Source of the DNA: Thalassobius sp. Cn5-15
Lineage (GTDB): Bacteria > Pseudomonadota > Alphaproteobacteria > Rhodobacterales > Rhodobacteraceae
Reading direction: 5' to 3'
Length of the DNA: 64,000 bases
NCBI RefSeq assembly: GCF_022347685.1
Contig: NZ_JAKRGF010000002.1
Location: 186,001-250,000 of the forward strand
Part shown: in pieces, positions 1 to 64,000 of the stretch
Numbering within the stretch: position 1 is the stretch's first letter
Layout of the letters: every line of letters begins with the position of its first letter
Position numbers and translations under genes: made by a program
The notes under the pieces: generated by a model
What the model was told of the DNA's origin: nothing
The model's database searches: none
The model's input: only the letters and a program-made list of their open reading frames with translations

Positions 1-53
1 TCATCTGACAGCTCAATCAGCACAGGGCCTTTCGTTGCCTTCGCCTCATCCAT
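1..53 (-). CDS. ycjF: YcjF/DUF697-type membrane protein, N-terminal 17 codons only
   Basis: Only the first 17 codons are inside the window (MDEAKATKGPVLIELSD). The ATG overlaps the TGA of the preceding ycjX gene in the arrangement TGATG, so the two are translationally coupled. A charged start followed by GPVLIEL is what I know from the TIGR01620/YcjF family that follows ycjX in Rhodobacterales, but the diagnostic DUF697 region lies outside the window, so the call rests mainly on gene order. Confidence 0.5.
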   Translation of the reverse strand, partial: MDEAKATKGPVLIELSD

Positions 54-1471
54 CACAACACATCCCCGATCAAAAACTGCGCCGCGCGGTCCAGCCGGAT
101 ATGCGGCGGCCCCGCCCCCGGCCGCAGTTCAAGTGGCGCAGGTGCGAAACACATCACTGCGTAATCCTGATCCAGCCACTGCGTCTCCCCCTGCCGTGCC
201 GGTGCAAGCAGCTGCGCGGGATCTTCCGGCAACGCCCCGGGATAGAAAGCAGCCCGCTTGCCGCTATCCAGCAGGATGCCCTGAACACAGTCCACCTCGC
301 GCCCCTCATACGGCAGCCGTGCCTCTGACGTGGTGCGCAGTGCCGCCAGTGCCATCGCCTGCGTCTTGGCCCCCGCGAAATCCGCACGGTCACGGGCATC
401 ACGCAGCAACGCCTCGGTGATCGCTGCCAGCTGCGGATGCTGGTTGTGATGCAAATGGTCGGCCTTCGTCGCGGCAAACAGGATCTTCTCAACCCGTTTA
501 CCGCCTAAGATACGCGTCAAGAAGGCGCTGCGTCCGGGGCGAAAGGCGGCAAGAATGTCAGCCATAGACTGACGCAGATCCTCCACCGCAGCAGGACCGT
601 GATGCAAAGCGCCCAGCGCATCCACCAGCACCACCTGACGGTCAATGTGGGCAAAATGATTGCGAAAAAACGGTTTCACAACCTGCGCTTTATATGCCTC
701 ATACCGACGCGCCATTTCACGGCCCAATGTGCCGCGACCTGCACCTGCAGCGCCATCCGGCAGCGGGGCGAAGCTGAGAACGGGGGAGCCTGCCAGATCA
801 CCAGGCAGCAGGAACCGCCCCGGCGTGCAATCCGAATACCCTGCCGCGCGGGCCGCGTTCAAATAGGCGGTGAAGGATTTTGCCAGCGCCTGCGCGGTGC
901 CCTCTTCCAGCTTTGCCTCGAAATCAACACCCCGCAGATCCTCCAGAAAACCCACCGCCTCCTCACGCGCCTGCAGGCGGGTCAAGATATGATCACACCA
1001 GTCAGCATAGCTTTTGTCCAACAGCGCCAGATCCAACAACCATTCGCCGGGGTAATCCACAATATCCAGATGCACCGTGCGCATGCCCCGCACGCCGGAC
1101 AACAGGCCAGCAGGACGCAGCCGCAGTGACAGGCGTAACTCGCTGATCCCGCGGGTGTTGTCAGGCCAATGCGGGTCGGGGCCGGTGAGGGCGGCAAGGT
1201 TTTCCTCAAACGCAAAGCGCGGCACGGTGTCGTCTGGTTGCGGCTGCAAGAAGGCGGTGGCGATACGGCCCTCTGCCTCGGCCAGCAGTTGCGGCATGCG
1301 TCCACGATCTTTGAGGTTGGCGACCAGCGAGGTGATGAACACCGTCTTACCCGCCCGCGCCAATCCGGTGACGCCCAGACGGATCACCGGCTCAAACAGC
1401 GCCTCATTAACGCTGTCAGTCACGGTTTCCAATTGACGGCTGACCGCCTCTGCCACGGATGAGATGATCAC
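53..1471 (-). CDS. ycjX: YcjX-family P-loop GTPase-like protein (DUF463)
   Basis: A protein of about 472 residues with an early Walker A motif, GLARAGKT, preceded by VIRLGVT, and a later DIVDYPGEWLLDL segment. This combination is typical of the YcjX/DUF463 family, stress-associated P-loop proteins normally paired with YcjF, as here. I place the start at the GTG at 1471, giving MIISSVAEAVSRQLE, because the family starts close before this amphipathic stretch. The frame stays open to an ATG at 1516, which would add 15 residues that look non-conserved. The molecular substrate is not known for the family. Stop and downstream start overlap, so it forms an operon with the next gene. Confidence 0.85.
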   Translation of the reverse strand: MIISSVAEAVSRQLETVTDSVNEALFEPVIRLGVTGLARAGKTVFITSLVANLKDRGRMPQLLAEAEGRIATAFLQPQPDDTVPRFAFEENLAALTGPDPHWPDNTRGISELRLSLRLRPAGLLSGVRGMRTVHLDIVDYPGEWLLDLALLDKSYADWCDHILTRLQAREEAVGFLEDLRGVDFEAKLEEGTAQALAKSFTAYLNAARAAGYSDCTPGRFLLPGDLAGSPVLSFAPLPDGAAGAGRGTLGREMARRYEAYKAQVVKPFFRNHFAHIDRQVVLVDALGALHHGPAAVEDLRQSMADILAAFRPGRSAFLTRILGGKRVEKILFAATKADHLHHNQHPQLAAITEALLRDARDRADFAGAKTQAMALAALRTTSEARLPYEGREVDCVQGILLDSGKRAAFYPGALPEDPAQLLAPARQGETQWLDQDYAVMCFAPAPLELRPGAGPPHIRLDRAAQFLIGDVL

Positions 1472-1655
1472 GTACTCTCTGCCCTCTAACCCCTCTTGTC
1501 CATTCAACATAGGCACGCGCCTGCTGCGATAAAAGCACCGTACGCAGGGGTTTGCGGGGAAAGCCTGCCAGAACTCCCCCTAAAATCACACCTACCCGTC
1601 CGGCACCCGTCCCGTGCCCCTTCCCATGTCGTGCAATTTCCGCTACGCCCCCGCC

Positions 1656-2444
1656 ATGCCCAGATTTGCCCTTCTTGTTGAATACCACGGCGCGCCCTTT
1701 GCAGGCTGGCAGCGTCAGGCCGATCAGCCTTCTGTACAGGGCGCGATTGAGGCTGCGCTGGCGAAGCTGGAACCGGGCGCGCACACCATCGCCGCCGCAG
1801 GGCGCACCGATGCAGGCGTGCATGCGCTGGCACAGGTGGCTCATTGCGATCTGCAAAAGGATTGGGACCCCTTCCGCCTGTCAGAGGCACTGAACTACCA
1901 TCTGAAACCATCACCCGTCGCAATCACCCGCGCGGCCCGCGTCAATGATGACTGGCACGCACGGTTTTCGGCGCATGAGCGGCGCTATGTCTTTCGTCTG
2001 TTGATGCGCCGTGCACCTGCGACCCATGATGCGGGGCTGGTTTGGCAAATCTCTCACCAACTGGATGCAGGAGCGATGCGCGAGGCCGCAACACACCTGA
2101 TCGGGCTGCATGATTTCACCACCTTCCGATCCTCAATCTGTCAGGCGGCCAGTCCAGTAAAGACGTTGGATGAGCTAACGATTACCGAGGTTGATGGCTT
2201 GTCAGGGCGCGAGTTGCGGTTTTTCCTGCGGGCGCGCAGTTTCCTGCACAACCAAGTGCGCAGCTTCGTCGGTACGCTGGAGCGTGTGGGCGCTGGCGCG
2301 TGGGAGCCCGACCGCGTGCGCGACGCGCTGGCGGCCTGTGATCGCGCCGCCTGCGGGCCAGTCTGCCCACCGCAGGGCCTGTATCTGGCCGGTGTCGGCT
2401 ATGAGGACGATCCGTTTTCAACTGCGGCATCGCCGCAGGGCTAA
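1656..2444 (+). CDS. truA: tRNA pseudouridine(38-40) synthase TruA
   Basis: 262 residues, normal length for TruA. It begins with the family-typical [21 protein letters not shown] region and carries [10 protein letters not shown], whose Asp is the catalytic nucleophile. The C-terminal half has [11 protein letters not shown], also typical. TruA isomerises uridines 38 to 40 in the anticodon arm of many tRNAs. The reading frame continues upstream to an ATG at 1614, but the 14 extra residues are unlike the family, so the ATG at 1656 is preferred. It stands alone, divergent from ycjX. Confidence 0.95.
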
Positions 2445-2516
2445 CCCTGCCCTCGCCTTTCGGGGACCCCGTGCTAAGCTACACGCAAAACGCGCAGCAC
2501 GTAGAGGAGACACCCT

Positions 2517-3209
2517 ATGAAACTCATCTGGCTTGGCCATGCCAGTTTCCGCCTGGAAATCGGCGATCAAATCCTGCTGATCGACCCGTGGTTCACCGGC
2601 AACCCGATGTTTCCCGAAGATCAGAAAGACGCCGCAACCGACGGCGCGACCGCGATTCTGCTGACGCACGGGCATGGCGATCATTCCGCCGATACTGTGG
2701 CACTGGCCAAGGCGCTGTCTGTTCCAGTCGTGGGAATTTACGATCTGATGTCGTTCTGGGAGGCAAGCGAAGGCATCGCAACCATCGGCTTCAACAAGGG
2801 CGGCACGGTGCAGATCGGCGATGTGGCGATCACAATGGTGAACGCAGTGCATTCCTCATCGCTCGGCTCTGACAGCGGGCCGATCTATGCGGGGGCAGAG
2901 GCGGGATATATGATCGCAGGCGAAGGCCACACGATCTATGTCTCAGGCGACACGGATGTGATGGCGGATATGCAGATCTTTAACGATTTGCACCAGCCGG
3001 ATATTGGCATTCTGGCCGCGGGTGGTCATTTCACTATGGATATGAAACGCGCGGCCTATGCGGCCAAGACCTTCTTTGACTTCAAAACGGTGATCCCGTG
3101 TCATTACCGCACCTTCCCGATCCTGGAACAATCCGCCGAAGCACTGGCCGAAGCCTTGCCGGAGGTGAATGTGATAGAACCAGAGGTGATGCAGCCGATC
3201 GAGCTGTAA
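2517..3209 (+). CDS. UPF0173-type metal-dependent hydrolase (metallo-beta-lactamase fold)
   Basis: 230 residues starting MKLIWLGHASFRLEIG, the signature start of UPF0173 proteins. The metal-binding motif HGHGDHSADT is at about residues 51-60, and later histidines follow (AVHSSSLGSDSG, GGHFTMDMKRAA, CHYRTFP). Family members are cytosolic and bind two metal ions; the physiological substrate is unknown. A good Shine-Dalgarno, GTAGAGGAGA, lies just before the ATG. The gene is 72 bases after truA on the same strand and converges on tadA. Confidence 0.9.
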   Translation: MKLIWLGHASFRLEIGDQILLIDPWFTGNPMFPEDQKDAATDGATAILLTHGHGDHSADTVALAKALSVPVVGIYDLMSFWEASEGIATIGFNKGGTVQIGDVAITMVNAVHSSSLGSDSGPIYAGAEAGYMIAGEGHTIYVSGDTDVMADMQIFNDLHQPDIGILAAGGHFTMDMKRAAYAAKTFFDFKTVIPCHYRTFPILEQSAEALAEALPEVNVIEPEVMQPIEL

Positions 3210-3248
3210 TCTGCGAGAGCGGATCCTCCGGCGCCAGAAAACCCAACT

Positions 3249-3266
3249 GATTTTGACGTCAAAATC
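3249..3266. repeat. 18-bp perfect palindrome between convergent genes
   Basis: GATTTTGACGTCAAAATC reads the same on both strands. It lies in the 69-base gap between the convergent UPF0173 and tadA genes. It has no GC-rich stem and lacks the usual layout of a rho-independent terminator, although the A and T arms could form a short hairpin. Confidence 0.6.
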
Positions 3267-3278
3267 CACGCATGCGCA

Positions 3279-3728
3279 TTAACGGCGGGCGGCGAAAAAA
3301 TCCCTCAGCAAAGCCTCCGCCGGGGCCGCGCTGAGCCCATCGTAAACCTCTGGCACATGATGGCACTGGCTGTGGCTGAAAATACGGGGGCCTTGCGCCA
3401 CGCCACCGCTTTTGGGATCAGACGCGCCATAATAAAGCCGTGCAATCCTTGCGGCGGAAATCACCGTGGCGCACATCGGGCACGGCTCTAACGTTACATA
3501 TAGGTCATGGCCCGGCAGCCGTTCACTGCCCAGCGCCTCACAGGCGGCGCGGATGACCAGCACCTCCGCATGAGCTGTGGGATCTGACAACTCGCGCGTG
3601 CGATTTCCAGCGCGGGCCACCACCTCACCCGCAGGCGACACCAGAACAGCGCCCACCGGCACCTCCCCTCGGGCGGCCGCAGCCTGCGCTTCCTCCAGCG
3701 CCTGATCCATGTATGTGCGAAAAACCAT
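3279..3728 (-). CDS. tadA: tRNA-specific adenosine deaminase TadA
   Basis: 149 residues, the normal size. It has the zinc and catalytic motifs of the cytidine/deoxycytidylate deaminase fold: HAE (TAHAEVLVIR, catalytic Glu) and PCxxC (LEPCPMCATVI). TadA converts A34 to inosine in tRNA-Arg(ACG) and is usually essential. The frame is open far upstream to 4001, but that part overlaps the divergent rluB gene and is not TadA-like. I place the start at the ATG at 3728 (MVFRTYMDQALEEAQAAA). It converges on the UPF0173 gene. Confidence 0.93.
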   Translation of the reverse strand: MVFRTYMDQALEEAQAAAARGEVPVGAVLVSPAGEVVARAGNRTRELSDPTAHAEVLVIRAACEALGSERLPGHDLYVTLEPCPMCATVISAARIARLYYGASDPKSGGVAQGPRIFSHSQCHHVPEVYDGLSAAPAEALLRDFFAARR

Positions 3729-3825
3729 GCCCTTGGTGTGCCCGTAGATCAGCGCTTTCGCAATGGGCAAATTTGGGTTAGGTCTGACGCCTCTTTTCTG
3801 CTGTTTGCCACAAAGGCCGCCCCCC

Positions 3826-5022
3826 ATGTCTGACAAAGCCCCCGAAACCACCCCAGCCGGGGATCGCATTGCCAAGGTGATTGCGCGGGCTGGCGTTGCC
3901 TCGCGCCGTGAGGCGGAGAAGCTGATTGAAACCGGACAGGTCAGTGTGAACGGTAAGGTGATCACCTCGCCCGCGCTGAACGTCACCGGCAAGGACCGCA
4001 TCGTTGTGAAGGGCCGCGCCTTGCAGGCGCCGGAACCGGCGCGGATGTGGCTGTATCACAAACCCACGGGTCTGGTGACCAGCCACAAGGACGAACAGGA
4101 CCGCGAAACCATCTTTGACACCCTGCCCGAGGATATGCCGCGGGTGATGTCGGTGGGACGCCTCGACCTCAACTCAGAAGGGCTGCTGCTGCTGACAAAC
4201 GATGGCGGCATAAAACGGCAGTTGGAACTGCCTTCCACCGGGTGGCTGCGTAAATATCGCGTGCGGGTGAAGGGGGCCGTGGATGACGCCAAACTGGCCC
4301 CGCTGCGCAAGGGCGTCACCGTAGATGGTGAGAAATTCCAGCCGATGGAGGTCACATTTGACCGCCAGCAAGGCGCCAACGCATGGGTCACCATTGGCCT
4401 GCGCGAGGGCAAGAACCGCGAAATTCGCCGCGCGATGGAAAGCATCGGGTTAAGCGTGAACCGCCTGATCCGTGTGTCCTATGGCCCCTTCCAACTGGGC
4501 ACCCTGAAACAGGGTGAGGTTGAGGAAATCCGCCGCAAAGTGATCCGCGATCAACTGGGGTTGAGCGCGGAGGATTTCGCCGACCCAGAGGCCACCCCCG
4601 GCCAAAAGGTACGCCGCCCGCTGCGCAAACCAAAATCCAAAGGCAGTTTTGGCGGCCCCGGCCAGCCCGGCCGCCCGCGTGAAGAGGACCAGAAAGCGCC
4701 CCGTGGAGCAGGCGGCAAAGGCCGCGATGCCCGCGCCAAGGGCTATGGCAAGTCGCGTGATGAGGATCGCAGCGACGAACGCCGTGGCGGCAAATTCGGC
4801 GGCAAACCTACGGGCAAGCCCTCTGGGAAATCCTTCGGAAAATCCTCCGCAGGGCCGCGTGGCGATCGCACTGATCGCCCTGCCCGTGATGACGCCCCTC
4901 GTGGCCGCAGAGGCGCGATGGACACCAGCCAGTCGCTGCGCCGTGGTAAAGCTGGCGGCAGGGCAAGTGGCAAACCAGCGAGCCGGTCAGGTGCTCCACA
5001 GGGTGGCAAACCCCGCCGCTGA
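3826..5022 (+). CDS. rluB: 23S rRNA pseudouridine synthase RluB/RsuA family with long basic tail
   Basis: 398 residues. An S4 RNA-binding domain (RIAKVIARAGVASRREAEKLIETG) is followed by the catalytic domain with the GRLDLNSEGLLLLTNDG motif (catalytic Asp) and EGKNREIRRAMESIG, as in RluB/RluE/RluF. RluB modifies U2605 of 23S rRNA. The last 120 or so residues are a low-complexity tail rich in Gly, Lys, Arg and Pro (GKPTGKPSGKSFGKSS, RGGK), probably disordered and RNA-binding. Similar tails occur in alphaproteobacterial homologues. The start at 3826 is chosen because the S4 domain follows within 12 residues; the open frame upstream overlaps tadA leader sequence. Confidence 0.9.
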   Translation: MSDKAPETTPAGDRIAKVIARAGVASRREAEKLIETGQVSVNGKVITSPALNVTGKDRIVVKGRALQAPEPARMWLYHKPTGLVTSHKDEQDRETIFDTLPEDMPRVMSVGRLDLNSEGLLLLTNDGGIKRQLELPSTGWLRKYRVRVKGAVDDAKLAPLRKGVTVDGEKFQPMEVTFDRQQGANAWVTIGLREGKNREIRRAMESIGLSVNRLIRVSYGPFQLGTLKQGEVEEIRRKVIRDQLGLSAEDFADPEATPGQKVRRPLRKPKSKGSFGGPGQPGRPREEDQKAPRGAGGKGRDARAKGYGKSRDEDRSDERRGGKFGGKPTGKPSGKSFGKSSAGPRGDRTDRPARDDAPRGRRGAMDTSQSLRRGKAGGRASGKPASRSGAPQGGKPRR

Positions 5023-5163
5023 TCCCAAGAGAGCAGCGCAAACCCGCACGCCACAACGGTTTTGCGCCGATCCGGCAAATCTTCCCCCTAGCGAAACTGG
5101 GGCAGACACCTTAGGTTTTATCCCAACGGCAAGCCCGCCTTGCATTTTGATAAGAGCCTTTGA

Positions 5164-5244
5164 ATGTCTGCGACCGGATTACAGAAACTGGCCTATGCGC
5201 TGCTGATCCTTCTGATGTGTTACACCATCTGGGGGGGCGCATAA
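5164..5244 (+). CDS. 26-residue single-span membrane peptide
   Basis: ATG at 5164 opens MSATGLQKLAYALLILLMCY, then TIWGGA and a stop. Residues 8-23 form one hydrophobic helix. Its TAA overlaps the ATG of the XpaC-like gene (TAATG), a classic translational coupling that argues it is real. It lacks a strong Shine-Dalgarno. I do not know a named family. By position it may be a small membrane partner of the XpaC-like protein, itself a membrane protein. It is below the size cut-off of most gene callers. Confidence 0.55.
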   Translation: MSATGLQKLAYALLILLMCYTIWGGA

Positions 5245-6146
5245 TGGCACAGAAATTTGGCGGCAAATACAGCCCCGACAGTGGTCAGACATCGACCCCG
5301 AATACGCCCCCGCCCCCATCCGCAGGGTCACAGGAATTTCGTGGTGCGGTGCGCAGCCGGGTCGGACTACGCTCTAACCTATTGTTCCTGTTGCCGATGC
5401 CGCTGATCCTAAAGGCGTTTCGCGCCGAGCCTTTGATCATGGCCCAATACCTCTTTGCACTGGGGGTCTTGATCCTTGCCGCGTGGCTGACCCGCGAAGG
5501 TCTGCGCGCTGAAGAGGCCTATGAGGCCCGCAAGATTGCCCGCCGCCCCGCCATGCCGCGCAAGATAATCGGCGCGATCAGCCTTGGTCTTGGTCTTGGT
5601 TTGGTGGGAATCGCTGGCTTTGGCCCTATTGAAGCGGGCATCTTTGCAGTGCTGGGCACAGTGTTGCATCTCATGGCCTTTGGCCTTGATCCGCTGAAGG
5701 ACAAGGGGATGGAGGGGATCGATACCTTCCAGACCGACCGCGTTGCCCGCGCGGTGGAAGAGGCGGAGGCCTATCTGGCGGAAATGCGAGATGCAATGGC
5801 GCGCGCCGGGGACCGCCAGGCCAGCCGCCAGTTGCAGTCCTTTGAAAAAACTGCCCGCGATCTTTTCCGCAAGGTCGAGGAGGATCCGCGTGATCTGACC
5901 GCAGCACGCAAGTACCTCAGCGTTTATCTGATGGGTGCGCGCGACGCGACGGTGCGATTTGCCGACATCTACAGCCGCAGTGGCGACGATCAGGCGCGCG
6001 ACGACTACATGGCGTTGCTCAGCGATCTTGAGCAGAACTTCGCCGCCCGCACCGAAAAATTCTTGCTGGAAGACCGCAGCGACCTCACCATCGAAATTGA
6101 GGTGCTCCGCGACCGGCTGAAACGCGAAGGCCTCACTGTTGAGTGA
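5244..6146 (+). CDS. XpaC-like membrane protein (5-bromo-4-chloroindolyl phosphate hydrolysis family)
   Basis: 300 residues. After a Pro/Thr-rich N-terminal stretch there are four hydrophobic segments (about residues 40-60, 63-83, 108-128 and 130-146). Then comes a charged helical cytoplasmic domain (VARAVEEAEAYLAEMRDAMARAGDR, ending DRLKREGLTVE). This layout fits the XpaC family, which in many bacteria sits directly before TelA, as here (65 bases apart). The hydrolase name is historical and no enzyme active site is visible. The start at 5244 overlaps the stop of the 26-residue peptide. It is the first large gene of the TelA module. Confidence 0.75.
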   Translation: MAQKFGGKYSPDSGQTSTPNTPPPPSAGSQEFRGAVRSRVGLRSNLLFLLPMPLILKAFRAEPLIMAQYLFALGVLILAAWLTREGLRAEEAYEARKIARRPAMPRKIIGAISLGLGLGLVGIAGFGPIEAGIFAVLGTVLHLMAFGLDPLKDKGMEGIDTFQTDRVARAVEEAEAYLAEMRDAMARAGDRQASRQLQSFEKTARDLFRKVEEDPRDLTAARKYLSVYLMGARDATVRFADIYSRSGDDQARDDYMALLSDLEQNFAARTEKFLLEDRSDLTIEIEVLRDRLKREGLTVE

Positions 6147-6210
6147 GTGTTAACATCCTATTCTGCGGCCCCGCCGCCTGCCTATTTTTCCCAGTTTGAA
6201 AGGGACCAAA

Positions 6211-7404
6211 ATGTCTACGACCATTCAACAAAAAGCCCAAGCCGCATTGGCAGAAGTGGAACAAGTCACCGCCGCCATCCTGCCCGCCCCCAGCACCGAT
6301 GTGGTGCCGCTGGAGGCCGCAGATGACAGCGCCAGCGCTGAAATCCGCACCCGGATGGCGGAACTGGACATGGAAGACAGCGGGTCGATCATCGGTTTCG
6401 GGTCCAAGGCGCAGGCGGAATTGCAGAGCATTTCTCAGGCTATGCTGACCGATGTGCGCAACAAAGATCTGGGTCCGGCAGGTGATTCCCTGCGCGATAT
6501 CGTGACCACTATCCGCGGTTTTTCCATGTCCGAACTGGACACCCGCCGCAAGCGCAGCTTCTGGGAAAAGATCATCGGTCGCGCCGCGCCTTTTGCCAAA
6601 TTCACCGCGCGCTTTGAAACCGTGCAGGGTCAGATCGACATGATCACCGACAACCTGCTGAAGCATGAGCATACGTTGCTGAAGGATATCAAATCCCTCG
6701 ACATGCTTTATGAAAAGACGTTGGAATTTTACGACGAACTGGCGCTCTATATCGCCGCAGGTGAGGCCAAGATTGCCGAACTGGACGCCACCGTGATCCC
6801 CGCCAAAGAGGCAGAAGTGCACACCGCGGATGAAGAAGCGCAGGTGATGAAGGCGCAGGAACTGCGCGATCTGCGCGCCGCACGTGATGATCTGGAACGC
6901 CGCGTGCACGACCTGAAACTGACCCGTCAGGTGACCATGCAATCTCTGCCCTCGATCCGTTTGGTGCAGGAAAATGACAAATCGCTGGTGGGCAAGATCA
7001 ACTCCACCCTCGTGAACACCGTGCCGCTGTGGGAAACCCAGCTGGCCCAAGCCCTGACCATCCAGCGCAGCGCCGAAGCGGCAAACGCCGTGCGCGACGC
7101 CAACGACCTAACGAACGAACTGCTGACCGCCAATGCCGCGAATCTGCGTGAAAACAACAAGGTGATCCGTCAGGAAATGGAGCGCGGCGTCTTTGATATT
7201 GAGGCGGTAAAACAAGCCAACGCCGATCTGATCGCCACGATCAACGAAAGCCTTGAAATCGCAGACGAAGGCAAAGCCAAACGTGCCGCCGCCGAAGCCG
7301 ACCTGACACAGATGGAAGCTGACCTGCGCGACACGCTGGCCGCTGCCAAGGCGCGCCAGGACGGGGTGGGCGACACCATCGCCACCTCCGCCGGAGCGGA
7401 GTAA
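6211..7404 (+). CDS. telA: TelA-family protein (toxic anion resistance)
   Basis: 397 residues, mostly long charged helices and coiled coil. Typical TelA features are GFGSKAQAELQSISQAMLTDVRNKDLGPAG near the N-terminus, GFSMSELDTRRKRSFW and LVQENDKSLVGKINSTLVNTVPLWETQL in the middle, and a C-terminal coiled coil. The family (PF05816) is linked to tellurite and other toxic-anion or envelope stress, but its mechanism is not established. I start it at 6211, right after AAAGGGACCAAA, rather than at the ATG at 6196. The lipoprotein gene follows after 5 bases, so the two are co-transcribed. Confidence 0.9.
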   Translation: MSTTIQQKAQAALAEVEQVTAAILPAPSTDVVPLEAADDSASAEIRTRMAELDMEDSGSIIGFGSKAQAELQSISQAMLTDVRNKDLGPAGDSLRDIVTTIRGFSMSELDTRRKRSFWEKIIGRAAPFAKFTARFETVQGQIDMITDNLLKHEHTLLKDIKSLDMLYEKTLEFYDELALYIAAGEAKIAELDATVIPAKEAEVHTADEEAQVMKAQELRDLRAARDDLERRVHDLKLTRQVTMQSLPSIRLVQENDKSLVGKINSTLVNTVPLWETQLAQALTIQRSAEAANAVRDANDLTNELLTANAANLRENNKVIRQEMERGVFDIEAVKQANADLIATINESLEIADEGKAKRAAAEADLTQMEADLRDTLAAAKARQDGVGDTIATSAGAE

Positions 7405-7409
7405 CCAGA

Positions 7410-8387
7410 ATGAGGCCACACGCCCACCAAGCACGCCCGAAGGCCGCGCTAAATCTGAGCGCGGCCCTTGGCGTTCTGGGACTGGTTGCGGCCTGCACCC
7501 CCTTGAACGTGTCCCCCGCCCCCGTGGCCCCGCCGAAGGCGCGCGTCGCGCCTCAGCCAGAGGTGATCCCTGCATCCGCCCCTGCGCAGACCTTGGCGCG
7601 CTATTATGCCACGCTACAGGCGGATCAATTGGTACAGGGCCTGTTGCGCACCGACGGCGGCGGCATTGATACACCCTATACCGCCCGCCAGCTGGCCGAA
7701 AATTACGAGGCGATCGCCTTCTATCAGGAATACCAGAACGGCAGCTGGCAACGGCAGGCAGACGCCACCCCATCGCAACTGCGCCGCTGGGCGGATCCAA
7801 TTGGGGTGAACGTAGAATTCGGCCGCTCTGTCCCGCTGGAACAGCGGCAGCTTGATCGCACCAACACACGTCTGTTTACGCAACGCCTCAGCCGCATCAC
7901 TCGCCACCCGATGTCGATGGCCCCCGCCGCCCGCGCCAATTTCCATGTGTTTTTCACCGGCTATGACGATCAGGCCCAATTGATGACCCGACTACGGCAG
8001 GTCCTGCCCGGTGCGGATCCGACATCTCTGCGCCTTGTGGCGACGATGCCGCGCTCGACGCATTGCCTGATGCTCAGCTTCGGCGGTCCGCGTCAGCCCC
8101 AGGAAATCACCCGAACCGTTGTGGTGATCCGCGCCGAACATCCTGACATCCTGCGCAAATCCTGCATCCACGAGGAAATGGCCCAAGGCATGGGATTGAT
8201 CAACGACAGCCCCCGCGCGCGACCTTCTATCTTTAATGACGACGACGAATTTGCCTTTCTGACCAGTCACGACGAGCGGTTGCTTGCGATGCACTATGAC
8301 CGCCGGCTGCGCATCGGAATGCCACTGCCAGAGGCCCGCCCGATCGTGCGCCAACTGGCCGCTGAACAGATGGGCGCGCAGATCTGA
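7410..8387 (+). CDS. DUF2927-domain lipoprotein
   Basis: 325 residues. The N-terminus is a lipoprotein signal: basic HQARPK, a hydrophobic stretch LNLSAALGVLGLVAAC with the lipobox LVAAC and Cys29, then a Pro/Ala-rich linker. The DUF2927 domain covers about residues 150-325 and contains HCLMLSFGG and SCIHEEMAQGMGLINDSPRARPSIFNDDDEFAFLT. The HEExxQ segment resembles a degenerate metallopeptidase motif, though activity is unproven in the family. It lies 5 bases after telA and is expected to be exported and anchored in the envelope, so it may link the module to the cell surface. Confidence 0.85.
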   Translation: MRPHAHQARPKAALNLSAALGVLGLVAACTPLNVSPAPVAPPKARVAPQPEVIPASAPAQTLARYYATLQADQLVQGLLRTDGGGIDTPYTARQLAENYEAIAFYQEYQNGSWQRQADATPSQLRRWADPIGVNVEFGRSVPLEQRQLDRTNTRLFTQRLSRITRHPMSMAPAARANFHVFFTGYDDQAQLMTRLRQVLPGADPTSLRLVATMPRSTHCLMLSFGGPRQPQEITRTVVVIRAEHPDILRKSCIHEEMAQGMGLINDSPRARPSIFNDDDEFAFLTSHDERLLAMHYDRRLRIGMPLPEARPIVRQLAAEQMGAQI

Positions 8388-8455
8388 ACACATCTGACGG
8401 CTGCGCCATGCTCGCGCCGCCGTACTAAATTTCACCGCCCACGAAGGAGGGTTTC

Positions 8456-9619
8456 ATGGGTATTTTCGACTTCCTCACTGGGGAATTCATCGACGTTATT
8501 CACTGGGTTGATGACAGTCGCGACACATTGGTCTGGCGTTTTGAGCGCGAGGGCCATGAAATCAAATATGGCGCCAAACTGACTGTGCGCGAGAGCCAAG
8601 CGGCAGTCTTTGTGCACGAAGGCCAGCTGGCCGATGTGTTCAGCCCTGGGCTCTATATGCTTGAAACCAACAACATGCCGCTGATGACGACGCTGCAGCA
8701 CTGGGACCACGGGTTCAAAAGCCCGTTCAAGTCTGAAATATACTTCGTCAACACCAACCGGTTTACCAATCTGAAATGGGGCACCAAAAACCCCATCATG
8801 CTGCGCGATCCCGAATTTGGCCCGACCCGCATCCGTGCCTTTGGCACCTACACAATCAAAGTGTCTGACCCCGCATTGTTCCTGACAGAGATTGTCGGAA
8901 CCGATGGCGAGTTCACGATGGATGAGGTCAGCTTCCAGATCCGCAACATCATCGTACAGGAATTTTCCCGAGCTATTGCCGCTGCGGGCATTCCGGTGCT
9001 GGATATGGCCGCCAATACGGCCGAAGTTGGCAAGCTGATCGCGCAGGCCATCGATCCGGTTCTGGCGGGGTATGGCCTGTCCATTCCGGAACTTTACATC
9101 GAAAACATCTCCCTGCCGCCCGCAGTGGAAAAGGCGCTGGACGCCCGTACATCCCGCGGCATTGCCGGAAACCTCGACGACCACATGAAATGGAAAGCCG
9201 CCGAGGCAATGGGCAATGGCGGCGCACTGGATCAATCCATGGGGGCCGGCATGGGAATGGGCATGGGCCTGCAGATGGCCCAAGCCATGGGCGCTCAGAT
9301 GTCTCAACCGCAGCGCAGACCTCAAACTGGATCCCAGGCCGGACCATGGGGGGGCGCAGCAGCACAGGCAGCCCCTGCCGCTATGGCTCCACCGCCCCCG
9401 CCCCCTGTGGAGCACGTCTGGCACATCGCTGAAAACGGCCAGACCAAAGGCCCCTTTTCCAAGGCCCAGATGGGCCGCATGGCCCAAACGGGTGAACTAA
9501 AGCGTGAGACCCACGTCTGGACGCCCGGTCAGGACGGCTGGAAAACCGCAGATGAGGTGGCCGAACTGGCGCAGTTGTTCACCGTGATGCCGCCCCCACC
9601 CCCGCCGCCGGGTATGTAA
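8456..9619 (+). CDS. SPFH-domain (virion-core-protein-like) protein with C-terminal GYF_2 domain
   Basis: 387 residues preceded by a strong Shine-Dalgarno, GAAGGAGGG. Residues 1-250 are the SPFH-like domain of the YdjI/virion-core-protein family (starts MGIFDFLTGEFIDVIHW, with LTVRESQAAVFVHEGQL and FGTYTIKVSDP). Next is a Gly/Met- and Gln/Pro-rich linker with GMGMGMGLQMAQAMGAQM. The last 60 residues are a GYF_2 domain (WHIAENGQTKGPFSKAQMGRMAQTGEL), known to bind proline-rich peptides, and the protein ends in proline runs. Such proteins usually occur with a zinc-ribbon protein and TelA, and probably assemble as cytosolic or membrane-associated oligomers. Confidence 0.85.
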   Translation: MGIFDFLTGEFIDVIHWVDDSRDTLVWRFEREGHEIKYGAKLTVRESQAAVFVHEGQLADVFSPGLYMLETNNMPLMTTLQHWDHGFKSPFKSEIYFVNTNRFTNLKWGTKNPIMLRDPEFGPTRIRAFGTYTIKVSDPALFLTEIVGTDGEFTMDEVSFQIRNIIVQEFSRAIAAAGIPVLDMAANTAEVGKLIAQAIDPVLAGYGLSIPELYIENISLPPAVEKALDARTSRGIAGNLDDHMKWKAAEAMGNGGALDQSMGAGMGMGMGLQMAQAMGAQMSQPQRRPQTGSQAGPWGGAAAQAAPAAMAPPPPPPVEHVWHIAENGQTKGPFSKAQMGRMAQTGELKRETHVWTPGQDGWKTADEVAELAQLFTVMPPPPPPPGM

Positions 9620-9625
9620 GGTAAT

Positions 9626-10141
9626 ATGCCAAACCAAGCCTACGTTCAGACCATGGCCAGATATAACCTCTGGCAAAACGAAAACCTGATCACCGCCGCT
9701 GATACCCTGTCAGCGGCGGAGCGTCTGCAGGATCGTGGCGCCTTCTTCGGATCGATCAACGCGACGTTTTCGCATCTCTATTGGGGCGACATGATTTGGC
9801 TCAGCCGGTTTGCCGGTACACCAGCGCCGACGACTGGCATCCCTCAGTCAACGGGCTTTGCCGATGACTGGCAGGCGTTCAAAACAGACAGAAAGGCTTT
9901 CGATCTGCGCATCCTCAAATGGGCACACGAGGTTACGCCAGACTGGTTTCAAGGCGACCTCAGCTGGTTTTCCGGTGCCATCGGACAGGATGTGACCAAG
10001 CCGAAAACGACCCTGGCAATGCAGCTCTTTAACCACCAGACCCATCACCGTGGCCAGATCCACGCGATGCTAACCGCCGCAGGTGCGCGTCCGCAGGATA
10101 CAGATCTGCCATTCATGCCGAATGAATATCTGACCATGTAA
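9626..10141 (+). CDS. DinB-family protein
   Basis: 171 residues, the usual size. It starts with YVQTMARYNLWQNENLI and ends with the metal-binding region LFNHQTHHRGQIHAML, together with SHLYWGDMIWLSRFAG. The three histidines expected to bind a divalent metal in the DinB four-helix bundle are present. Relatives include thiol-dependent enzymes such as bacillithiol or mycothiol S-transferases, but the substrate here cannot be told. It starts 6 bases after the SPFH gene, so it is probably co-transcribed with it, and it converges on the Lrp-type regulator. Confidence 0.88.
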   Translation: MPNQAYVQTMARYNLWQNENLITAADTLSAAERLQDRGAFFGSINATFSHLYWGDMIWLSRFAGTPAPTTGIPQSTGFADDWQAFKTDRKAFDLRILKWAHEVTPDWFQGDLSWFSGAIGQDVTKPKTTLAMQLFNHQTHHRGQIHAMLTAAGARPQDTDLPFMPNEYLTM

Positions 10142-10202
10142 ACGCACCACATCTAGGGACGCGGTATAAACTGTCAGCCTTGCCCGCTGCCCCCCCCCGC
10201 TG

Positions 10203-10625
10203 CTACCTCACTGTCTTCAAAACAATATGTGACGTACTCCTGACGACCAGATCACTCTGCCCGATACGGTCATTCAACGTCGTCAGCGCGGCCACATTCG
10301 GCACCGCGCAACGCACCAGAGCATCGACATCCCCAGACAATGACAGCACCTCCTGTACCCCAGTCAGCGACGACAGCCAGTCCAAGGCAGGTGCACAGGG
10401 CCGCACTGCTATTGTCACAAACAAGACCGCGCGGATAAGACTGCCGTCCTCCTGTGACACAATCGCGCGATAGCCTTCGATGACACCGGCAGCTTCCAGA
10501 CGCGTCACACGGTCCTGCACTGCTGTGCGCGACAAGCCAATCTGGCGTCCAACTTCTGCAGCGCTGGTCCGACCATTTCCTTCTAGAATTGCCACAATGC
10601 GTTTGTCGGTCTGATCCACGTTCAT
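10203..10625 (-). CDS. Lrp/AsnC-family transcriptional regulator
   Basis: 140 residues. The N-terminal winged HTH reads MNVDQTDKRIVAILEGNGR then AEVGRQIGLSRTAVQDRVTRLEAAGVIEGY. It is followed by a short RAM ligand-binding domain (SLTGVQEVLSLSGDVDALVRCAVPN). Start at the ATG at 10625; upstream codons in the frame are not Lrp-like. It is divergent from a cupin gene 113 bases away, so it probably controls that gene and itself from the shared region. The effector, usually an amino acid or small metabolite, is unknown. Confidence 0.92.
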   Translation of the reverse strand: MNVDQTDKRIVAILEGNGRTSAAEVGRQIGLSRTAVQDRVTRLEAAGVIEGYRAIVSQEDGSLIRAVLFVTIAVRPCAPALDWLSSLTGVQEVLSLSGDVDALVRCAVPNVAALTTLNDRIGQSDLVVRSTSHIVLKTVR

Positions 10626-10738
10626 TTCCTTCGATTGGCAGGGGGATGCCGTCGGTGCGCAACTCCCGCGCGTAGCGCCAGCTAGGTAATATAGCCGGTG
10701 ACACGACACATCATATCGCGACCAATGACGAGGGAAAT

Positions 10739-11050
10739 ATGCAAAAGATCACCGCCAAAGACTTCACCGGCCAAAACGCCTGGGACGCTTTGGACATCGC
10801 CCAGATTGAGGGTGCAACTGTGCGCCTGCATTGGACCGACGCCCCCTACAAGTGGCATGTAAACGATGGGGCCGAGGTCTTCGTCGTGCTGGATGGTGCG
10901 GTCGATATGCACGTGCGCGACGACGGCGTCGAAAACGTACTGCGACTGGAATGCGGGGACATTTTTCATGCCAAGGACGGGGATGAGCACGTCGCCTACC
11001 CTGACGGTGTTGCGCGCGCATTGGTTATTGAAAAGACTGGCAGTGTGTGA
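10739..11050 (+). CDS. Small single-domain cupin protein
   Basis: 103 residues with the cupin-2 fold: KWHVNDGAEVFVVLDGAVDMHVRD forms motif 1 and GDIFHAKDGDEHVAYPDG motif 2. Histidines W-H and D-E-H, plus the motif 1 Glu, could bind a metal. It stands alone, transcribed away from the Lrp regulator, and ends at a GC-rich bidirectional terminator. The function of such stand-alone cupins (enzyme or ligand-binding) cannot be assigned from sequence. The Lrp pairing suggests an amino-acid or small-metabolite link. Confidence 0.85.
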   Translation: MQKITAKDFTGQNAWDALDIAQIEGATVRLHWTDAPYKWHVNDGAEVFVVLDGAVDMHVRDDGVENVLRLECGDIFHAKDGDEHVAYPDGVARALVIEKTGSV

Positions 11051-11067
11051 CGCCAGTTGAGCAAAAC

Positions 11068-11097
11068 AAAAGCGCCCTCCGATCCGGGGGCGCTTTT
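11068..11097. terminator. Bidirectional rho-independent terminator
   Basis: Perfect inverted repeat AAAAGCGCCC / GGGCGCTTTT with a 10-base loop. T-runs are present on both strands, so it serves the cupin gene (+) and the CZB protein gene ending at 11129 (-). Confidence 0.88.
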
Positions 11098-11128
11098 CGG
11101 TTGAGAGAGCCGAGTAAGTTTGTGGCGT

Positions 11129-11506
11129 TTACGAAATCTCAACTTTCCAGTGCGACAGTGCCTTGGTCAGAGCCGCAGCTGCGTCGGCGTAGTAGCCAGT
11201 GGCCAGTTCATCAATCGCCGCGTCGAAATTGCCGGTGGCGATCAGCGCAGCCACACCGCAGGCGGCGTCGTGCAGGTCAATGTGCAGCGCGTCAACTTCT
11301 TTGGCGCGGGTGATCATCTGTGCGTTGTCTTTCAGGAAGGAGATCAGTTTACCCAGACCACATTTCTCGGCGTTCTTATAGGCGCGCACCGGCAGGCTGC
11401 GGTTGCCGTCGATGGCAGCGGCGCGCAGCTGATGACCCAGAACGTAATGTGCAACGATGCTGTTGTTGATGATCTCAGCGGTGTTCAGAACGGTCATCTG
11501 GGTCAT
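11129..11506 (-). CDS. Stand-alone CZB (chemoreceptor zinc-binding) domain protein, copy 1
   Basis: 125 residues, all helical. I read it as a CZB domain without any output domain. The candidate zinc ligands are His20, Cys49 (KCGLGK), His75 and His79 (LHIDLH). Their spacing (29, 26, 4) closely follows the H-C-H-H pattern of CZB domains such as that of E. coli DgcZ (about 30, 27, 4). CZB domains normally sit on chemoreceptors or diguanylate cyclases and sense zinc or oxidants through the Cys. Copy 2 (11895-12272) is collinear and about 78% identical by my count. It ends at the bidirectional terminator and has the shared promoter described at 11559-11631. Partners are unknown. Confidence 0.72.
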   Translation of the reverse strand: MTQMTVLNTAEIINNSIVAHYVLGHQLRAAAIDGNRSLPVRAYKNAEKCGLGKLISFLKDNAQMITRAKEVDALHIDLHDAACGVAALIATGNFDAAIDELATGYYADAAAALTKALSHWKVEIS

Positions 11507-11558
11507 GGTGTTTCTCTTTCTCGTTTGTCGCTTATGCGATTGTGTGCTCGTGCTCTCT

Positions 11559-11631
11559 ACAAACGAATATAGATATCCGCCTTTATCGCCTCAATTGAGA
11601 TAAAGTATGGTCCGCCCTCTCGATGGTCCTA
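11559..11631 (-). promoter_or_regulatory. Conserved upstream region of CZB copy 1
   Basis: Read on the minus strand, the order is TAGGACCAT (11631-11623), 13 bases, CATACTTTATCTCA (11609-11596), then TCGTTTGTAG from 11566. The same boxes occur before copy 2 with identical spacing: 22 bases from the start of TAGGACCAT to CATACTT, and 44 from CATACTT to CGTTTGT. The downstream boxes recur before copy 3. A TATATT candidate -10 lies just before the CGTTTGT box. A second CGTTTGT at 11522-11528 faces the ACAAACG at 11559, so the transcript leader could form a stem. The rest of the 388-base gap holds an inverted repeat and the copy 2 terminator. Confidence 0.6.
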
Positions 11632-11721
11632 AGGCGCATAGGCCGTTCCGGCGGGGACGGCGCGGCCTTTTGCCGGATGGTGCTAAAATGCGCCCTCTCG
11701 AACCGCTGGCACGGACCTAGA

Positions 11722-11746
11722 AAGGATATAGTCGCGATATATCCTT
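11722..11746. repeat. 9-bp inverted repeat with 7-base spacer
   Basis: AAGGATATA, spacer GTCGCGA, TATATCCTT: a perfect dyad in the non-coding stretch between CZB copies 1 and 2. There is no T-run, so an operator or RNA stem is more likely than a terminator. No repeat of it was noticed elsewhere in the window. Confidence 0.5.
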
Positions 11747-11835
11747 CGGGAGGTAGAAGGCAGGGAAAATGGGTGGGGGGCGGAGGCCAACAGGCAGATA
11801 ATCTACGCCCCCACACTCCACAAAAAGGCGCACAC

Positions 11836-11865
11836 AAAAAGGCGCCCCGGTGGGTCCGAGGCGCC
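11836..11865 (-). terminator. Rho-independent terminator of CZB copy 2
   Basis: On the minus strand the arms GGCGCCTCGG and CCGGGGCGCC pair across a short loop and are followed by TTTTTGTG, 30 bases after the stop codon of copy 2. Confidence 0.8.
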
Positions 11866-11894
11866 ATAAGAGCAATCGTTACCGTACTAAAGCG

Positions 11895-12272
11895 TTAGAC
11901 GGTTTCCATTTTCCAATATGACAGCGCCTTGGTCAGAGCAGAGGCCGCTGTGGCGTAATAGCCGGTGGCCAGTTCATCAATCGCCTCGTCAAAGTGACCA
12001 GTGGCGATCAGCGCGGCCACGCCACAGGCGGCGTCGTGCAAATCAAGATGCAGTGCGTCGACTTCTTTGGAACGGTCGGTCATCTGGTCGTTTTCCTTCA
12101 GAAAGGCGATCAGTTTGCCCAGACCACATTTCTGCGAATTTCTATAAGCGCGCACCGGCAGGGCCCGGTTTTCCTCATAGGCGGCGGCGCGCAGCTGATG
12201 GCCCAGAACGAAGTGAGCAACGATCGCGTTGTTAATGATCTCGCAAGTGTTGGTGACTGTCTTCTGGGTCAT
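11895..12272 (-). CDS. Stand-alone CZB domain protein, copy 2
   Basis: 125 residues and collinear with copy 1 without gaps; I count about 27 differences. The candidate ligands are conserved at identical positions: His20, Cys49 (KCGLGK), His75 and His79 (LHLDLH). An extra Cys at position 10 is absent from copy 1. It has its own promoter and terminator, so the copies are separate units, not an operon. The near-identity of the core (VDALH, DLHDAACGVAALIATG, IDELATGYYA) suggests recent duplication under purifying selection. The function is presumably sensing or binding zinc or a redox signal, with an unidentified partner. Confidence 0.72.
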   Translation of the reverse strand: MTQKTVTNTCEIINNAIVAHFVLGHQLRAAAYEENRALPVRAYRNSQKCGLGKLIAFLKENDQMTDRSKEVDALHLDLHDAACGVAALIATGHFDEAIDELATGYYATAASALTKALSYWKMETV

Positions 12273-12326
12273 GACGTATCTCTCTCTTGGTTGATCGCGT
12301 AATGCGAATGGTTGCTCTCAATAACT

Positions 12327-12399
12327 ACAAACGACAGTATCACCCCCCATTTTAGGAAGATAATGAGAATAAGTATGACAGGCGCTCTCAATGGTCCTA
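12327..12399 (-). promoter_or_regulatory. Conserved upstream region of CZB copy 2
   Basis: Minus strand: TAGGACCAT (12399-12391), 13 bases, CATACTTATTCTCA (12377-12364), then TCGTTTGTAG from 12334, spacing identical to copy 1. Between them CTAAAATGGGG matches CTAAAAAGGGG at the same offset before copy 3. The boxes could be a promoter plus activator site, or an unusual sigma-factor promoter. Confidence 0.6.
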
Positions 12400-12412
12400 G
12401 CCGGACTAGGAC
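12394..12412. repeat. 7-bp inverted repeat upstream of CZB copy 2
   Basis: GTCCTAG, spacer CCGGA, CTAGGAC, followed by a third half-site GGTCCTAG shortly after. It overlaps the TAGGACCAT box shared with copy 1, so it may be a regulator-binding site. The remaining non-coding stretch, up to the terminator at 12625, shows nothing else I can name. Confidence 0.5.
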
Positions 12413-12624
12413 TTTGGTCCTAGTGATCCGGCTTTGGTCATAAAAAGTGGCGCTCTTTCAGAAGATTGCAGCATTTTTCATGCCAACTCTGCCCGACTGA
12501 CCTGCTCTCAATTTGCGTCCTGTGCCCACCTGCACTCTGACTTTCCTGTCCTCTAAGGACGGATTGAATTGTGGCATCTTTGTGGCGGACACGAGACCAT
12601 TTGTGGCCGCTCATATCGCCATAG

Positions 12625-12656
12625 AAAAAGGCGGCGTCCCCCCGGATCGCCGCCTT
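12625..12656 (-). terminator. Rho-independent terminator of CZB copy 3
   Basis: Minus strand: AAGGCGGCG pairs with CGCCGCCTT across an 11-base loop and is followed by a T-run (TTTTTCTA), about 50 bases after the stop codon of copy 3. Confidence 0.83.
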
Positions 12657-12706
12657 CGTCAAGCAGTCAGTTGTCTGCCCGCCCCTCGCCCCTGAGGGAG
12701 CACAGT

Positions 12707-13129
12707 TTAGGCCGCCAGATCACGCACCTGCCAGCGCACCAGCGCCTGATTCAGTGCGGCGCTGATCTGCGGGAAAGCGCCAGTCGACATCGCTGCGCGG
12801 GCCTCATCGTGTTTGCCTTGTTTCACCATGAACGCCACCTCGGCCGCAGCGATATGCAGGTCCGCGTGCAGGCGGCGTACCTCTGCCAGATATTCAGACT
12901 GTTGCAGAGACAGCGGCAGGTCCATCAGGAAACGGCCAAATTCGCTGACCTCAGCCATGCGCAGCTCTTCAATGGTGACATGGGTGTTCTTGCGGGCTAC
13001 GGCGCGGATCATGCGCTGTTTCCACGCGCCATGCGCTTTCAGCGCGCTTTGCAGTGCAACGTCCAGCCCCAGCAGGGTGGCAGGGGTGGCGTTCTGGTTT
13101 GCTGCGGTCGCGGTCATGTTGGCAGTCAT
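12707..13129 (-). CDS. Diverged CZB-like protein, copy 3, lacking the zinc-ligand cysteine
   Basis: 140 residues. After an N-terminal extension rich in Thr, Ala and Asn it aligns with copies 1 and 2: His33, then the KCGLGK region as VSEFGR with Ser62 in place of Cys, then His88 and His92 (LHADLH). Spacing is again 29, 26, 4, so the fold and three histidines are kept while the cysteine is lost. The C-terminal half (VKQGKHDEARAAMSTGAFPQISAALNQALVRW) follows copy 1. It has the same promoter boxes as its neighbours. It may bind metal without thiol chemistry, or act as a partner or antagonist of copies 1 and 2. The start could also be Met5. Confidence 0.6.
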   Translation of the reverse strand: MTANMTATAANQNATPATLLGLDVALQSALKAHGAWKQRMIRAVARKNTHVTIEELRMAEVSEFGRFLMDLPLSLQQSEYLAEVRRLHADLHIAAAEVAFMVKQGKHDEARAAMSTGAFPQISAALNQALVRWQVRDLAA

Positions 13130-13179
13130 GGCGATGTCCTTCGGCTAAGGTGCTATCTTTTTCTGTGCGTTCAGATGTC

Positions 13180-13229
13180 AAAACGACATAGCCTCTCCCC
13201 TTTTTAGAAAAAAGATGAGAAAAAGTTTG
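13180..13229 (-). promoter_or_regulatory. Conserved upstream region of CZB copy 3
   Basis: Minus strand: CAAACTTTTTCTCA (13229-13216), CTAAAAAGGGG in the middle, then TATGTCGTTTT, with the CGTTT box 44 bases after the first box exactly as in copies 1 and 2. The more distant TAGGACCAT box is not present here. Confidence 0.55.
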
Positions 13230-13264
13230 GGTCGCCACCCACAAAAGTATGGGACGCCTATTTC

Positions 13265-14371
13265 ATGATGGATAACACATTGTCACAACACCATTTTCCC
13301 TGTGATCTCTGCGGGGCGGATTTCCGCTTTGACCCAACGAAAGGCCAACTGATTTGCGATCATTGCGGCAATGAGGGCGAAGTTCGGCAGAAAAACCCAT
13401 GGGCCGGCGGTATCCGCGAACTGGATTTTCAACAAGCGTTGGAGAATTTGCTGCCTGCACAAGCGATGGAGGAAACACGCGTTAGCGAATGCCCCAGCTG
13501 CGGCGCGCAAGTGGAAATGGATGGTGCCACTCATGCAGCAGAATGCCCTTTCTGTGCGACGCCCGTGGTGACCGGCACCGGCACACACCGCCACATCAAA
13601 CCGCGCGGCGTCCTGCCCTTTGCCCTGCAGGAACGCGATGCGCATGAGGCGATGAGCGCTTGGCTGGGCCGCCTGTGGTTTGCGCCGAACGGTTTGCAGG
13701 ACTACGCTCGCAAGGGCCGCAAGATGGAAGGCATTTATGTCCCCTACTGGACCTTTGATGCCCAGACAGACAGCCGCTATCGCGGTCAGCGTGGCACGGT
13801 TTACTATGAAACCCGCAGCGTCATGCGCGATGGCGAGATGAAGCAGGAACGGGTGCAAAAAATCCGCTGGCGCAATGTGTCAGGCCGTGTGGCGCGATTC
13901 TTTGATGATGTGCTGGTGCTGGCATCAAACGCGCTGCCGAAACGCTACACCGATGCGTTGGAGCCGTGGGACTTAGCCGCGATGGAGCCTTATCAACCTG
14001 AATACCTCGCCGGTTTTCGGGCAGAGGCTTACACGGTTGAGTTGACCGATGGCTTTAACGAGGCGCGCGAGCATATGGATCAGGTGATCCGCCGCGACGT
14101 GCGTTTCGACATCGGCGGGGATCGCCAACGTATCAGCGACGTGGAAACAGCGATCCGTGACGTGACCTTCAAACATGTTCTGCTGCCGGTCTGGGTCGCA
14201 GCCTATAAATATCGCGGTGAGAGCTACCGGTTTGTGGTCAACGGTCGCACCGGTCGTGTTCAGGGCGAACGCCCGTGGTCGAAATGGAAGATCGCGCTGG
14301 CAGCGCTTGCCGGTCTGATTGTGGCGGGTGGCATCGGCTATGCCATTGCGGTGAGCGAGGGCAAACTGTGA
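13265..14371 (+). CDS. Zinc-ribbon membrane protein of the TelA/SPFH module
   Basis: 368 residues. The N-terminus holds CxxC pairs of two zinc ribbons: CDLCGADF...CDHCGN and CPSCGAQV...CPFCATP. The middle carries IYVPYWTFDAQTDSRYRGQRG and VLVLASNALP, known from proteins loosely annotated as primosomal protein N' (replication factor Y)-like. No helicase motif is present, so that name is misleading. A single C-terminal membrane helix (KIALAALAGLIVAGGIGYAIAV) is followed by a short charged tail. Such proteins usually neighbour the SPFH/GYF protein found at 8456-9619. I start at the first of two adjacent ATGs; the second, at 13268, is equally possible. Confidence 0.8.
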   Translation: MMDNTLSQHHFPCDLCGADFRFDPTKGQLICDHCGNEGEVRQKNPWAGGIRELDFQQALENLLPAQAMEETRVSECPSCGAQVEMDGATHAAECPFCATPVVTGTGTHRHIKPRGVLPFALQERDAHEAMSAWLGRLWFAPNGLQDYARKGRKMEGIYVPYWTFDAQTDSRYRGQRGTVYYETRSVMRDGEMKQERVQKIRWRNVSGRVARFFDDVLVLASNALPKRYTDALEPWDLAAMEPYQPEYLAGFRAEAYTVELTDGFNEAREHMDQVIRRDVRFDIGGDRQRISDVETAIRDVTFKHVLLPVWVAAYKYRGESYRFVVNGRTGRVQGERPWSKWKIALAALAGLIVAGGIGYAIAVSEGKL

Positions 14372-14435
14372 CACAGTTGATCTCGTCGCGACCGTCGCAA
14401 TCAACGCCTGTTACGGCTTGATCAGACTTGCACAG

Positions 14436-14455
14436 GGCCGCGTTCTACGGCCTTT
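14436..14455 (+). terminator. Weak terminator-like hairpin after the zinc-ribbon gene
   Basis: GGCCG, seven-base loop, CGGCC, then TTTG. It lies between the zinc-ribbon gene and dtd. The stem is only 5 bp and the T-run short, so termination would be partial at best. Confidence 0.3.
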
Positions 14456-14493
14456 GTGGGACCACGAGTAAAACACCCGAAAGGAAGTCGCCC

Positions 14494-14940
14494 ATGCGCG
14501 CCCTGTTGCAACGTATTTCGCATGCCTCTGTCACAGTAGATGGCGAGAAAATCGGTCAGTCCGGTCCCGGCCTGTTGATCCTGATCTGCGCCATGCAGGG
14601 CGATACAGAGGCGCAGGCCGACTATCTGGCGGTCAAGATCGCCAAGCAGCGCATCTTCAAGGATGAAGCGGGCAAGATGAACAAATCCGTGCGTGACATC
14701 GACGGTTCCGCCCTTGTGGTGTCGCAGTTCACGCTGGCGGCTGACACCTCGCGCGGCAACCGCCCCGGCTTTTCAACCGCCGCACGACCAGAAGAGGGCA
14801 AGGCGCTTTATGAATACTTCGCTGCGAAACTGGCAGCTGAAGGCGTGCCGGTAGAGACGGGCGAATTCGGCGCCGACATGCAGGTCGAACTGCTAAACGA
14901 TGGCCCGGTGACCATCTGGATGGACACCGACGCAGGCTAA
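14494..14940 (+). CDS. dtd: D-aminoacyl-tRNA deacylase Dtd
   Basis: 148 residues. Starts [18 protein letters not shown] and contains SQFTLAAD and [14 protein letters not shown] plus the C-terminal NDGPVTIW with the Gly-cisPro motif that discriminates D-amino acids. Dtd removes D-amino acids, and glycine mischarged on tRNA-Ala, in the cytosol. The Shine-Dalgarno AAGGAAG at about 14481 fixes the start at 14494, although the frame is open to 14428. Confidence 0.95.
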
Positions 14941-14965
14941 GGCCGCAGGTGCAGAACACTGTGGG

Positions 14966-14992
14966 CGGGGCGCGATGCACGCCCCGTCCTTT
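14966..14992 (+). terminator. Rho-independent terminator of dtd
   Basis: CGGGGCG, seven-base loop, CGCCCCG, then TCCTTTT, 25 bases after the dtd stop. Confidence 0.7.
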
Positions 14993-15010
14993 TGTTGGCG
15001 TGGGGTCGGA

Positions 15011-16861
<1,851 letters not shown>

Positions 16862-16971
16862 TCAAGCGATAATCTCGAAAAGACCCAAGCCGAACGATGA
16901 GGCAGAAAGAGACCGCACGGATCCCATGAACAGGGCCCATATGCGGCCCAAAGGACGCACTGCGCCCCTTG

Positions 16972-17080
16972 GTCTCCCTACGCCAGTGTCAACTGGGTCA
17001 GGTTCTAAGGGTCGCGTCGCCGGTGCAAGGTTGCCCCTGCCCCTGTCAGCCTCTCAGTCTCCTTGGTGAGACTCCCCCGA
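16972..17080 (-). promoter_or_regulatory. TPP riboswitch upstream of thiC
   Basis: On the minus strand the THI-box signatures appear in order: GGGGAGTC, the pyrimidine-sensing ACTGAGAGG, and ACCCTTAGAACCTGA, then GCGTAGGGAGA closing the outer stem. This matches the TPP aptamer consensus (CTGAGA, ACCCTTNGAACCTGA, GCGNAGGGA). About 120 bases separate it from the thiC start, leaving room for an expression platform. The rest of the 348-base gap to the divergent isomerase gene carries nothing else clear. Confidence 0.95.
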
Positions 17081-17200
17081 CGGAGGCAGTGATGCGACGT
17101 TGGGTCATCCATGTCAACCGCAATGTCCGGCTGCATACGCAGCCCTTGCATCCGGTGTCTGGCGGATGGCATCAAACGAGAGAGAACAACGGAAGGCCAC

Positions 17201-17971
17201 ATGACAGACTATTCAGCCAATCTGGGCTTTCTTTGGGCTGACCTCCCGCTGCCGGATGCCATCCGCGCCGCCAAGCGTGCGGGATTTCAGGCGGTGGAAT
17301 GTCACTGGCCCTATGCCGTTGATCCCACCGATGTCTGCGCAGCACTGGAGGAAACTGCCCTGCCGATGTTGGGGCTGAACACTTCCCCTGGTGATCTGAC
17401 GGCGGGGGAGTTTGGCCTCTCTGCCCTGCCGGGTCGCGGGGCAGAAGCGCTGGCTGAAATAGATCGCTCCATTGCCTATGCAACAGCAACCGGCACGCGC
17501 AATATCCATGTCATGGCTGGCAAGGCTGAAGGAGCGGCAGTAGAAGCGACCTTTGTAGAGGTGCTGAAAAAAGGTTGCGAGCGTGCGCAGGCCTATGGCC
17601 TGACGCTGTTGATCGAACCGATCAACAACCACGATGTTCCAGGCTATTTTCTGACCACACCGGATCAGGCAGCTATGATCATGGATCAGGTCGGCGCCCC
17701 CAATCTGGCGATGATGTTTGATTGCTACCACGTTGCCCGCATGGGTCTGGATGTAATCGCTGAACTGGATCATCACCTATCTCGCATCGGCCACATCCAG
17801 TTTGCTGGCGTGCCGGATCGCGGCCGCCCTGATCGGGGCGCACTGGATTACGCGGCGGTCTTTGCGCATCTGGCGACACGGGGCTACAATGCGCCATTGG
17901 GGGCGGAATATCGACCAGACGGGGCGACAGAAGGATCCCTCAGCTGGATGGCGCCACTCGGCACTGATTAA
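17201..17971 (+). CDS. Hydroxypyruvate isomerase-family TIM-barrel protein
   Basis: 256 residues of the xylose-isomerase-like TIM barrel. Diagnostic segments of Hyi-type proteins are ECHWPY, LNTSPGD (LGLNTSPGDL), RNIHVMAGK, LLIEPINNHDVPGYFL with the metal-binding Glu, MMFDCYHVARM, and GAEYRPDG. Hyi interconverts hydroxypyruvate and tartronate semialdehyde, but this family also includes sugar-acid epimerases (OtnI), so the substrate is open. Start at 17201, preceded by GGAAGG. It sits before pxpB-pxpC, with a 71-base gap, and probably shares their transcript. Confidence 0.8.
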   Translation: MTDYSANLGFLWADLPLPDAIRAAKRAGFQAVECHWPYAVDPTDVCAALEETALPMLGLNTSPGDLTAGEFGLSALPGRGAEALAEIDRSIAYATATGTRNIHVMAGKAEGAAVEATFVEVLKKGCERAQAYGLTLLIEPINNHDVPGYFLTTPDQAAMIMDQVGAPNLAMMFDCYHVARMGLDVIAELDHHLSRIGHIQFAGVPDRGRPDRGALDYAAVFAHLATRGYNAPLGAEYRPDGATEGSLSWMAPLGTD

Positions 17972-18042
17972 ACTCCGCCAATTGACAAGCCTGCCGATCC
18001 GCGCAACTGATTTCCCACAAACCCACCGCAACCGGAACCCCC

Positions 18043-18795
18043 ATGGAACCCGCCAAGACCCCGACAGATGCAGAGGTGCTGCCGCTCGGCCAGACCGGTG
18101 TGTTGGTCCGCTTTGCCCGCCACGCGTCCCCCGCCGCGACCGCCCGTTGTCTGCAATTGCGCAACGCGCTGGCCACACAAACCATTCATGGCGTGGTCGA
18201 GGTGATCCCATCGCTCACCTCTGTCCTATTGCAGTTTGACCCAACACAGACCAACCGCGCCGCAGTTGCCAAGGCGGTCAAAGCACGTTTCACCCCACAA
18301 GACACAGCTGAAGATGCCCTGCCCGCCCCCAGCCGCCGCTGGCACATTCCGGTGACCTTTGGTGGGGAGTTTGGCCCGCAACTGGCGGATTTCGCCACCC
18401 TCAGCGGGCTGAGCGAAGACGCCGTCGTGACGCAGGCCCAAGAGACTGAGTTACGCGTTCTGGCCATCGGTTTTGCCCCCGGTCAGCCCTACCTTGGCTA
18501 TCTGCCGCCCGCATGGCAGGTGCCACGCCAGCGTGACCTGACCCCACAGGTGCCCGCTGGTGCGATTGTCACGGCCGTGCGCCAGATGGTGCTGTTTTGC
18601 AATGCCTCTACAACCGGCTGGCGTCAGATTGCCCAGACTGGGTTCCGTCCCTTTCTGCGCGACCGTGCAGAGGCATTTCTGCTGCAGCAAGGGGATGCGC
18701 TATGCCTGCACCATGTGAGCCATGATACCTACCGCGATCTGATGCGCGACAATGCTGATGGCATGGGTGGTGCACGCCTGGAGGTCCTGACATGA
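18043..18795 (+). CDS. pxpB: 5-oxoprolinase subunit B (KipI-like)
   Basis: 250 residues. KipI/PxpB signatures are VLPLGQTGVLVRF near the start and the later GFAPGQPYLGYLP and VPAGAIVTAVRQM. PxpA, PxpB and PxpC together hydrolyse 5-oxoproline (pyroglutamate) to glutamate using ATP. The ATG of pxpC overlaps the stop by 4 bases (ATGA), giving translational coupling. No pxpA (LamB/YcsF) gene is nearby in this window, so it must be elsewhere, or the pair serves another carboxylase-like reaction. Confidence 0.9.
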   Translation: MEPAKTPTDAEVLPLGQTGVLVRFARHASPAATARCLQLRNALATQTIHGVVEVIPSLTSVLLQFDPTQTNRAAVAKAVKARFTPQDTAEDALPAPSRRWHIPVTFGGEFGPQLADFATLSGLSEDAVVTQAQETELRVLAIGFAPGQPYLGYLPPAWQVPRQRDLTPQVPAGAIVTAVRQMVLFCNASTTGWRQIAQTGFRPFLRDRAEAFLLQQGDALCLHHVSHDTYRDLMRDNADGMGGARLEVLT

Positions 18796-19814
18796 GCGGC
18801 GCGCTGCATATTCACCGCGCAGGCCCTGCCCTATCGGTGCAGGATCTGGGCCGTCCCGGATTGATGTCACAGGGCATCGCGACGGGCGGCGCTGCGGACC
18901 GGCTGGCACTGAAAGAGGCAGCGGCGCTCCTACAAGCCCCCTGCATCCTGCCCGCGATTGAGATGGCAGGGTTGGGCGGCAGTTTCACTGTCACCACCCC
19001 CACCCGTTTTGCCCTCACAGGCGCGGTGATGCAGGCCATATTAGACGGCGAACCGCTGGGCTGGAACGAGAGCCACCTGCTCTCTCCCGGTCAACGGCTG
19101 GAAGTGGGCGGCGTGCTAAAAGGCGTTTATGGCTATCTGACCTTTGCCGCGCCACTGGACCTGCCGCGCTGGATGGGAAGTGTGGCGACGCAGGCGGGCC
19201 TTGGCATTGGGCAAATGCTGACTTCAGGGGACAGTTTGCCGATGCAGGCAGACCCCGACGCTGCCGCGCCCACCCGCCGCCTTGCGGTGCCCGATCGTCT
19301 GTCAGGTGGGGCATTGCGGATGATGGCAGGGCCGCAAACCGCGCTTTTTGCGCCAGAGACTTTAGAGCGCGCCCTCGCGACGCCCTTTCGCCGTGACGCC
19401 GCAGCCAACCGTCAGGGCGTTCGGTTGCATCATGACGGCGCGCCCTTCCCTGCCGATGATGCCACCGCACTGGCATCCGATTTCATCTGTCCCGGTGATG
19501 TACAGATGACCGGTGACGGCGTGCCCTATGTGCTGATGGCTGATTGTCAGACCATGGGCGGTTACCCCCGCCTTGGCACCGTCGTCGCGCAGGATCTGCC
19601 GATGCTGGCACAGGCGCCGCTGGGCGCAGAACTGCGGCTAGAGACGATCACGCTAGAACAGGCCGATGCACTAACCGCAGCTGAGGCGCAGACCTTGCCC
19701 CAACTGCGCGCCGCGGCTGAGGTCAAGCTGCGCGATCCCTACCAGATCCGCGACCTGCTGCGGTATCAGCTGATCAGCGGCGTGACCGCGGGCGACGATC
19801 TGGATCGCGATTGA
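18792..19814 (+). CDS. pxpC: 5-oxoprolinase subunit C (KipA-like, biotin-dependent carboxyltransferase family)
   Basis: 340 residues, beginning IHRAGPALSVQDLGRPGLMSQGIATGGAAD, the typical PxpC/KipA start. Later DCQTMGGYPRLGTVVAQDLPMLAQ is also diagnostic. It overlaps pxpB by 4 bases and forms the second subunit of the ATP-dependent 5-oxoprolinase. It is followed after 75 bases by a LysE exporter, so the operon may handle surplus amino acids or pyroglutamate. Confidence 0.92.
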   Translation: MSGALHIHRAGPALSVQDLGRPGLMSQGIATGGAADRLALKEAAALLQAPCILPAIEMAGLGGSFTVTTPTRFALTGAVMQAILDGEPLGWNESHLLSPGQRLEVGGVLKGVYGYLTFAAPLDLPRWMGSVATQAGLGIGQMLTSGDSLPMQADPDAAAPTRRLAVPDRLSGGALRMMAGPQTALFAPETLERALATPFRRDAAANRQGVRLHHDGAPFPADDATALASDFICPGDVQMTGDGVPYVLMADCQTMGGYPRLGTVVAQDLPMLAQAPLGAELRLETITLEQADALTAAEAQTLPQLRAAAEVKLRDPYQIRDLLRYQLISGVTAGDDLDRD

Positions 19815-19889
19815 TTGCCGGACTTGGCAAAGGGCAGTTTTTGCGTCACTTCTTTGGGCGAAAACCGCGCCAACAGAAAGACCTCGCTC

Positions 19890-20516
19890 ATGATCCTCAG
19901 CTATGAAACCATTCTGGCCTTCACCGCAACCAGTGCGCTTTTGGCGCTGATGCCGGGACCGGACAACCTGTTTGTACTCACCCAATCGGCACTGGTCGGG
20001 CGACGGGCGGGCCTGATGGTGGTGCTGGGGCTGTGCTGCGGCCTGGCTTTGCACACCTTGGCAGTGGCGCTGGGTCTGGCGGCAGCGATGCAGGCGGTGC
20101 CTGCGGCCTTCACTGTACTGAAAACCCTTGGCGCCGCCTACCTGATCTATCTGGCCTGGGGCGCGTTTCGCGCAGGCGCTGCAGGTGCACCGGATCAAGA
20201 GGCCCCGCGCCTCAGCAGCGGCAAACTGGTGGCGCGTGGATTCGTAATGAACATCACCAATCCCAAGGTCGCGATTTTCATGCTGGCCTTCCTGCCCCAA
20301 TTTGTCATTGCGGATCAGGGCAATATCGCGGGCCAGATCCTCAGCCTTGGGCTCATCATGGCGCTGGTGACGATGGTGGTGTTCGGCGGTATCGCGCTGG
20401 CATCGGGTTTCGCCAGTGAAAAGATTGCCGGTTCAAACCGCGCACAAGTCCTCATGAATCGCCTAGCCGGTGTCGTTTTCCTGGGCTTGGCGTTCAAACT
20501 GGTCACACAGAAGTAA
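19890..20516 (+). CDS. LysE/RhtB-family amino-acid exporter
   Basis: 208 residues with about six membrane helices. The N-terminus LLALMPGPDNLFVLTQSALVGRRAG is the conserved LysE/RhtB motif. FVMNITNPKVAIFMLAFLPQFV is the second signature. These inner-membrane proteins export amino acids such as lysine, homoserine, threonine or leucine; specificity is not predictable. The ATG at 19890 follows hydrophilic residues that do not belong to the family, so it is preferred over 19815. A bidirectional terminator follows. Confidence 0.92.
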   Translation: MILSYETILAFTATSALLALMPGPDNLFVLTQSALVGRRAGLMVVLGLCCGLALHTLAVALGLAAAMQAVPAAFTVLKTLGAAYLIYLAWGAFRAGAAGAPDQEAPRLSSGKLVARGFVMNITNPKVAIFMLAFLPQFVIADQGNIAGQILSLGLIMALVTMVVFGGIALASGFASEKIAGSNRAQVLMNRLAGVVFLGLAFKLVTQK

Positions 20517-20546
20517 GGGCTCCCCCCTCACATGATCCGAACATGA

Positions 20547-20574
20547 AAAGGGCCACCCAGCAGGGCGGCCCTTT
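20547..20574. terminator. Bidirectional terminator between the exporter gene and the gene ending at 20596
   Basis: AAAGGGCC / GGCCCTTT stem with a 12-base loop, T-rich on the plus side (TTTCCATTT) and A-rich on the other, so it can serve both convergent genes. Confidence 0.75.
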
Positions 20575-20595
20575 CCATTTCTATCCAGACAGAAA

Positions 20596-21912
20596 TTAGC
20601 CTTTGTTGGCGATCAGCTGCTGGGCAACCAGATCATGGTCCAGCCACAGAACGGGACCAGCGGGATCGCTGGCCTCACCAAAGATCAGCTGGCCGGTGGC
20701 ATTCACCACCTCATGGCTCAGCACGTCGCTGACCAGGACTTTGCGATCCTTGTGCAGCGCCACGATGGCCTGCGAGGTGCCAACAGTCTTTTCGACCTGT
20801 TCGCCGCTGTTGGGCATTGGCCAAGCTTCAAAATTGTTAAAGGGCTGCATCACCGGATCCAGCTGATAGTCGTTCACGTCTTTCAGCAGACCCTCAACTG
20901 TTGCGCCATCCTTCAGCAGGTCCTGACATTCACTCCACAGCGCGTCGACCCATGCGCCGCCGCCTTCCTTCCGCAACGCCTCCAGCAGAGGCAGCAGCGA
21001 CAGTTCGATACCGGCAAACACATCAGAAGAGTTGGTGCGGATTTCGGGGCAGTTGAAGACGGTTGCCTTGATGCCCTTTTCAAACGCCGCCTGTGCGTGA
21101 CCCTCAAGGGTCATCTTGGCGTAGCCTTGTGTGTAGTTGGTGTAGGTCTGCCATTTGTATGCGCCATCAATCAACACGCGGGTGCCGTGATAGCCATAGG
21201 CCGTATAGCGCACCTGACCACCCTCACCTTCAATACGGGTGCGGATGGCGCTGCTGGCTTCGATCAGGTGGCCGAAGGTATGTGCGGTCACTTCGTCGAA
21301 GTTTTGCAGAATCAGCTTGCCCAGATCGCTGTCGACCAGCGATTGCGACGGCATGTAACGGGCACCGCGACCTTTGTAGATACGGTTGGCGATCGCCATG
21401 AACACCTTCGCACGCGGAATACCGCCCGCCATAGTGTGGGCAAAGAACACGTTTTTACCGGCAGGGATCAGCGCGTCCAGCTGTGCCATGACATCGATCA
21501 GCGCGGTTTTGAAACGGGTGACACCCAGTTCGCGGCAACGGTCGATCAGGTCAAAGTCCAGCTTGTGATCCTGCCAGCCGTCGATGGTCATTTCGCCCAC
21601 CAGATCGGTCGGGGTCTTCTCACCCTCGGGCGCATCCATATCAAAACCGGCCATCAGCGGCACGTTGATAATCTTGCCGCCCAGGTTTTCCTCGGCTGCA
21701 GTGTGCTCCTCAGCGGTCAGCGCGCGCAGGCTCCCGTCCTCTTCGCGGCGACCAACGGTGATGCCCACAACGGTCATGCCAGCCGCTTTGGCCGCGTCAA
21801 TCAGCCCGGTGGCATAGCCACGGCCGAACAGTTCGCCGAACAGTACAAAAACATCGCCTTCACCATAAAGGCTGTTGGTCGGAAGGGAGGTCAGCGGAAT
21901 TGATTCTTTCAT
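20596..21912 (-). CDS. Uncharacterised 438-residue protein, possibly FabMG-type enoyl-ACP reductase
   Basis: The protein starts with a Rossmann-like strand-glycine-helix element, GDVFVLFGELFGRGYATGLIDAAKAAGMTVVGITVGRR, suggesting nucleotide binding. Other recognisable segments are HTMAGGIPRAKVFMAIANRIYKGRG, SDLGKLILQNFDEVTAHTFGHLI and RYTAYGYHGTRVLIDG. I recall similar Rhodobacterales proteins being labelled enoyl-ACP reductase FabMG family, but no classical enoyl-reductase Tyr/Lys triad is obvious and I hold that name loosely. No signal peptide or membrane segment is seen. It stands alone, converging on the LysE gene, behind a 225-base intergenic region in which I see no clear site. Confidence 0.55.
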   Translation of the reverse strand: MKESIPLTSLPTNSLYGEGDVFVLFGELFGRGYATGLIDAAKAAGMTVVGITVGRREEDGSLRALTAEEHTAAEENLGGKIINVPLMAGFDMDAPEGEKTPTDLVGEMTIDGWQDHKLDFDLIDRCRELGVTRFKTALIDVMAQLDALIPAGKNVFFAHTMAGGIPRAKVFMAIANRIYKGRGARYMPSQSLVDSDLGKLILQNFDEVTAHTFGHLIEASSAIRTRIEGEGGQVRYTAYGYHGTRVLIDGAYKWQTYTNYTQGYAKMTLEGHAQAAFEKGIKATVFNCPEIRTNSSDVFAGIELSLLPLLEALRKEGGGAWVDALWSECQDLLKDGATVEGLLKDVNDYQLDPVMQPFNNFEAWPMPNSGEQVEKTVGTSQAIVALHKDRKVLVSDVLSHEVVNATGQLIFGEASDPAGPVLWLDHDLVAQQLIANKG

Positions 21913-22137
21913 CTCAGCTTCTACTCTTGTCTTGGTGAGCGCAGCGCGTCGCGCTACGGCAGAAAAACGACAGTGACGCTACGCAAAGCGCAGCGCCTTT
22001 GTTCCCCAGATAACGATCTTTTGACGGCGGTTCCATCGGCAAGATGCATTTCTTGCCGTTTCAGCGGAAAAATTACCCTTATTCGGCGGACAATTCCCGA
22101 AAACAAGAGCTGCGCACGCGGTCAGCGCAGGGATGGC

Positions 22138-22740
22138 CTAGGCTGCACGGCCCGTCGGAGCTGCGACGGTGGCAGGGGGGGTGGCGGGTGCCTGCCCTGC
22201 GGTGCAGGCCTGATGTAGTTCAGTGGCGGTGGTGATTGCTTTCAGCCGTAGGGCAGAAATCTGTGATTTCTGTATGATCAGGGCCTGCGCGATCTCTTCC
22301 AGGTTCTGCCCCAATTCCGCTGACAATTCCGGCACCGCGACGGCCTCTAGGCGGCTGCGCAACTGCGCCACCTCATCGCCGCGCTGACGGGCCAGATCGG
22401 CCAGCTCTGCAAACGCGCTATGGCATTGCGTTTCCAGCTTAGAGGTTCTAGCGCGCAACGCTTTTGCTGCGACAGCATCCGCGGTGGAGGACGTCTGTTT
22501 CTGCGCAGCTCGCAGGCCCGGACGCGCTACAGGCGCGGGCTTGCGAACTGCTGCCTTGTTTGCACCATCCAGGGCATCTAGTTTTTCCAGAAAACGCACC
22601 TTTTCCGTCAGAATCGCATCGACAACCTTTTGCAGATCCTGATCCAACGCCACCAAATCCCGCGACAGAATGTGCTGACGCTGTTCCAGCTTTAATGTGG
22701 GATTAAACAGGGCGAGTAGTGGCTTCAAAAATTCAAACAC
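22138..22740 (-). CDS. Coiled-coil protein of unknown function
   Basis: 200 residues. It begins with a hydrophobic helix MFEFLKPLLALFNPTLKLEQ, followed by heptad-like helices (LSRDLVALDQDLQKVVDAILTEKVRFLEKLDALD; SAFAELADLARQRGDEVAQLRSRLEAV). A linker rich in Pro, Ala and Arg lies in between, and the C-terminus is Ala/Pro/Thr-rich. I do not recognise a family. The composition suggests a scaffold or nucleoid/envelope-associated coiled-coil protein. It is divergent from the DUF4856 gene, 324 bases away. Confidence 0.6.
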   Translation of the reverse strand: MFEFLKPLLALFNPTLKLEQRQHILSRDLVALDQDLQKVVDAILTEKVRFLEKLDALDGANKAAVRKPAPVARPGLRAAQKQTSSTADAVAAKALRARTSKLETQCHSAFAELADLARQRGDEVAQLRSRLEAVAVPELSAELGQNLEEIAQALIIQKSQISALRLKAITTATELHQACTAGQAPATPPATVAAPTGRAA

Positions 22741-22985
22741 GGCGACCTCACAGCGGGTCTGATTAGGTTAGATTGTTTCCCATAACGGCGATTTCTGCTG
22801 TTTCTTTAGAGCCCGTAGACCTGCGCGCGAAAATGCCGCGCCGTAAGATTCGCCCCCCTTAAATGCAGAGGCCGGCACCCGCAGCAGCGACCCGCGACCG
22901 ACCGCTCAAAACGCGAATTCATATTCGCATCAAGTGGCGATCTTCATGTTATTTACAGGGCCACGCTCAATCCTGAGCATTATTG

Positions 22986-23013
22986 TTGACTTACAATTTT
23001 TAAAACTTATTAA
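22986..23013 (+). promoter_or_regulatory. Sigma-70-type promoter before the DUF4856 gene
   Basis: TTGACT at 22986-22991, a 16-base AT-rich spacer, and TATTAA at 23008-23013. About 60 bases upstream is the dyad GCGAAT/ATTCGC (22913-22928, four-base centre), a possible operator. The remaining part of the 324-base gap (22741-23064) shows nothing else I can name. Confidence 0.6.
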
Positions 23014-23064
23014 AAGTGTCAGAATTTTGAAACTTCGCGACCAAGACCCTGAGAGGAAACACCA

Positions 23065-24468
23065 ATGCGTTCAATTAAACTGCACACCACGGCCCTGGCC
23101 CTGATCGCAATGACCGCCACCGGCGCTGCCGCGGCCGATGTGTACGGCCCCTTCCCCGTCACACTGAAAGGCTATGAAGGCGAGAAAACCAACTCTGTCT
23201 CCTATTCGGGTCAAATCGCCCGCCATGCGCTGCATGACAGCCTGAAAAAGGCCGCTGCTCTGGGCAACGGTGGTGCAAACGCCGCCGAAGTTGAAGCGCT
23301 GATGCTGTCCTACTTCAACGGTTCCGACGCCGATCTGGACATTCTGGCGCCGAAGTCCAAAGACGGCTTCCCGATCAAACAGACCACCGTGAACGCCATC
23401 TCCAAGGGCAAAAACATCTCGGGCAAGTTCTACAAGGGCGCAATGCCCGCATGGCCCGGCAACGGCACCGGCAAAGACGCCGTGATGCACATGATCAAAA
23501 TGGCCGCCAAGGCGGACAAAGGTTTTGACGCTGAAAACGGCTATGACTGGGGTCAGGTGATTTCCAAATTCACCATGGGCGCAATGATGTACAACCAGTC
23601 GGTTGACAACTATCTGGACGAAAAGCTGGCCGCTGACAACAAACCGAACGACAAGCCCTACAAAGACGGCGCCTACTACACCGGCAAAGAGCACAGCTGG
23701 GACGAAGGTTTTGGCTACTGGGGCGCCCCTGCACACGCGATGAGCCTGACTCCGCAGCAAGCCTACGCCATTGCCAAAGGCAAGGATCTGGCAGCAGCGG
23801 ACGCCAACGGCGACGGCATGGTTGACCTGAAAACCGAATACGTCTTTGGCCCGGCCTACTACGCCGCTGGCGCCGACAAAGGCGGCACCAAGTCGACCAA
23901 CTACATGCACACCATCATGCAGGCTTTCATTGACGGCCGTCAGGTGATCGCAGACGCCAAAGGCGAAGCGCTGTCCGATGAGGCCCGCGCCCAGTTGAAA
24001 GCGCACGCCGCCACCATCGAAAGCAACTGGGAAAAAGTGCTGGCCGAAGCCGCGTTCAAATATGCCGGTTCGGTTTACAAAGACATCAACAAGATGGCTG
24101 AGGCCGAAGGCGAAGAGAAAGCAAAAGCCTACCGCGCCTACGTCAAGCACTGGGGTGAGCTGAAAGGCTTCGCCATGGCGCTGCAATCGGGCCGCAACAA
24201 CCTGGGCGCCACCGCGGTTGAGCTGAACAACCTCGTAGGCTTTGGTCCTGTAACCATGGACAACTCTTACGTCACCGGCATCGACGCAGACGGTAACTTC
24301 GTCCGTGATCGTCGCATGACCTGGAACGACTACCAGCTGAACATGCTGAAAACCCAGGAACTGCTGAAAGGCAAGTTCGGCCTGAAATCTCTGGCCAACG
24401 ATCAGCTGGCGCAACTGGAAGGTCTGGCCGACAAGATGAAGGCCGAGGCAAGCGCCGAAACCGACTAA
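23065..24468 (+). CDS. Secreted DUF4856-domain protein
   Basis: 467 residues with a classical signal peptide (MRSIKLHTTALALIAMTATGAAAA, cleavage likely after AAA). The mature protein has the DUF4856 signatures VSYSGQIARHALHDSLK, HSWDEGFGYWGAP and YMHTIMQAFIDGRQVI, related to imelysin-like iron-regulated periplasmic proteins. An EF-hand/dockerin-like loop, DANGDGMVDLKT, starts at residue 246, but position 12 is Thr and the Glu comes one residue later. The strong promoter, good Shine-Dalgarno (GAGAGGAAAC) and terminator suggest high expression. Homologues are often linked to metal uptake or cell-surface proteins; the function is not established. Confidence 0.8.
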   Translation: MRSIKLHTTALALIAMTATGAAAADVYGPFPVTLKGYEGEKTNSVSYSGQIARHALHDSLKKAAALGNGGANAAEVEALMLSYFNGSDADLDILAPKSKDGFPIKQTTVNAISKGKNISGKFYKGAMPAWPGNGTGKDAVMHMIKMAAKADKGFDAENGYDWGQVISKFTMGAMMYNQSVDNYLDEKLAADNKPNDKPYKDGAYYTGKEHSWDEGFGYWGAPAHAMSLTPQQAYAIAKGKDLAAADANGDGMVDLKTEYVFGPAYYAAGADKGGTKSTNYMHTIMQAFIDGRQVIADAKGEALSDEARAQLKAHAATIESNWEKVLAEAAFKYAGSVYKDINKMAEAEGEEKAKAYRAYVKHWGELKGFAMALQSGRNNLGATAVELNNLVGFGPVTMDNSYVTGIDADGNFVRDRRMTWNDYQLNMLKTQELLKGKFGLKSLANDQLAQLEGLADKMKAEASAETD

Positions 24469-24518
24469 GCCGCCAGAATGCGCAGGATCCAGGCAGCTGG
24501 GTCCCCCAATAGCTCCAG

Positions 24519-24547
24519 GGCGGCCTTTCGGGGCCGCCTTTCCTTTT
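24519..24547 (+). terminator. Rho-independent terminator of the DUF4856 gene
   Basis: GGCGGCC / GGCCGCC stem around a six-base loop (TTTCGG), then TTTCCTTTT. Confidence 0.83.
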
Positions 24548-24573
24548 CGTCGCAACCCGAATAGAGGTGCCAG

Positions 24574-25560
24574 ATGGACGTTTTCGCAGATATCTTTGGG
24601 GATTTCTGGGATCCGAAGAAACGGATTTTCTTCGGCTACCTGTTCCTGTCTCTGGTCATCGGCGCTGTCTGGCTGGTGGCCGTGAAACACAAAACCCTGC
24701 GCGCAAGTCTGGCGCAGATCTTTGACCGGCGGGTGTTCTTATCCTCTTCGGCCAAAGCGGATTACAAGATCTTTGTGATCAACCGCTTTTTCACCCTGTT
24801 CATCTCGCCACTGCTGATCACCCAGCTCAGCATTGCGACGGCGGTGTTTTATTTCTTATTGAGCGTCGACTGGCTGCAAAGCGGCGTGTTCTCAGACGCC
24901 CCTATTGCAATGATTGTGACATTGTTCACATGTGCCATGTTCATCTTTGATGACTTTACCAAGTTTCTGCTACACCGCTGGATGCACCGTTGGCCACTCC
25001 TCTGGGCGATCCACAAGGTGCATCATTCGGCCGAAACCATGACCCCGATCACCGTCTACCGTGTACATCCGCTGGAGGGCGTGCTTTACGGTCTGCGCAG
25101 TGTGTTTGTGCAAGGCACGGTGCTATCGGTGTTTTTCTTCTTCTTCGGCAATGCGGTGGACCTGATCACTATCGTGGGCGTCAACGCGGCGGTGTTTGTG
25201 TTCCATGTCACCGGGTCGAACCTGCGCCATTCCCACATCGACATCCACTATTGGCCGTGGCTGGAACGGCTGTTGATCTCCCCCGCCCAGCATCAGCTGC
25301 ACCATTCGACCGCGGTGGAACATTATGACAAGAACTTCGGTGTTGCGCTGGCAGTTTGGGACTGGCTGTTTGGATCACTGCACCTGTCGGAAAAAGACCG
25401 CACGCTCGCCTTCGGGCTGCCACCGGAAGAGGCCAGCGCCGATGCGCTGCTCGATATTTACCTGCGCCCGTTCCGCGATATGGCCGCAGTGATACGGCGG
25501 CGTCTGCGCCGCCTGCAACGCGCCCTGAACCGTCAGAACAAGACGCTCAAAGAGAACTGA
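24574..25560 (+). CDS. Sterol desaturase/fatty acid hydroxylase superfamily membrane protein
   Basis: 328 residues with several membrane helices (about 20-40, 70-95, 105-125, 170-200). The eight-histidine di-iron pattern is visible: HRWMH, HKVHH, HSHIDIH and HQLHHS. This superfamily uses di-iron and oxygen to hydroxylate or desaturate lipids at the membrane; in Roseobacters members act on sterol-like, carotenoid or ornithine-lipid substrates, so the substrate is not fixed. The C-terminus is a basic amphipathic helix (RRRLRRLQRALNRQNK). It sits 105 bases after the DUF4856 gene, behind that gene's terminator. Confidence 0.88.
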   Translation: MDVFADIFGDFWDPKKRIFFGYLFLSLVIGAVWLVAVKHKTLRASLAQIFDRRVFLSSSAKADYKIFVINRFFTLFISPLLITQLSIATAVFYFLLSVDWLQSGVFSDAPIAMIVTLFTCAMFIFDDFTKFLLHRWMHRWPLLWAIHKVHHSAETMTPITVYRVHPLEGVLYGLRSVFVQGTVLSVFFFFFGNAVDLITIVGVNAAVFVFHVTGSNLRHSHIDIHYWPWLERLLISPAQHQLHHSTAVEHYDKNFGVALAVWDWLFGSLHLSEKDRTLAFGLPPEEASADALLDIYLRPFRDMAAVIRRRLRRLQRALNRQNKTLKEN

Positions 25561-25758
25561 GCCCGCACAAAGGTTCGCAGAGTGCGGGCAGAGGGCCCAA
25601 ACAGCTCCTTTTCCCCCGTTGGTCAGCAGTCTGTGCGCAGCGCTGCAAATTAGGTCAGTAAAGCGTCCTAAATTTCCGTCCTGATTCTATCGGAAGGATT
25701 CGAGCGACTGCAAAATTACTAAAATCCCGCCGCACAACACCAGAACACAAGGTGGTGC

Positions 25759-25795
25759 TCAGTTTTTATCAATATATTTATGTCATAAAAACTGA
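25759..25795. repeat. 11-bp inverted repeat in the leader of the glutamate-synthase-like gene
   Basis: TCAGTTTTTAT and ATAAAAACTGA form a perfect dyad around a 15-base AT-rich centre. It sits inside a 483-base gene-free region (25561-26043) that is much more AT-rich than its surroundings. It could be a regulator-binding site or an RNA hairpin. No GC-rich terminator was found after the desaturase gene, and no clear sigma-54 promoter before the next gene. Confidence 0.6.
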
Positions 25796-26043
25796 CCTAA
25801 GCATATCTATATCAAGCCCGAAAGCAGCTATAACAGCCAACATTATCGCATATCATCACATTCTACATTAAATTTAGATCCGCATCGGACCAAATATACG
25901 TAACATTGCGTCTGCCAGACTTGAATTTTGTGGTGTCGTCCGCTACTCGCAATGGTGACTAGACCTCCAGCCCAACGCCAGAGACAGCCTATCCGCCCCT
26001 TCCGTCGAAGCGGCGCAATGTCCCTTTATCGTTGGAGCCCGGA

Positions 26044-29000
26044 ATGACAGCCAAGCCAGGAACCTATGGCCTTTATGACCCCAAGAGCGAGAAAAGCTCC
26101 TGCGGGGTTGGTTTTTTGACCCGCAAAGATGGTGTGCAAACCCATGAGGTGTTGAAACACGGCCATGAGGCGCTGTGCGCGGTGCCTCATCGTGGCGGCA
26201 TGTCCTCCGAAGGAGTAGGCGATGGTGCTGGCCTGTCCGTGGACCTGTCCCTGTCATTCTTTAACAAGATCACCGGCAACACGCTGACGCCCGGCCTGTT
26301 CGGCGTTGGCAACTTCTTCCTGCCTGCGGACGAAAGCCAGCATGACCGCGCCGCCCAGTTGATCGAAACCGCGCTGGATAGGTCAGGGTTTCAAACCAAA
26401 CTGATCCGCAACATGCCTGTCAATAATGACGCCATCGGCGTGCGGGCGGTCAAATGCCAACTGCCGATCGCCCAATGGGTCTTTGTTGCGCCCAGTGGCA
26501 TGGATCAGACAGCCTTTGACAAACGCATTCACCTCGCCCTGTTGGAGATCGAGGCAGAGGCCTACACCGATCCCGATCTGGAAGGCCTCTACCCGCTGTC
26601 GCTGTCATCTCGCATGCAGGTGTTCAAAGGGCGACTGAATTCGTGGGAAATCATTCCCTATTTCAGCGACCTGTCCGATCCCGATCATGCGGTGCATACG
26701 CTTTACTTCCACACCCGTTTTTCCACGAACACTGATCCGCACCCATCGATGGCCCAGCCGTTCCGTTTGATGGCACATAATGGGGAACTGAACACCGACA
26801 AGAAAAACCGCCTGTCAGAGGCGGCGATTGCGCTGGCGCGCAACAAATCCATCGTCCGCCCCAAGGGGCAGTCCGACAGCTGTCGTCTGGACCAGACACT
26901 GAACGCACGGGTCTATGGCGAAGGTCTGGATCTGGTCGAAGCGGTGGTGGCGATGATGCCACCCGCGTGGGAAAACGATGCCCGTATCAGCCCCGAGGTG
27001 CGGGCGATGCTGGAATACTTCTCCCTGTCAGAGGAAAAGAACGACGGTCCTGCCGCGCTGGTCTTTGGCGATGGCAATATCATTGGCGCCCGCCTGGACC
27101 GTCTGGGCCTGCGCCCGATGCGTTCGGTTGAGACCCGCGAGTATCTGGCGGTGATGTCCGAGGCAGGCCAGATTGATTTCCCGCCAGAGGATGTGCTGCG
27201 CCGCGGCCGTGTTGAGGCAGGCGGCATGATCTATCTGAACCACGCCGAAGGCCGGATTTATGAAACCGATGAGGCGCTGGCGAAACTGGCAGAAGCCAAG
27301 GAATACGCCACCCTGTTGGCGGATGCGCAAACCAACATCGACGATTTCCCCATCCCCGACACCGCGCCGTCGGATGCGGCGGCACGCTATGACGGCGACC
27401 TCAGCTGGGCGGCGCGCTATGTGGGCTACACGCTCAATCAGGAAAGCTTCAAGTTTCTGATGGATCCGATGCTGCAAACCGGGGTCGAGAAGGTTTCTGC
27501 CATGGGCTATGGCAACGCGATCAACGCGCTGTCGGATAACGAAGGCGGTGTGGCCAAATATTTTAGCCAGCGTTTTGCGCAGGTGACAAATCCGCCGCTG
27601 GATTCAATCCGCGAGGCGGACGGAATGACCCTGCGTGTGGCGCTGGGTGAAAAACCGTATCTGGGCCACAGCCGATCACGCCAAATCGTGGTGAATAGCC
27701 CCGTTTTGTTGATGACCGATGTTTTGAAGATCAAAGCACAGTCCCAGACCCCTTGGGCCAAGTTTGACGCGCTTTATGTGCCGGTGTTTGACGATGCAGC
27801 CGCAAATGAGACCGCGCTCACCAGCGCGATTGATGCGGTGGCGGAAGAGATCGTCGTCTTTGCCCGCGATCACGGTGGTATTGCCATCCTGTCCGATCGT
27901 CACCTCAGCCGCAGACGTGCGCCGATGCCGATGACACTGGCCGTATCGGCAATCAACCAGCGCCTGATCGAAGAAGGCATGCGGTTCAAGGTGTCTCTGG
28001 TGGTGGAAAGCGGTCAGATCTGTTCCTCCCACCACATCGCCTGTGCCTTGGGCTTTGGCGCCTCTGCCGTCTATCCGATGGCCGTGCGGATGCGCGCCGA
28101 AGAGCTTTATGGCAATGAGGCTCCTGCTGCTTATCAGAAATTCAAAAAGGCAGCTGAAAAGGCGCTGATGAAGACGATGGGCAAGGTCGGTCTTTGTACG
28201 GTGGAGAGCTATTCGGGCGGGGAATTCTTTGAGCCGAACTTCCTCGACACAAACGATGCGGTCTTTGCCAAATATCTGCCGAACATGAAAACGCCCGTCG
28301 GCGGCGTGCGCTTTAACGTGGTGGCGAAATCGGTCGCTGATTGGCACGAACGCGCACTGAGTGTCGAGAGCGACAAGGACATCCCGATCCTTGGGCTGTT
28401 CAAGGAACGCGCAGAAGGCGCGGGCCACTCGTACGGCACCACAGCGGTACGTGGGTTTGTCGACCTGACCGAAGAAAAGATCAGTTTTGAGACCGCAAAT
28501 GACGGCGGCGCGCTGGATGGGGAAACCGATCCCTTCCGCCTGCTGACCCTGCGCCAAATGGAGGATGCCTTTGGCGTTGATGACACGGGCTATGTGAACA
28601 CTTCCTTCGCGAAGCTCACCCAGGAACAGATCGACAATTTCACCATCACCCCCGGCTACCGTGCCTTCAGCGCCATGATGGCCGAAGAGCGCCATCGTCG
28701 CCCTGCCGCCCTGCGCGATGTGCTGGCGTTCCCGGCTGATATCACCTTCCTCGACACTGTCGCGGATATGAAGCGTGAGATGATGCTGTTTAACCGCGCG
28801 GGCAACAATGACTTCGCTATTCGTGGTCTCGCGGTAGAAGATCTGGGAGAGGGCGCCTACCTGTTGCGCCTTTCTGGTGCCAAATCCGGCGATCTGGGGC
28901 GTTTGGATGTGCTGGCGGAAACGCTGGTGGAACGGTTTGGCAAGGATGTCGAAGGGCACTACATCACCAAAGGTGCGCTGAAGGTCACCGTCGTTGGCAT

Positions 29001-31524
29001 GGCGCAGGACTATATTGCGCGCATCCGCCCAGCCCCCGACCGGATCGCACTGGAAGAGGTTGAACCTGCGTCACAGATTACCGGACGCCTTGCCTCTGGC
29101 GCGATGTCACATGGGGCGCTGGTGGCCTCGGCGCATGAAGCGGTGGCCCATGGCACCAATATGGTGGGCGGCATGTCCAATTCTGGCGAAGGCGGGGAAC
29201 ATATCACGCGCTACGGCACCATCCGCGCCAGCCGCATCAAACAGTTTGCATCGGGCCGTTTTGGCGTCTGGGCAGGCTATCTGGCGGACCCCAATCTGGA
29301 AGAGATCGAGATCAAAATCGGTCAGGGCGCAAAACCCGGCGAAGGCGGCCAGCTTCCGGCGCCCAAAGTGACGGTGGAAATCGCCGCTGCCAGAGGCGGC
29401 ACACCGGGGGTGGAGCTGATTTCCCCCCCGCCGCACCACGACACCTATTCGATTGAGGACCTCGGCCAGTTGATCCACGACGCCAAGGCGGCACGGGTGC
29501 GCGTCATCGTCAAACTGGTTTCCTCCGAGGGCATCGGCACCATTGCGGTGGGCGTCGCCAAAGCGGGCGCCGATGTGATCAACATCGCCGGCAACACCGG
29601 CGGCACCGGCGCGGCGGCGGTCACGTCCCTGAAATACACCGGTCGCGCTGCTGAAATTGGCATCGCTGAGGTACACCATGCGCTTTGTGCAAATGGCATC
29701 CGCCAGAAGGTGCTGCTGCGCTGTTCGGGCGCGATGCAAACCGGTTCAGATGTGGTCAAAGGTGCCCTCTTGGGCGGTGACAGCTTTGAATTTGGCACCA
29801 CCGCGCTGATGATGCTGAAATGCGTGATGGCCAAGAACTGCAACGTGAAATGCCCAGCCGGTTTAACCACGAATCCAGAAGTATTTGATGGCGACCCCCG
29901 TGCCTTGGCGCAGTATCTCTTGAACATCGCCCATGAGGTCCGTGAGGTTCTGGCCTCGCTTGGCCTGAAATCCTTGGCAGAGGCCCGCGGTCGCTCTGAC
30001 CTGCTGCACCTTCTGGACCACCCCGCATCGGTGGGCAAACTGGACCTGCGGGCGATGTTGACCAATGTGCCGGAGGTCAAGGTTGAAGATCCGGTCTATC
30101 TGGAAAAAGACTTCGCTGTCGATGATGCGCTGCTGGAACAGGTGAAATCCCGCCTGATTGAGGGGGATGAACGCACGATCGAGCTGCGTCCAAACATGCC
30201 GCTGAACAATCGCAATAAAACTGTGGGCGGTCAGCTGGGCATCGACATTGAGCGGATGCTAAACCATGAGTTGGAACAGCTTCCCGCCGCAGCATTTCAG
30301 GATCAGCGTGGCCGCCGCTATCTGGATGCCCGCGCGATCAAGGTTGTGACCAACGGATCTGCCGGTCAAAGCTTTGGCGCCTTCTGCAACGATGGCATGC
30401 TGATGGAACACACCGGCACCTGTAACGACGGTGTTGGCAAAGGGGCCTCTGGCGGTGAAATCATCGTGCGCAGCCCCGGTGGCGCCAAGGGTCGTGAAAA
30501 CGTGCTGGTCGGCAACTTTGCCCTGTTTGGCGCCACCGGTGGTCGTACCTTTATCGAAGGTCAGGCAGGAGACCGTTTCGCGGTGCGCAACTCCGGCGCG
30601 ACGGCGGTGGTTGAGGGCGTGGGCGATTTCTGCGCCGAATATATGACCAACGGTGCGATCCTGAACATCGGCGACTTCGCCAAGGGTTTTGGCAACGGCA
30701 TGTCGGGTGGCTTTGCGTATCAGTATGATCCTGAAAGCCGCATCCAAGAGATGATGAGTCAGGACTCCGTTCTGGCAGGCACGCTGGCAGACGGCTCTGA
30801 TCACGCCCAGATCCACGAAGGGGCGGTCCGCCAGATGCTGACATGGCATGTGGAAGCAACGGGATCTGCCAAGGGTAAGGATCTACTGGGCGATTGGGAC
30901 ACCACCCGCACCCATATGGCGTGGATCATGCCAAAGGCGCTCCTGCAATATCAGGACGCAGACGCCATTCTGGCCGCCCGCAGCCGCAAGGATCTGATCG
31001 ACGAACTGTCTACTGCGCTCGCCAGCCACCAGATCGCCGAGGTGAAGGCCGCATGGAAACACGGCCGGCCTGTACAGCGTGGTGCGGTGCCTGCCTATGG
31101 CGAGATGGACACCGATGAGATGTTCCGCCTGCTGGGCAGCTACATCGTGCTGGAACAGGCGCAGGTGATTGCGGCGAAGCGTGTGAAAGGGCGCGACCAG
31201 TTTGCGCTGGACAAGGCCGCGCGCAACCTGATCCTGACCGAAGACTTCGCGCTTATGGCGGCCCTTGGCAAACACGCCAAAACCGCTGTGGAAGGCTATG
31301 ATGATGCCGGTCTGGCCGCCCTTGTGGCCAACAAGCGCCTCAGCGACTTCAAGCGGGCGCTGAGCCTGCGCAACATCCTCAGCATGGACAGCCCCGGCAC
31401 CTATGCCTGGATCCTGCACCAAAGCGCCAAAAACCGCGCGGCACTGGGCGAGGTGCCCAGCTTTGACGCGCTCTTTGCCGAAAACGCGATCCCTGACGTG
31501 ATCGCCCGCACCGCAGCCGAGTGA
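26044..31524 (+). CDS. Glutamate-synthase-large-subunit-like protein (GltB-like, 1826 residues)
   Basis: The order is that of GltB. First is an N-terminal class II amidotransferase domain with candidate nucleophile Cys20 (KSSCGVGF) and PHRGG. Then come a central domain, an FMN-binding synthase domain near residue 1010 (GRLASGAMSHGALVASAHEA, SNSGEGGE), an Fe-S motif C1260-x5-C1266-x3-C1270, and a GXGXG domain near 1430. The last 330 residues are an extension I do not know from ordinary GltB, which is about 1500 residues long. Classical 3Fe-4S spacing is C-x5-C-x4-C. No gltD is adjacent; a CysJ-like diflavin reductase starts 4 bases later. ATG 26044 is preferred to TTG 26032, with GGAG 6 bases before it. 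Confidence 0.82.
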   Translation: MTAKPGTYGLYDPKSEKSSCGVGFLTRKDGVQTHEVLKHGHEALCAVPHRGGMSSEGVGDGAGLSVDLSLSFFNKITGNTLTPGLFGVGNFFLPADESQHDRAAQLIETALDRSGFQTKLIRNMPVNNDAIGVRAVKCQLPIAQWVFVAPSGMDQTAFDKRIHLALLEIEAEAYTDPDLEGLYPLSLSSRMQVFKGRLNSWEIIPYFSDLSDPDHAVHTLYFHTRFSTNTDPHPSMAQPFRLMAHNGELNTDKKNRLSEAAIALARNKSIVRPKGQSDSCRLDQTLNARVYGEGLDLVEAVVAMMPPAWENDARISPEVRAMLEYFSLSEEKNDGPAALVFGDGNIIGARLDRLGLRPMRSVETREYLAVMSEAGQIDFPPEDVLRRGRVEAGGMIYLNHAEGRIYETDEALAKLAEAKEYATLLADAQTNIDDFPIPDTAPSDAAARYDGDLSWAARYVGYTLNQESFKFLMDPMLQTGVEKVSAMGYGNAINALSDNEGGVAKYFSQRFAQVTNPPLDSIREADGMTLRVALGEKPYLGHSRSRQIVVNSPVLLMTDVLKIKAQSQTPWAKFDALYVPVFDDAAANETALTSAIDAVAEEIVVFARDHGGIAILSDRHLSRRRAPMPMTLAVSAINQRLIEEGMRFKVSLVVESGQICSSHHIACALGFGASAVYPMAVRMRAEELYGNEAPAAYQKFKKAAEKALMKTMGKVGLCTVESYSGGEFFEPNFLDTNDAVFAKYLPNMKTPVGGVRFNVVAKSVADWHERALSVESDKDIPILGLFKERAEGAGHSYGTTAVRGFVDLTEEKISFETANDGGALDGETDPFRLLTLRQMEDAFGVDDTGYVNTSFAKLTQEQIDNFTITPGYRAFSAMMAEERHRRPAALRDVLAFPADITFLDTVADMKREMMLFNRAGNNDFAIRGLAVEDLGEGAYLLRLSGAKSGDLGRLDVLAETLVERFGKDVEGHYITKGALKVTVVGMAQDYIARIRPAPDRIALEEVEPASQITGRLASGAMSHGALVASAHEAVAHGTNMVGGMSNSGEGGEHITRYGTIRASRIKQFASGRFGVWAGYLADPNLEEIEIKIGQGAKPGEGGQLPAPKVTVEIAAARGGTPGVELISPPPHHDTYSIEDLGQLIHDAKAARVRVIVKLVSSEGIGTIAVGVAKAGADVINIAGNTGGTGAAAVTSLKYTGRAAEIGIAEVHHALCANGIRQKVLLRCSGAMQTGSDVVKGALLGGDSFEFGTTALMMLKCVMAKNCNVKCPAGLTTNPEVFDGDPRALAQYLLNIAHEVREVLASLGLKSLAEARGRSDLLHLLDHPASVGKLDLRAMLTNVPEVKVEDPVYLEKDFAVDDALLEQVKSRLIEGDERTIELRPNMPLNNRNKTVGGQLGIDIERMLNHELEQLPAAAFQDQRGRRYLDARAIKVVTNGSAGQSFGAFCNDGMLMEHTGTCNDGVGKGASGGEIIVRSPGGAKGRENVLVGNFALFGATGGRTFIEGQAGDRFAVRNSGATAVVEGVGDFCAEYMTNGAILNIGDFAKGFGNGMSGGFAYQYDPESRIQEMMSQDSVLAGTLADGSDHAQIHEGAVRQMLTWHVEATGSAKGKDLLGDWDTTRTHMAWIMPKALLQYQDADAILAARSRKDLIDELSTALASHQIAEVKAAWKHGRPVQRGAVPAYGEMDTDEMFRLLGSYIVLEQAQVIAAKRVKGRDQFALDKAARNLILTEDFALMAALGKHAKTAVEGYDDAGLAALVANKRLSDFKRALSLRNILSMDSPGTYAWILHQSAKNRAALGEVPSFDALFAENAIPDVIARTAAE

Positions 31525-31528
31525 ACAG

Positions 31529-33289
31529 ATGACCGATACAAACACCAAAGTCCCTTACATCCCCGGGGATGCCCCGTTTTCTGGCGAACAGCGCCTATGG
31601 CTGGGCGGGTTTCTTGCTGGCCTGCACTCGCGCCTTGCCGCTGGCGGCGGTGCCGCCGCTGCCACGCCCGCCACTGCGGCGGCAGAGGTGAAACACCTCG
31701 ACATCCTGTTCGGCACCCAGACCGGCAATGCCGAAACCGTGGCCGAAGATGCCGCCACACTGGCCAGGACCAGGGGCTTCACGCCACGGCTGGCCGAAAT
31801 GGATGACGTCAGCATGGAACAGCTGGCCGCCATGCAGAACGTGATCATCGTGGTTTCGACCTACGGCGAAGGCGAAATGCCCGACAACGCACACCAGTTC
31901 TGGGGCGCGCTCAGCGCCTCCACTGCGCCACGGCTTGAGGCGCTGAACTACGGCGTTCTGGCTCTTGGCGACACATCCTATGATGAGTTCTGCCAAGCCG
32001 GAAAACTGGTTGACACCCGTCTGGAACAACTGGGCGCCAAACGTCTGGCTGCGCGGGTAGACTGTGACGTTGATTTCGAGGATGCCGCAGAGGCATGGAT
32101 CGCCGCGACGATCCCCGATGCAGGCAGCATCGCAGCCGCCGTGCCCGTGGCCGACGCCACGCCAAAGGCTGAAAAGTCCGGCTGGGGCCGCAAAAATCCC
32201 TACCTCGCCACCACGCTGGACAACCGCGTCGTGTCTGGCGCGGACTCCGCCAAGGAAATCCGCCACATCGCCTTTGATCTGGGTGACAGCGGCATGACAT
32301 ATGAAGCAGGCGATGCTTTGTGCGTGATGCCAGTGAACAACCCAACACTGGTGCAGGGCTGGCTGGACCGTCTGAGCGCAGGGGCTGACACCGATATTGG
32401 CGGTCGCGCCTTAGGCGATCTACTGACCACAGGGTTGGAGATTATGACGCCCTCGCGCGATCTGATCCGCGCGATTGAGCCGCTGGCTCATAATGATGAG
32501 CTGAGCCATGTGGTCGGCAACGGCGACAAAGAGGCGCTGGATGCCTACCTCTGGGGCAAGGATGCGCTTGATCTGTTGAACCTCGCGCCTGACCTCGCCC
32601 TTGATCCGGCCGAGGTGGTCAACTGGCTCAAACCGCTGCAACACCGCGCCTACTCGATCTCTTCCAGCCCGAAGGCCCACCCCGGCGAAGTGCACCTGAC
32701 CGTCGCTGCTGTGCGCTGGATGCATGACAATCGCGCTCATGGCGGGGTCTGTTCGACCTTCCTGGCCGATCACATGCCTGCAGGTGAACAGACCGGGATC
32801 TTCATGTCGCCAAACAAGAGTTTCCGCGTGCCAGAAGATGACAGCGTACCGATGATCATGGTCGGCCCCGGCACTGGTATCGCCCCCTTCCGCGCCTTCC
32901 TTGAGGAACGCCGCGAACGGGGCGCGAACGGCGCCAACTGGCTGTTCTTTGGCGATCAGCACCGCGCCAGCGACTTTATCTATGAAGATGAAATCAGCGC
33001 TTTCAGCGCCTCCGGTCTGCTGAGCCGCCTGGATCTGGCATTCAGTCGCGATCAGGCGGAAAAAGTCTACGTACAGCACCGTATGGCCGAGAACGGCAAA
33101 GATCTGTTCGCTCAACTGGAAGAAGGTGGATATTTCTACGTCTGCGGTGATGCCACCCGCATGGCCCGCGATGTGGACGACGCGCTGCACCAGATCGTCG
33201 CCACACATGGCGGCCTCTCACAAGACGGCGCGGTCGCGTATGTGAACGCGCTGAAACGCGACAAGCGTTACGTGCGCGACGTTTATTGA
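31529..33289 (+). CDS. CysJ-like NADPH diflavin reductase (FMN/FAD)
   Basis: 586 residues. The flavodoxin domain shows FGTQTGNAE at residue 61, STYGEGEMPDNA and ALGDTSYDEFC. The FAD-binding part shows RAYSISSSP at about 373, and the NADPH part shows GPGTGIAPFRAFLEERRERG at about 446, ending DKRYVRDVY as in CysJ. The first 50 residues are an Ala/Gly-rich extension. CysJ normally passes NADPH electrons to the sirohaem subunit CysI, which is not present here. Starting 4 bases after the GltB-like gene and ending at a strong terminator, it is more likely the electron donor of that protein. It could still also serve a sulfite reductase elsewhere. Confidence 0.85.
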   Translation: MTDTNTKVPYIPGDAPFSGEQRLWLGGFLAGLHSRLAAGGGAAAATPATAAAEVKHLDILFGTQTGNAETVAEDAATLARTRGFTPRLAEMDDVSMEQLAAMQNVIIVVSTYGEGEMPDNAHQFWGALSASTAPRLEALNYGVLALGDTSYDEFCQAGKLVDTRLEQLGAKRLAARVDCDVDFEDAAEAWIAATIPDAGSIAAAVPVADATPKAEKSGWGRKNPYLATTLDNRVVSGADSAKEIRHIAFDLGDSGMTYEAGDALCVMPVNNPTLVQGWLDRLSAGADTDIGGRALGDLLTTGLEIMTPSRDLIRAIEPLAHNDELSHVVGNGDKEALDAYLWGKDALDLLNLAPDLALDPAEVVNWLKPLQHRAYSISSSPKAHPGEVHLTVAAVRWMHDNRAHGGVCSTFLADHMPAGEQTGIFMSPNKSFRVPEDDSVPMIMVGPGTGIAPFRAFLEERRERGANGANWLFFGDQHRASDFIYEDEISAFSASGLLSRLDLAFSRDQAEKVYVQHRMAENGKDLFAQLEEGGYFYVCGDATRMARDVDDALHQIVATHGGLSQDGAVAYVNALKRDKRYVRDVY

Positions 33290-33310
33290 CCCGCGCGCCA
33301 GACAAAGCAG

Positions 33311-33341
33311 AACGGGCGCCCCACTCGGGCGCCCGTTTTTC
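33311..33341. terminator. Strong terminator after the diflavin reductase gene
   Basis: Perfect 11-bp stem AACGGGCGCCC / GGGCGCCCGTT with a five-base loop, then TTTTCTG. Also usable by the convergent operon ending at 33381. Confidence 0.9.
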
Positions 33342-33380
33342 TGTATGCACGCGGCAGATAGAAAACACGGCTAGAACACT

Positions 33381-33746
33381 CTAGACGAAGGCACCCGAAA
33401 CATCTTTTGCCTTCACCAGTGAACGCCCCTCACACAGAACCGTACCATCTGGTGCCGTACAGCTGGCCCAGAGATCGACCAAGTGCTTGTCAGGCCGCAA
33501 GCGGGTGACTTCGACCCGTGCAATCAAGGGGGTGTCCAGCGGCGCCGGCGCTTTGAACGCCAGTTCCTGTTTCAGGTAATTGGTCCCTGATCCCGGCAGT
33601 TTGACCCCCAAAAGGTAGGAAAACAGCGCCGCGATCAGCGGTTCCGGCACAGTATCGCCGACGCTGCCGCTGAGGGCCGCAAACTCTGTCAGATCAGATT
33701 GCGTGTAGGTGCGACGGATTTCTGCCGCCTGTCCAACTGTCAGCAT
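33381..33746 (-). CDS. MaoC-like hot-dog protein, last gene of the liv/acyl-CoA operon
   Basis: 121 residues. YTQSDLTEFAALSGSVGD, EPLIAALFSYLLGVKLPGSGTNYLKQELAFKAPAPLDTPLIARVEVTRLRPDKHLVDLWASC fits the R-specific enoyl-CoA hydratase/MaoC hot-dog fold. The usual hydratase Asp-x4-His pair is not complete: FAALSGSVGDTVPEPLIAAL has no His at that point. It may therefore be non-catalytic, or act with the neighbouring MaoC protein as the two halves of a heteromeric hydratase. The start at 33746 lies just inside the end of the preceding gene. It is the most downstream gene of the operon. Confidence 0.75.
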   Translation of the reverse strand: MLTVGQAAEIRRTYTQSDLTEFAALSGSVGDTVPEPLIAALFSYLLGVKLPGSGTNYLKQELAFKAPAPLDTPLIARVEVTRLRPDKHLVDLWASCTAPDGTVLCEGRSLVKAKDVSGAFV

Positions 33747-34096
33747 GTAACCTCTGCCTCCCCGGTCAGGCATTCCGCACCATCTGCGCTGCGCGTGACG
33801 CGCATTGTCAGGATATTGGGGCGGTGCTCAGTGATCTCCAGCAGCAATTCCTCGCCGGTGAAGGCGGGGTTGGGAAACATCATCTGCTGGCTGACCTGCC
33901 GCAGCGACGGGTCATAGCGCCGTACCATGCCCCAGAGTTTCGAGTAGATCAGCATCCCGTGGCTGACCGTACGCCCAAATGTGGTTTGCGCACAAAAGTC
34001 CGGATCCACATGGATCGCGTTGTCATCGCCAGACACCCGTGCAAAGGCGTCAAAATCGCCCTGCGTCGGGGTCCAGACCTCGCTCAATTCAATCAT
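33740..34096 (-). CDS. MaoC-family dehydratase
   Basis: 118 residues. GDFDAFARVSGDDNAIHVDPDF is the hydratase-2 motif with catalytic Asp and His, followed by FGRTVSHGML. These proteins hydrate trans-2-enoyl-CoA to the (R)-3-hydroxyacyl-CoA. Start at 34096 because the preceding residues in the frame come from the overlapping ligase gene. It overlaps the ligase by 8 bases and the next MaoC-like gene by 7, so the three are tightly coupled. Together with the previous entry it may form a two-subunit hydratase. Confidence 0.83.
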   Translation of the reverse strand: MIELSEVWTPTQGDFDAFARVSGDDNAIHVDPDFCAQTTFGRTVSHGMLIYSKLWGMVRRYDPSLRQVSQQMMFPNPAFTGEELLLEITEHRPNILTMRVTRSADGAECLTGEAEVTC

Positions 34097-35579
34097 GTTC
34101 AAAAGCCTCTCGCAGATCGGGTTTGCAGACCTTGCCCGCCGCAGTGCGCGGGAACTCATCGACGATGCGCACATAAGCAGGCACCTTGTAGCCCGCCAGC
34201 CGTTCGCGGCACCACGGGCGCAAATCGCCCGCATCCAACGACGCGTCGGGGCGCAGCATAACATGGGCAGCGCCCACCTCCCCCCAGCGTTCATCCGACA
34301 CGCCAATGACCGCCGCCTCCAGAATCGCAGGATGGGCGTTCAGCACACGCTCCACCTCTGCCGGATAGACGTTTTCCCCGCCAGAGATGAACATGTCCTT
34401 GAGGCGGTCCACGATGTAGTAATACCCATCCGCATCGCGCCGTGCGACATCGCCGGTGGCAAGCCAGCCATCGTCTGTGAAGGTCTTGGCCGTGGCCCCT
34501 TCGTTCTGAAAATAGCCAGGCGTGATGCCGGGACCACGCAGATGCAATTCACCTGCGCCCGCTGTGCCGTCGGGCACATCGACCAGCCGCACCTCCGCCA
34601 GAGATTGCGGTTTGCCCACCGATCCGATCTTAGCGCTTGCATGGGCAGCATCCATCAAGAAAACGGTCGGCCCGCTTTCGGTCATGCCCATGCCGTTCAA
34701 AACATCTGCACCGCGTTCGGCAAAGAACCGGATCAAGGGTTCCGGCAAGGGGGCACCACCACAGCCGCACCGTACCTTGGACCAGTCGACATCGGCAATC
34801 TCGGGCATCAACGACAGAGCCTGATAAACCGCAGGCACGCCAAAAAACTGATTGATCCGCCCAGATGCTAATAGCTGTTGAACCGGCCCCTCCTCAAACT
34901 TCGCCAGAACAGTAGAACTGCCGCCCCACAGGAACACCGGCAGGGTGTAGAGGTTGATGCCAGCGGTATGAAACAACGGCAGGAAACACGCCGCGCGATC
35001 CCCCGCCGCGATATCAATCGCCTGCCCGATGCTGATCGCATTGGCCCAAGCCATGCGCGCAGTCTGGATCACAGCCTTGGGCGTGCCAGTGGTGCCGGAG
35101 GTGAACAGCAGATACCAAGGCCGCGTTGCCGGAATGGCTGCCGTTAGCGCGGGCCCACCCGCATCGATCCATGCGCCCAGATCGGTTTCAATGCTTAGGG
35201 TCGCGGTCCCCGTCAGACCTGCAACCTCCGCTGCGACATCCCCAAACCCCGCGTCGCTGAGGATCAGCGATACGCCGACCTGCGCCACAATCTCCACCAG
35301 TTCAGGCGCAGGCAGACGCCAGTTCAGCGGACAGAGGATCACGCCAGTTTTCTGGCAAGCAAAGAGAGCGATGAAAAACTCCACCCTATTCTGGGACAGG
35401 ATGGCCACACGGTCGCCCTCCCCCAGACCGCATGCGGTCAGGCCGGCAGCAACTCCATTCGCTGCCGCATTGACCTCGGCAAAGGTCCAGTCGCGCATAG
35501 TTACCAGATCGTGAAAGGCCAGCGCATTAGGGCTCAACTCCGCCCGTTTGGCGGCCATGTCAGGGATCATATCAAACAT
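34089..35579 (-). CDS. AMP-binding acyl-CoA synthetase
   Basis: 496 residues. Motifs of the ANL superfamily are present: YLLFTSGTTGTPKAV (P-loop-like), NGMGMTESGPTVF, GWLATGDVARRDADGYYYIVDRLKDM and the C-terminal catalytic Lys region FPRTAAGKVCKPDL. It activates a carboxylic acid to acyl-AMP and then acyl-CoA. The substrate is presumably the compound imported by the Liv-type transporter encoded upstream in the same operon; aromatic, branched or short-chain acids are all possible. Overlaps of 8 bases on both sides indicate translational coupling. Confidence 0.92.
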   Translation of the reverse strand: MFDMIPDMAAKRAELSPNALAFHDLVTMRDWTFAEVNAAANGVAAGLTACGLGEGDRVAILSQNRVEFFIALFACQKTGVILCPLNWRLPAPELVEIVAQVGVSLILSDAGFGDVAAEVAGLTGTATLSIETDLGAWIDAGGPALTAAIPATRPWYLLFTSGTTGTPKAVIQTARMAWANAISIGQAIDIAAGDRAACFLPLFHTAGINLYTLPVFLWGGSSTVLAKFEEGPVQQLLASGRINQFFGVPAVYQALSLMPEIADVDWSKVRCGCGGAPLPEPLIRFFAERGADVLNGMGMTESGPTVFLMDAAHASAKIGSVGKPQSLAEVRLVDVPDGTAGAGELHLRGPGITPGYFQNEGATAKTFTDDGWLATGDVARRDADGYYYIVDRLKDMFISGGENVYPAEVERVLNAHPAILEAAVIGVSDERWGEVGAAHVMLRPDASLDAGDLRPWCRERLAGYKVPAYVRIVDEFPRTAAGKVCKPDLREAFEHD

Positions 35580-36369
35580 CTCTCGTCCCTTTTTCAGGTG
35601 TCAGAAAAGAAGTCATGCGTGCCAGTGTTTGCTGCCGCGTGATCAAACGACGAAAGGCGGCGGTTTCCGCGTCCAAACCCGCACGCACGCGGGCACGGCG
35701 CTCTGCGGTCCAGATCATCGTCTTGGTCGCCAGCGCAGTGCCTGCATCTGTGCCGTCAAGCAGTGCCAGCGCACGATCCTCTGCCGCGTCATCCACCGCC
35801 TGAACCAAGCCAAGCGCCAAGAGCTGATCCGCTTCATGGCGCAGGTTCGCGTGCAGCCAACCCTGCGCAGGCCCTGCGCCGATCAATTCTGGCAGAACAG
35901 CCGTCCAGCCGCCATCGGGGGCAAAACCCATCACGCCATAATAGGGCTGTAGAAACGCATCCGGCGCCGCGATCACCAGATCGGAGGCAAAGATCAATCC
36001 CGCAGATCCCCCCGTCGTGGCGCCGCGGATGGCAGCGGCAAACAGAACTGGCATGTCGATGATCCGCATCACCAGATCCTGCAACACCGGCACCACCTGA
36101 TCAGCATAAACATCTGCGCGGCCTTCTTGTGCGGCGCGATAAAACCCCGCCACATCGCCACCGGACGAAAAATTGCGCCCCGCAGTCCGCAGTAACGCCT
36201 TAGTCGCGCCCGACTGCTGCAAGGCGTCAAGCGCGGCATGCAGATCACCCAGCACCTGAGGTTCCAGTGCATTGGCACGCGGTGCCTGCAGGGTGATCTG
36301 GAAACAGACCTCCCCGCCTGGCAGTGCCACCTCTGCGCAGGTAACCCTCTCCTCCCTGATGTCAGCCAT
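35572..36369 (-). CDS. Enoyl-CoA hydratase/isomerase (crotonase) family protein
   Basis: 265 residues. The oxyanion-hole region NFSSGGDVAGF and the IRGATTGGSAGLIFASDLVIA segment are typical of crotonases. The first catalytic Glu of hydratases (usually PE after the helix) is replaced: the sequence reads FLQPYYGVMG. PDGGWTAVLPELIG keeps an Asp where isomerase-like members have one. So a 2,3-enoyl-CoA isomerase or other crotonase activity is more likely than simple hydration. It overlaps the ligase gene by 8 bases and follows the TetR gene by 8. Confidence 0.85.
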   Translation of the reverse strand: MADIREERVTCAEVALPGGEVCFQITLQAPRANALEPQVLGDLHAALDALQQSGATKALLRTAGRNFSSGGDVAGFYRAAQEGRADVYADQVVPVLQDLVMRIIDMPVLFAAAIRGATTGGSAGLIFASDLVIAAPDAFLQPYYGVMGFAPDGGWTAVLPELIGAGPAQGWLHANLRHEADQLLALGLVQAVDDAAEDRALALLDGTDAGTALATKTMIWTAERRARVRAGLDAETAAFRRLITRQQTLARMTSFLTPEKGTRDV

Positions 36370-36377
36370 ATTCCCCC

Positions 36378-36977
36378 CTATGATGCCAACCCGTTGCAGA
36401 TGAATTTATGCGCCTCTGCCACCACCCGTTCGATATCCACCTCACCCTCCTCCCAGAGGACGAAACGTTCGCCGAGTGTTTTGGCGATACCCATCAAAGC
36501 CCAGGCGCGCACCTCTGCGTCGCCAGCCGAAATCTCACCCTGTTCTGCGGCCTGTTTCAGCTGGTCCGCATAGGCTTCGCCAAATTCGGTGTAATAGGTG
36601 CGATAGGCGTCTGGATCGACAAAACGGGCCTCTTCGACAATGCGGTATTGCATCGGACGATCCCTTACGACGATCAGGTAGGCCTCTAGGCCTGCGCGCT
36701 CTGCCTCCAGTCGGTTTCTGGCCCCCGCGATGCGTTCAGCCGCCTGTGATCTTGTAGCGCGGCCCATATCCTCAACCAGTTCACGGAACAAAACGTCCTT
36801 GCCCGAAAAATAAATGTAGAAAGTGCCCGACGCCGTGTCCGCCGCGCGGGTTATGTCCGCGATGGAAGCGGCGGCGAACCCCTTTTCGCCGATCACCTGT
36901 TCGGCGGCGGCAAGGATCTTGGCACGGCGTTCGATACCGCGTTTGGTTTTTGGTTGGCTGGCGGCGGCTTTGGTCAT
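36378..36977 (-). CDS. TetR-family transcriptional regulator
   Basis: 199 residues. The N-terminal HTH reads ERRAKILAAAEQVIGEKGFAAASIADITRAADTASGTFYIYFSGKDVLFREL, classic TetR/AcrR. The rest is a helical ligand domain. It lies within the operon between the hydrolase and crotonase genes, so it probably autoregulates the whole unit in response to an acyl-CoA intermediate. The 16-bp palindrome at 42693-42708, before the first gene, is a natural operator candidate. Start at 36977, overlapping the hydrolase stop by 4 bases; the frame is open beyond that but inside the hydrolase gene. Confidence 0.93.
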   Translation of the reverse strand: MTKAAASQPKTKRGIERRAKILAAAEQVIGEKGFAAASIADITRAADTASGTFYIYFSGKDVLFRELVEDMGRATRSQAAERIAGARNRLEAERAGLEAYLIVVRDRPMQYRIVEEARFVDPDAYRTYYTEFGEAYADQLKQAAEQGEISAGDAEVRAWALMGIAKTLGERFVLWEEGEVDIERVVAEAHKFICNGLAS

Positions 36978-37780
36978 GGGATCGGGGCTTTCTGTGCAGG
37001 CTGGATCTGTGTCCGGGTCAGGGAGGATGCCAGCCCTTTTGCCGCAACGAAGCGACAAATGGCATCACAAAACGCCTCTGGCTGCTCCAGATGCGGCGAA
37101 TGGCCTGCCTGTTCGATAAGGGCGAGGGTTGCGTCCGGCGCGGCCTCAACCAGCCACTGTGCGGTGGAGCGCGGATAAAGCCCGCTTTGAGCACCCGCAC
37201 AGACCAGATAGGGCACCTCGATAGCCGCAATCCCCTGCCGCGCGTCGGCCTCCACCAAATCCGCCCACACAGAAACCAGATTACCGGGATCTTGACCGCA
37301 CAGGAAATCTGCAATCTCCGTGCGTGTCGGCACCGGCTGGCTTCCTTCAGCGAACATGCTTTGAGCGATGCTTCTGGCCATGCGCTGCCAGCCCGGCACG
37401 ATGCGGGCGGCGGTGGCGCGGATGGCATCCGCATCCCGCGCGATCAGCCCCTGCGTCCAGCCCTGATCCGGCAACATGCGTGGCGACATATCAAGGGTCA
37501 CTAGCCCCCGCATCCCACTCGTACCCAGCCGTTCGATCAGCCGCCATGCAATCGCCGCCCCCATTGACCAGCCCACCACAATGGGCCTGTCCAGCCGGCT
37601 CATCCAAGCCGCTGCCAAATCTGCGCAGGCATCCAGCCCCCCGGCCTGATCCGCAGCCGCACCGTGACCGGGCATATCCGGCATATGGCAGTCGAAATCA
37701 GGGCCAAGGCGACGGGCAACATCCGCAAACAGATCACCGCGCATCGCCCAGCCGTGTAGGAATAGTACCGGTGTCGTCAT
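36974..37780 (-). CDS. Alpha/beta hydrolase (BioH-like)
   Basis: 268 residues. HGWAMRGDLF is the oxyanion strand, GWSMG holds the nucleophile Ser, and EQAGHSPHLEQPEAF the catalytic His; the acid is probably the Asp or Glu before CAGAQSGLYP. The closest general pattern is BioH or other carboxylesterases. In this operon a role in hydrolysing an imported ester or a thioester intermediate is more likely than biotin synthesis, since no bio genes are adjacent. It overlaps livM and the TetR gene by 4 bases each. Confidence 0.8.
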   Translation of the reverse strand: MTTPVLFLHGWAMRGDLFADVARRLGPDFDCHMPDMPGHGAAADQAGGLDACADLAAAWMSRLDRPIVVGWSMGAAIAWRLIERLGTSGMRGLVTLDMSPRMLPDQGWTQGLIARDADAIRATAARIVPGWQRMARSIAQSMFAEGSQPVPTRTEIADFLCGQDPGNLVSVWADLVEADARQGIAAIEVPYLVCAGAQSGLYPRSTAQWLVEAAPDATLALIEQAGHSPHLEQPEAFCDAICRFVAAKGLASSLTRTQIQPAQKAPIP

Positions 37781-38835
37781 GCCTTGCCGCGCTCCCGCAG
37801 GCGGCCAACGATGCCGGTGGGGAAGAAGTAGACGCTAAGGATAAACAGGATCCCCAGCCACATCAGCCAGCGGTCCGGTTCCAGCAAATGTGGCAACAGT
37901 GGCAGGTTGTGCGTCGCCTCGGACGCGACGCCCATCAGGTTTTGCAGGTAGGTCTGCGCCATGATGAACAAGGTCGCCCCGATCACCGCGCCATACATCG
38001 TTCCCATGCCGCCGATCACCACCATCAACAGGATGTCCAACATGATCTCAAAACTCAGCGTGGTGTCCGGCCCCACATAGCGCAGCCAGATGGCAAAGAG
38101 GCTACCGGCCAGCGCCGCCGTGGCCGCCGACAAGCAGGTGGCAGCCGTGCGATACCAGACCACGCGATAACCGATCGCCTCGGCCCGGAAATCGTTTTCG
38201 CGGATCGCCTGTAGCACCCGCCCAAAGGGCGAATTCACGATGCGCAGCAGCAGCAGGAACAGCGCCAGCGAGGCAAAGAAGATCAGGTAGTAATTCAGGA
38301 TCTTTCCGCTGATACGGGTGCCCAGAAATTCCCCCATCCGGTTGGCGGAAGTCAGCACGCGGGGGATCTTGTAGGTCAGCCCGTCCTCCCCCCCCGTCAG
38401 GCCGGAAAACTGCGACACCAGAACCGCCACGGCAGAGGCGACAGCAAGCGTGATCATCGCAAAGAAGATCGCACGCACCCGCAAACTAAACAGCCCGATC
38501 ATCAGCGCCAGCACCACCGCCGCCAGCGCACCCGCAACACTGCCCACGATCAGCGCATCAAACCCGCGCCCCATATAGGTCGAGGCCAGCGCAACGCCAT
38601 ATGCCCCAAGGCCGAAGAACATCGTATGTGCAAAACTGACGATGCCGGCATAGCCCAGCAGCAGATCATAGCTGGCCACCAGCACGATAAAAATGCAGAT
38701 GCGCGCCGCCGTATCCAACGGGCGCACCCCGTCAAACAGCAAGGGGGCACCAGCCAGACAGATCAGAATCATCAGCAGGATCGCCGTCAGCGCGCGCGAC
38801 CGTGGTTGATCGCCGGAAAGAAATTTCGTCAGCAT
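37777..38835 (-). CDS. livM: Branched-chain amino acid-type ABC transporter permease LivM
   Basis: 352 residues with about ten membrane helices. GYAGIVSFAHTMFFGLGAYGVALAS matches the LivM signature, and LVSQFSGLTGGEDGLTYKIP is typical. It forms the inner-membrane channel with LivH. In this operon the transporter sits with acyl-CoA ligase and hydratase-type genes, so the substrate may be an organic acid and not an amino acid. It starts 2 bases from livH and overlaps the hydrolase gene by 4 bases. Confidence 0.93.
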   Translation of the reverse strand: MLTKFLSGDQPRSRALTAILLMILICLAGAPLLFDGVRPLDTAARICIFIVLVASYDLLLGYAGIVSFAHTMFFGLGAYGVALASTYMGRGFDALIVGSVAGALAAVVLALMIGLFSLRVRAIFFAMITLAVASAVAVLVSQFSGLTGGEDGLTYKIPRVLTSANRMGEFLGTRISGKILNYYLIFFASLALFLLLLRIVNSPFGRVLQAIRENDFRAEAIGYRVVWYRTAATCLSAATAALAGSLFAIWLRYVGPDTTLSFEIMLDILLMVVIGGMGTMYGAVIGATLFIMAQTYLQNLMGVASEATHNLPLLPHLLEPDRWLMWLGILFILSVYFFPTGIVGRLRERGKA

Positions 38836-38836
38836 G

Positions 38837-39868
38837 TTATTTCGCCTTCACAACAGGCAGCATCCCCTGCGGGCGCCACATCAGGATTGCGGTCATCAGC
38901 GCGATATTGGACACCAGCGCCAGTTTCGGTTCCAAAAAGGCAACGTAGTTCTGCGTCAGCCCAACCAAGAGCGCACCGATAAAGGCGCCCTCGATCGACC
39001 CCAGCCCGCCGATGATTGCCACAATAAAGACCAGCACCATCATCCGTTCGCCCATACCCGCGGTGATCACCTCTTGGTACAGCCCCCACATCACCCCACC
39101 GAGGCCCGCCAGCGCCGATCCGGCGATGAACACCCCGACAAAGACCATGCGCAACCGGTAGCCCAGCGCCTCGACCATTGGGCCGTTTTCGACGCCTGCG
39201 CGCACAATCAGCCCCACCTTGGTACGGCGCAGGACCATGCGCATGGCGATAAACAGGATCAGCCCGATCGCCACAGCCAGCAGACGATATTTCTCCATCG
39301 CGGCCCCGGCGAAGGTGATCGCACCTTTCAGGGTTTCGGGACGATTGATGAAAATCTCATCCGGTCCCCAGACCACATGGATCAGTTGTTCCACCACAAT
39401 CAATCCGCCAACGGTCACGAGGATCTGTTTCAGGTGGGCGCCATAAACGGGCTTTACGATCACCCGTTCAAACCCCCAGCCCATCGCGCCAGTGACCGCC
39501 ATCGCCGCAACCACCGCCAGCAACACCGCCGCAATATTAAGGAGGAGCGAGGGCGTACCGGTCCAACCGCCCAGCGCGAGCAGGACAGACACACCGACAA
39601 AGGCGCCGACAGAGACAAAAGCGCCATGACCAAAGTTGATCACATCCATCAGGCCAAACACCAGCGTCAGACCAGAGGCCATGATGAAAATCATCATCCC
39701 CATCGCCAGTCCAGACACCGTCAGTGTCAACCACGAAGACGGCGCGCCGATGGCGAAGAAGCCCAGCACGACTAGGATCGGGATCAGCAGAACAGGCATC
39801 GCCTTGCCCAGCTGTTCGCCCAGCGACATCTTGGCAAATGTCGGTTTATGATCGGGTGCAATTGTCAT
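38837..39868 (-). CDS. livH: Branched-chain amino acid-type ABC transporter permease LivH
   Basis: 343 residues, highly hydrophobic. MDVINFGHGAFVSVGAFVGVSVL is the LivH signature (loop before the second helix), and GLIVRAGVENGPMVEALGYRLRMVF near the middle is the usual ATPase-contact loop. The N-terminal 40 residues (IAPDHKPTFAKMSLGEQLGKAMP) are longer than in E. coli LivH. It pairs with LivM and is separated from livF by a single base, so the order is livJ/K-G-F-H-M. Confidence 0.93.
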   Translation of the reverse strand: MTIAPDHKPTFAKMSLGEQLGKAMPVLLIPILVVLGFFAIGAPSSWLTLTVSGLAMGMMIFIMASGLTLVFGLMDVINFGHGAFVSVGAFVGVSVLLALGGWTGTPSLLLNIAAVLLAVVAAMAVTGAMGWGFERVIVKPVYGAHLKQILVTVGGLIVVEQLIHVVWGPDEIFINRPETLKGAITFAGAAMEKYRLLAVAIGLILFIAMRMVLRRTKVGLIVRAGVENGPMVEALGYRLRMVFVGVFIAGSALAGLGGVMWGLYQEVITAGMGERMMVLVFIVAIIGGLGSIEGAFIGALLVGLTQNYVAFLEPKLALVSNIALMTAILMWRPQGMLPVVKAK

Positions 39869-39869
39869 C

Positions 39870-40592
39870 TCAATGCGCCTCCATGCTGAGACCCATCAGC
39901 TGTTCTTGCAGATCTTTACTGTCGGCCAGTTCGGCCATAGCGCCGGACCAGACCACCGCGCCGTCATCCATCACCAACGCTCTGTCACCCAGCGCCCGCG
40001 CGACGGAGAAGTTCTGTTCCACCAGCAGGATCGACGCGCCCTGCTCTTTCAGCTCGCGCAACGCCTGCGCCATGGTCGACACAATTGCCGGCGCCAGCCC
40101 TTTGGTCGGTTCATCAATCAGATAAAGCTGGCGATCCTCCGCCAGCGCGCGGGCAATGGACAACATTTGCTTCTGCCCGCCTGAGAGGTTCCCTGCCTCG
40201 CTCTTCCAGAAGGTTGCCAGCGCCGGGAAGGCCGCCAGAAGCCAGTCCTTGCGCGCAGGGTCCAGCGGGCCTGAGGTACAGCCAAGGATCATGTTTTCCT
40301 CCACCGTCAGGTCGCCAAAAATACCCATGTCTTCGGGCACAAATCCGATACCAGCACGCGCACGCGTTGCGGTGGGCAGGGTGTTGATATCGCGCCCTTC
40401 ATACAGGATGGCACCCGATTTTGCGTGCCACTGCCCCATGATGGTTTTCAGCGTCGTCGTCTTGCCCACGCCGTTGCGGCCCAAGAGCATCGTCACCTGC
40501 CCGCGTGGCACGGTGAAATTCACGCCCTGCAGGATGTGGTATTGCGCGATGTCGGTATAGATGTTGTCCAGTGTCAGGATCGGGTCAGACAT
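39870..40592 (-). CDS. livF: ABC transporter ATP-binding protein LivF
   Basis: 240 residues. Walker A GRNGVGKTTTLK, Q-loop region GIGFVPEDMGIFGDLTVEENM, signature LSGGQKQML and Walker B LYLIDEPTKGLAPAIV are all present. Start at 40592 (MSDPILTLDNIYTDI); upstream residues belong to the overlapping livG. LivF and LivG form the ATPase dimer of the Liv-type importer. Confidence 0.94.
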   Translation of the reverse strand: MSDPILTLDNIYTDIAQYHILQGVNFTVPRGQVTMLLGRNGVGKTTTLKTIMGQWHAKSGAILYEGRDINTLPTATRARAGIGFVPEDMGIFGDLTVEENMILGCTSGPLDPARKDWLLAAFPALATFWKSEAGNLSGGQKQMLSIARALAEDRQLYLIDEPTKGLAPAIVSTMAQALRELKEQGASILLVEQNFSVARALGDRALVMDDGAVVWSGAMAELADSKDLQEQLMGLSMEAH

Positions 40593-41349
40593 GATCCAGC
40601 TCCTTGCCCATATAGGCCTCTTGCACCACATCCGAGGCCATCACCGTTTCCGGATCGCCATCTGCGGCCAGCGCGCCGTTGTGCAAAACGATGATCCGAT
40701 CTGCGAGGGTGCGGATCACGTCCATCTTGTGCTCAACCAGCAGAACCGTGCGTTCACGGTCGGCCTTAATCTCGGCAATCAGATCCAGAATGACGGGGGC
40801 TTCATCCACACTCATCCCGGCGGTGGGTTCATCGAACATGTAAACCATCGGGTCGAGCCCGATCATCAGCGCCACCTCCAGCTTGCGTTGATCGCCATGC
40901 GACAGTTCCGACACCAGCAAGTCCTTCTGGTTGTCCAGCCGCACCCGTTCCAAAATGGCCATCGCGGCGACGGTCAGTTCGGTGTGACTGTCGGCCATGG
41001 AAAACAGGCCAAAGCCCTTGTGCTGACGCGACTGGATCACCAGCCGGATGTTTTCCAGAACCGACAGGCTGGGAAACAGGTTGGTCAACTGAAAGGCACG
41101 GCCCAACCCACGACGGCAGCGGTCCGCAACGCCAAGACGGCTGATATCCTCACCCATCAGGGTGACGCGGCCTGCGCTGGCGGGGATCTGACCAGAGATC
41201 AGGTTAAAATAGGTGGTCTTGCCCGCGCCGTTCGGGCCGACAATGGCGGTCAACTCGCCCGCGTGGAAGCTGCATGAAACGGCATCCACCGCCACATGCC
41301 CCCCAAAGCGCACGGTCAACCCGTCCGTCTGAAGAAGTGTCTGTGTCAT
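40585..41349 (-). CDS. livG: ABC transporter ATP-binding protein LivG
   Basis: 254 residues. Walker A GPNGAGKTTYFN, GRAFQLTNLFPSLSVLENIRL, a variant signature LSHGDQRKLEVA in place of LSGGQ, which is normal for LivG, and Walker B MVYMFDEPTAGMS. Start at 41349 (MTQTLLQTDGLTVRFGG); the open frame beyond it runs through the intergenic hairpin. It overlaps livF by 8 bases. Confidence 0.93.
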   Translation of the reverse strand: MTQTLLQTDGLTVRFGGHVAVDAVSCSFHAGELTAIVGPNGAGKTTYFNLISGQIPASAGRVTLMGEDISRLGVADRCRRGLGRAFQLTNLFPSLSVLENIRLVIQSRQHKGFGLFSMADSHTELTVAAMAILERVRLDNQKDLLVSELSHGDQRKLEVALMIGLDPMVYMFDEPTAGMSVDEAPVILDLIAEIKADRERTVLLVEHKMDVIRTLADRIIVLHNGALAADGDPETVMASDVVQEAYMGKELDHV

Positions 41350-41394
41350 GGTCCTGCTCTCAGCGATCCTGCGTTTGGGGTGTTGTCTTTCGAA

Positions 41395-41413
41395 CGGCAC
41401 ATAGCGCGTGCCG
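41395..41413. repeat. Hairpin between the binding-protein gene and livG
   Basis: CGGCAC / GTGCCG with a seven-base loop, in the 126-base gap after the highly expressed binding-protein gene. This is a typical place for an mRNA-stabilising or attenuating stem that lets the binding protein be made in excess of the membrane parts. No T-run follows. Confidence 0.4.
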
Positions 41414-41475
41414 GATATGTGACCTGCGGCACGCAGGTTCGCCCGCCGCAGGTCCATCGCATCCAAGAAACGGGG

Positions 41476-42651
41476 TTACTTGTTGCGCACGGGGATCGCC
41501 ATTTCGTCCATTCCGATCTCACGCACCAGAACCGGCACGCCGTAGTCCTTGCCCTCCTGCACCTCGGTGCGGAAGTGGTACATGGTCTGCATCGCCTGAT
41601 GGTCATCTGCGCGGAAAGTCATCTGGCCCTTGGGCGTGTCCCAGCTCATGCCTTCCATCGCTTCGATCAAGGCCTCTGCGTCATCTGCGCCACCGGCTTT
41701 TTTGATTGCTTCAACAATCGCCATGCCCGATGCCATGCCGCCTGCGGTGAAGAAATCCGGCGGACTGTCAAACCGTTCGAAATGGGTTTTCACCAACCAG
41801 TCGTTCACCGGGTTCTGCGGAATTTCGTAGTAGTAGTAGGTCGCACCCTCCATACCCGGCAGCTCTTTGTAAGCTTTGAGAGCGGCCAGAATGTTGCCAC
41901 CTGTCGCGATCTCCACCCCGAAGCGGCCAGGTTCCATCGCGTTTATCTTGCTCATCGGGTTGCCGCCGCCGGCCCAGATGATGAACAGCTTCTTTTCACC
42001 CTCAACATCCCCCATCGCGGTAAAGATACGCTCTGCCGCAGCGGTAAAATCAGTGGTGTCGGTGGGCACGTATTCCTCATGCGCGACCTTGGCGCCCGTG
42101 GCTTCCAGCGCTTCCTTGAAGGCGGCAACGCCGTCGCGGCCAAAGGCATAATCCTGCGCCAGTGTCGCGATTGTCACACCCTCGCCGCCCAGAGCCACCG
42201 CATTGGCAATCGCATCCTGAGAGGAGTTACGCCCGGTGCGGAAAATATAGCGGTTCCAGTTAGATCCGGTGATCGAATCTGCCACCGCAGGCTCGACAAT
42301 CAGCACCCGTTCGTATTCCTCGGCCACCGGCAGCATCGCCAGTGCCACACCGGAACTGACCGGACCCACAGCGATATGCGCGTCGTCATCGCCGTAAGCC
42401 TCTTCCAATTGAGCGCGACCGATATCCGGCTTCAGTTGGGTGTCCTTTTCGATCAACACGATCTTTTCGCCGTTCACCTCCATGGTGCCGCCGGTGGCGT
42501 ATTCCAGCCCCAGCTTCAGCCCGTTATGGGACTGCGCGGCGTAGGCCTCAAACGGGCCGGTTTTTCCGTAAACATGGGCAATGCGGATTTCCGCAGTGCT
42601 CGCGGTTGCCATCAAGGCACCAATCGCCGTCATCGCAAATGTGCGAAACAT
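41476..42651 (-). CDS. Liv-type ABC transporter substrate-binding protein
   Basis: 391 residues including a signal peptide (MFRTFAMTAIGALMATASTA, cleavage before EIRIAHVYG). It is a periplasmic type I binding protein: EIRIAHVYGKTGPFEAYAAQ, GLKLGLEYATGG, AHIAVGPVSSGVALAMLPVAEEYERVLIVEP, NRYIFRTGRNSSQDAIANA. The family binds amino acids, amides, urea or aromatic acids; this ligand is unknown. It is the first gene of the operon, with Shine-Dalgarno GGAGGAAG and a 16-bp palindrome about 45 bases upstream of the start. Upstream codons in the frame are not part of it. Confidence 0.9.
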   Translation of the reverse strand: MFRTFAMTAIGALMATASTAEIRIAHVYGKTGPFEAYAAQSHNGLKLGLEYATGGTMEVNGEKIVLIEKDTQLKPDIGRAQLEEAYGDDDAHIAVGPVSSGVALAMLPVAEEYERVLIVEPAVADSITGSNWNRYIFRTGRNSSQDAIANAVALGGEGVTIATLAQDYAFGRDGVAAFKEALEATGAKVAHEEYVPTDTTDFTAAAERIFTAMGDVEGEKKLFIIWAGGGNPMSKINAMEPGRFGVEIATGGNILAALKAYKELPGMEGATYYYYEIPQNPVNDWLVKTHFERFDSPPDFFTAGGMASGMAIVEAIKKAGGADDAEALIEAMEGMSWDTPKGQMTFRADDHQAMQTMYHFRTEVQEGKDYGVPVLVREIGMDEMAIPVRNK

Positions 42652-42692
42652 CTGTCTTCCTCCCTGGGTTCTCCTCTGCCTCAATGTGAAAT

Positions 42693-42708
42693 ATGAATCA
42701 TGATTCAT
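42693..42708. promoter_or_regulatory. 16-bp perfect palindrome, operator candidate of the liv/acyl-CoA operon
   Basis: ATGAATCATGATTCAT is fully self-complementary and lies 42-57 bases before the ATG of the first operon gene, where the promoter is expected. Its length and symmetry are typical of TetR-family operators, and a TetR gene lies in the same operon. The remaining part of the 295-base gap to coxI carries a GCCAGTC/GACTGGC stem at 42885-42902 without a T-run. Confidence 0.6.
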
Positions 42709-42946
42709 GTCAACGGCATTTTCGCCAACACCGTGTTTCCCACAGGCCAGACAGATCACCGCTTGCAAAGGAAAACCTGCGAGCAATGTACGAAATTTAT
42801 TTTGATTTCAGTTGATTGACTGACAGAGCAGAGCACACACAGAGACACGCTGCGTTAAGCCGCGCCTTCGCAGCAAAGTGTGCCGCCAGTCGCCAGACTG
42901 GCCGTAGAACCCGCCGGAGCAGGCAAAAAGAAGAAAGTGCAATGCC

Positions 42947-43927
42947 CTAAACCGTGTGGGCAACAGCCTTCTCGGCAGGTGCCGCGCCAGATTGGCGAGC
43001 CGATACAAGCTGCGACGGGAACATCGAAACAATCTCAGCCAGAGAAGAAACAGCGATCAATGATGCGTCCCTCAGTGATCCCACCAAACCAATCGGACCA
43101 TTCAGCCTACTGATATCTTCTTCGGTAGCCCCCATGCCCCGCAGCGTGTCACATCGCATCATATGCGTCCGCCGACTGCCCAGCGATCCGATGAATCCAG
43201 CAGGGCGCTGTAGTGCCTTTTGCAGGAGGTGTGGCTCCCAGTCATGATCATGGAACAGGGTCAAAAATGCAGTCCGACGATCGATCAAACTGAGATCCAC
43301 AGCCTGATCAAAGGACCGAAGGTGCACTGACGGCTGCGTTGAAAAATGCTGTGTGGCCTCCAGATCCTCGGTATCCGGCGAGATCAGAAAAACCTCATAT
43401 CCCGTCGCGTGACCCAGCTGCGCCATCGAGCGAAAGATCGCACCGCGCCCAGCAAGGCAAAGCCGCACCCGGGGTTCGTAGGTGAAATAATGCGTGTTCT
43501 GGTCTGTCGCGTTGGCCCGACAGGACAGCCTCGCCTGTCTGCGCGCATCAAAATCACGTTTTGCTTGGCGCAGCATGTCGCGGTCTGGGTCCGGGTCGAT
43601 CAGCACCTCCAGCGCGCCACCGCAGGGCAACTTCAAATCGACGAAACGCGAACCTTCGCCATAGCGCACCACCTCCTTGCGATTGCCCACCAAGGCCATA
43701 AGCGCACGGTGCTGAATGTCACGATCAATACAACCGTTGGACAAGTAACCCGTCATCGTTCCATCAGCCTCGACAATGGCCAGTGAACCCACTTCGCGTG
43801 CTGCGCCCCCTTCGATCGCGATGGAGGTGATCAGGGCAAACCGTCCGTCGCCCTGAATGAGACGCGCGGCCACATCTATGATGTCGGCCACGCATTCAGC
43901 GTAGGGGCCAGTTTCAAACGGCAACAT
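42947..43927 (-). CDS. coxI: XdhC/CoxI-family molybdenum cofactor maturation protein
   Basis: 326 residues. Two-part XdhC layout: N-terminal ALITSIAIEGGAAREVGSLAIVEADGTMTGYLSNGCIDRDI with conserved Cys, then a Rossmann-like half with CLAGRGAIFRSMAQLGHATGYEVFLISPD and GFIGSLGSRRTH. XdhC-type proteins protect, sulfurate or insert the molybdenum cofactor. As the last gene of the cox cluster it corresponds to CoxI. Start at 43927 (MLPFETGPYAECVADII), overlapping coxG by 14 bases. Confidence 0.85.
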   Translation of the reverse strand: MLPFETGPYAECVADIIDVAARLIQGDGRFALITSIAIEGGAAREVGSLAIVEADGTMTGYLSNGCIDRDIQHRALMALVGNRKEVVRYGEGSRFVDLKLPCGGALEVLIDPDPDRDMLRQAKRDFDARRQARLSCRANATDQNTHYFTYEPRVRLCLAGRGAIFRSMAQLGHATGYEVFLISPDTEDLEATQHFSTQPSVHLRSFDQAVDLSLIDRRTAFLTLFHDHDWEPHLLQKALQRPAGFIGSLGSRRTHMMRCDTLRGMGATEEDISRLNGPIGLVGSLRDASLIAVSSLAEIVSMFPSQLVSARQSGAAPAEKAVAHTV

Positions 43928-44366
43928 CTTGATTGACCACATCGGCAAAGGACTTGAAAAACTTCGCCGCCAGCTTTCTTGCTGTGCTTTGGATCAGGCG
44001 GCTGCCCAATTGGGCCAGTTTGCCACCGATTTCCGCCTTGGCCTCATAGCGCAGAATAGTCGTGTCACCATCAGCGGTCAGCGTCACATCCGCACCGCCT
44101 TTCGCATGACCTGCTGCGCCGCCATTGCCCTGACCGGTCAACGAAAAAGCATCCGGCGCGCCGCTTTGGTCCAAAACAACATTGCCACCGAAGCGCGCTT
44201 TGACAGGCCCAACTTTCAGCACAACCTTGGCCTCCAATTCAGTATCAGAATGTTTGATCAGCTCTTCGCATCCGGGAATGCACTGTTTAAGGACCTCTGG
44301 ATCATTCAAGGCCGCATACACGCGGTCTGCAGGGGCATTGATGGTGATTTCGTCACTTAGTTCCAT
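43914..44366 (-). CDS. coxG: CO dehydrogenase subunit G (CoxG, SRPBCC fold)
   Basis: 150 residues. MELSDEITINAPADRVYAALNDPEVLKQCIPGCEEL is the well-conserved CoxG start; VGPVKARFGGNVVL and RYEAKAEIGGKLAQLGSRLIQSTARKLAAKFF complete the family pattern. CoxG has been associated with membrane attachment of CO dehydrogenase and with quinone delivery to it. The C-terminus here ends soon after the SRPBCC domain, so it lacks a long extra tail. It lies 107 bases after the cytidylyltransferase-like gene. Start at 44366. Confidence 0.9.
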   Translation of the reverse strand: MELSDEITINAPADRVYAALNDPEVLKQCIPGCEELIKHSDTELEAKVVLKVGPVKARFGGNVVLDQSGAPDAFSLTGQGNGGAAGHAKGGADVTLTADGDTTILRYEAKAEIGGKLAQLGSRLIQSTARKLAAKFFKSFADVVNQDVAV

Positions 44367-44472
44367 GTCTTGGGTATCCTTTGTTAGCAACAGGGAAATC
44401 GGATGTTGTCAGCCTGCTCAGGTGTCATTTTCCACCTTTTCCGCAGGGCCCTCAGCCGTTTGAAAAATCGGG

Positions 44473-45081
44473 TCATTGGGCGCCCTCCATCTCTTTTTGT
44501 CTCAACGCGGCATAGTCGTGCGGGGTGTCCACATCTGTATAGAAACCCGGCGCGCGCAGCGGCGCGAACTGGACAAGCTCCGGTCGATCCCGCGTGAGGC
44601 GCATACAGCCCGGACGGTCGGGGTTTTCTGTCAGACGGGGTCGTAGAACGCGCGGCACAATGATGGGGTTCCCGCGCACGGCGCCCTGTTTGGGCACGGT
44701 AATTTTACGGGAATCGTTGGAACGATGCCAACGCATCAGCTGCCTGAGGTCGTCTGCCTGCAGATAGGCTTGATCCGCCAATCCGATCAGCAACAGATCC
44801 GCATCAGATACCACCCCAAGACCAGTTGCGACAGACCCGGGCTGACCTTGGCCAAAGTCGTTGTTGTGGGCAAAGACAAGCGGCAGCCCGGCCAGTGCTG
44901 CGCGCACCTCGCACGCTTGATGTCCAGTGACAACAGTCAGCGGGGATGTCACGACCGACAGATAGGTTTCTGCCAGATGCCGCACCATGGGTTTACCCGC
45001 GACATGCAGCAACAGCTTGTTGCGGTCCCCCATGCGGCGAGACAGGCCGGCGGCCAGCAGGATTGCGGCAACATCATCCAT
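44473..45081 (-). CDS. MocA/MobA-like molybdenum cofactor nucleotidyltransferase
   Basis: 202 residues. AAILLAAGLSRRMGDRNKLLLHVAGKPMVRH is the nucleotide-binding signature of MobA/MocA enzymes. VVTGHQACEV, DLLLIGLADQAYL and RGNPIIVPR follow. MocA attaches CMP to the molybdopterin cofactor, making the cytosine dinucleotide form that CO dehydrogenase uses, which fits its position among cox genes. Start at 45081; it overlaps the XdhC-type gene by 8 bases. Confidence 0.86.
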   Translation of the reverse strand: MDDVAAILLAAGLSRRMGDRNKLLLHVAGKPMVRHLAETYLSVVTSPLTVVTGHQACEVRAALAGLPLVFAHNNDFGQGQPGSVATGLGVVSDADLLLIGLADQAYLQADDLRQLMRWHRSNDSRKITVPKQGAVRGNPIIVPRVLRPRLTENPDRPGCMRLTRDRPELVQFAPLRAPGFYTDVDTPHDYAALRQKEMEGAQ

Positions 45082-45856
45082 CTGCGGCCACCGTTTCTGC
45101 GCGGCGCACGCGCAATAATTGCGCCAGTATCGACAGAGCGATTTCTTCTGGCGTGACAGCGCCCAGATCCAATCCGGCAGGCGCATTTACGCGGCCGGTT
45201 TTATCCGGCCCAATCCCTAGACTGTGAAGCTTCTGGGCAAGGGTCGCGAATTTCCGGCCGCTGCCGACAAAGGCAACATATCTTGCCTCACCCGAGAGCG
45301 CCGCCTTCAGCGCGTCAAGGTCGCCCTGCCCTTGTGTCGCAATCACGATAAACGTTTGCTGCGCACTGGCAGTTTCGGGCGCAATAGTGGCCGAGACAGA
45401 CCAGTGAAACTGCTGGGCAAGTGTACTGAGCGCCTGTGCAACAGGAGAGGTTCCCATGACCACCAATGCGGGCATCGGCAGGCAAGGTTCAATAAAGATG
45501 TCGACGGTGCCACGTGACGGGCACCCATTGCGCGCGAAATGCGTGCCGTCAACGGTATCTCCGGGGGCTATTCCCTTTTCGGCCAGCAGGTCTTCTGGCG
45601 CGACAGATATCAGCTGCGGCGCGCCGCTTTGCAGGGCCTTGAGAGCAGCACGCTTGACCGCGCCGCGCGTACAGCCCCCGCCCAGCCAGCCATGGACAAT
45701 CGTGCCGTCTGCACTCAGCAGCGCCTTTGCACCCGGCTTGGCCGCCGTGGCACCCGCCGTCCGCACGATCGTTGCAAAGGCAAAGGGCACTTGCCGCGCG
45801 CGTAACTCCTGTGCTGCATCGGCCAAACCGGTATCAAGGATCTCTGCCGGACTCAT
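45074..45856 (-). CDS. coxF: XdhC/CoxF-family protein
   Basis: 260 residues. FATIVRTAGATAAKPGAKALLSADGTIVHGWLGGGCTRGAV carries the conserved Gly-Gly-Gly-Cys, and PALVVMGTSPVAQALSTLAQQF plus YVAFVGSGRKFATL form the second half. CoxF is needed for building the Cu-containing active site of CO dehydrogenase in Oligotropha; the assignment here is by position after coxE and by the XdhC fold. It overlaps coxE by 4 bases and the MocA-like gene by 8. Confidence 0.85.
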   Translation of the reverse strand: MSPAEILDTGLADAAQELRARQVPFAFATIVRTAGATAAKPGAKALLSADGTIVHGWLGGGCTRGAVKRAALKALQSGAPQLISVAPEDLLAEKGIAPGDTVDGTHFARNGCPSRGTVDIFIEPCLPMPALVVMGTSPVAQALSTLAQQFHWSVSATIAPETASAQQTFIVIATQGQGDLDALKAALSGEARYVAFVGSGRKFATLAQKLHSLGIGPDKTGRVNAPAGLDLGAVTPEEIALSILAQLLRVRRAETVAADG

Positions 45857-47034
45857 AGCGCCCCCAATTCGGTTTCCAGCGCCGCCAGATCGTCCAGCGT
45901 ATTGGCCGCCTTGAACAGGTCAAGATGCGGCAGCGCCGCTGCCATGCCACCGACGACCGGCGCGTAATCACGCCATCCTTTCAGCGGGTTAAGCCAGATG
46001 ATTGTGCAGCCTCGTTTTTTAAGTTTGCCCAGTGCAGCATCCAGTTGGTCCGGCGGTTCGGTATCGCAACCATCAGACAAGATCACGACAACGCTGCGGC
46101 CATTAACAAACCGTTTGGCGTATGTCTCCGCGAACTGCTGCAGCGATGGACCAATCTTGGACCCGCCACCAAACCCGTCGGCCATGAGCGACATACGCCC
46201 GATCGCACGCATCGCGTCCTTGTCACGCAAGGCTTCGGTGATCCGGACAAGGCGGGTATGAAACAGATAGGCATCCGCGTCTTTGTCGGCCCGCATCAGA
46301 CCAGCCAGAAACGCAAGAAACACCTGCGCATACACATTCATGGACCCGGACACATCACACAGGGCCACGATCTTACGCGTGCGATCGGGGCGGCGTTTAC
46401 GCAAAAGACGCAAAGGTTCCCCGCCGGTCGCAAGACTACGCCGGATGGTCTTGCGGAAATGCAGCCTGTCGCCCTTGCGGGCGGCGATACGACGCCGCGA
46501 GCGTTTGTCGCGCAGAGAGGCCCCCAGGCGACGCGCGACGGCCTCTGCCTCGGCAATTTCCTCGGCCCGCACAAGGTCGCGCAGATCGCGACGGCTGAGG
46601 TTACGCTGTTCGGTCGCGATCAGCTTGCCAGTGCCATCACTGTCCGTCTCGGCGTCGTCTGCATCTGGTGTCGTTGAGGTGCCCTGCGCCCCGGCATCCT
46701 TCCCATCGGCATCACGCGAACTGTGAACAGCGTCGCTCAATGTCTCTTGCGGTTTAGGAATGATACGTTGTTTTACCCGTCCTGCATCCATCCAATAGCT
46801 GTCAAAGAGGGCATCAAACCGCGCTGCCTCGTCTTGGCAACCGGTACAGATCGCGCGTAACGCGCGGCGACATTCGTCCGAAGCTGCAGCATTTACCTGC
46901 GTCAGGGCAGTCAGGCTAAGATCCGCCTCCGTCACACCCAATTTCATTCCGTTGTCGCGCAAATGCGCCATAAATCCGACGACGCGCGCGGCTGGCCCCG
47001 GATCGCGGGCGGCAAAGCGGGTGACCCTGCTCAT
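45853..47034 (-). CDS. coxE: VWA-domain protein CoxE
   Basis: 393 residues. A Lys/Arg-rich middle (LRDKRSRRRIAARKGDRLHFRKTIRRSL) precedes the VWA domain, whose MIDAS motif is CDVSGSMN; later GGGSKIGPSLQQF and VVILSDGCDTEPP complete metal binding. CoxE works with the AAA ATPase CoxD in assembling the CuSMoO2 cluster of CO dehydrogenase. An acidic linker (PDADDAETDSDGTG) lies before residue 140. It overlaps coxD and coxF by 4 bases each. Confidence 0.92.
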   Translation of the reverse strand: MSRVTRFAARDPGPAARVVGFMAHLRDNGMKLGVTEADLSLTALTQVNAAASDECRRALRAICTGCQDEAARFDALFDSYWMDAGRVKQRIIPKPQETLSDAVHSSRDADGKDAGAQGTSTTPDADDAETDSDGTGKLIATEQRNLSRRDLRDLVRAEEIAEAEAVARRLGASLRDKRSRRRIAARKGDRLHFRKTIRRSLATGGEPLRLLRKRRPDRTRKIVALCDVSGSMNVYAQVFLAFLAGLMRADKDADAYLFHTRLVRITEALRDKDAMRAIGRMSLMADGFGGGSKIGPSLQQFAETYAKRFVNGRSVVVILSDGCDTEPPDQLDAALGKLKKRGCTIIWLNPLKGWRDYAPVVGGMAAALPHLDLFKAANTLDDLAALETELGAL

Positions 47035-47906
47035 GCTGCCTGCCCCGCAATGCGGACGGCAACGTCGGCGGTGATCTGCGCCTGATCGCTTTGGGTTTTC
47101 AGAAGTGTGGCGAGTGTCGATTGCAAGACCGCCGGACTATCGGTTAGGTCGGCAATTCCAAGTCCCATCAGCGCCGCTGCAAAATCAAGCGTTTCGGCGA
47201 TACCGGGTGTCTTTTCCAGGTCCTGTTCGCGCAGCTTTTGTACGAAGCCGACAATCTGCTGTGCCAACCGCACCTCGACCTGCGGACAGCGCGCCCTGAG
47301 GATCGCCAACTCCGTCGCACGATCAGGGTAATCAACGTATGTGTAAAGGCAGCGACGGCGCAACGCGTCTGATAAATCCCGTGTTCCGTTTGATGTCAGG
47401 ATCACGATCGGCTTGCAGGTGGCTGTGATCGTGCCCAGTTCGGGCACCGAGACCTGATAATCTGACAGGACCTCCAGCAAGTAGGCCTCAAACTCTTCAT
47501 CCGCGCGATCGATTTCATCAATCAGAAGCACAGGAGGCTTGTCTTGAGTGATCGCCGCAAGCAACGGACGTTCCAGCAGGAAATCGCGGGAGAAAATACG
47601 ATCTTCGACCACTTTACCGGTCTGGCCATCCTCTGCGGCAGAGCGGATCGTCAACAGCTGGCGTTGGTAGTTCCATTCATAGATGGCCTGCGAAGCATCC
47701 AGACCTTCGTAACACTGAAGGCGGATAAGCGTCGTGTCCTGCGTCAGGCTGAGCGTGCGGGCGATTTCTGTTTTGCCGACACCCGCCGCGCCTTCCAGCA
47801 GCAAAGGCCGCTCCAGCGAGAGCGCAAGGTGCAGCGCCACAGATAGATCGTCGGACGCGACATAGCTTTCCGCAGCCAGCGCGGATTGAAGTGTTTGCCA
47901 AGTCAT
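47031..47906 (-). CDS. coxD: MoxR-type AAA+ ATPase CoxD
   Basis: 291 residues. Walker A LLEGAAGVGKTEIA, Walker B LLIDEIDRADEEFEA, sensor 1 ILTSNGTRDLSDALRRRCLY and arginine finger region are present, typical of MoxR AAA+ proteins. CoxD acts as a chaperone-like ATPase that helps sulfurate and copper-load the CoxL active site. It starts 57 bases after coxL and overlaps coxE by 4 bases. Confidence 0.93.
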   Translation of the reverse strand: MTWQTLQSALAAESYVASDDLSVALHLALSLERPLLLEGAAGVGKTEIARTLSLTQDTTLIRLQCYEGLDASQAIYEWNYQRQLLTIRSAAEDGQTGKVVEDRIFSRDFLLERPLLAAITQDKPPVLLIDEIDRADEEFEAYLLEVLSDYQVSVPELGTITATCKPIVILTSNGTRDLSDALRRRCLYTYVDYPDRATELAILRARCPQVEVRLAQQIVGFVQKLREQDLEKTPGIAETLDFAAALMGLGIADLTDSPAVLQSTLATLLKTQSDQAQITADVAVRIAGQAA

Positions 47907-47963
47907 CTAAAGCTCCGAGGCTGGGGCACGCAGACAAAGTTTCTGCGCGCCCCCCGTTATGGA

Positions 47964-50393
47964 TTAGTCATGCAGACCCAGTTCATTGGCAGTCTTCCAG
48001 ATCCGCCAGTGATCGTGCGGCATATTGGTGTGCCGCAGGCCAAAGGCACGGAAGGCATCCTGCACTGCGTTCGAAAAACATGGGACGCCGCCGACGTGCG
48101 GGCTTTCGCCCACACCTTTTGCCCCGATGGGGTGATGCGGCGATGGCGTCACAGTGTAGTCGGTTTCGTAGTTTGGCACTTCCCAAGCTGTTGGCAGGAA
48201 GAAATCCATTAACGTACCCGTTTTCACGTTGCCCATGTCGTCGTAAGCAATCTCTTGGCCCAGCGCGACGGCCAGCGCTTCGGTCAGGCCGCCGTGCACT
48301 TGCCCTTCGATCACCATCGGATTGATCCGCGTCCCGCAGTCATCCAGTGCATAGAAGCGGCGGATTTCGGTGACACCTGTATCCACATCAATGTCCATGA
48401 CACAGACATAGGCCCCGAACGGATAGGTCATGTTCGGCGGATCATAGTAGCTGACCGCTTCCAGACCTGGTTCGATCCCGGGGATGGCCTGATTGTAGGA
48501 CGCAAAGGCGATTTCCTTCATCGTCTTGAACCGCTCAGGCGCGCCCTTGACCACAAAGCGGTCCACGTCGAATTCAACGTCGTCGTCGTGCACCTCCAGC
48601 AGGTAGGCGGCGATCATCTGGGCCTTGGCACGGATTTTACGACCGGCCATCGCTGTTGCAGCCCCCGCCACCGGCGTCGACCGAGAGCCATAGGTGCCCA
48701 ACCCATAGGGCGCCGTGTCGGTGTCGCCCTCTTCGATCGTGATCGAGTCTGCAGGCAGACCGATTTCCGACGCAAGGATCTGCGCAAATGTCGTCGCGTG
48801 CCCCTGCCCTTGTGAAATCGTGCCCAGCCGCGCAATCGCCGACCCTGTTGGATGAATGCGGATTTCACAGCTGTCAAACATCCCAAGCCCGAGGATATCG
48901 CAGTTTTTAACCGGACCCGCGCCGACAATTTCGGTAAAGAAGCTGAGACCAACGCCCATCAATTTGCGGGTTTCCCCACGTTTGAACGCTTCGACACGTT
49001 CTGCCTGCTCCTTGCGTAAGCCGTCGTAGTCTACGGTCTTCAGCGCCTTGTCCCAAGCGGTGTGATAGTCACCGGAGTCGTATTCCCAGCCCAGTGCGGC
49101 CTGATAGGGGAACTGGTCCTTGCGAATGAAGTTGATCCGGCGCAGCTCTGCCGCGTCCATGTTCAACTCAATCGCCAGCACCTCGATCATCCGTTCGATG
49201 AAGTAGACCGCTTCGGTCACGCGGAAGGAACAGCGATAGCTGACCCCGCCCGGCGCCTTGTTGGTGTAGACGCCATCAACCTCAAGGAAGGCGGTCGGGA
49301 TATCGTAGGATCCGGTGCAGATGTTCATGAAACCGGCCGGAAATTTCGTCGGGTCGGCGCAGGCATCGAACCCGCCGTGGTCGGCGGTGACGTGACAGTG
49401 CAGACCGGTGATTTTGCCGTCCTTGGTCGCCGAAATCCGGCCTTTCATCCAGTAGTCACGCGCAAAGGCCGTGGTCATCAGGTTGTCCATCCGGTCTTCG
49501 ATCCACTTGACCGGCTTGCCGGTCACAATGGAGGCCACAACCGAACAGACATAGCCCGGATAGGCCCCCACCTTGTTTCCGAAACCGCCGCCAATATCAG
49601 GAGAGATTACACGGATGTTGTGTTCTTCAATGCCCGAGATCAGGGACACAATGGTGCGGATTGCATGGGGCGCCTGAAACGTCCCCCAGAGCGTCAGCTT
49701 GCCATTCACCTTGTCCATAGACGCCACACTGCCGCAGGTTTCCAGCGGGCACGGGTGGGTGCGGTGATAGTACATGCTTTCTTCCGCGACAACTTCGGCG
49801 GCATCAATCACCTCAAACGTTGGGTCCTTGTCACCAGCTTCCCACGTAAAAATGTGATTATGGTGCTTTCGGGGACCGTGCGCACCGTCGAGGGCTTTGC
49901 CAGCCTCATCAACCGTATCTTCGCGCAGGACGACATCGGACTCCAACGACTTGAACGGATCAACGAGAACCTCCAGTTCTTCGTAGTCCACCTCAACCGC
50001 TTCGATCCCGTCCGCCGCTGCATACCGATCTTCGGCGACAACAAAGGCCACTTCCTGACCCTGAAACAGCACCTTTCCGTCGGCCAGTACCATCTGTTTG
50101 TCGCCGGCAAGTGTTGGCATCCAGTGCAAGCCAAGTGGTTCAAGATCCTTCGCGGTCAGAACTGCCAGAACGCCCGGCACCTCTAACGCTGCCGCAGTAT
50201 CGATATTCTTGATCCGTGCATGAGCGTAAGGGGACCGTACAAAATCACCAAAGAGCATACCGTCCAGCTTGATGTCGTCGACGTAGTTGCCTTTGCCTTG
50301 CGTAAAACGGGCATCCTCGACGCGCTTGCGCGAACAGCCCATGCCTTTGAGGTTCTCTATCCGCTCTTCGCGAGTTGTTGCTTCGTCTTTCAT
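47964..50393 (-). CDS. coxL: Aerobic CO dehydrogenase large subunit CoxL (form I-type)
   Basis: 809 residues, the same length as Oligotropha CoxL. With the start at 50393 the active-site Cys falls exactly at residue 388, supporting this start. The active-site loop reads [10 protein letters not shown]: the Cys-Ser-Phe-Arg of form I is intact, but the usual Ala of AYxCSFR is Ser385. Molybdenum-site segments [30 protein letters not shown] and [17 protein letters not shown] are present. CoxL holds the Cu-S-Mo centre and oxidises CO to CO2. It overlaps coxS by 4 bases. The open frame upstream lies inside coxS and is not used. Confidence 0.95.
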
Positions 50394-50884
50394 TCTGCCG
50401 CCTCCTTGGCCGCATTCATCTCTGCAGCAGCAGCCTGAATGGACTTCACAATGTTCTGATAGCCCGTGCAGCGGCAGATATTGCCAGCCATACCAAAGCG
50501 GATTTCCTCTTCGGTCGGGTCGGGATTTTCCTCCAGCAGCTTGGTCGCACGGGTGATCATCCCCGGGGTGCAATAGCCGCATTGCAAACCGTGGTGTTCT
50601 TTGAAGGCGGTTTGCAGCGGATGCAGATCATCCGGCCCACCCAGTCCTTCGATCGTTGTGACATCCTTGCCGTTCGCTTGTGCCACAAACATCGTGCAGG
50701 CTTTCACCGATTTGCCATCAATGGTGACGGTGCAGGCCCCGCAATGTGAGGTATCGCACCCAATATGCGGGCCAGTGATGTTGAGCCGCTCGCGCAAAGT
50801 ATAAATCAGCAACTCACGCGGTTCAGTGAGGAATTCCTCCTCCTTGCCGTTCACCGTGATTGAGTAATGTTGTTTCTTTCCCAT
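50390..50884 (-). CDS. coxS: CO dehydrogenase small 2Fe-2S subunit CoxS
   Basis: 164 residues. The N-terminal plant-type 2Fe-2S motif is [25 protein letters not shown], and the second cluster uses CGYCTPGMI and [10 protein letters not shown]. It carries electrons from the Mo-Cu site of CoxL to the FAD of CoxM. Gene order M-S-L is canonical. It overlaps coxL by 4 bases and lies 13 bases after coxM. Confidence 0.96.
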
Positions 50885-50897
50885 TTCGCTCTCTCCC

Positions 50898-51752
50898 TCA
50901 GGCGCGTGACCAGGCGCGTTCGATCGCGCGACGCAGGATCACGCCTGCGACATGTTTCTTGAAAGCGACAGGACCACGATTGTCTTCGGTCGGGTCGATA
51001 TCGCCGAGCATTGCCTCCATCGCGGTGCGGATCGCAGCGTCGTCAACGGATGTGCCGACCAGCGCAGCACCTGCGGCCTCGGAATAGATCGGTATGTCGC
51101 TGAGGTTCGTCATCGCGATGGAGGCCGACACACAGGATCCGCCCTCTTTCACGATCTGAACAGCCGCCGCTGCGGTGGCATAGTCACCAATCTTGCGCTT
51201 TTGCTTCTCATAGGCGTAGCCGCCCTTCGGGATCGGAACCGTAACTGCGGTCAGAACTTCCTCGTCCTCTCGCGCTGTCATATACGCGGCCTCATAGAAC
51301 GCCCGCGCGGGGATCTCTCTCTCGCCATCAGCGCCAATGACTGTAAAGGTCGCATCAAGGCATTGCATCAACCCCGGCATATCATTGCCGGGATCGCCAT
51401 TTGCGACATTGCCACCAACAGTCCCCATATAGCGCACCTGCGGATCCGCAATCTGCAACGCAGCTTCGCGAAGGATCGGTGCGACGGACGCAAGCGCCTC
51501 ATTGTCGATAATATCGTGCTGGGTGACCATGGCACCGATCCGGATGCCTGCGGCGCTGATCTCAACGTCAGACATCCCACCGACATCCTGAAGATCAATC
51601 AGGTGCGGCACATCCGCCATACGAAGCTTCATCATAGGAATAAGGCTGTGCCCGCCAGCCATAACGCGGGCATCGTCGCCGTGTTCTTCCAGGATAGACA
51701 GAACACCTGCGATATCCTTGGGTCGATAGTACTCAAACCTAGCTGGTATCAT
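50898..51752 (-). CDS. coxM: CO dehydrogenase FAD-binding medium subunit CoxM
   Basis: 284 residues. Starts [21 protein letters not shown]; the FAD-contact motifs are [13 protein letters not shown] and [16 protein letters not shown] (TIGGN-like). It receives electrons from CoxS and passes them to quinone. The Shine-Dalgarno GAGGAGGA just before the ATG is complementary to TCCTCCTCA further upstream, so initiation may be controlled by RNA pairing (see 51759-51792). It follows coxC after 111 bases. Confidence 0.95.
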
Positions 51753-51758
51753 CTGCTC

Positions 51759-51792
51759 TCCTCCTCAAAGCGATTCAACTTGCTGAGGAGGA
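51759..51792 (-). promoter_or_regulatory. Inverted repeat that can mask the coxM ribosome binding site
   Basis: On the mRNA strand TCCTCCTCA (51792-51784) precedes TGAGGAGGA (51767-51759) by 16 bases. The second arm contains the coxM Shine-Dalgarno, 6 bases before the ATG. The arms pair perfectly over 9 bp, so folding would hide the site. No T-run follows, so this is not a simple terminator. Confidence 0.6.
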
Positions 51793-51863
51793 TCAACGCA
51801 CACGGCGGTATGCAGACGCTTCAGAAAATCAATGAAAAACAGGGTTTTTGCACGAAATGCGCG

Positions 51864-52985
51864 TCAGGTCGCACGAACTGCGCTGACCTGCGACGCCAAT
51901 GCGTCCTGTATTGCCTTCAACTTGGAACGGCTCACAGGCGCAGGGGGCGTGTCGGGGCCAGAGAACACACATTTACCACTGTCTTTCGTCCGCTCAAACC
52001 GGACGACGTGCTGCGGATTGACCAGATAGCTCCGATGGGTCTGAAGAAAGCCCTGCGAGACAAGACGCTTTTTTGCATCGGTCATTGACCACGCGCAGAA
52101 CAACCGTTCGTCCTGCGTATAGACTTGGGTGTAATGCGCATCCGCACGGACAAAGACCACATCCAAAGCAGACACAAAAACCTTCACCCCCTCCCGTTCG
52201 CAAGGAACCTGCAACGGCAGAGGTTCGGGATCAGCAGCAACGTCATCCTCAACCGGCTGCGCCCCCTGAACAGGTCGCGGCAGATACGTCACCCCAACCC
52301 AAAGGCAGGCGCCGAACATGACGAAGCTGAAGAAGATGACACCAAGCGCAAGCGTTTCATTGCTCATCAATGGACCAAACTCAGAGCCGTTTGAAACCAC
52401 TACAAATTTGGTCCCTTTCATGGCTAGGAAATGCACGCTGACCACTGCACTTGCAAAACACGCGGTGCCAAGGAAGATATTCCGGTTGGTCCTCTGGCCA
52501 TATGCAATGCCAATGGCCAGAATGCACAGCGCAATGGCCACAAGTGATGAAATCGCAGCACCAAACGGCGTATAGACCGCGCGGCACAATTCAAGCCCGG
52601 CCATACCGATGTAATGCATCGCCAGGATACCCACACCAATCGTCCCGCCTGCCAGACACACCGTAAAACGGTTACGGACGGTGAAATGCAGGATAATCAG
52701 CGCAGCCCCGACAATCAGAATTGCCGTTAGGGCTGAAATCAACGTGATTGCGGCATCGTAATAGAACAAAATGGGCATCTGTAGGCCCAGCATCGCCACG
52801 AAGTGCATAGCCCATATCCCACCCCCGAGCGCGATTGCGGCCAATGCAATCAATACCTTCTTCTCGAAGTCCGGTTTTGATCCAAGATCCCGTGTCAGAG
52901 ACAGACCAGTGAACCCTGCAACCAGAGCCACCAAACATGACAGCGTAACGAGGAGGGTGTTATGACTGACGTCTAAGAAATCCAT
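51864..52985 (-). CDS. coxC: CoxC-type MHYT/LytTR transcriptional regulator
   Basis: 373 residues. The N-terminal part has about seven membrane helices and the three MHYT-type repeats WAMHFVAM, LAMHYIGMAG and SVHFLAMKG, thought to bind copper and sense CO, O2 or NO. The C-terminal 110 residues are a LytTR DNA-binding domain (VVFVRADAHYTQVYTQDERLFCAWSMTDAKKRL, LQTHRSYLVNPQHVVRFER). This matches CoxC, the membrane-bound activator of cox genes. Start at 52985 (MDFLDVSHNTLL); the longer open frame upstream is AT-rich leader. It is first in the cox cluster, so the activator precedes coxMSL. Confidence 0.9.
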   Translation of the reverse strand: MDFLDVSHNTLLVTLSCLVALVAGFTGLSLTRDLGSKPDFEKKVLIALAAIALGGGIWAMHFVAMLGLQMPILFYYDAAITLISALTAILIVGAALIILHFTVRNRFTVCLAGGTIGVGILAMHYIGMAGLELCRAVYTPFGAAISSLVAIALCILAIGIAYGQRTNRNIFLGTACFASAVVSVHFLAMKGTKFVVVSNGSEFGPLMSNETLALGVIFFSFVMFGACLWVGVTYLPRPVQGAQPVEDDVAADPEPLPLQVPCEREGVKVFVSALDVVFVRADAHYTQVYTQDERLFCAWSMTDAKKRLVSQGFLQTHRSYLVNPQHVVRFERTKDSGKCVFSGPDTPPAPVSRSKLKAIQDALASQVSAVRAT

Positions 52986-53263
52986 GTTTGCAAAGTGACC
53001 AAAAATACCACACTTGGCAAACGCTGTGACGATTTGGATCACACAATTTTGCGAGAAAACCCCAATTTTTTGCCCCAGCCTGTCAGCAGTTTTGATCGAC
53101 CAAATGGAGCAAAACGCATCTGAGTTGCTTGATCCGTCTGGTCCTGAGGAAACCGCAGAAGTCCCAGACACCGCCAAACCGTTTGATGAGATCGTCGTGG
53201 GGTAATCCCCCAATTTTTAGGAGGGGGCAGTAAAATCTGATCCTCCCCCACTGAATTGACCCG

Positions 53264-53293
53264 CCCGTATAATTAAGACCCGTATAATTAAGA
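53264..53293 (+). repeat. Tandem duplication of a 15-bp unit
   Basis: CCCGTATAATTAAGA occurs twice back to back, directly before the insertion-sequence remnant. It probably marks an insertion or slippage event. Confidence 0.65.
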
Positions 53294-53308
53294 AACGGAG
53301 GACCAAGA

Positions 53309-53470
53309 ATGGGAAGAAAGTGTCACAAGCCGAAAAAGAGTGTCGCAAAGCTGCAGCAGGCTGAGGCGCTTTGCGGATCGGATTTCTTACTCACGCGAAG
53401 ACGGACTTCGAACACCCCAAACCACCTTGCCATCCAAGGTGTTAGAGGGATTTTCCAGCCAAAAATGTAA
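53309..53470 (+). pseudogene. Remnant of an IS3-family transposase orfA
   Basis: The frame opens MGRKCHKPKKSVAKLQQAEA, close to the first 20 residues of IS3-family OrfA proteins (pattern MGRKRxKPEEIVAKLRQxD), and then loses similarity and stops at 53470. A Shine-Dalgarno (ACGGAGGA) still precedes it. Only a fragment is left and no other part of an insertion sequence is recognisable. It fills part of the 655-base gap between coxC and the integrase, immediately left of the attachment repeat. Confidence 0.5.
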
Positions 53471-53486
53471 AATGGCGGAGACGAAG
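53471..53486. repeat. Left attachment repeat (att)
   Basis: AATGGCGGAGACGAAG, repeated exactly at 62724-62739. Its complement CTTCGTCTCCGCCA reads as a tRNA 3' end: half of an acceptor stem, discriminator G and CCA, as in tRNA-Ser. No tRNA body adjoins it. With the following bases it also forms a GGCGGA/TCCGCC stem. Confidence 0.75.
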
Positions 53487-53608
53487 TCCGCCTAAGTAGG
53501 GTCCAGAGGGGTCCAAGTGCATCTACCATTAACATTTTAGATCAATGGCTTATGGAAATACTCTTCCAGATAGGTCTTGATAAATCCCCCTACAGCCGCC
53601 CATATTGC

Positions 53609-53628
53609 GTGGGTAGGGCTGTGGGTAG
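53609..53628 (+). repeat. Paired GTGGGTAG repeats before the integrase gene
   Basis: GTGGGTAG at 53609-53616 and 53621-53628, 12 bases apart, ending 12 bases before the integrase ATG. The same pair occurs inside the right end and before the primase. They are candidate arm-type binding sites of the integrase. Confidence 0.55.
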
Positions 53629-53640
53629 AGGATTGCCACC

Positions 53641-54915
53641 ATGTCGAAGAAGATCACCAAGCTTGAGGTAGACGCGTTCAACACGCGTGGTCGGCTGCGC
53701 GTTTCCGAAGGGTTGTACTTACAGGTATCGAAGTGGGGCACCAAATCGTTCGAATTCCGGTTCACGCTTGACGGTCGCACCCGCAGCATGGGGCTTGGTC
53801 CATACCCGAAAGTGTCGCTGGCAGATGCACGGTCCAAGGCGAAGCTTCTAGCGGCCAAAGTGGAAAAGGGCGAAGACCCGATAGAGGAACGCCAAGCCAA
53901 ACGTCGCAAGAACACCAAGGCCGAAAAGCCCATGACGTTTGCCGAAGCTGCGTCGGCATATATCGACGCGAAAGTTGACGTAGACGAAGGCGGCTTCAAG
54001 AACCCGAAGCACCGCCAACAATGGCGCAATACGCTTAAGACGTACGCCAACCCGATTATTGGCAACGTGCCCGTCGCAGACGTGAACACCGATCTAGTTT
54101 TGCGCGTACTTCAACAGGAAACGACGGCAAAGGGCAAAGCCGGGCCGCTTTGGAATATGAAGACCGAAACCGCATCGCGCCTTCGTGGGCGTATCGAAAA
54201 GGTCTTGTCGTGGGCCGCGTTTCGCGGGCTTCGCGCCAAAGGCGACAATCCGGCAAGGTGGAAAGGGCACCTTGAGACCGAACTTGTTGCCCGCAAAGAC
54301 CTGCGCAAGCCGAAGCATCATGCCGCCCTGCCATATGTGGAAGTCGGCGCATTCATGGCAAACCTTCGTGGGCGCGAAGGCGTCGCCGCAAGAGCGCTGG
54401 AATTCAGCATCTTGACCGCCGCGCGATCCGGCGAAGTGCGAGGCGCGACATGGGATGAAATCGGCCTCGACGCGAAGGTCTGGACTATCGACGGGTCACG
54501 CATGAAGGCGGGCAAGGAACACCGCGTCGCGTTGTGCGACGAAGCGATTGCTTTGCTAGAAGCCCTGCCGCGCGAAGAAGGCAACCCGCTTGTTTTCGTC
54601 GGCACCGCGAAGACGGGCGGACTTTCCGAGAACGCCATGAACAACGTTCTTAGTAGCATGGACCGCAGCGAACTTACGCAACATGGGTTCCGGTCTACGT
54701 TCCGCGATTGGGCTGGCGAAACAACCGCACACCCGCGCGAAGTGATCGAACATGCCCTTGCCCACAGCCTCAAGGACAAGGCCGAAGCTGCGTACGCACG
54801 CGGAACCCTCATGGCGAAGCGGGCGCGGCTCATGGCCGATTGGGGCAAGTATTGCGCCGTGGACCGTAGGAACGTCGAAGACGCGGGCGTTGTTCCGATC
54901 CGGGGCGCGGTCTAA
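53641..54915 (+). CDS. int: P4-type tyrosine recombinase (integrase)
   Basis: 424 residues. The N-terminal arm-binding domain starts MSKKITKLEVDAFNTRGRLRVSEGLYLQVSKWGTKSFEFRFTLDGRTRSMGLG (DUF4102 type). A core-binding SAM-like domain is at about 95-200. Catalytic residues are visible in AARSGEVRGATWDEI (Arg), HGFRSTFRDWAGE (His, Arg), ALAHSL (His) and the C-terminal AYARGTLMAKRARLMADWGKY region (Tyr). It is next to the left repeat and reads into the element, as expected. The paired GTGGGTAG repeats directly before the gene suggest autoregulation. Its stop overlaps the next start by one base. Confidence 0.95.
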   Translation: MSKKITKLEVDAFNTRGRLRVSEGLYLQVSKWGTKSFEFRFTLDGRTRSMGLGPYPKVSLADARSKAKLLAAKVEKGEDPIEERQAKRRKNTKAEKPMTFAEAASAYIDAKVDVDEGGFKNPKHRQQWRNTLKTYANPIIGNVPVADVNTDLVLRVLQQETTAKGKAGPLWNMKTETASRLRGRIEKVLSWAAFRGLRAKGDNPARWKGHLETELVARKDLRKPKHHAALPYVEVGAFMANLRGREGVAARALEFSILTAARSGEVRGATWDEIGLDAKVWTIDGSRMKAGKEHRVALCDEAIALLEALPREEGNPLVFVGTAKTGGLSENAMNNVLSSMDRSELTQHGFRSTFRDWAGETTAHPREVIEHALAHSLKDKAEAAYARGTLMAKRARLMADWGKYCAVDRRNVEDAGVVPIRGAV

Positions 54916-55358
54916 TGGCGCGCATCGGGTCAAAGGAAGGGCAGCTTGCCGTGTTGTTGCACGAAGCGCCCAATCGCCCCGACGCGGCAGCGGGACTAAT
55001 GGCCCTCGCAGCGGACTACCTGCGCGAAGGGCAAGCATTGCCCCAACCCCTTGCCGACTATCTCGCCAACGCACTTGCAAAAGCGGCCAAAGCCGAAAGC
55101 GCGGAAAGATCAAATGTGCTGGCAACCGAACTGTGGGTGAAGCAAAGCGCCAACGCACCAATCAAGGGACGCGAATTCGACGTATTCTTGTTAGTGGTCA
55201 AGCACGATGCCAAGTCGGAATGCCAACCTAAGCCGCAGGCGAAGGAACTAGTTTCAGACGTCATGCAAGCCCTAGGCGTAGGGGAACGCACGGCACGCCA
55301 GCGTATAGCCGCCGCCCGCGCCCGGCTGAAAGATGCTGCCAATCTGTCAACCCAATAG
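54915..55358 (+). CDS. Hypothetical protein downstream of the integrase
   Basis: 147 residues, starting on the last base of the integrase stop (TAATG), so it is translationally coupled. The sequence is helical and Ala-rich. The C-terminal part VSDVMQALGVGERTARQRIAAARARLKDA looks like a helix-turn-helix, which suggests a DNA-binding role such as control of excision or copy number. No family name is certain. Confidence 0.7.
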   Translation: MARIGSKEGQLAVLLHEAPNRPDAAAGLMALAADYLREGQALPQPLADYLANALAKAAKAESAERSNVLATELWVKQSANAPIKGREFDVFLLVVKHDAKSECQPKPQAKELVSDVMQALGVGERTARQRIAAARARLKDAANLSTQ

Positions 55359-55466
55359 GGCTGCAATTACTGCCCTAATAATTGCAATCGGCTTTTGATG
55401 CCGGGCCGTTCGTTTTCGGCCAAGGTCAGTCCCAATGCATCCGCATGGCTTCAAAGGAACCGACCA

Positions 55467-55742
55467 ATGCAAAGCGCAACCACAGCACCCGCCGTCCCGG
55501 CCCACCACTCATTCGCCCGCTTGCCCGCCGCGATTGACCAATCCGGCTTGAGCCGCAGCACGATCTACGACCTTGTGCAGCGCGGCCTTTTCCCGCCGCC
55601 GATCAAGGCCGGGCCGAAGCTGGCCCTGTGGGTCCGCTCCGAAATCTCCGCATGGTGCGCAGCGCAAATCGCGGGCAAGTCCGAAGACGAAATCAAAGCC
55701 TTGATCGTGTCCTTGGTCGAAGCCCGCAAGGACGCAGCCTAA
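55467..55742 (+). CDS. AlpA-like excisionase/transcriptional regulator
   Basis: 91 residues. RLPAAIDQSGLSRSTIYDLVQRGLFPPPIKAGPKLALWVRSEISAWCAAQI is the AlpA/MerR-like winged HTH seen in P4 satellites and other islands, where it activates excision or replication. Start at 55467 after AAAGGAAC; the preceding codons in the frame are leader. It is followed by the second pair of GTGGGTA repeats (on the minus strand) before the primase gene. Confidence 0.88.
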   Translation: MQSATTAPAVPAHHSFARLPAAIDQSGLSRSTIYDLVQRGLFPPPIKAGPKLALWVRSEISAWCAAQIAGKSEDEIKALIVSLVEARKDAA

Positions 55743-55829
55743 GCATTCGACGGATGCACAGTCCGTCGAATCTGCCGCAAATCCACTTAATTTCAAAGCT
55801 CTAGCTTACGGTCACGCAAAAGACTGTGG

Positions 55830-55849
55830 CTACCCACGCACCTACCCAC
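55830..55849 (-). repeat. Paired CTACCCAC repeats before the primase gene
   Basis: CTACCCAC at 55830-55837 and 55842-55849, the reverse complement of the GTGGGTAG pairs at both ends and with the same 12-base phasing. Located 15 bases before the primase ATG. It could be an operator for AlpA, an iteron-like origin element, or an extra integrase site. Confidence 0.5.
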
Positions 55850-55863
55850 AGGCCAACGACAAA

Positions 55864-57894
55864 ATGACCGTAGCCACACGCAAGAACATACCCGAAGAAC
55901 TGCGGTCGTATTCCCAATGGATATGCCACGACACAGACAAGCGCCCGATCAACCCCCACACAGGCCGATTTGCGGACGTATCAGACCCGACGACATGGGG
56001 CACCTTCGATCAAGCGTGCGCCGCGCATGATGCTGGCAGGGGTGTGGGTATTGGTTTCGTGTTCACCGAAAACGATCCGCTCACAGGGATTGACCTAGAC
56101 GTACCAGAGTGCGGCACAGCGACGCCGCTTCAAGAACAAGTCTTCGCGGCGTTTCCAAGCTATGCCGAACGGTCGCCTAGCGGTCGCGGGGTGCACATCA
56201 TCGTAAAGGGCCGTGTGCCCGCTGCGATTAAGGATAGCGCCCAAGGTATCGAAGCCTATTCGACGCGGCGATACTTCACATTCACAGGCGACGTGGTGCG
56301 GAAAGAACGCCCCTTGGAAATGCAAGAGGCACTGGACGCGCTCTATGCCCGGCTGCGCCCCCCGGACCCGGCTAGTTTTTACACGCACGAAACCCCGGAC
56401 GATGTATCGCTAGTGTGTGACGCAGAGGCCGTAGCCTTCGTTCGCAAGTCGGAAGCCAATCGCCGCAATTGGGATGGTGAAGGCGTAGCCGATCAATCCA
56501 AGGCGTTCGGGGCCGTCGTCGGCGCACTCGCCCTAGTGGGGTGCAGCCGTGAACAGGCAAAGCGCCTCGCCCTGTCCAGCCCGCTTGTTGTCAACGGCCC
56601 GCCGCATAGCAGCGGCACCCGCCCTGAGAAGTCGGCACGGGACTTCGATAGGATATGGCCCGCCTTGGCTCGGAGAGGGGCCGTAGAACGGCAGGAACGG
56701 GCGCTGGGGGTCGATCATGGCCGACAGGTCGCCCAAACCCTCTTGACCGGCTGGAACGAACGGGGCGGAGCGGCACAGCGCCCCCGTTTCCGCGTGCAGC
56801 ATGTGTCGGATATCGAAGCCCGCGAACCCGACTTCATAGTTGGCGATTTAATTGAAGCCCGAAGCTGCGTCGTCGTGTTTGGCGCACCGGGTTCTGGAAA
56901 ATCCTTTGTCACACTGGACGTCGCCGCCTGCGTAGCTTCGGGTCGAGAATTCCACGGCAAGGAAGTGCAGCAAGGGTGCGCTGTTTACGTCGCAGGCGAA
57001 GGCGGGGCTGGTATCAAGCGGCGGCTACAGGCTTGGAGCAAGCACACGGGCGAAGAACTGGATAAGAGCAAGCCATTGTTCGTCATTCAATCGCCAATCG
57101 AAATGCTCAACGCGTCGGACGTCAAAGCGGCTTGCGACGCCATTGCCGAAGCGACAGGCGAATTCACCATCAAGATCATCGTGCTGGACACCCTTGCCCG
57201 GAACTTCGGAGACGGCGACGAAAACAGCACAGGCGACATGAACCGTTTTGTTATGGCGGTAGGTCGGATGATTGAGCGCTTCGGCTGCACCGTTGTCGTG
57301 GTTCACCATAGCGGGCATGGCGACAATTCACGCGGTCGCGGTTCAAGCGCATTGCGGGCAGCAGCCGACGCCGAATTCCGTGTGGAGAAAGACAACAGCA
57401 CTGTGACGCTTGTCCACACGAAAGCAAAGGACGCACCAGAAAGCGAACCTATACGTTTCAGCCTAGAAAGCATCGAATTAGGAACCCGAAAAAACGGCGC
57501 ACCGTTTACGTCTGCGGTGCTGATTGAGCGCGAAGAACAAGTGACACGCGCCATTAAGCTAACCCGGTCGCAGCAACGCGCCATGAAGGCATTCGAAGAC
57601 GCTGCCAAAGAGCATGGGCAGTTTGCTGACGACGGCTCGTTTGTCGGCGTGCACCGCGACGATTGGCGTACGGCGTTCTATCGCATCGCAACGCAGGACA
57701 ACGACGACAGCAAAAGCAAGGCTTTCCGCCGTGCCTGTACCGATCTTGTCGAGAAAGGCGAACTGGACGTGGCCGACGACGTATTCCGCTACGTAGGCTC
57801 GTTCGCTTGGGTGAAAAATCAAGCGGTTACGGCCACCCGGACCGCCGGACAGGACACGGACATTACCGGACATGTCCAAATGGCGAGACCGTGA
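55864..57894 (+). CDS. Primase-helicase of satellite/plasmid type (AEP primase plus RepA-like ATPase)
   Basis: 676 residues in two parts. Residues 1-170 resemble an archaeo-eukaryotic-type primase domain: YSQWICHDTDKRPINPHTGRFADVSDPTTWGTFDQA, then GIGFVFTENDPLTGIDLDV with the D77-x-D79 pair, and SGRGVHIIVKG. Residues 320-540 are a RepA/DnaB-like ATPase with Walker A GAPGSGKSF at 340, Walker B IIVLDTLARNFGDGDENS and VVVVHHSGHGDNSRGRGSSALRAAAD. The C-terminus may be a winged helix (SKAFRRACTDLVEKGELDV). It presumably primes and unwinds DNA for autonomous replication of the excised element. Confidence 0.88.
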   Translation: MTVATRKNIPEELRSYSQWICHDTDKRPINPHTGRFADVSDPTTWGTFDQACAAHDAGRGVGIGFVFTENDPLTGIDLDVPECGTATPLQEQVFAAFPSYAERSPSGRGVHIIVKGRVPAAIKDSAQGIEAYSTRRYFTFTGDVVRKERPLEMQEALDALYARLRPPDPASFYTHETPDDVSLVCDAEAVAFVRKSEANRRNWDGEGVADQSKAFGAVVGALALVGCSREQAKRLALSSPLVVNGPPHSSGTRPEKSARDFDRIWPALARRGAVERQERALGVDHGRQVAQTLLTGWNERGGAAQRPRFRVQHVSDIEAREPDFIVGDLIEARSCVVVFGAPGSGKSFVTLDVAACVASGREFHGKEVQQGCAVYVAGEGGAGIKRRLQAWSKHTGEELDKSKPLFVIQSPIEMLNASDVKAACDAIAEATGEFTIKIIVLDTLARNFGDGDENSTGDMNRFVMAVGRMIERFGCTVVVVHHSGHGDNSRGRGSSALRAAADAEFRVEKDNSTVTLVHTKAKDAPESEPIRFSLESIELGTRKNGAPFTSAVLIEREEQVTRAIKLTRSQQRAMKAFEDAAKEHGQFADDGSFVGVHRDDWRTAFYRIATQDNDDSKSKAFRRACTDLVEKGELDVADDVFRYVGSFAWVKNQAVTATRTAGQDTDITGHVQMARP

Positions 57895-57910
57895 GTTACC
57901 CGGACGGACA

Positions 57911-57935
57911 GGACACACCCCTTTAGGGGGTGTCC
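57911..57935. repeat. Imperfect hairpin after the primase gene
   Basis: GGACACACCCC pairs with GGGGGTGTCC, with one mismatch, around TTTA. It may terminate or stabilise the primase transcript, although no T-run follows. Confidence 0.4.
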
Positions 57936-58000
57936 ACTTGTCCGGCACGGTCGGGAGTTTATCCGACCAAGAGAATGCCGCAATAACAAAGGGGAAGACG

Positions 58001-58276
58001 ATGCACGTAATCATAGAATGTTTGGAAATCACACGACACGGCCAACCCAAAGGACGTATCGTTATCAACCTCGAAGCCATCATCAATATCCGCGAAGAAA
58101 CGATAATTGGCGAACTCAAAGGATGCAGGATTACGACCAAGGAACTCTCAATAGACCTGATAGCGGCTGAAACCTATGGCGCTTCAGCTTCGTATTCAGA
58201 TAGCGTCTTGGTTGCAGGCAGCATCAAGGAATTCTTCGAGCGCATTGAAGCAGCGCAAGCCCAATGTGGGAACTGA
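58001..58276 (+). CDS. Small hypothetical protein
   Basis: 91 residues starting MHVIIECLEITRHGQPKGRI, with a clear Shine-Dalgarno (GGGGAAG). It looks like a mixed alpha/beta fold (INLEAIINIREETIIGELKGCRITTKE) without a known motif. It sits between the primase and two phage-type small genes. I do not recognise it. Confidence 0.6.
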   Translation: MHVIIECLEITRHGQPKGRIVINLEAIINIREETIIGELKGCRITTKELSIDLIAAETYGASASYSDSVLVAGSIKEFFERIEAAQAQCGN

Positions 58277-58450
58277 GCAAGACTGTCCCGGCCAATAGCC
58301 TCCGGGGCACCCAAGAGTCATCAACCCAGAATTTCCGTCCGTATAAGTCTAATTTCAGGCTGCGGCACAATTTGGTTTGACGTCCCGCAAAACTCCGCCC
58401 TAACTGGCGAAAAGACACCGATAAAGGGCTGAAATTGGCAGGTTAAGACG

Positions 58451-58714
58451 ATGGCAAACGCACCTACACAAAGCGGGGTAGACAAAGCCCCCCACCCCCA
58501 AGGGCAGACAACCCGCCGTGTTCGGGTCAAACTCGATACCGTGACTGACGCCCGAAAAGAAATGTCGAAGCTGTACCGCGAAGCACGCGCGGGCAAGATC
58601 GACATTGCAGATGCCTCCAAGTTGGCAAACATTCTCATGCTGATAGGGCGAATGATCGAAGGCAGCGACTTCGAACGGCGTTTAGAGGCCCTAGAAGCCG
58701 CAGAACACATATGA
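58451..58714 (+). CDS. Small phage-type helical protein
   Basis: 87 residues. RRVRVKLDTVTDARKEMSKLYREARAGKIDIADASKLANILMLIGRMIEGSDFERRLEALEAAEH forms two helices of a kind common in phage and satellite genes that sit next to small terminase-like genes. The sequence is not enough to name it. It overlaps the next gene by 4 bases (ATGA) and so forms a coupled pair with it. The 174 bases before it contain no other gene. Confidence 0.55.
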   Translation: MANAPTQSGVDKAPHPQGQTTRRVRVKLDTVTDARKEMSKLYREARAGKIDIADASKLANILMLIGRMIEGSDFERRLEALEAAEHI

Positions 58715-58935
58715 CCCGTACCGCCCTATCCCGGCTAAAGCGCCTTGAAGCCCAGCGCCACGCACCCCCTACAACGCGTCACCATGTGGTTCGCTTCTCG
58801 CCTGCCGGTGTTTTGCTGGATGACCTGCCCAAGGGCACTTTCATGGCCGTCACAGACCACGGGACAGACACGGAATGGGAAGACTGCCTTGCCGAACAGC
58901 AACGAAGTCTTACTACGCCCAACGCGGGCAAGTGA
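58711..58935 (+). CDS. Small hypothetical phage-type protein
   Basis: 74 residues beginning MTRTALSRLKRLEAQRH, a basic helix, then HHVVRFSPAGVLLDDLPKG. It starts inside the previous gene (ATGA overlap). Short proteins with an N-terminal RLxRLE helix and a beta segment are common next to the 87-residue type in prophages. No function can be given. Confidence 0.55.
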   Translation: MTRTALSRLKRLEAQRHAPPTTRHHVVRFSPAGVLLDDLPKGTFMAVTDHGTDTEWEDCLAEQQRSLTTPNAGK

Positions 58936-58945
58936 CCGAAGACGT

Positions 58946-59323
58946 TTAGCGCGGGCAGATGCTACCCGCAGACGGGGAAATATCAGTCACCGGACTTGTG
59001 CCGCCCCAGCGACGCAGATTGCCGCCCAAGAAAGACACAAGGAACGTTCGCACGCCCGCATACCCGCCGTAGCTGTTGGTCGCGTTGATAGTCACGCAAA
59101 CGCCTGTTTGACCTTGAAGTGCGGCTTCAATCGCAAAAGGTTCCGACACGTTGTGTAGTCGCATTGACTGCGGGTCCAACAAACTTTGTTGCACCGTAGA
59201 AACGGCGGTTTCTTTGTACCAGTTTGGCGTGCGGTCAACCGGGTTGGATACCGTAGGAGTGACGTTGCACGCGGCAACGCCCAGTGCCGTGAATGCGACA
59301 AGTATAGGGGAAGTACGTCTCAT
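58946..59323 (-). CDS. Small lipoprotein, opposite strand
   Basis: 125 residues. MRRTSPILVAFTALGVAAC is a lipoprotein signal with the lipobox GVAAC. The mature part VQQSLLDPQSMRLHNVSEPFAIEAALQGQTGVCVTINATNSYGGYAGVRTFLVSF fits a family of small periplasmic proteins found widely in proteobacteria and phage-related regions; its function is unknown to me. It is divergent from the XRE regulator with only 85 bases between, so the two share a regulatory region. Start at 59323; the upstream extension in the frame would run through the operator dyad. Confidence 0.7.
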   Translation of the reverse strand: MRRTSPILVAFTALGVAACNVTPTVSNPVDRTPNWYKETAVSTVQQSLLDPQSMRLHNVSEPFAIEAALQGQTGVCVTINATNSYGGYAGVRTFLVSFLGGNLRRWGGTSPVTDISPSAGSICPR

Positions 59324-59338
59324 GGAAGCCTCACAAAA

Positions 59339-59372
59339 ATATCTGAATTTTAGATAACTGGTTTTCAGATAT
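59339..59372. promoter_or_regulatory. Candidate operator between the lipoprotein and PARIS-like genes
   Basis: ATATCTGAA and TTCAGATAT are perfect inverted arms around a 16-base spacer, with an additional AGATA inside. It sits between two divergent genes, one encoding an XRE regulator that would be expected to bind such a dyad. A further GCCCAT/ATGGGC stem at 59382-59404 covers the ribosome binding site of that gene. Confidence 0.55.
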
Positions 59373-59408
59373 AGGTGAAGTGCCCATTCGAAGCAAGGAT
59401 GGGCGTAC

Positions 59409-59651
59409 GTGGAGAAAACACTTACTTCAAAAGCACATGCCAAGTTGGTTCGCATGTTGATCGACAAGCGGGAGGCCGCAGGGATGACACAAACGGAGTT
59501 GGCGAACCGGCTGGGGGAGTATCAGTCATTTGTCGCACGTTTGGAGAGTGGTCAAAGGCGTATTGACGTCGTAGAGTTGATCGAAATCGGAAAGGCACTT
59601 GGCTTTGAAGCCTCCGAATTTGTCAAGACAGTAGCGGAACCAGATAGTTGA
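59409..59651 (+). CDS. XRE-family HTH regulator of the defence operon
   Basis: 80 residues, starting at GTG (MEKTLTSKAHAKLVRMLIDK). The XRE helix-turn-helix is GMTQTELANRLGEYQSFVARLESGQRRIDVVELIEIGKALG, similar to small stand-alone regulators. Its TGA overlaps the TTG start of the ATPase gene (TTGA), so it is co-translated with the defence genes. It probably represses the operon through the dyad just upstream, keeping a toxic system silent. Confidence 0.9.
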   Translation: MEKTLTSKAHAKLVRMLIDKREAAGMTQTELANRLGEYQSFVARLESGQRRIDVVELIEIGKALGFEASEFVKTVAEPDS

Positions 59652-60940
59652 ATTACATTGAAAGCGTGGAAATAGAGGGCTTTTGGGGGCGGAAGAACGT
59701 CTCGCTAAAGCTTCAAGAGGATTTGAACTTTCTCATTGGCCCAAACGGAAGTGGCAAAACAACAATCATCAACCTGATTTCAGCAGTCTTGCGAGCGGAT
59801 ATTCCCGCCCTGTATTCTGTTCAATTTGAGAAAGTGACGGTTCGGCTTAAAGCAATTGGAGCAAATCGAAAGCCTGTCATTGAGGTGGCAAAGGTTGTTG
59901 ATAAAAAAATGGGCAGCTTTGAACTGCGATACACAGTCAAGGAGAAGTCCAGTGACAAAGGGCGAACGTACGGTGTCGAAGGCCCATACGACGAAAGGAT
60001 ATACAGAGACTACCGCTACAATCGCCCACGTAGGTACATGGAAGAAGGCGCTAGGCTAAGTAGCATTCTGTCCAATTTGGTAGAAGTAAACTGGTTGTCG
60101 ATCCATCGCTCAAACTCAGAAATGGAGCGAAGGAACCGTCGTGAAGAAGGCTATGAATCCTCCATAGACCAGAAACTGCATGATATTTCACAAGCGTTCT
60201 CGCAATACTTTTCTCTACTCAGTTCGAAGGCCGAATCTGAAAGTAAGAATTTTCAAGAACATGTCTTCTTGTCGCTCTTGGAACAAAACCACTCAGGTGG
60301 TGAAGTGCTAAAGCAGGTTATAGCAGAACCCGAAGACAAGAGCACAGTCGTAGGGGTTCTACGTGACTTGGGCGTTAGCAACACCAAGGCGACAAAGAGT
60401 GTGAACACACACTATTCTAGGCTGGACGATGCCAAAAAGCGATGGGCGGACGAAGACGCGTTCAAACTTGAAGATGCAATTACATTGTCGGACGCCCGTC
60501 GCGTAAGTGAGATGATCAATGAGTGGCGAGACCTTCAATCGAAGCGGCTTGCCATCTTCGAGCCGCGCATAAAATTCGAAAAAATCATAAATAGCCTACT
60601 ATCGGGAAAAGAGCTTCACTTTGATGCCCGCAACAATCCCAAGGTACATCTTGCCTCAGGGGATACAGTTGACATTGATGTGTTTTCGTCCGGTGAGAAG
60701 CAACTGTTCATCCTGTTGGGTGAAGCCCTTCTTCAAGAAGAAAAGCCTGTGATTTTTATCTCTGATGAACCAGAGCTTTCACTACATGTAAGCTGGCAAA
60801 GCTCGTTGTTTGAAAACATCCGAAGTCTAAATGGCTCTTGCCAGATAATTTCCGCTACGCATTCGCCCGATATTGTAGGGGCATTTCAAGATCGAGTAAT
60901 TCAAATTGAGCAGTGCATTTCGGATGTTCACCAGAACTAA
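59648..60940 (+). CDS. ariA: AriA-like AAA/ABC-type ATPase of a PARIS-like defence system
   Basis: 430 residues. It begins IESVEIEGFWGRKNVSLKL with Walker A GPNGSGKT at residues 31-38. The C-terminal lobe has the signature VFSSGEKQLFILLGEALL, Walker B PVIFISDEPELSLH and the H-loop SATHSPDIV. A long helical insert lies between. This SMC/ABC-like architecture followed directly by a DUF4435 gene is the PARIS layout: AriA holds AriB inactive until a phage anti-restriction protein is sensed. TTG start at 59648 overlaps the regulator stop. No start with a better signal is visible. Confidence 0.78.
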   Translation: MNYIESVEIEGFWGRKNVSLKLQEDLNFLIGPNGSGKTTIINLISAVLRADIPALYSVQFEKVTVRLKAIGANRKPVIEVAKVVDKKMGSFELRYTVKEKSSDKGRTYGVEGPYDERIYRDYRYNRPRRYMEEGARLSSILSNLVEVNWLSIHRSNSEMERRNRREEGYESSIDQKLHDISQAFSQYFSLLSSKAESESKNFQEHVFLSLLEQNHSGGEVLKQVIAEPEDKSTVVGVLRDLGVSNTKATKSVNTHYSRLDDAKKRWADEDAFKLEDAITLSDARRVSEMINEWRDLQSKRLAIFEPRIKFEKIINSLLSGKELHFDARNNPKVHLASGDTVDIDVFSSGEKQLFILLGEALLQEEKPVIFISDEPELSLHVSWQSSLFENIRSLNGSCQIISATHSPDIVGAFQDRVIQIEQCISDVHQN

Positions 60941-61760
60941 TTTAGGAATTGAGAACGAGCATCTTTTTCATGGCGTGGATTTTGTTGTCTATTGCGAAGG
61001 CAAAGAGATTGAAGGAGAAGGCTCGTCGTTGGACGAAGTGTTTTGGGAGCGTGTTTTTCGGGAAAACGGCAAATCGGTCCACTGCAAAAGTATGGGCGGG
61101 AAATCTGTGGTGCGGCCCCTAGCTGAAAGAGTTGTAGCGGAAGGCATACGCAATGTCATTGTGGCTATGGACCGTGACTACGACGATTTACGTGGCCTAG
61201 CCATAGACCATCCACAGGTGTTCTACACCTTTGGATACAGTTGGGAATCGGACGTGGTGTTAGATTTCCAGTTCTCACCAGCGCTGTCACTTTTTGCAAC
61301 AACCACTCGAAGGCAAACAATACGAGCGGAGTTCGTAACCTTCCGAGACGGCTTGTCGCAAGGGCTAAGGCGAATTTGCGCACTGGACTATAAGTACATC
61401 GGCCATCATGAGAAACTGTTTGATCGTCAAAAACCTATGTCGATAATAGCAACGCCCGGTAGCAGCGAACCCTTCGTTAGGGCTTCATCCATGCTGAAAA
61501 AAGCCAAGACTCTAGGGCACTTTCAGACCGCGCCGCTTCCGACTGAGCAATACAATACGCTTTGTGGCGTTAAGTCGTTCTTTGGCAAGGTGGTTGCCCG
61601 TCTGGTATTTCATTGGTTTGCTTACCGAACGAAGCGCATCACCGGGTCACGAAAGGTAGTCTATGAGGCATTCATGGACGTTCTAACCAACACGCTTGAT
61701 GTCACCAGTGGAGGTCGCCCAAGAAACGACTACTATGCTAACGCGATTGCAAGGCTCTGA
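60924..61760 (+). CDS. ariB: AriB-like DUF4435/TOPRIM effector of a PARIS-like defence system
   Basis: 278 residues from the ATG at 60924, overlapping the ATPase gene by 17 bases (a TTG at 60906 is also possible). FHGVDFVVYCEGKEIEGEGSSLDEVFW carries the TOPRIM-type Glu25 and VIVAMDRDYDD the D83-x-D85 pair, consistent with DUF4435; the known AriB catalytic Glu is at residue 26. AriB is a toxic nuclease, reported to cut tRNA-Lys when released from AriA, giving abortive infection. Pairing with the ATPase, the overlap and the satellite setting support the assignment, but subfamily identity needs a search. Confidence 0.76.
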   Translation: MFTRTNLGIENEHLFHGVDFVVYCEGKEIEGEGSSLDEVFWERVFRENGKSVHCKSMGGKSVVRPLAERVVAEGIRNVIVAMDRDYDDLRGLAIDHPQVFYTFGYSWESDVVLDFQFSPALSLFATTTRRQTIRAEFVTFRDGLSQGLRRICALDYKYIGHHEKLFDRQKPMSIIATPGSSEPFVRASSMLKKAKTLGHFQTAPLPTEQYNTLCGVKSFFGKVVARLVFHWFAYRTKRITGSRKVVYEAFMDVLTNTLDVTSGGRPRNDYYANAIARL

Positions 61761-61879
61761 GCTATCGGCTTTGGCTTCTTTTGTCACTCCGACGGTGAGT
61801 TTCACCATCAAACGCAAACCTTCTGGCAGGACGCAGCTTCTGCCATACAAAACAGTGGCAAACGGGGCCAGAAAAACGA

Positions 61880-62602
61880 ATGAGAGTTACTGACCCGCGC
61901 AATGGCAAGCAAGCACCACTAGACGTCGATTTGGCACAACGCTGGGCAAAAGAGTTCTCCGCGTGGTCGGGTCAAGAGTGTGAACATGAGCGGCAGGAAC
62001 TGCGACGCGGTCTGAACAAAGGCGGTGCGCCTGTTGTCCGTATGCAGTGTTTGGACTGCGGCCTTCGCGTCGGAAACCCTGTTAAGCGTCCACCCAACGC
62101 CGATGAACTGCCTGAATTCGACGACGCTATGCGCGACGCCTACGACGCAATGCGAACCGCAGAGAAAGAAAAGATCGACCAAAGATACGTCGAAATTCAG
62201 TTGCGGCGGTGGCGGGCGAAAGAGCAAGGCGATAGCTACTATCGTCAAGCCCATGATGCGTACATAGCTTCGCCCGAATGGCGCGACCTTCGCAAACGCG
62301 TCATGGACCGTGCGAACGGGCTTTGTGAGGGTTGCAGGCTTTCCCCTGCGAGGGAAGTGCATCACCTAAGCTATGAGCATTGGGGGCATGAATTCCTGTT
62401 TGAACTTGTTGCCTTGTGCGGCGACTGCCACGACCGCATTCATGCGAAAGGCGACCACGAAGCCTTGGTGGCCGCTTGCAGCAGTTGCCTTCACGCTAGC
62501 CGGGGCCACTACTGCCGCCTCTACGACGTTCCGATGGTTACGGCTCTGGAGGCCGAAGAACTATGTTCCTTCGAACGCGTCGGCTACGAGGAAACGTTTT
62601 AG
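61880..62602 (+). CDS. HNH endonuclease-like protein
   Basis: 240 residues. The HNH/zinc-finger region is SPEWRDLRKRVMDRANGLCEGC, then VHHLSYEHWGHEFLFELVALCGDCHDRIH, giving CxxC - HH - N/L - CxxC - H. An earlier Cys-rich segment (MQCLDCGLRVGNP) may bind another zinc. The C-terminus (CSSCLHASRGHYCRLYD) adds a third Cys cluster. HNH nucleases near attachment sites occur in phages and islands as packaging, homing or defence enzymes. It could be an accessory to the PARIS-like pair or a separate function. It starts 119 bases after ariB. Confidence 0.88.
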   Translation: MRVTDPRNGKQAPLDVDLAQRWAKEFSAWSGQECEHERQELRRGLNKGGAPVVRMQCLDCGLRVGNPVKRPPNADELPEFDDAMRDAYDAMRTAEKEKIDQRYVEIQLRRWRAKEQGDSYYRQAHDAYIASPEWRDLRKRVMDRANGLCEGCRLSPAREVHHLSYEHWGHEFLFELVALCGDCHDRIHAKGDHEALVAACSSCLHASRGHYCRLYDVPMVTALEAEELCSFERVGYEETF

Positions 62603-62664
62603 TTTACGATCTGCGATCACGCTTTCGTGAGCGCAAAGTACCGGTTTCTAGGCAGGTTTTGTGC

Positions 62665-62683
62665 GTGGGTACTTCGTGGGTAG
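62665..62683 (+). repeat. Paired GTGGGTA repeats inside the right end
   Basis: GTGGGTA at 62665-62671 and GTGGGTAG at 62676-62683, 11 bases apart. Same orientation as the pair beside the integrase, and 40 bases inside the right repeat. Candidate integrase arm sites. Confidence 0.55.
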
Positions 62684-62723
62684 AATTGGCAGATCGCCAA
62701 ATTATCCAATAAAATCAGCGGGT

Positions 62724-62739
62724 AATGGCGGAGACGAAG
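62724..62739. repeat. Right attachment repeat (att)
   Basis: AATGGCGGAGACGAAG, identical to 53471-53486. The next bases are GGAGC, matching a tRNA-Ser T-arm (GGGATTCGAA in this orientation) for only a few bases before diverging, so the tRNA body is not here. The 196 bases up to the next gene are AT-rich and show nothing I can name. Confidence 0.75.
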
Positions 62740-62935
62740 GGAGCTTACGCGAGTGTTAATTTGTGTTATATTTTACAATATCTTAAAGATCGTCATCATA
62801 ATTAGTGTAGCATATAATTGTAGCAAATATTCCCGCAATCACCCATCACTTTGATATATTCGAGCCTATTACAGTCATTCGGTTACGGGTTTCGCGATCA
62901 ATGTGCCATTTCACACGAACATCCAAATGTTACAA

Positions 62936-63589
62936 TCAGCTCCCCCCACGATTCATGAAATGTTTGCGCTCTGCCAATGCTATCCACACCAACAGATAAC
63001 CATATACGAGAGCCGAACCTACTATACCTTCAGCGAAGATGTTTCCGAAATTAATAACGAAGACGGTCCAAAAGGTATTCCAAGCTGACGACGCGACGAT
63101 AGATACACCAATAAAATTGATGGTCGGCATCTTAATTTCAGCTAAACGCAAACAGGCAATAGAAGCTAAGTGTGGATGCCAGAAGCTTGAAAGCGCCAAT
63201 GCCAGCGGCCTCACTTTAGCCTTGTTGCTTCCGACTGCATCCCTCGACGAAAAGCGTGAGAGAAGCGCCCCCCCAAACTTAAAAGTTACAATTTGGCCTG
63301 CAATGCCGCCAACAGTAACTATCAACCAAACTTCTAAGATCAACGCATAGTCTGATGATGCTCCATGCATCGCGGCCAATATAGCAACCGAGCCAGGGAA
63401 GTATGCATTAGCAACAGCGATGTTCTCCAAGAATGACAATACACCCACAAGCAACAGGCCATTGGTTGCAAGCCATGAGGAAAGAGCTTCAAAGGCAACA
63501 ACTTTACTGGGCAGGACTGAAAAATAAGATAAAAGGTCTACGATGCTGATGAGCAAAAGAATGCTGATTGGTGTCGCTGATGGCCTCAC
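62936..63589 (-). CDS. DedA/VTT-like membrane protein
   Basis: 217 residues, strongly hydrophobic with about five helices. LLVGVLSFLENIAVANAYFPGSVAIL, followed by ALILEVWLIVTVGGIAGQIVTFKFGGAL, resembles the DedA/SNARE-associated core (F-x-E-N near the first helix, PG before the second, G-x3-G-x2 later). DedA proteins are thought to move lipids across the inner membrane. GTG start at 63589, 2 bases after the stop of the UbiA-type gene, so both are in one operon. The region is AT-rich, unlike the Roseobacter core. Confidence 0.6.
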   Translation of the reverse strand: MRPSATPISILLLISIVDLLSYFSVLPSKVVAFEALSSWLATNGLLLVGVLSFLENIAVANAYFPGSVAILAAMHGASSDYALILEVWLIVTVGGIAGQIVTFKFGGALLSRFSSRDAVGSNKAKVRPLALALSSFWHPHLASIACLRLAEIKMPTINFIGVSIVASSAWNTFWTVFVINFGNIFAEGIVGSALVYGYLLVWIALAERKHFMNRGGS

Positions 63590-63591
63590 TT

Positions 63592-64000
63592 CTAAGCAAC
63601 TGCAATCGAGAAAACACCAAGAAACATTGCTAATCGTGTAGACCTCAACCCCTTTTCCTCATTTGAGAGATACAAGCATGCAGACACCGCTAATGAAATC
63701 AGCGCAAGGTAAAGCACTAGTATTGATACAGGATTATGTAATAATACTTGGCCAGCCATAAGACTGCCAAACATGCCCAACCATCCTACGGTTCTAGCAT
63801 TTTGCTCACCCAGAACATGCGCCACCGTTTTTAAACCAAAAGCGCGGTCGCCGCTTGCATCGAGTGTGTCCAGTAGGATTTCTCTGAACACTATAAAGAA
63901 AAATACAATTGATACTAAATCTGGTTGCACACTGGCTTCGGATGCAGCAGCTGCAAACCCAAACGGCACTATGCATAGCAATGCGGTATAGACCCCTTTG
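63592..64000 (-). CDS. UbiA-family prenyltransferase, C-terminal part (cut by window edge)
   Basis: About 136 residues of the C-terminal half are visible. The frame is open to the last base of the window. FFIVFREILLDTLDASGDRAFGLKTVAHVLG is the second Asp-rich (DxxxD) region of UbiA-type prenyltransferases. Several helices follow. The first Asp-rich motif would lie outside. UbiA proteins transfer polyprenyl groups to aromatic or sugar-phosphate acceptors; the DedA neighbour suggests lipid or polysaccharide metabolism. AT-rich. Confidence 0.75.
   Translation of the reverse strand, partial: KGVYTALLCIVPFGFAAAASEASVQPDLVSIVFFFIVFREILLDTLDASGDRAFGLKTVAHVLGEQNARTVGWLGMFGSLMAGQVLLHNPVSILVLYLALISLAVSACLYLSNEEKGLRSTRLAMFLGVFSIAVA

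Follow-up and report, generated by a model that had tools for sequence, protein, structure and literature searches.

The window (the whole 64,000-nucleotide stretch of DNA that was analyzed) encodes three adjacent stand-alone proteins of the CZB type, here designated c1, c2, and c3. All three are under purifying selection, and their genes lie antisense in a slot within a conserved gene cluster that encodes TelA, SPFH-GYF, and zinc ribbon proteins. We propose, giving this reading slightly less than an even chance, that c1 to c3 are cytosolic, CZB-derived zinc-binding partners of the TelA/SPFH membrane stress system, among which c1 would be abundant and c3 would be the thiol-free member. The sequence-only reading of this DNA described the three proteins and overlooked their conserved TelA/SPFH/zinc ribbon location as well as two features of c1, its dispersed copies and its codon usage.

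Three stand-alone CZB-type proteins

The genes for c1 (positions 11129 to 11506) and c2 (11895 to 12272), both on the minus strand, encode proteins of 125 amino acids each, with the predicted ligands H20, C49, H75, and H79 (an HCHH set). The product of c3 (12707 to 13129, minus strand) is 140 amino acids long and has H33, S62, H88, and H92 in the equivalent positions. The sequence-only reading had described three adjacent stand-alone open reading frames (ORFs), two of them about 78% identical, with a common H-(29)-C/S-(26)-H-(4)-H pattern and with Ser62 of the third, thiol-free copy in place of Cys49. All of this was borne out: the computed identity of c1 and c2 is 78% (that of c3 and c1 is 29%), the ligand offsets are 29, 26, and 4 in each protein, alignment places S62 of c3 against C49, and the c3 translation contains no cysteine at all. 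Comparison with the orthologues from T. mediterranea (genome G076, taken as strain CECT 5383) gives dN/dS values of 0.04 for c1, 0.05 for c2, and 0.09 for c3, which marks each of them, even the Ser form, as a working gene. Between the two species, dS is low for c1 (0.18) and amounts to 0.76 for c2 and 0.73 for c3.

Taken singly, c1, c2, and c3 score 18.3, 14.9, and 16.9 bits against the CZB profile PF13682, all under the curated Pfam cut-off of 29.4, so their assignment to CZB rests on the wider family and on structural models. In an alignment of stand-alone relatives, 22 of 23 match PF13682 (best E value, 1.1e-12), and the profile of these relatives matches the CZB structure of DgcZ (PDB ID 3t9o) with an E value of 1.5e-8. 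The earlier assignment to PF13682 thus stands for the relatives and misses the cut-off for each protein alone. Structure prediction agrees with the four-helix bundle that had been expected of the monomers. The AlphaFold2 model of c1 (pLDDT, 90.5) forms such a bundle and has 3t9o_B as its top match among the PDB chains compared (Z score, 13.0; root mean square deviation [rmsd], 2.5 Å; 115 aligned residues). The c3 model (pLDDT, 83.2), again a four-helix bundle, has the same top match (Z score by VIA-align, 12.7; rmsd, 2.6 Å; 115 to 116 residues), and Foldseek places 3t9o_B first and 3t9o_A second for it. The sensor domains of PcaY and MCP2201 reach Z scores of 11.8 to 12.4 with the c1 and c3 models, against 12.7 to 13.0 for DgcZ; with other four-helix sensor bundles within about 1 Z unit, the fold alone is not decisive, and sequence and ligands decide. 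Foldseek by itself was discarded as a test for CZB, as MCP2201 and 3t9o both gave E values of 0.09 to 0.12 and CZB was not separable from other four-helix bundles.

On sequence evidence, c1 and c2 are a divergent branch of the CZB family: they carry the set of three His and one Cys at CZB spacing, the c1 model has the four-helix-bundle fold, and their single-sequence scores fall under the Pfam cut-off. c3 shares the fold and is referred to as CZB-derived, rather than as a full member, because the defining ligand cysteine is absent (Ser62). None of the three proteins has an output domain, as had been noted earlier; the accompanying view that this is unusual for CZB did not hold, since CZB-only proteins make up 27.1% of 10,140 CZB sequences (PMC8262984) and, as an already known class, show that the stand-alone architecture is not new. 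The idea that c1 to c3 were cut from a CZB receptor encoded elsewhere in the genome was rejected, as there is no CZB receptor over the family cut-off.

Loss of the ligand cysteine

The HCHH set is kept in 38 of 46 relatives, c1 and c2 among them. The Ser form constitutes a single long-branched clade (1.47) with representatives in four species; in the tree, this clade joins (93/72 support) a canonical Cys-bearing neighbor found in T. autumnalis (G297, taken as strain CECT 5118) and in G301. This Cys-bearing neighbor is absent from the present genome and from T. mediterranea. Judging from the tree, the Ser form probably arose by duplication of the Cys-bearing neighbor. A relative of c1 and c2 in G296 has Thr at the Cys position, both the Cys and the last His are lost in G215, and the G096 copy is a pseudogene; together with the Ser clade, these cases indicate repeated loss of the thiol among the occupants of this slot. 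In DgcZ, the Cys is the oxidant-sensitive ligand and confers an approximately tenfold higher affinity for zinc (PMC8262984). c3 may thus still bind zinc through its three His residues, more weakly and with no thiol switch.

The SPFH-GYF/zinc ribbon slot

The conserved cluster begins with a gene for an XpaC-type protein (PF10112; 5244 to 6143), which is followed by genes for TelA (PF05816; 6211 to 7401), a DUF2927 protein (PF11150; 7410 to 8384), and a YdjI-like protein that combines SPFH (Band_7_1) and GYF_2 domains (8456 to 9619), all on the plus strand. Then come DinB-family, AsnC-type, and cupin genes, the antisense c3-c1 group, and, on the plus strand and divergent from c3, the gene for a zinc ribbon protein (13265 to 14371; weak zinc ribbon matches), which forms the other edge of the CZB slot. 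The CZB genes run antisense to the cluster and are outside the operon.

CZB genes in antisense orientation between the SPFH-GYF and zinc ribbon genes were found in five Thalassovita-type clusters and in ten genomes from other genera, in two of which the CZB gene is decayed or fragmentary (genes in the compared loci were called by ORF picking, not by a gene finder). The suggestion that other roseobacters would have the same set was confirmed, with 3 or 4 tandem CZB genes in each of five Thalassovita genomes, this one counted (3 in T. mediterranea, 4 in T. autumnalis, 4 in G301, and 3 in G296). The genomes from other genera are G162, G080, G385, G027, G153, G382, G338, and G215, along with the decayed G096 (internal stops) and G218 (a fragment); the CZB proteins of G080 and G385 are identical. 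The clustering of labels in the tree of CZB relatives also speaks for the association with this slot.

The zinc ribbon gene is present in 105 of 120 genomes and CZB in only 24 of 395. Elsewhere (loci L133 to L162), the gap may be empty (about 100 bp) or contain a member of a family of secreted antisense ORFs of about 190 amino acids, a phosphatase-like ORF, CZB, or other genes; some gap ORFs of other Rhodobacteraceae, named by eye, are presumably cytochrome b561-like. As a minority occupant of the slot, CZB has a conserved but optional link to the cluster, and the cluster does not need CZB, given that the gap in other genomes is empty or filled by other ORFs. The neighborhood may also reflect shared ancestry instead of function. 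A search for weak CZB-like genes hidden in the gap of other genomes ended with gap ORFs that belong to unrelated families.

A second CZB-only family is present in five genomes (L074, L076, L077, L079, and L127), where one flank is a PolIV (IMS-family) gene and the other is what we take to be an N-formylglutamate amidohydrolase-like gene; in all but one of these genomes, genes of the stomatin/NfeD type follow on the far side of PolIV. CZB matches are also seen within open frames of 883 codons in G396 (L125:4499-7147) and of 680 or more codons in G443 (L165), which could be fusions or frame artefacts.

Dispersed copies of the c1 unit

The c1 gene is part of a transcription unit of about 725 bp (11051 to 11778, minus strand) that comprises c1, its upstream region, and a terminator. 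Further copies, 98% identical, are found at C9:223869-224595 and C9:278099-278823 of the same genome, between unrelated genes that we take, by eye, to be MmgE/PrpD-like and bactofilin-like in one case and rpiB-like and amt-like in the other. The earlier description of a set of three is therefore right for this locus and too small for the genome, where c1 has two more copies. The unit is closed by a terminator-like hairpin with a T run (11068 to 11097, minus strand), read from the sequence and conserved in all copies; an inverted repeat of the AAGGATATAxxxxxxTATATCCTT type (11722 to 11746), recognized from the sequence and the copy alignment, lies near its far upstream end.

T. mediterranea has at least four c1 copies: besides the one in the cluster, there is one in the interior of a different contig, and others lie at the ends of contigs. 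In T. autumnalis, the cluster is the sole site at which c1 was detected. Two c1-copy sites have flanks common to this genome and T. mediterranea. Within the 270 bp upstream of c1, the copies are 98.5 to 99.6% identical within this genome, 94.8 to 96.7% identical within T. mediterranea, and 84 to 86% identical between the species. Because this region is more alike within than between species despite the shared flanks, the c1 copies evolve in concert, and their likeness within species is best explained, on these alignments, by gene conversion. In T. mediterranea, one copy has the left-hand neighborhood of one of these sites and the right-hand neighborhood of the second, so that, unless the assembly is faulty, c1 copies have also served as recombination points. 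The order of flanks around c1 units differs between contigs C2, C5, C9, and C14 of T. mediterranea and contig C9 of this genome, as if the chromosome had been rearranged by recombination between copies. Another T. mediterranea copy lies beside a presumed tkt gene; the present genome lacks this copy and has a different 2.3-kb ORF region in its place.

Transposition of the c1 unit by a Y1 transposase (an IS200/IS605-type or REP-associated element) was considered and rejected, as PF01797 is absent from four Thalassovita genomes. Plasmid carriage of c1 was likewise dismissed, with zero tblastn matches in 72,556 plasmids.

Codon usage and upstream boxes

The codon adaptation index (CAI), calculated with twelve ribosomal protein genes of this genome as the reference and 298 ORFs from about 0.4 Mb of genome stretches as the background, is 0.76 for c1, higher than for 296 of the 298 background ORFs, and 0.72 for its dispersed copies. 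Ribosomal proteins give leave-one-out values of 0.60 to 0.85. The values for c2 (0.58) and c3 (0.64) are lower than that for c1, yet in about the top tenth; those for the SPFH and zinc ribbon genes are ordinary. On the same scale, c1 of T. autumnalis reaches 0.90. c1 is thus predicted to be abundant, an estimate that is noisy at 125 codons but clear in sign, and its codon usage at the level of ribosomal proteins points to an abundant protein instead of a scarce sensor. The top CAI of the sample, 0.77, belongs to a likely secreted protein encoded at 23065 to 24465 on the plus strand. Two near-identical 365-amino-acid ORFs lie in tandem within a ribosomal protein gene cluster on contig C10 of this genome (L192:15127-17491).

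The box TAGGACCATNGAGAG is found upstream of c1 (11617 to 11631) and of c2 (12385 to 12399), both on the minus strand, with 0.2 occurrences expected by chance in the window; in 202 loci, it occurs only upstream of c1/c2-type genes. A promoter-like box, CTAAAA-N14-GTCGTTT, is common to c2 (12327 to 12355) and c3 (13179 to 13207), again on the minus strand (2 found by motif search and alignments, 0 expected). The possibility that the shared promoter box is sigma-28-like was abandoned, as only about half of the −10 positions fit and the c1 spacing differs. No known structured RNA could be assigned in the region, all Rfam matches being sub-threshold. One of these, to ncS54 (29.7 of 43 bits; E value, 0.0004), covers the c2 terminator (11834 to 11902, minus strand).

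Proposed function and alternatives

In the proposed scheme, c1 and c2 would bind zinc at the CZB site, dimerize like the CZB domain of DgcZ, and partner the membrane-associated SPFH/TelA/zinc ribbon machinery in a manner that depends on zinc or oxidants. c1 would be made in large amounts, with the extra copies raising its dosage. The paralogue c3, which would bind metal more weakly and lack a thiol switch, would serve as a constitutive or inhibitory partner. It is possible, if somewhat unlikely, that CZB-only proteins are metal- and oxidant-responsive subunits of this membrane stress machinery, with a dosage-amplified, abundant Cys form and a dedicated Cys-free partner by which the off-state of mixed dimers is determined.

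The high codon adaptation of c1 and its extra copies would also suit a plentiful intracellular protein that buffers or stores zinc, for which dosage matters, partners do not, and the adjacency to telA is historical; the very tight binding of zinc by the DgcZ CZB site (PMC8262984) is consistent with such a role. However, one metal per 125 residues makes a poor store, the same chromosomal slot recurs in many genera, and a Cys-free paralogue is kept under selection, and we consider storage unlikely. The spread of c1 could instead be selfish, as cargo of a small mobile element: the unit has the same boundaries in unrelated intergenic sites and hairpins near both ends, and the copy at the tkt site of T. 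mediterranea is missing from this genome. This we find improbable, as the copy alignment reveals no terminal repeats or target duplications, four genomes contain no Y1 transposase, and codon bias is equally high in T. autumnalis, in which no c1 copy was detected outside the cluster.

All characterized CZB domains regulate diguanylate cyclases or chemoreceptors, and c3 weakly matches a DgcZ-type NCBIfam model (30.6 of 256 bits), as might be expected if c1 to c3 were trans-acting partners of such proteins that replace the missing covalent output domain. Against this highly doubtful assignment, the genome encodes no combination of CZB with an output domain at the family cut-off, and none of the examined loci has a gene for a cyclase or chemoreceptor next to it. 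That the three proteins are functionless, decaying relics of a chemoreceptor domain, a reading already disfavored, would accord with the internal stops and the fragment seen in two other genera, but it can hardly be reconciled with the dN/dS range of 0.04 to 0.09 and with ligands conserved in all Thalassovita copies.

CZB-only proteins, which account for over one-quarter of the CZB family, have no assigned role in the cited CZB literature; the location in the TelA/SPFH cluster offers a first lead on their function. The fixed TelA/SPFH/zinc ribbon neighborhood, the strong predicted expression, and the natural Cys-to-Ser paralogue make this a testable hypothesis. The same paralogue provides a built-in control for the debate on whether oxidant sensing by CZB relies on the Cys or on the supply of zinc (PMC13370339).

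Comparison with known systems

c1 to c3 resemble the CZB domain of Escherichia coli DgcZ (PDB IDs 3t9o and 4h54; PF13682) in the four-helix bundle, the His/Cys/His/His spacing, and the CxxG-type motif. Unlike DgcZ, they lack a GGDEF output domain, c1 and c2 have no Trp after the first His, and c3 has no Cys. They share the single-domain architecture of other CZB-only proteins (PMC8262984) and differ from these in forming tandem paralogues in a fixed slot beside TelA/SPFH, in the dispersed copies of one paralogue, and in the conserved Cys-free form. In Bacillus subtilis, YdjI, an SPFH protein, links PspA to the membrane together with the zinc ribbon/TPM membrane proteins YdjG and YdjH (PMC8581546, PMC11237479). 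No CZB protein is described for that system, and a survey of Psp systems (PMC11237479) mentions neither CZB nor TelA. Among the genes scanned in the present cluster, none encodes PspA. The present cluster resembles pspA-ydjGHI in combining SPFH (as in YdjI) and zinc ribbon (as in YdjG) proteins in one neighborhood; it differs in the presence of XpaC, TelA, and DUF2927. By analogy, the YdjI/YdjG/YdjH/PspA complex (PMC8581546) serves as the model for the action of SPFH and zinc ribbon proteins at the membrane.
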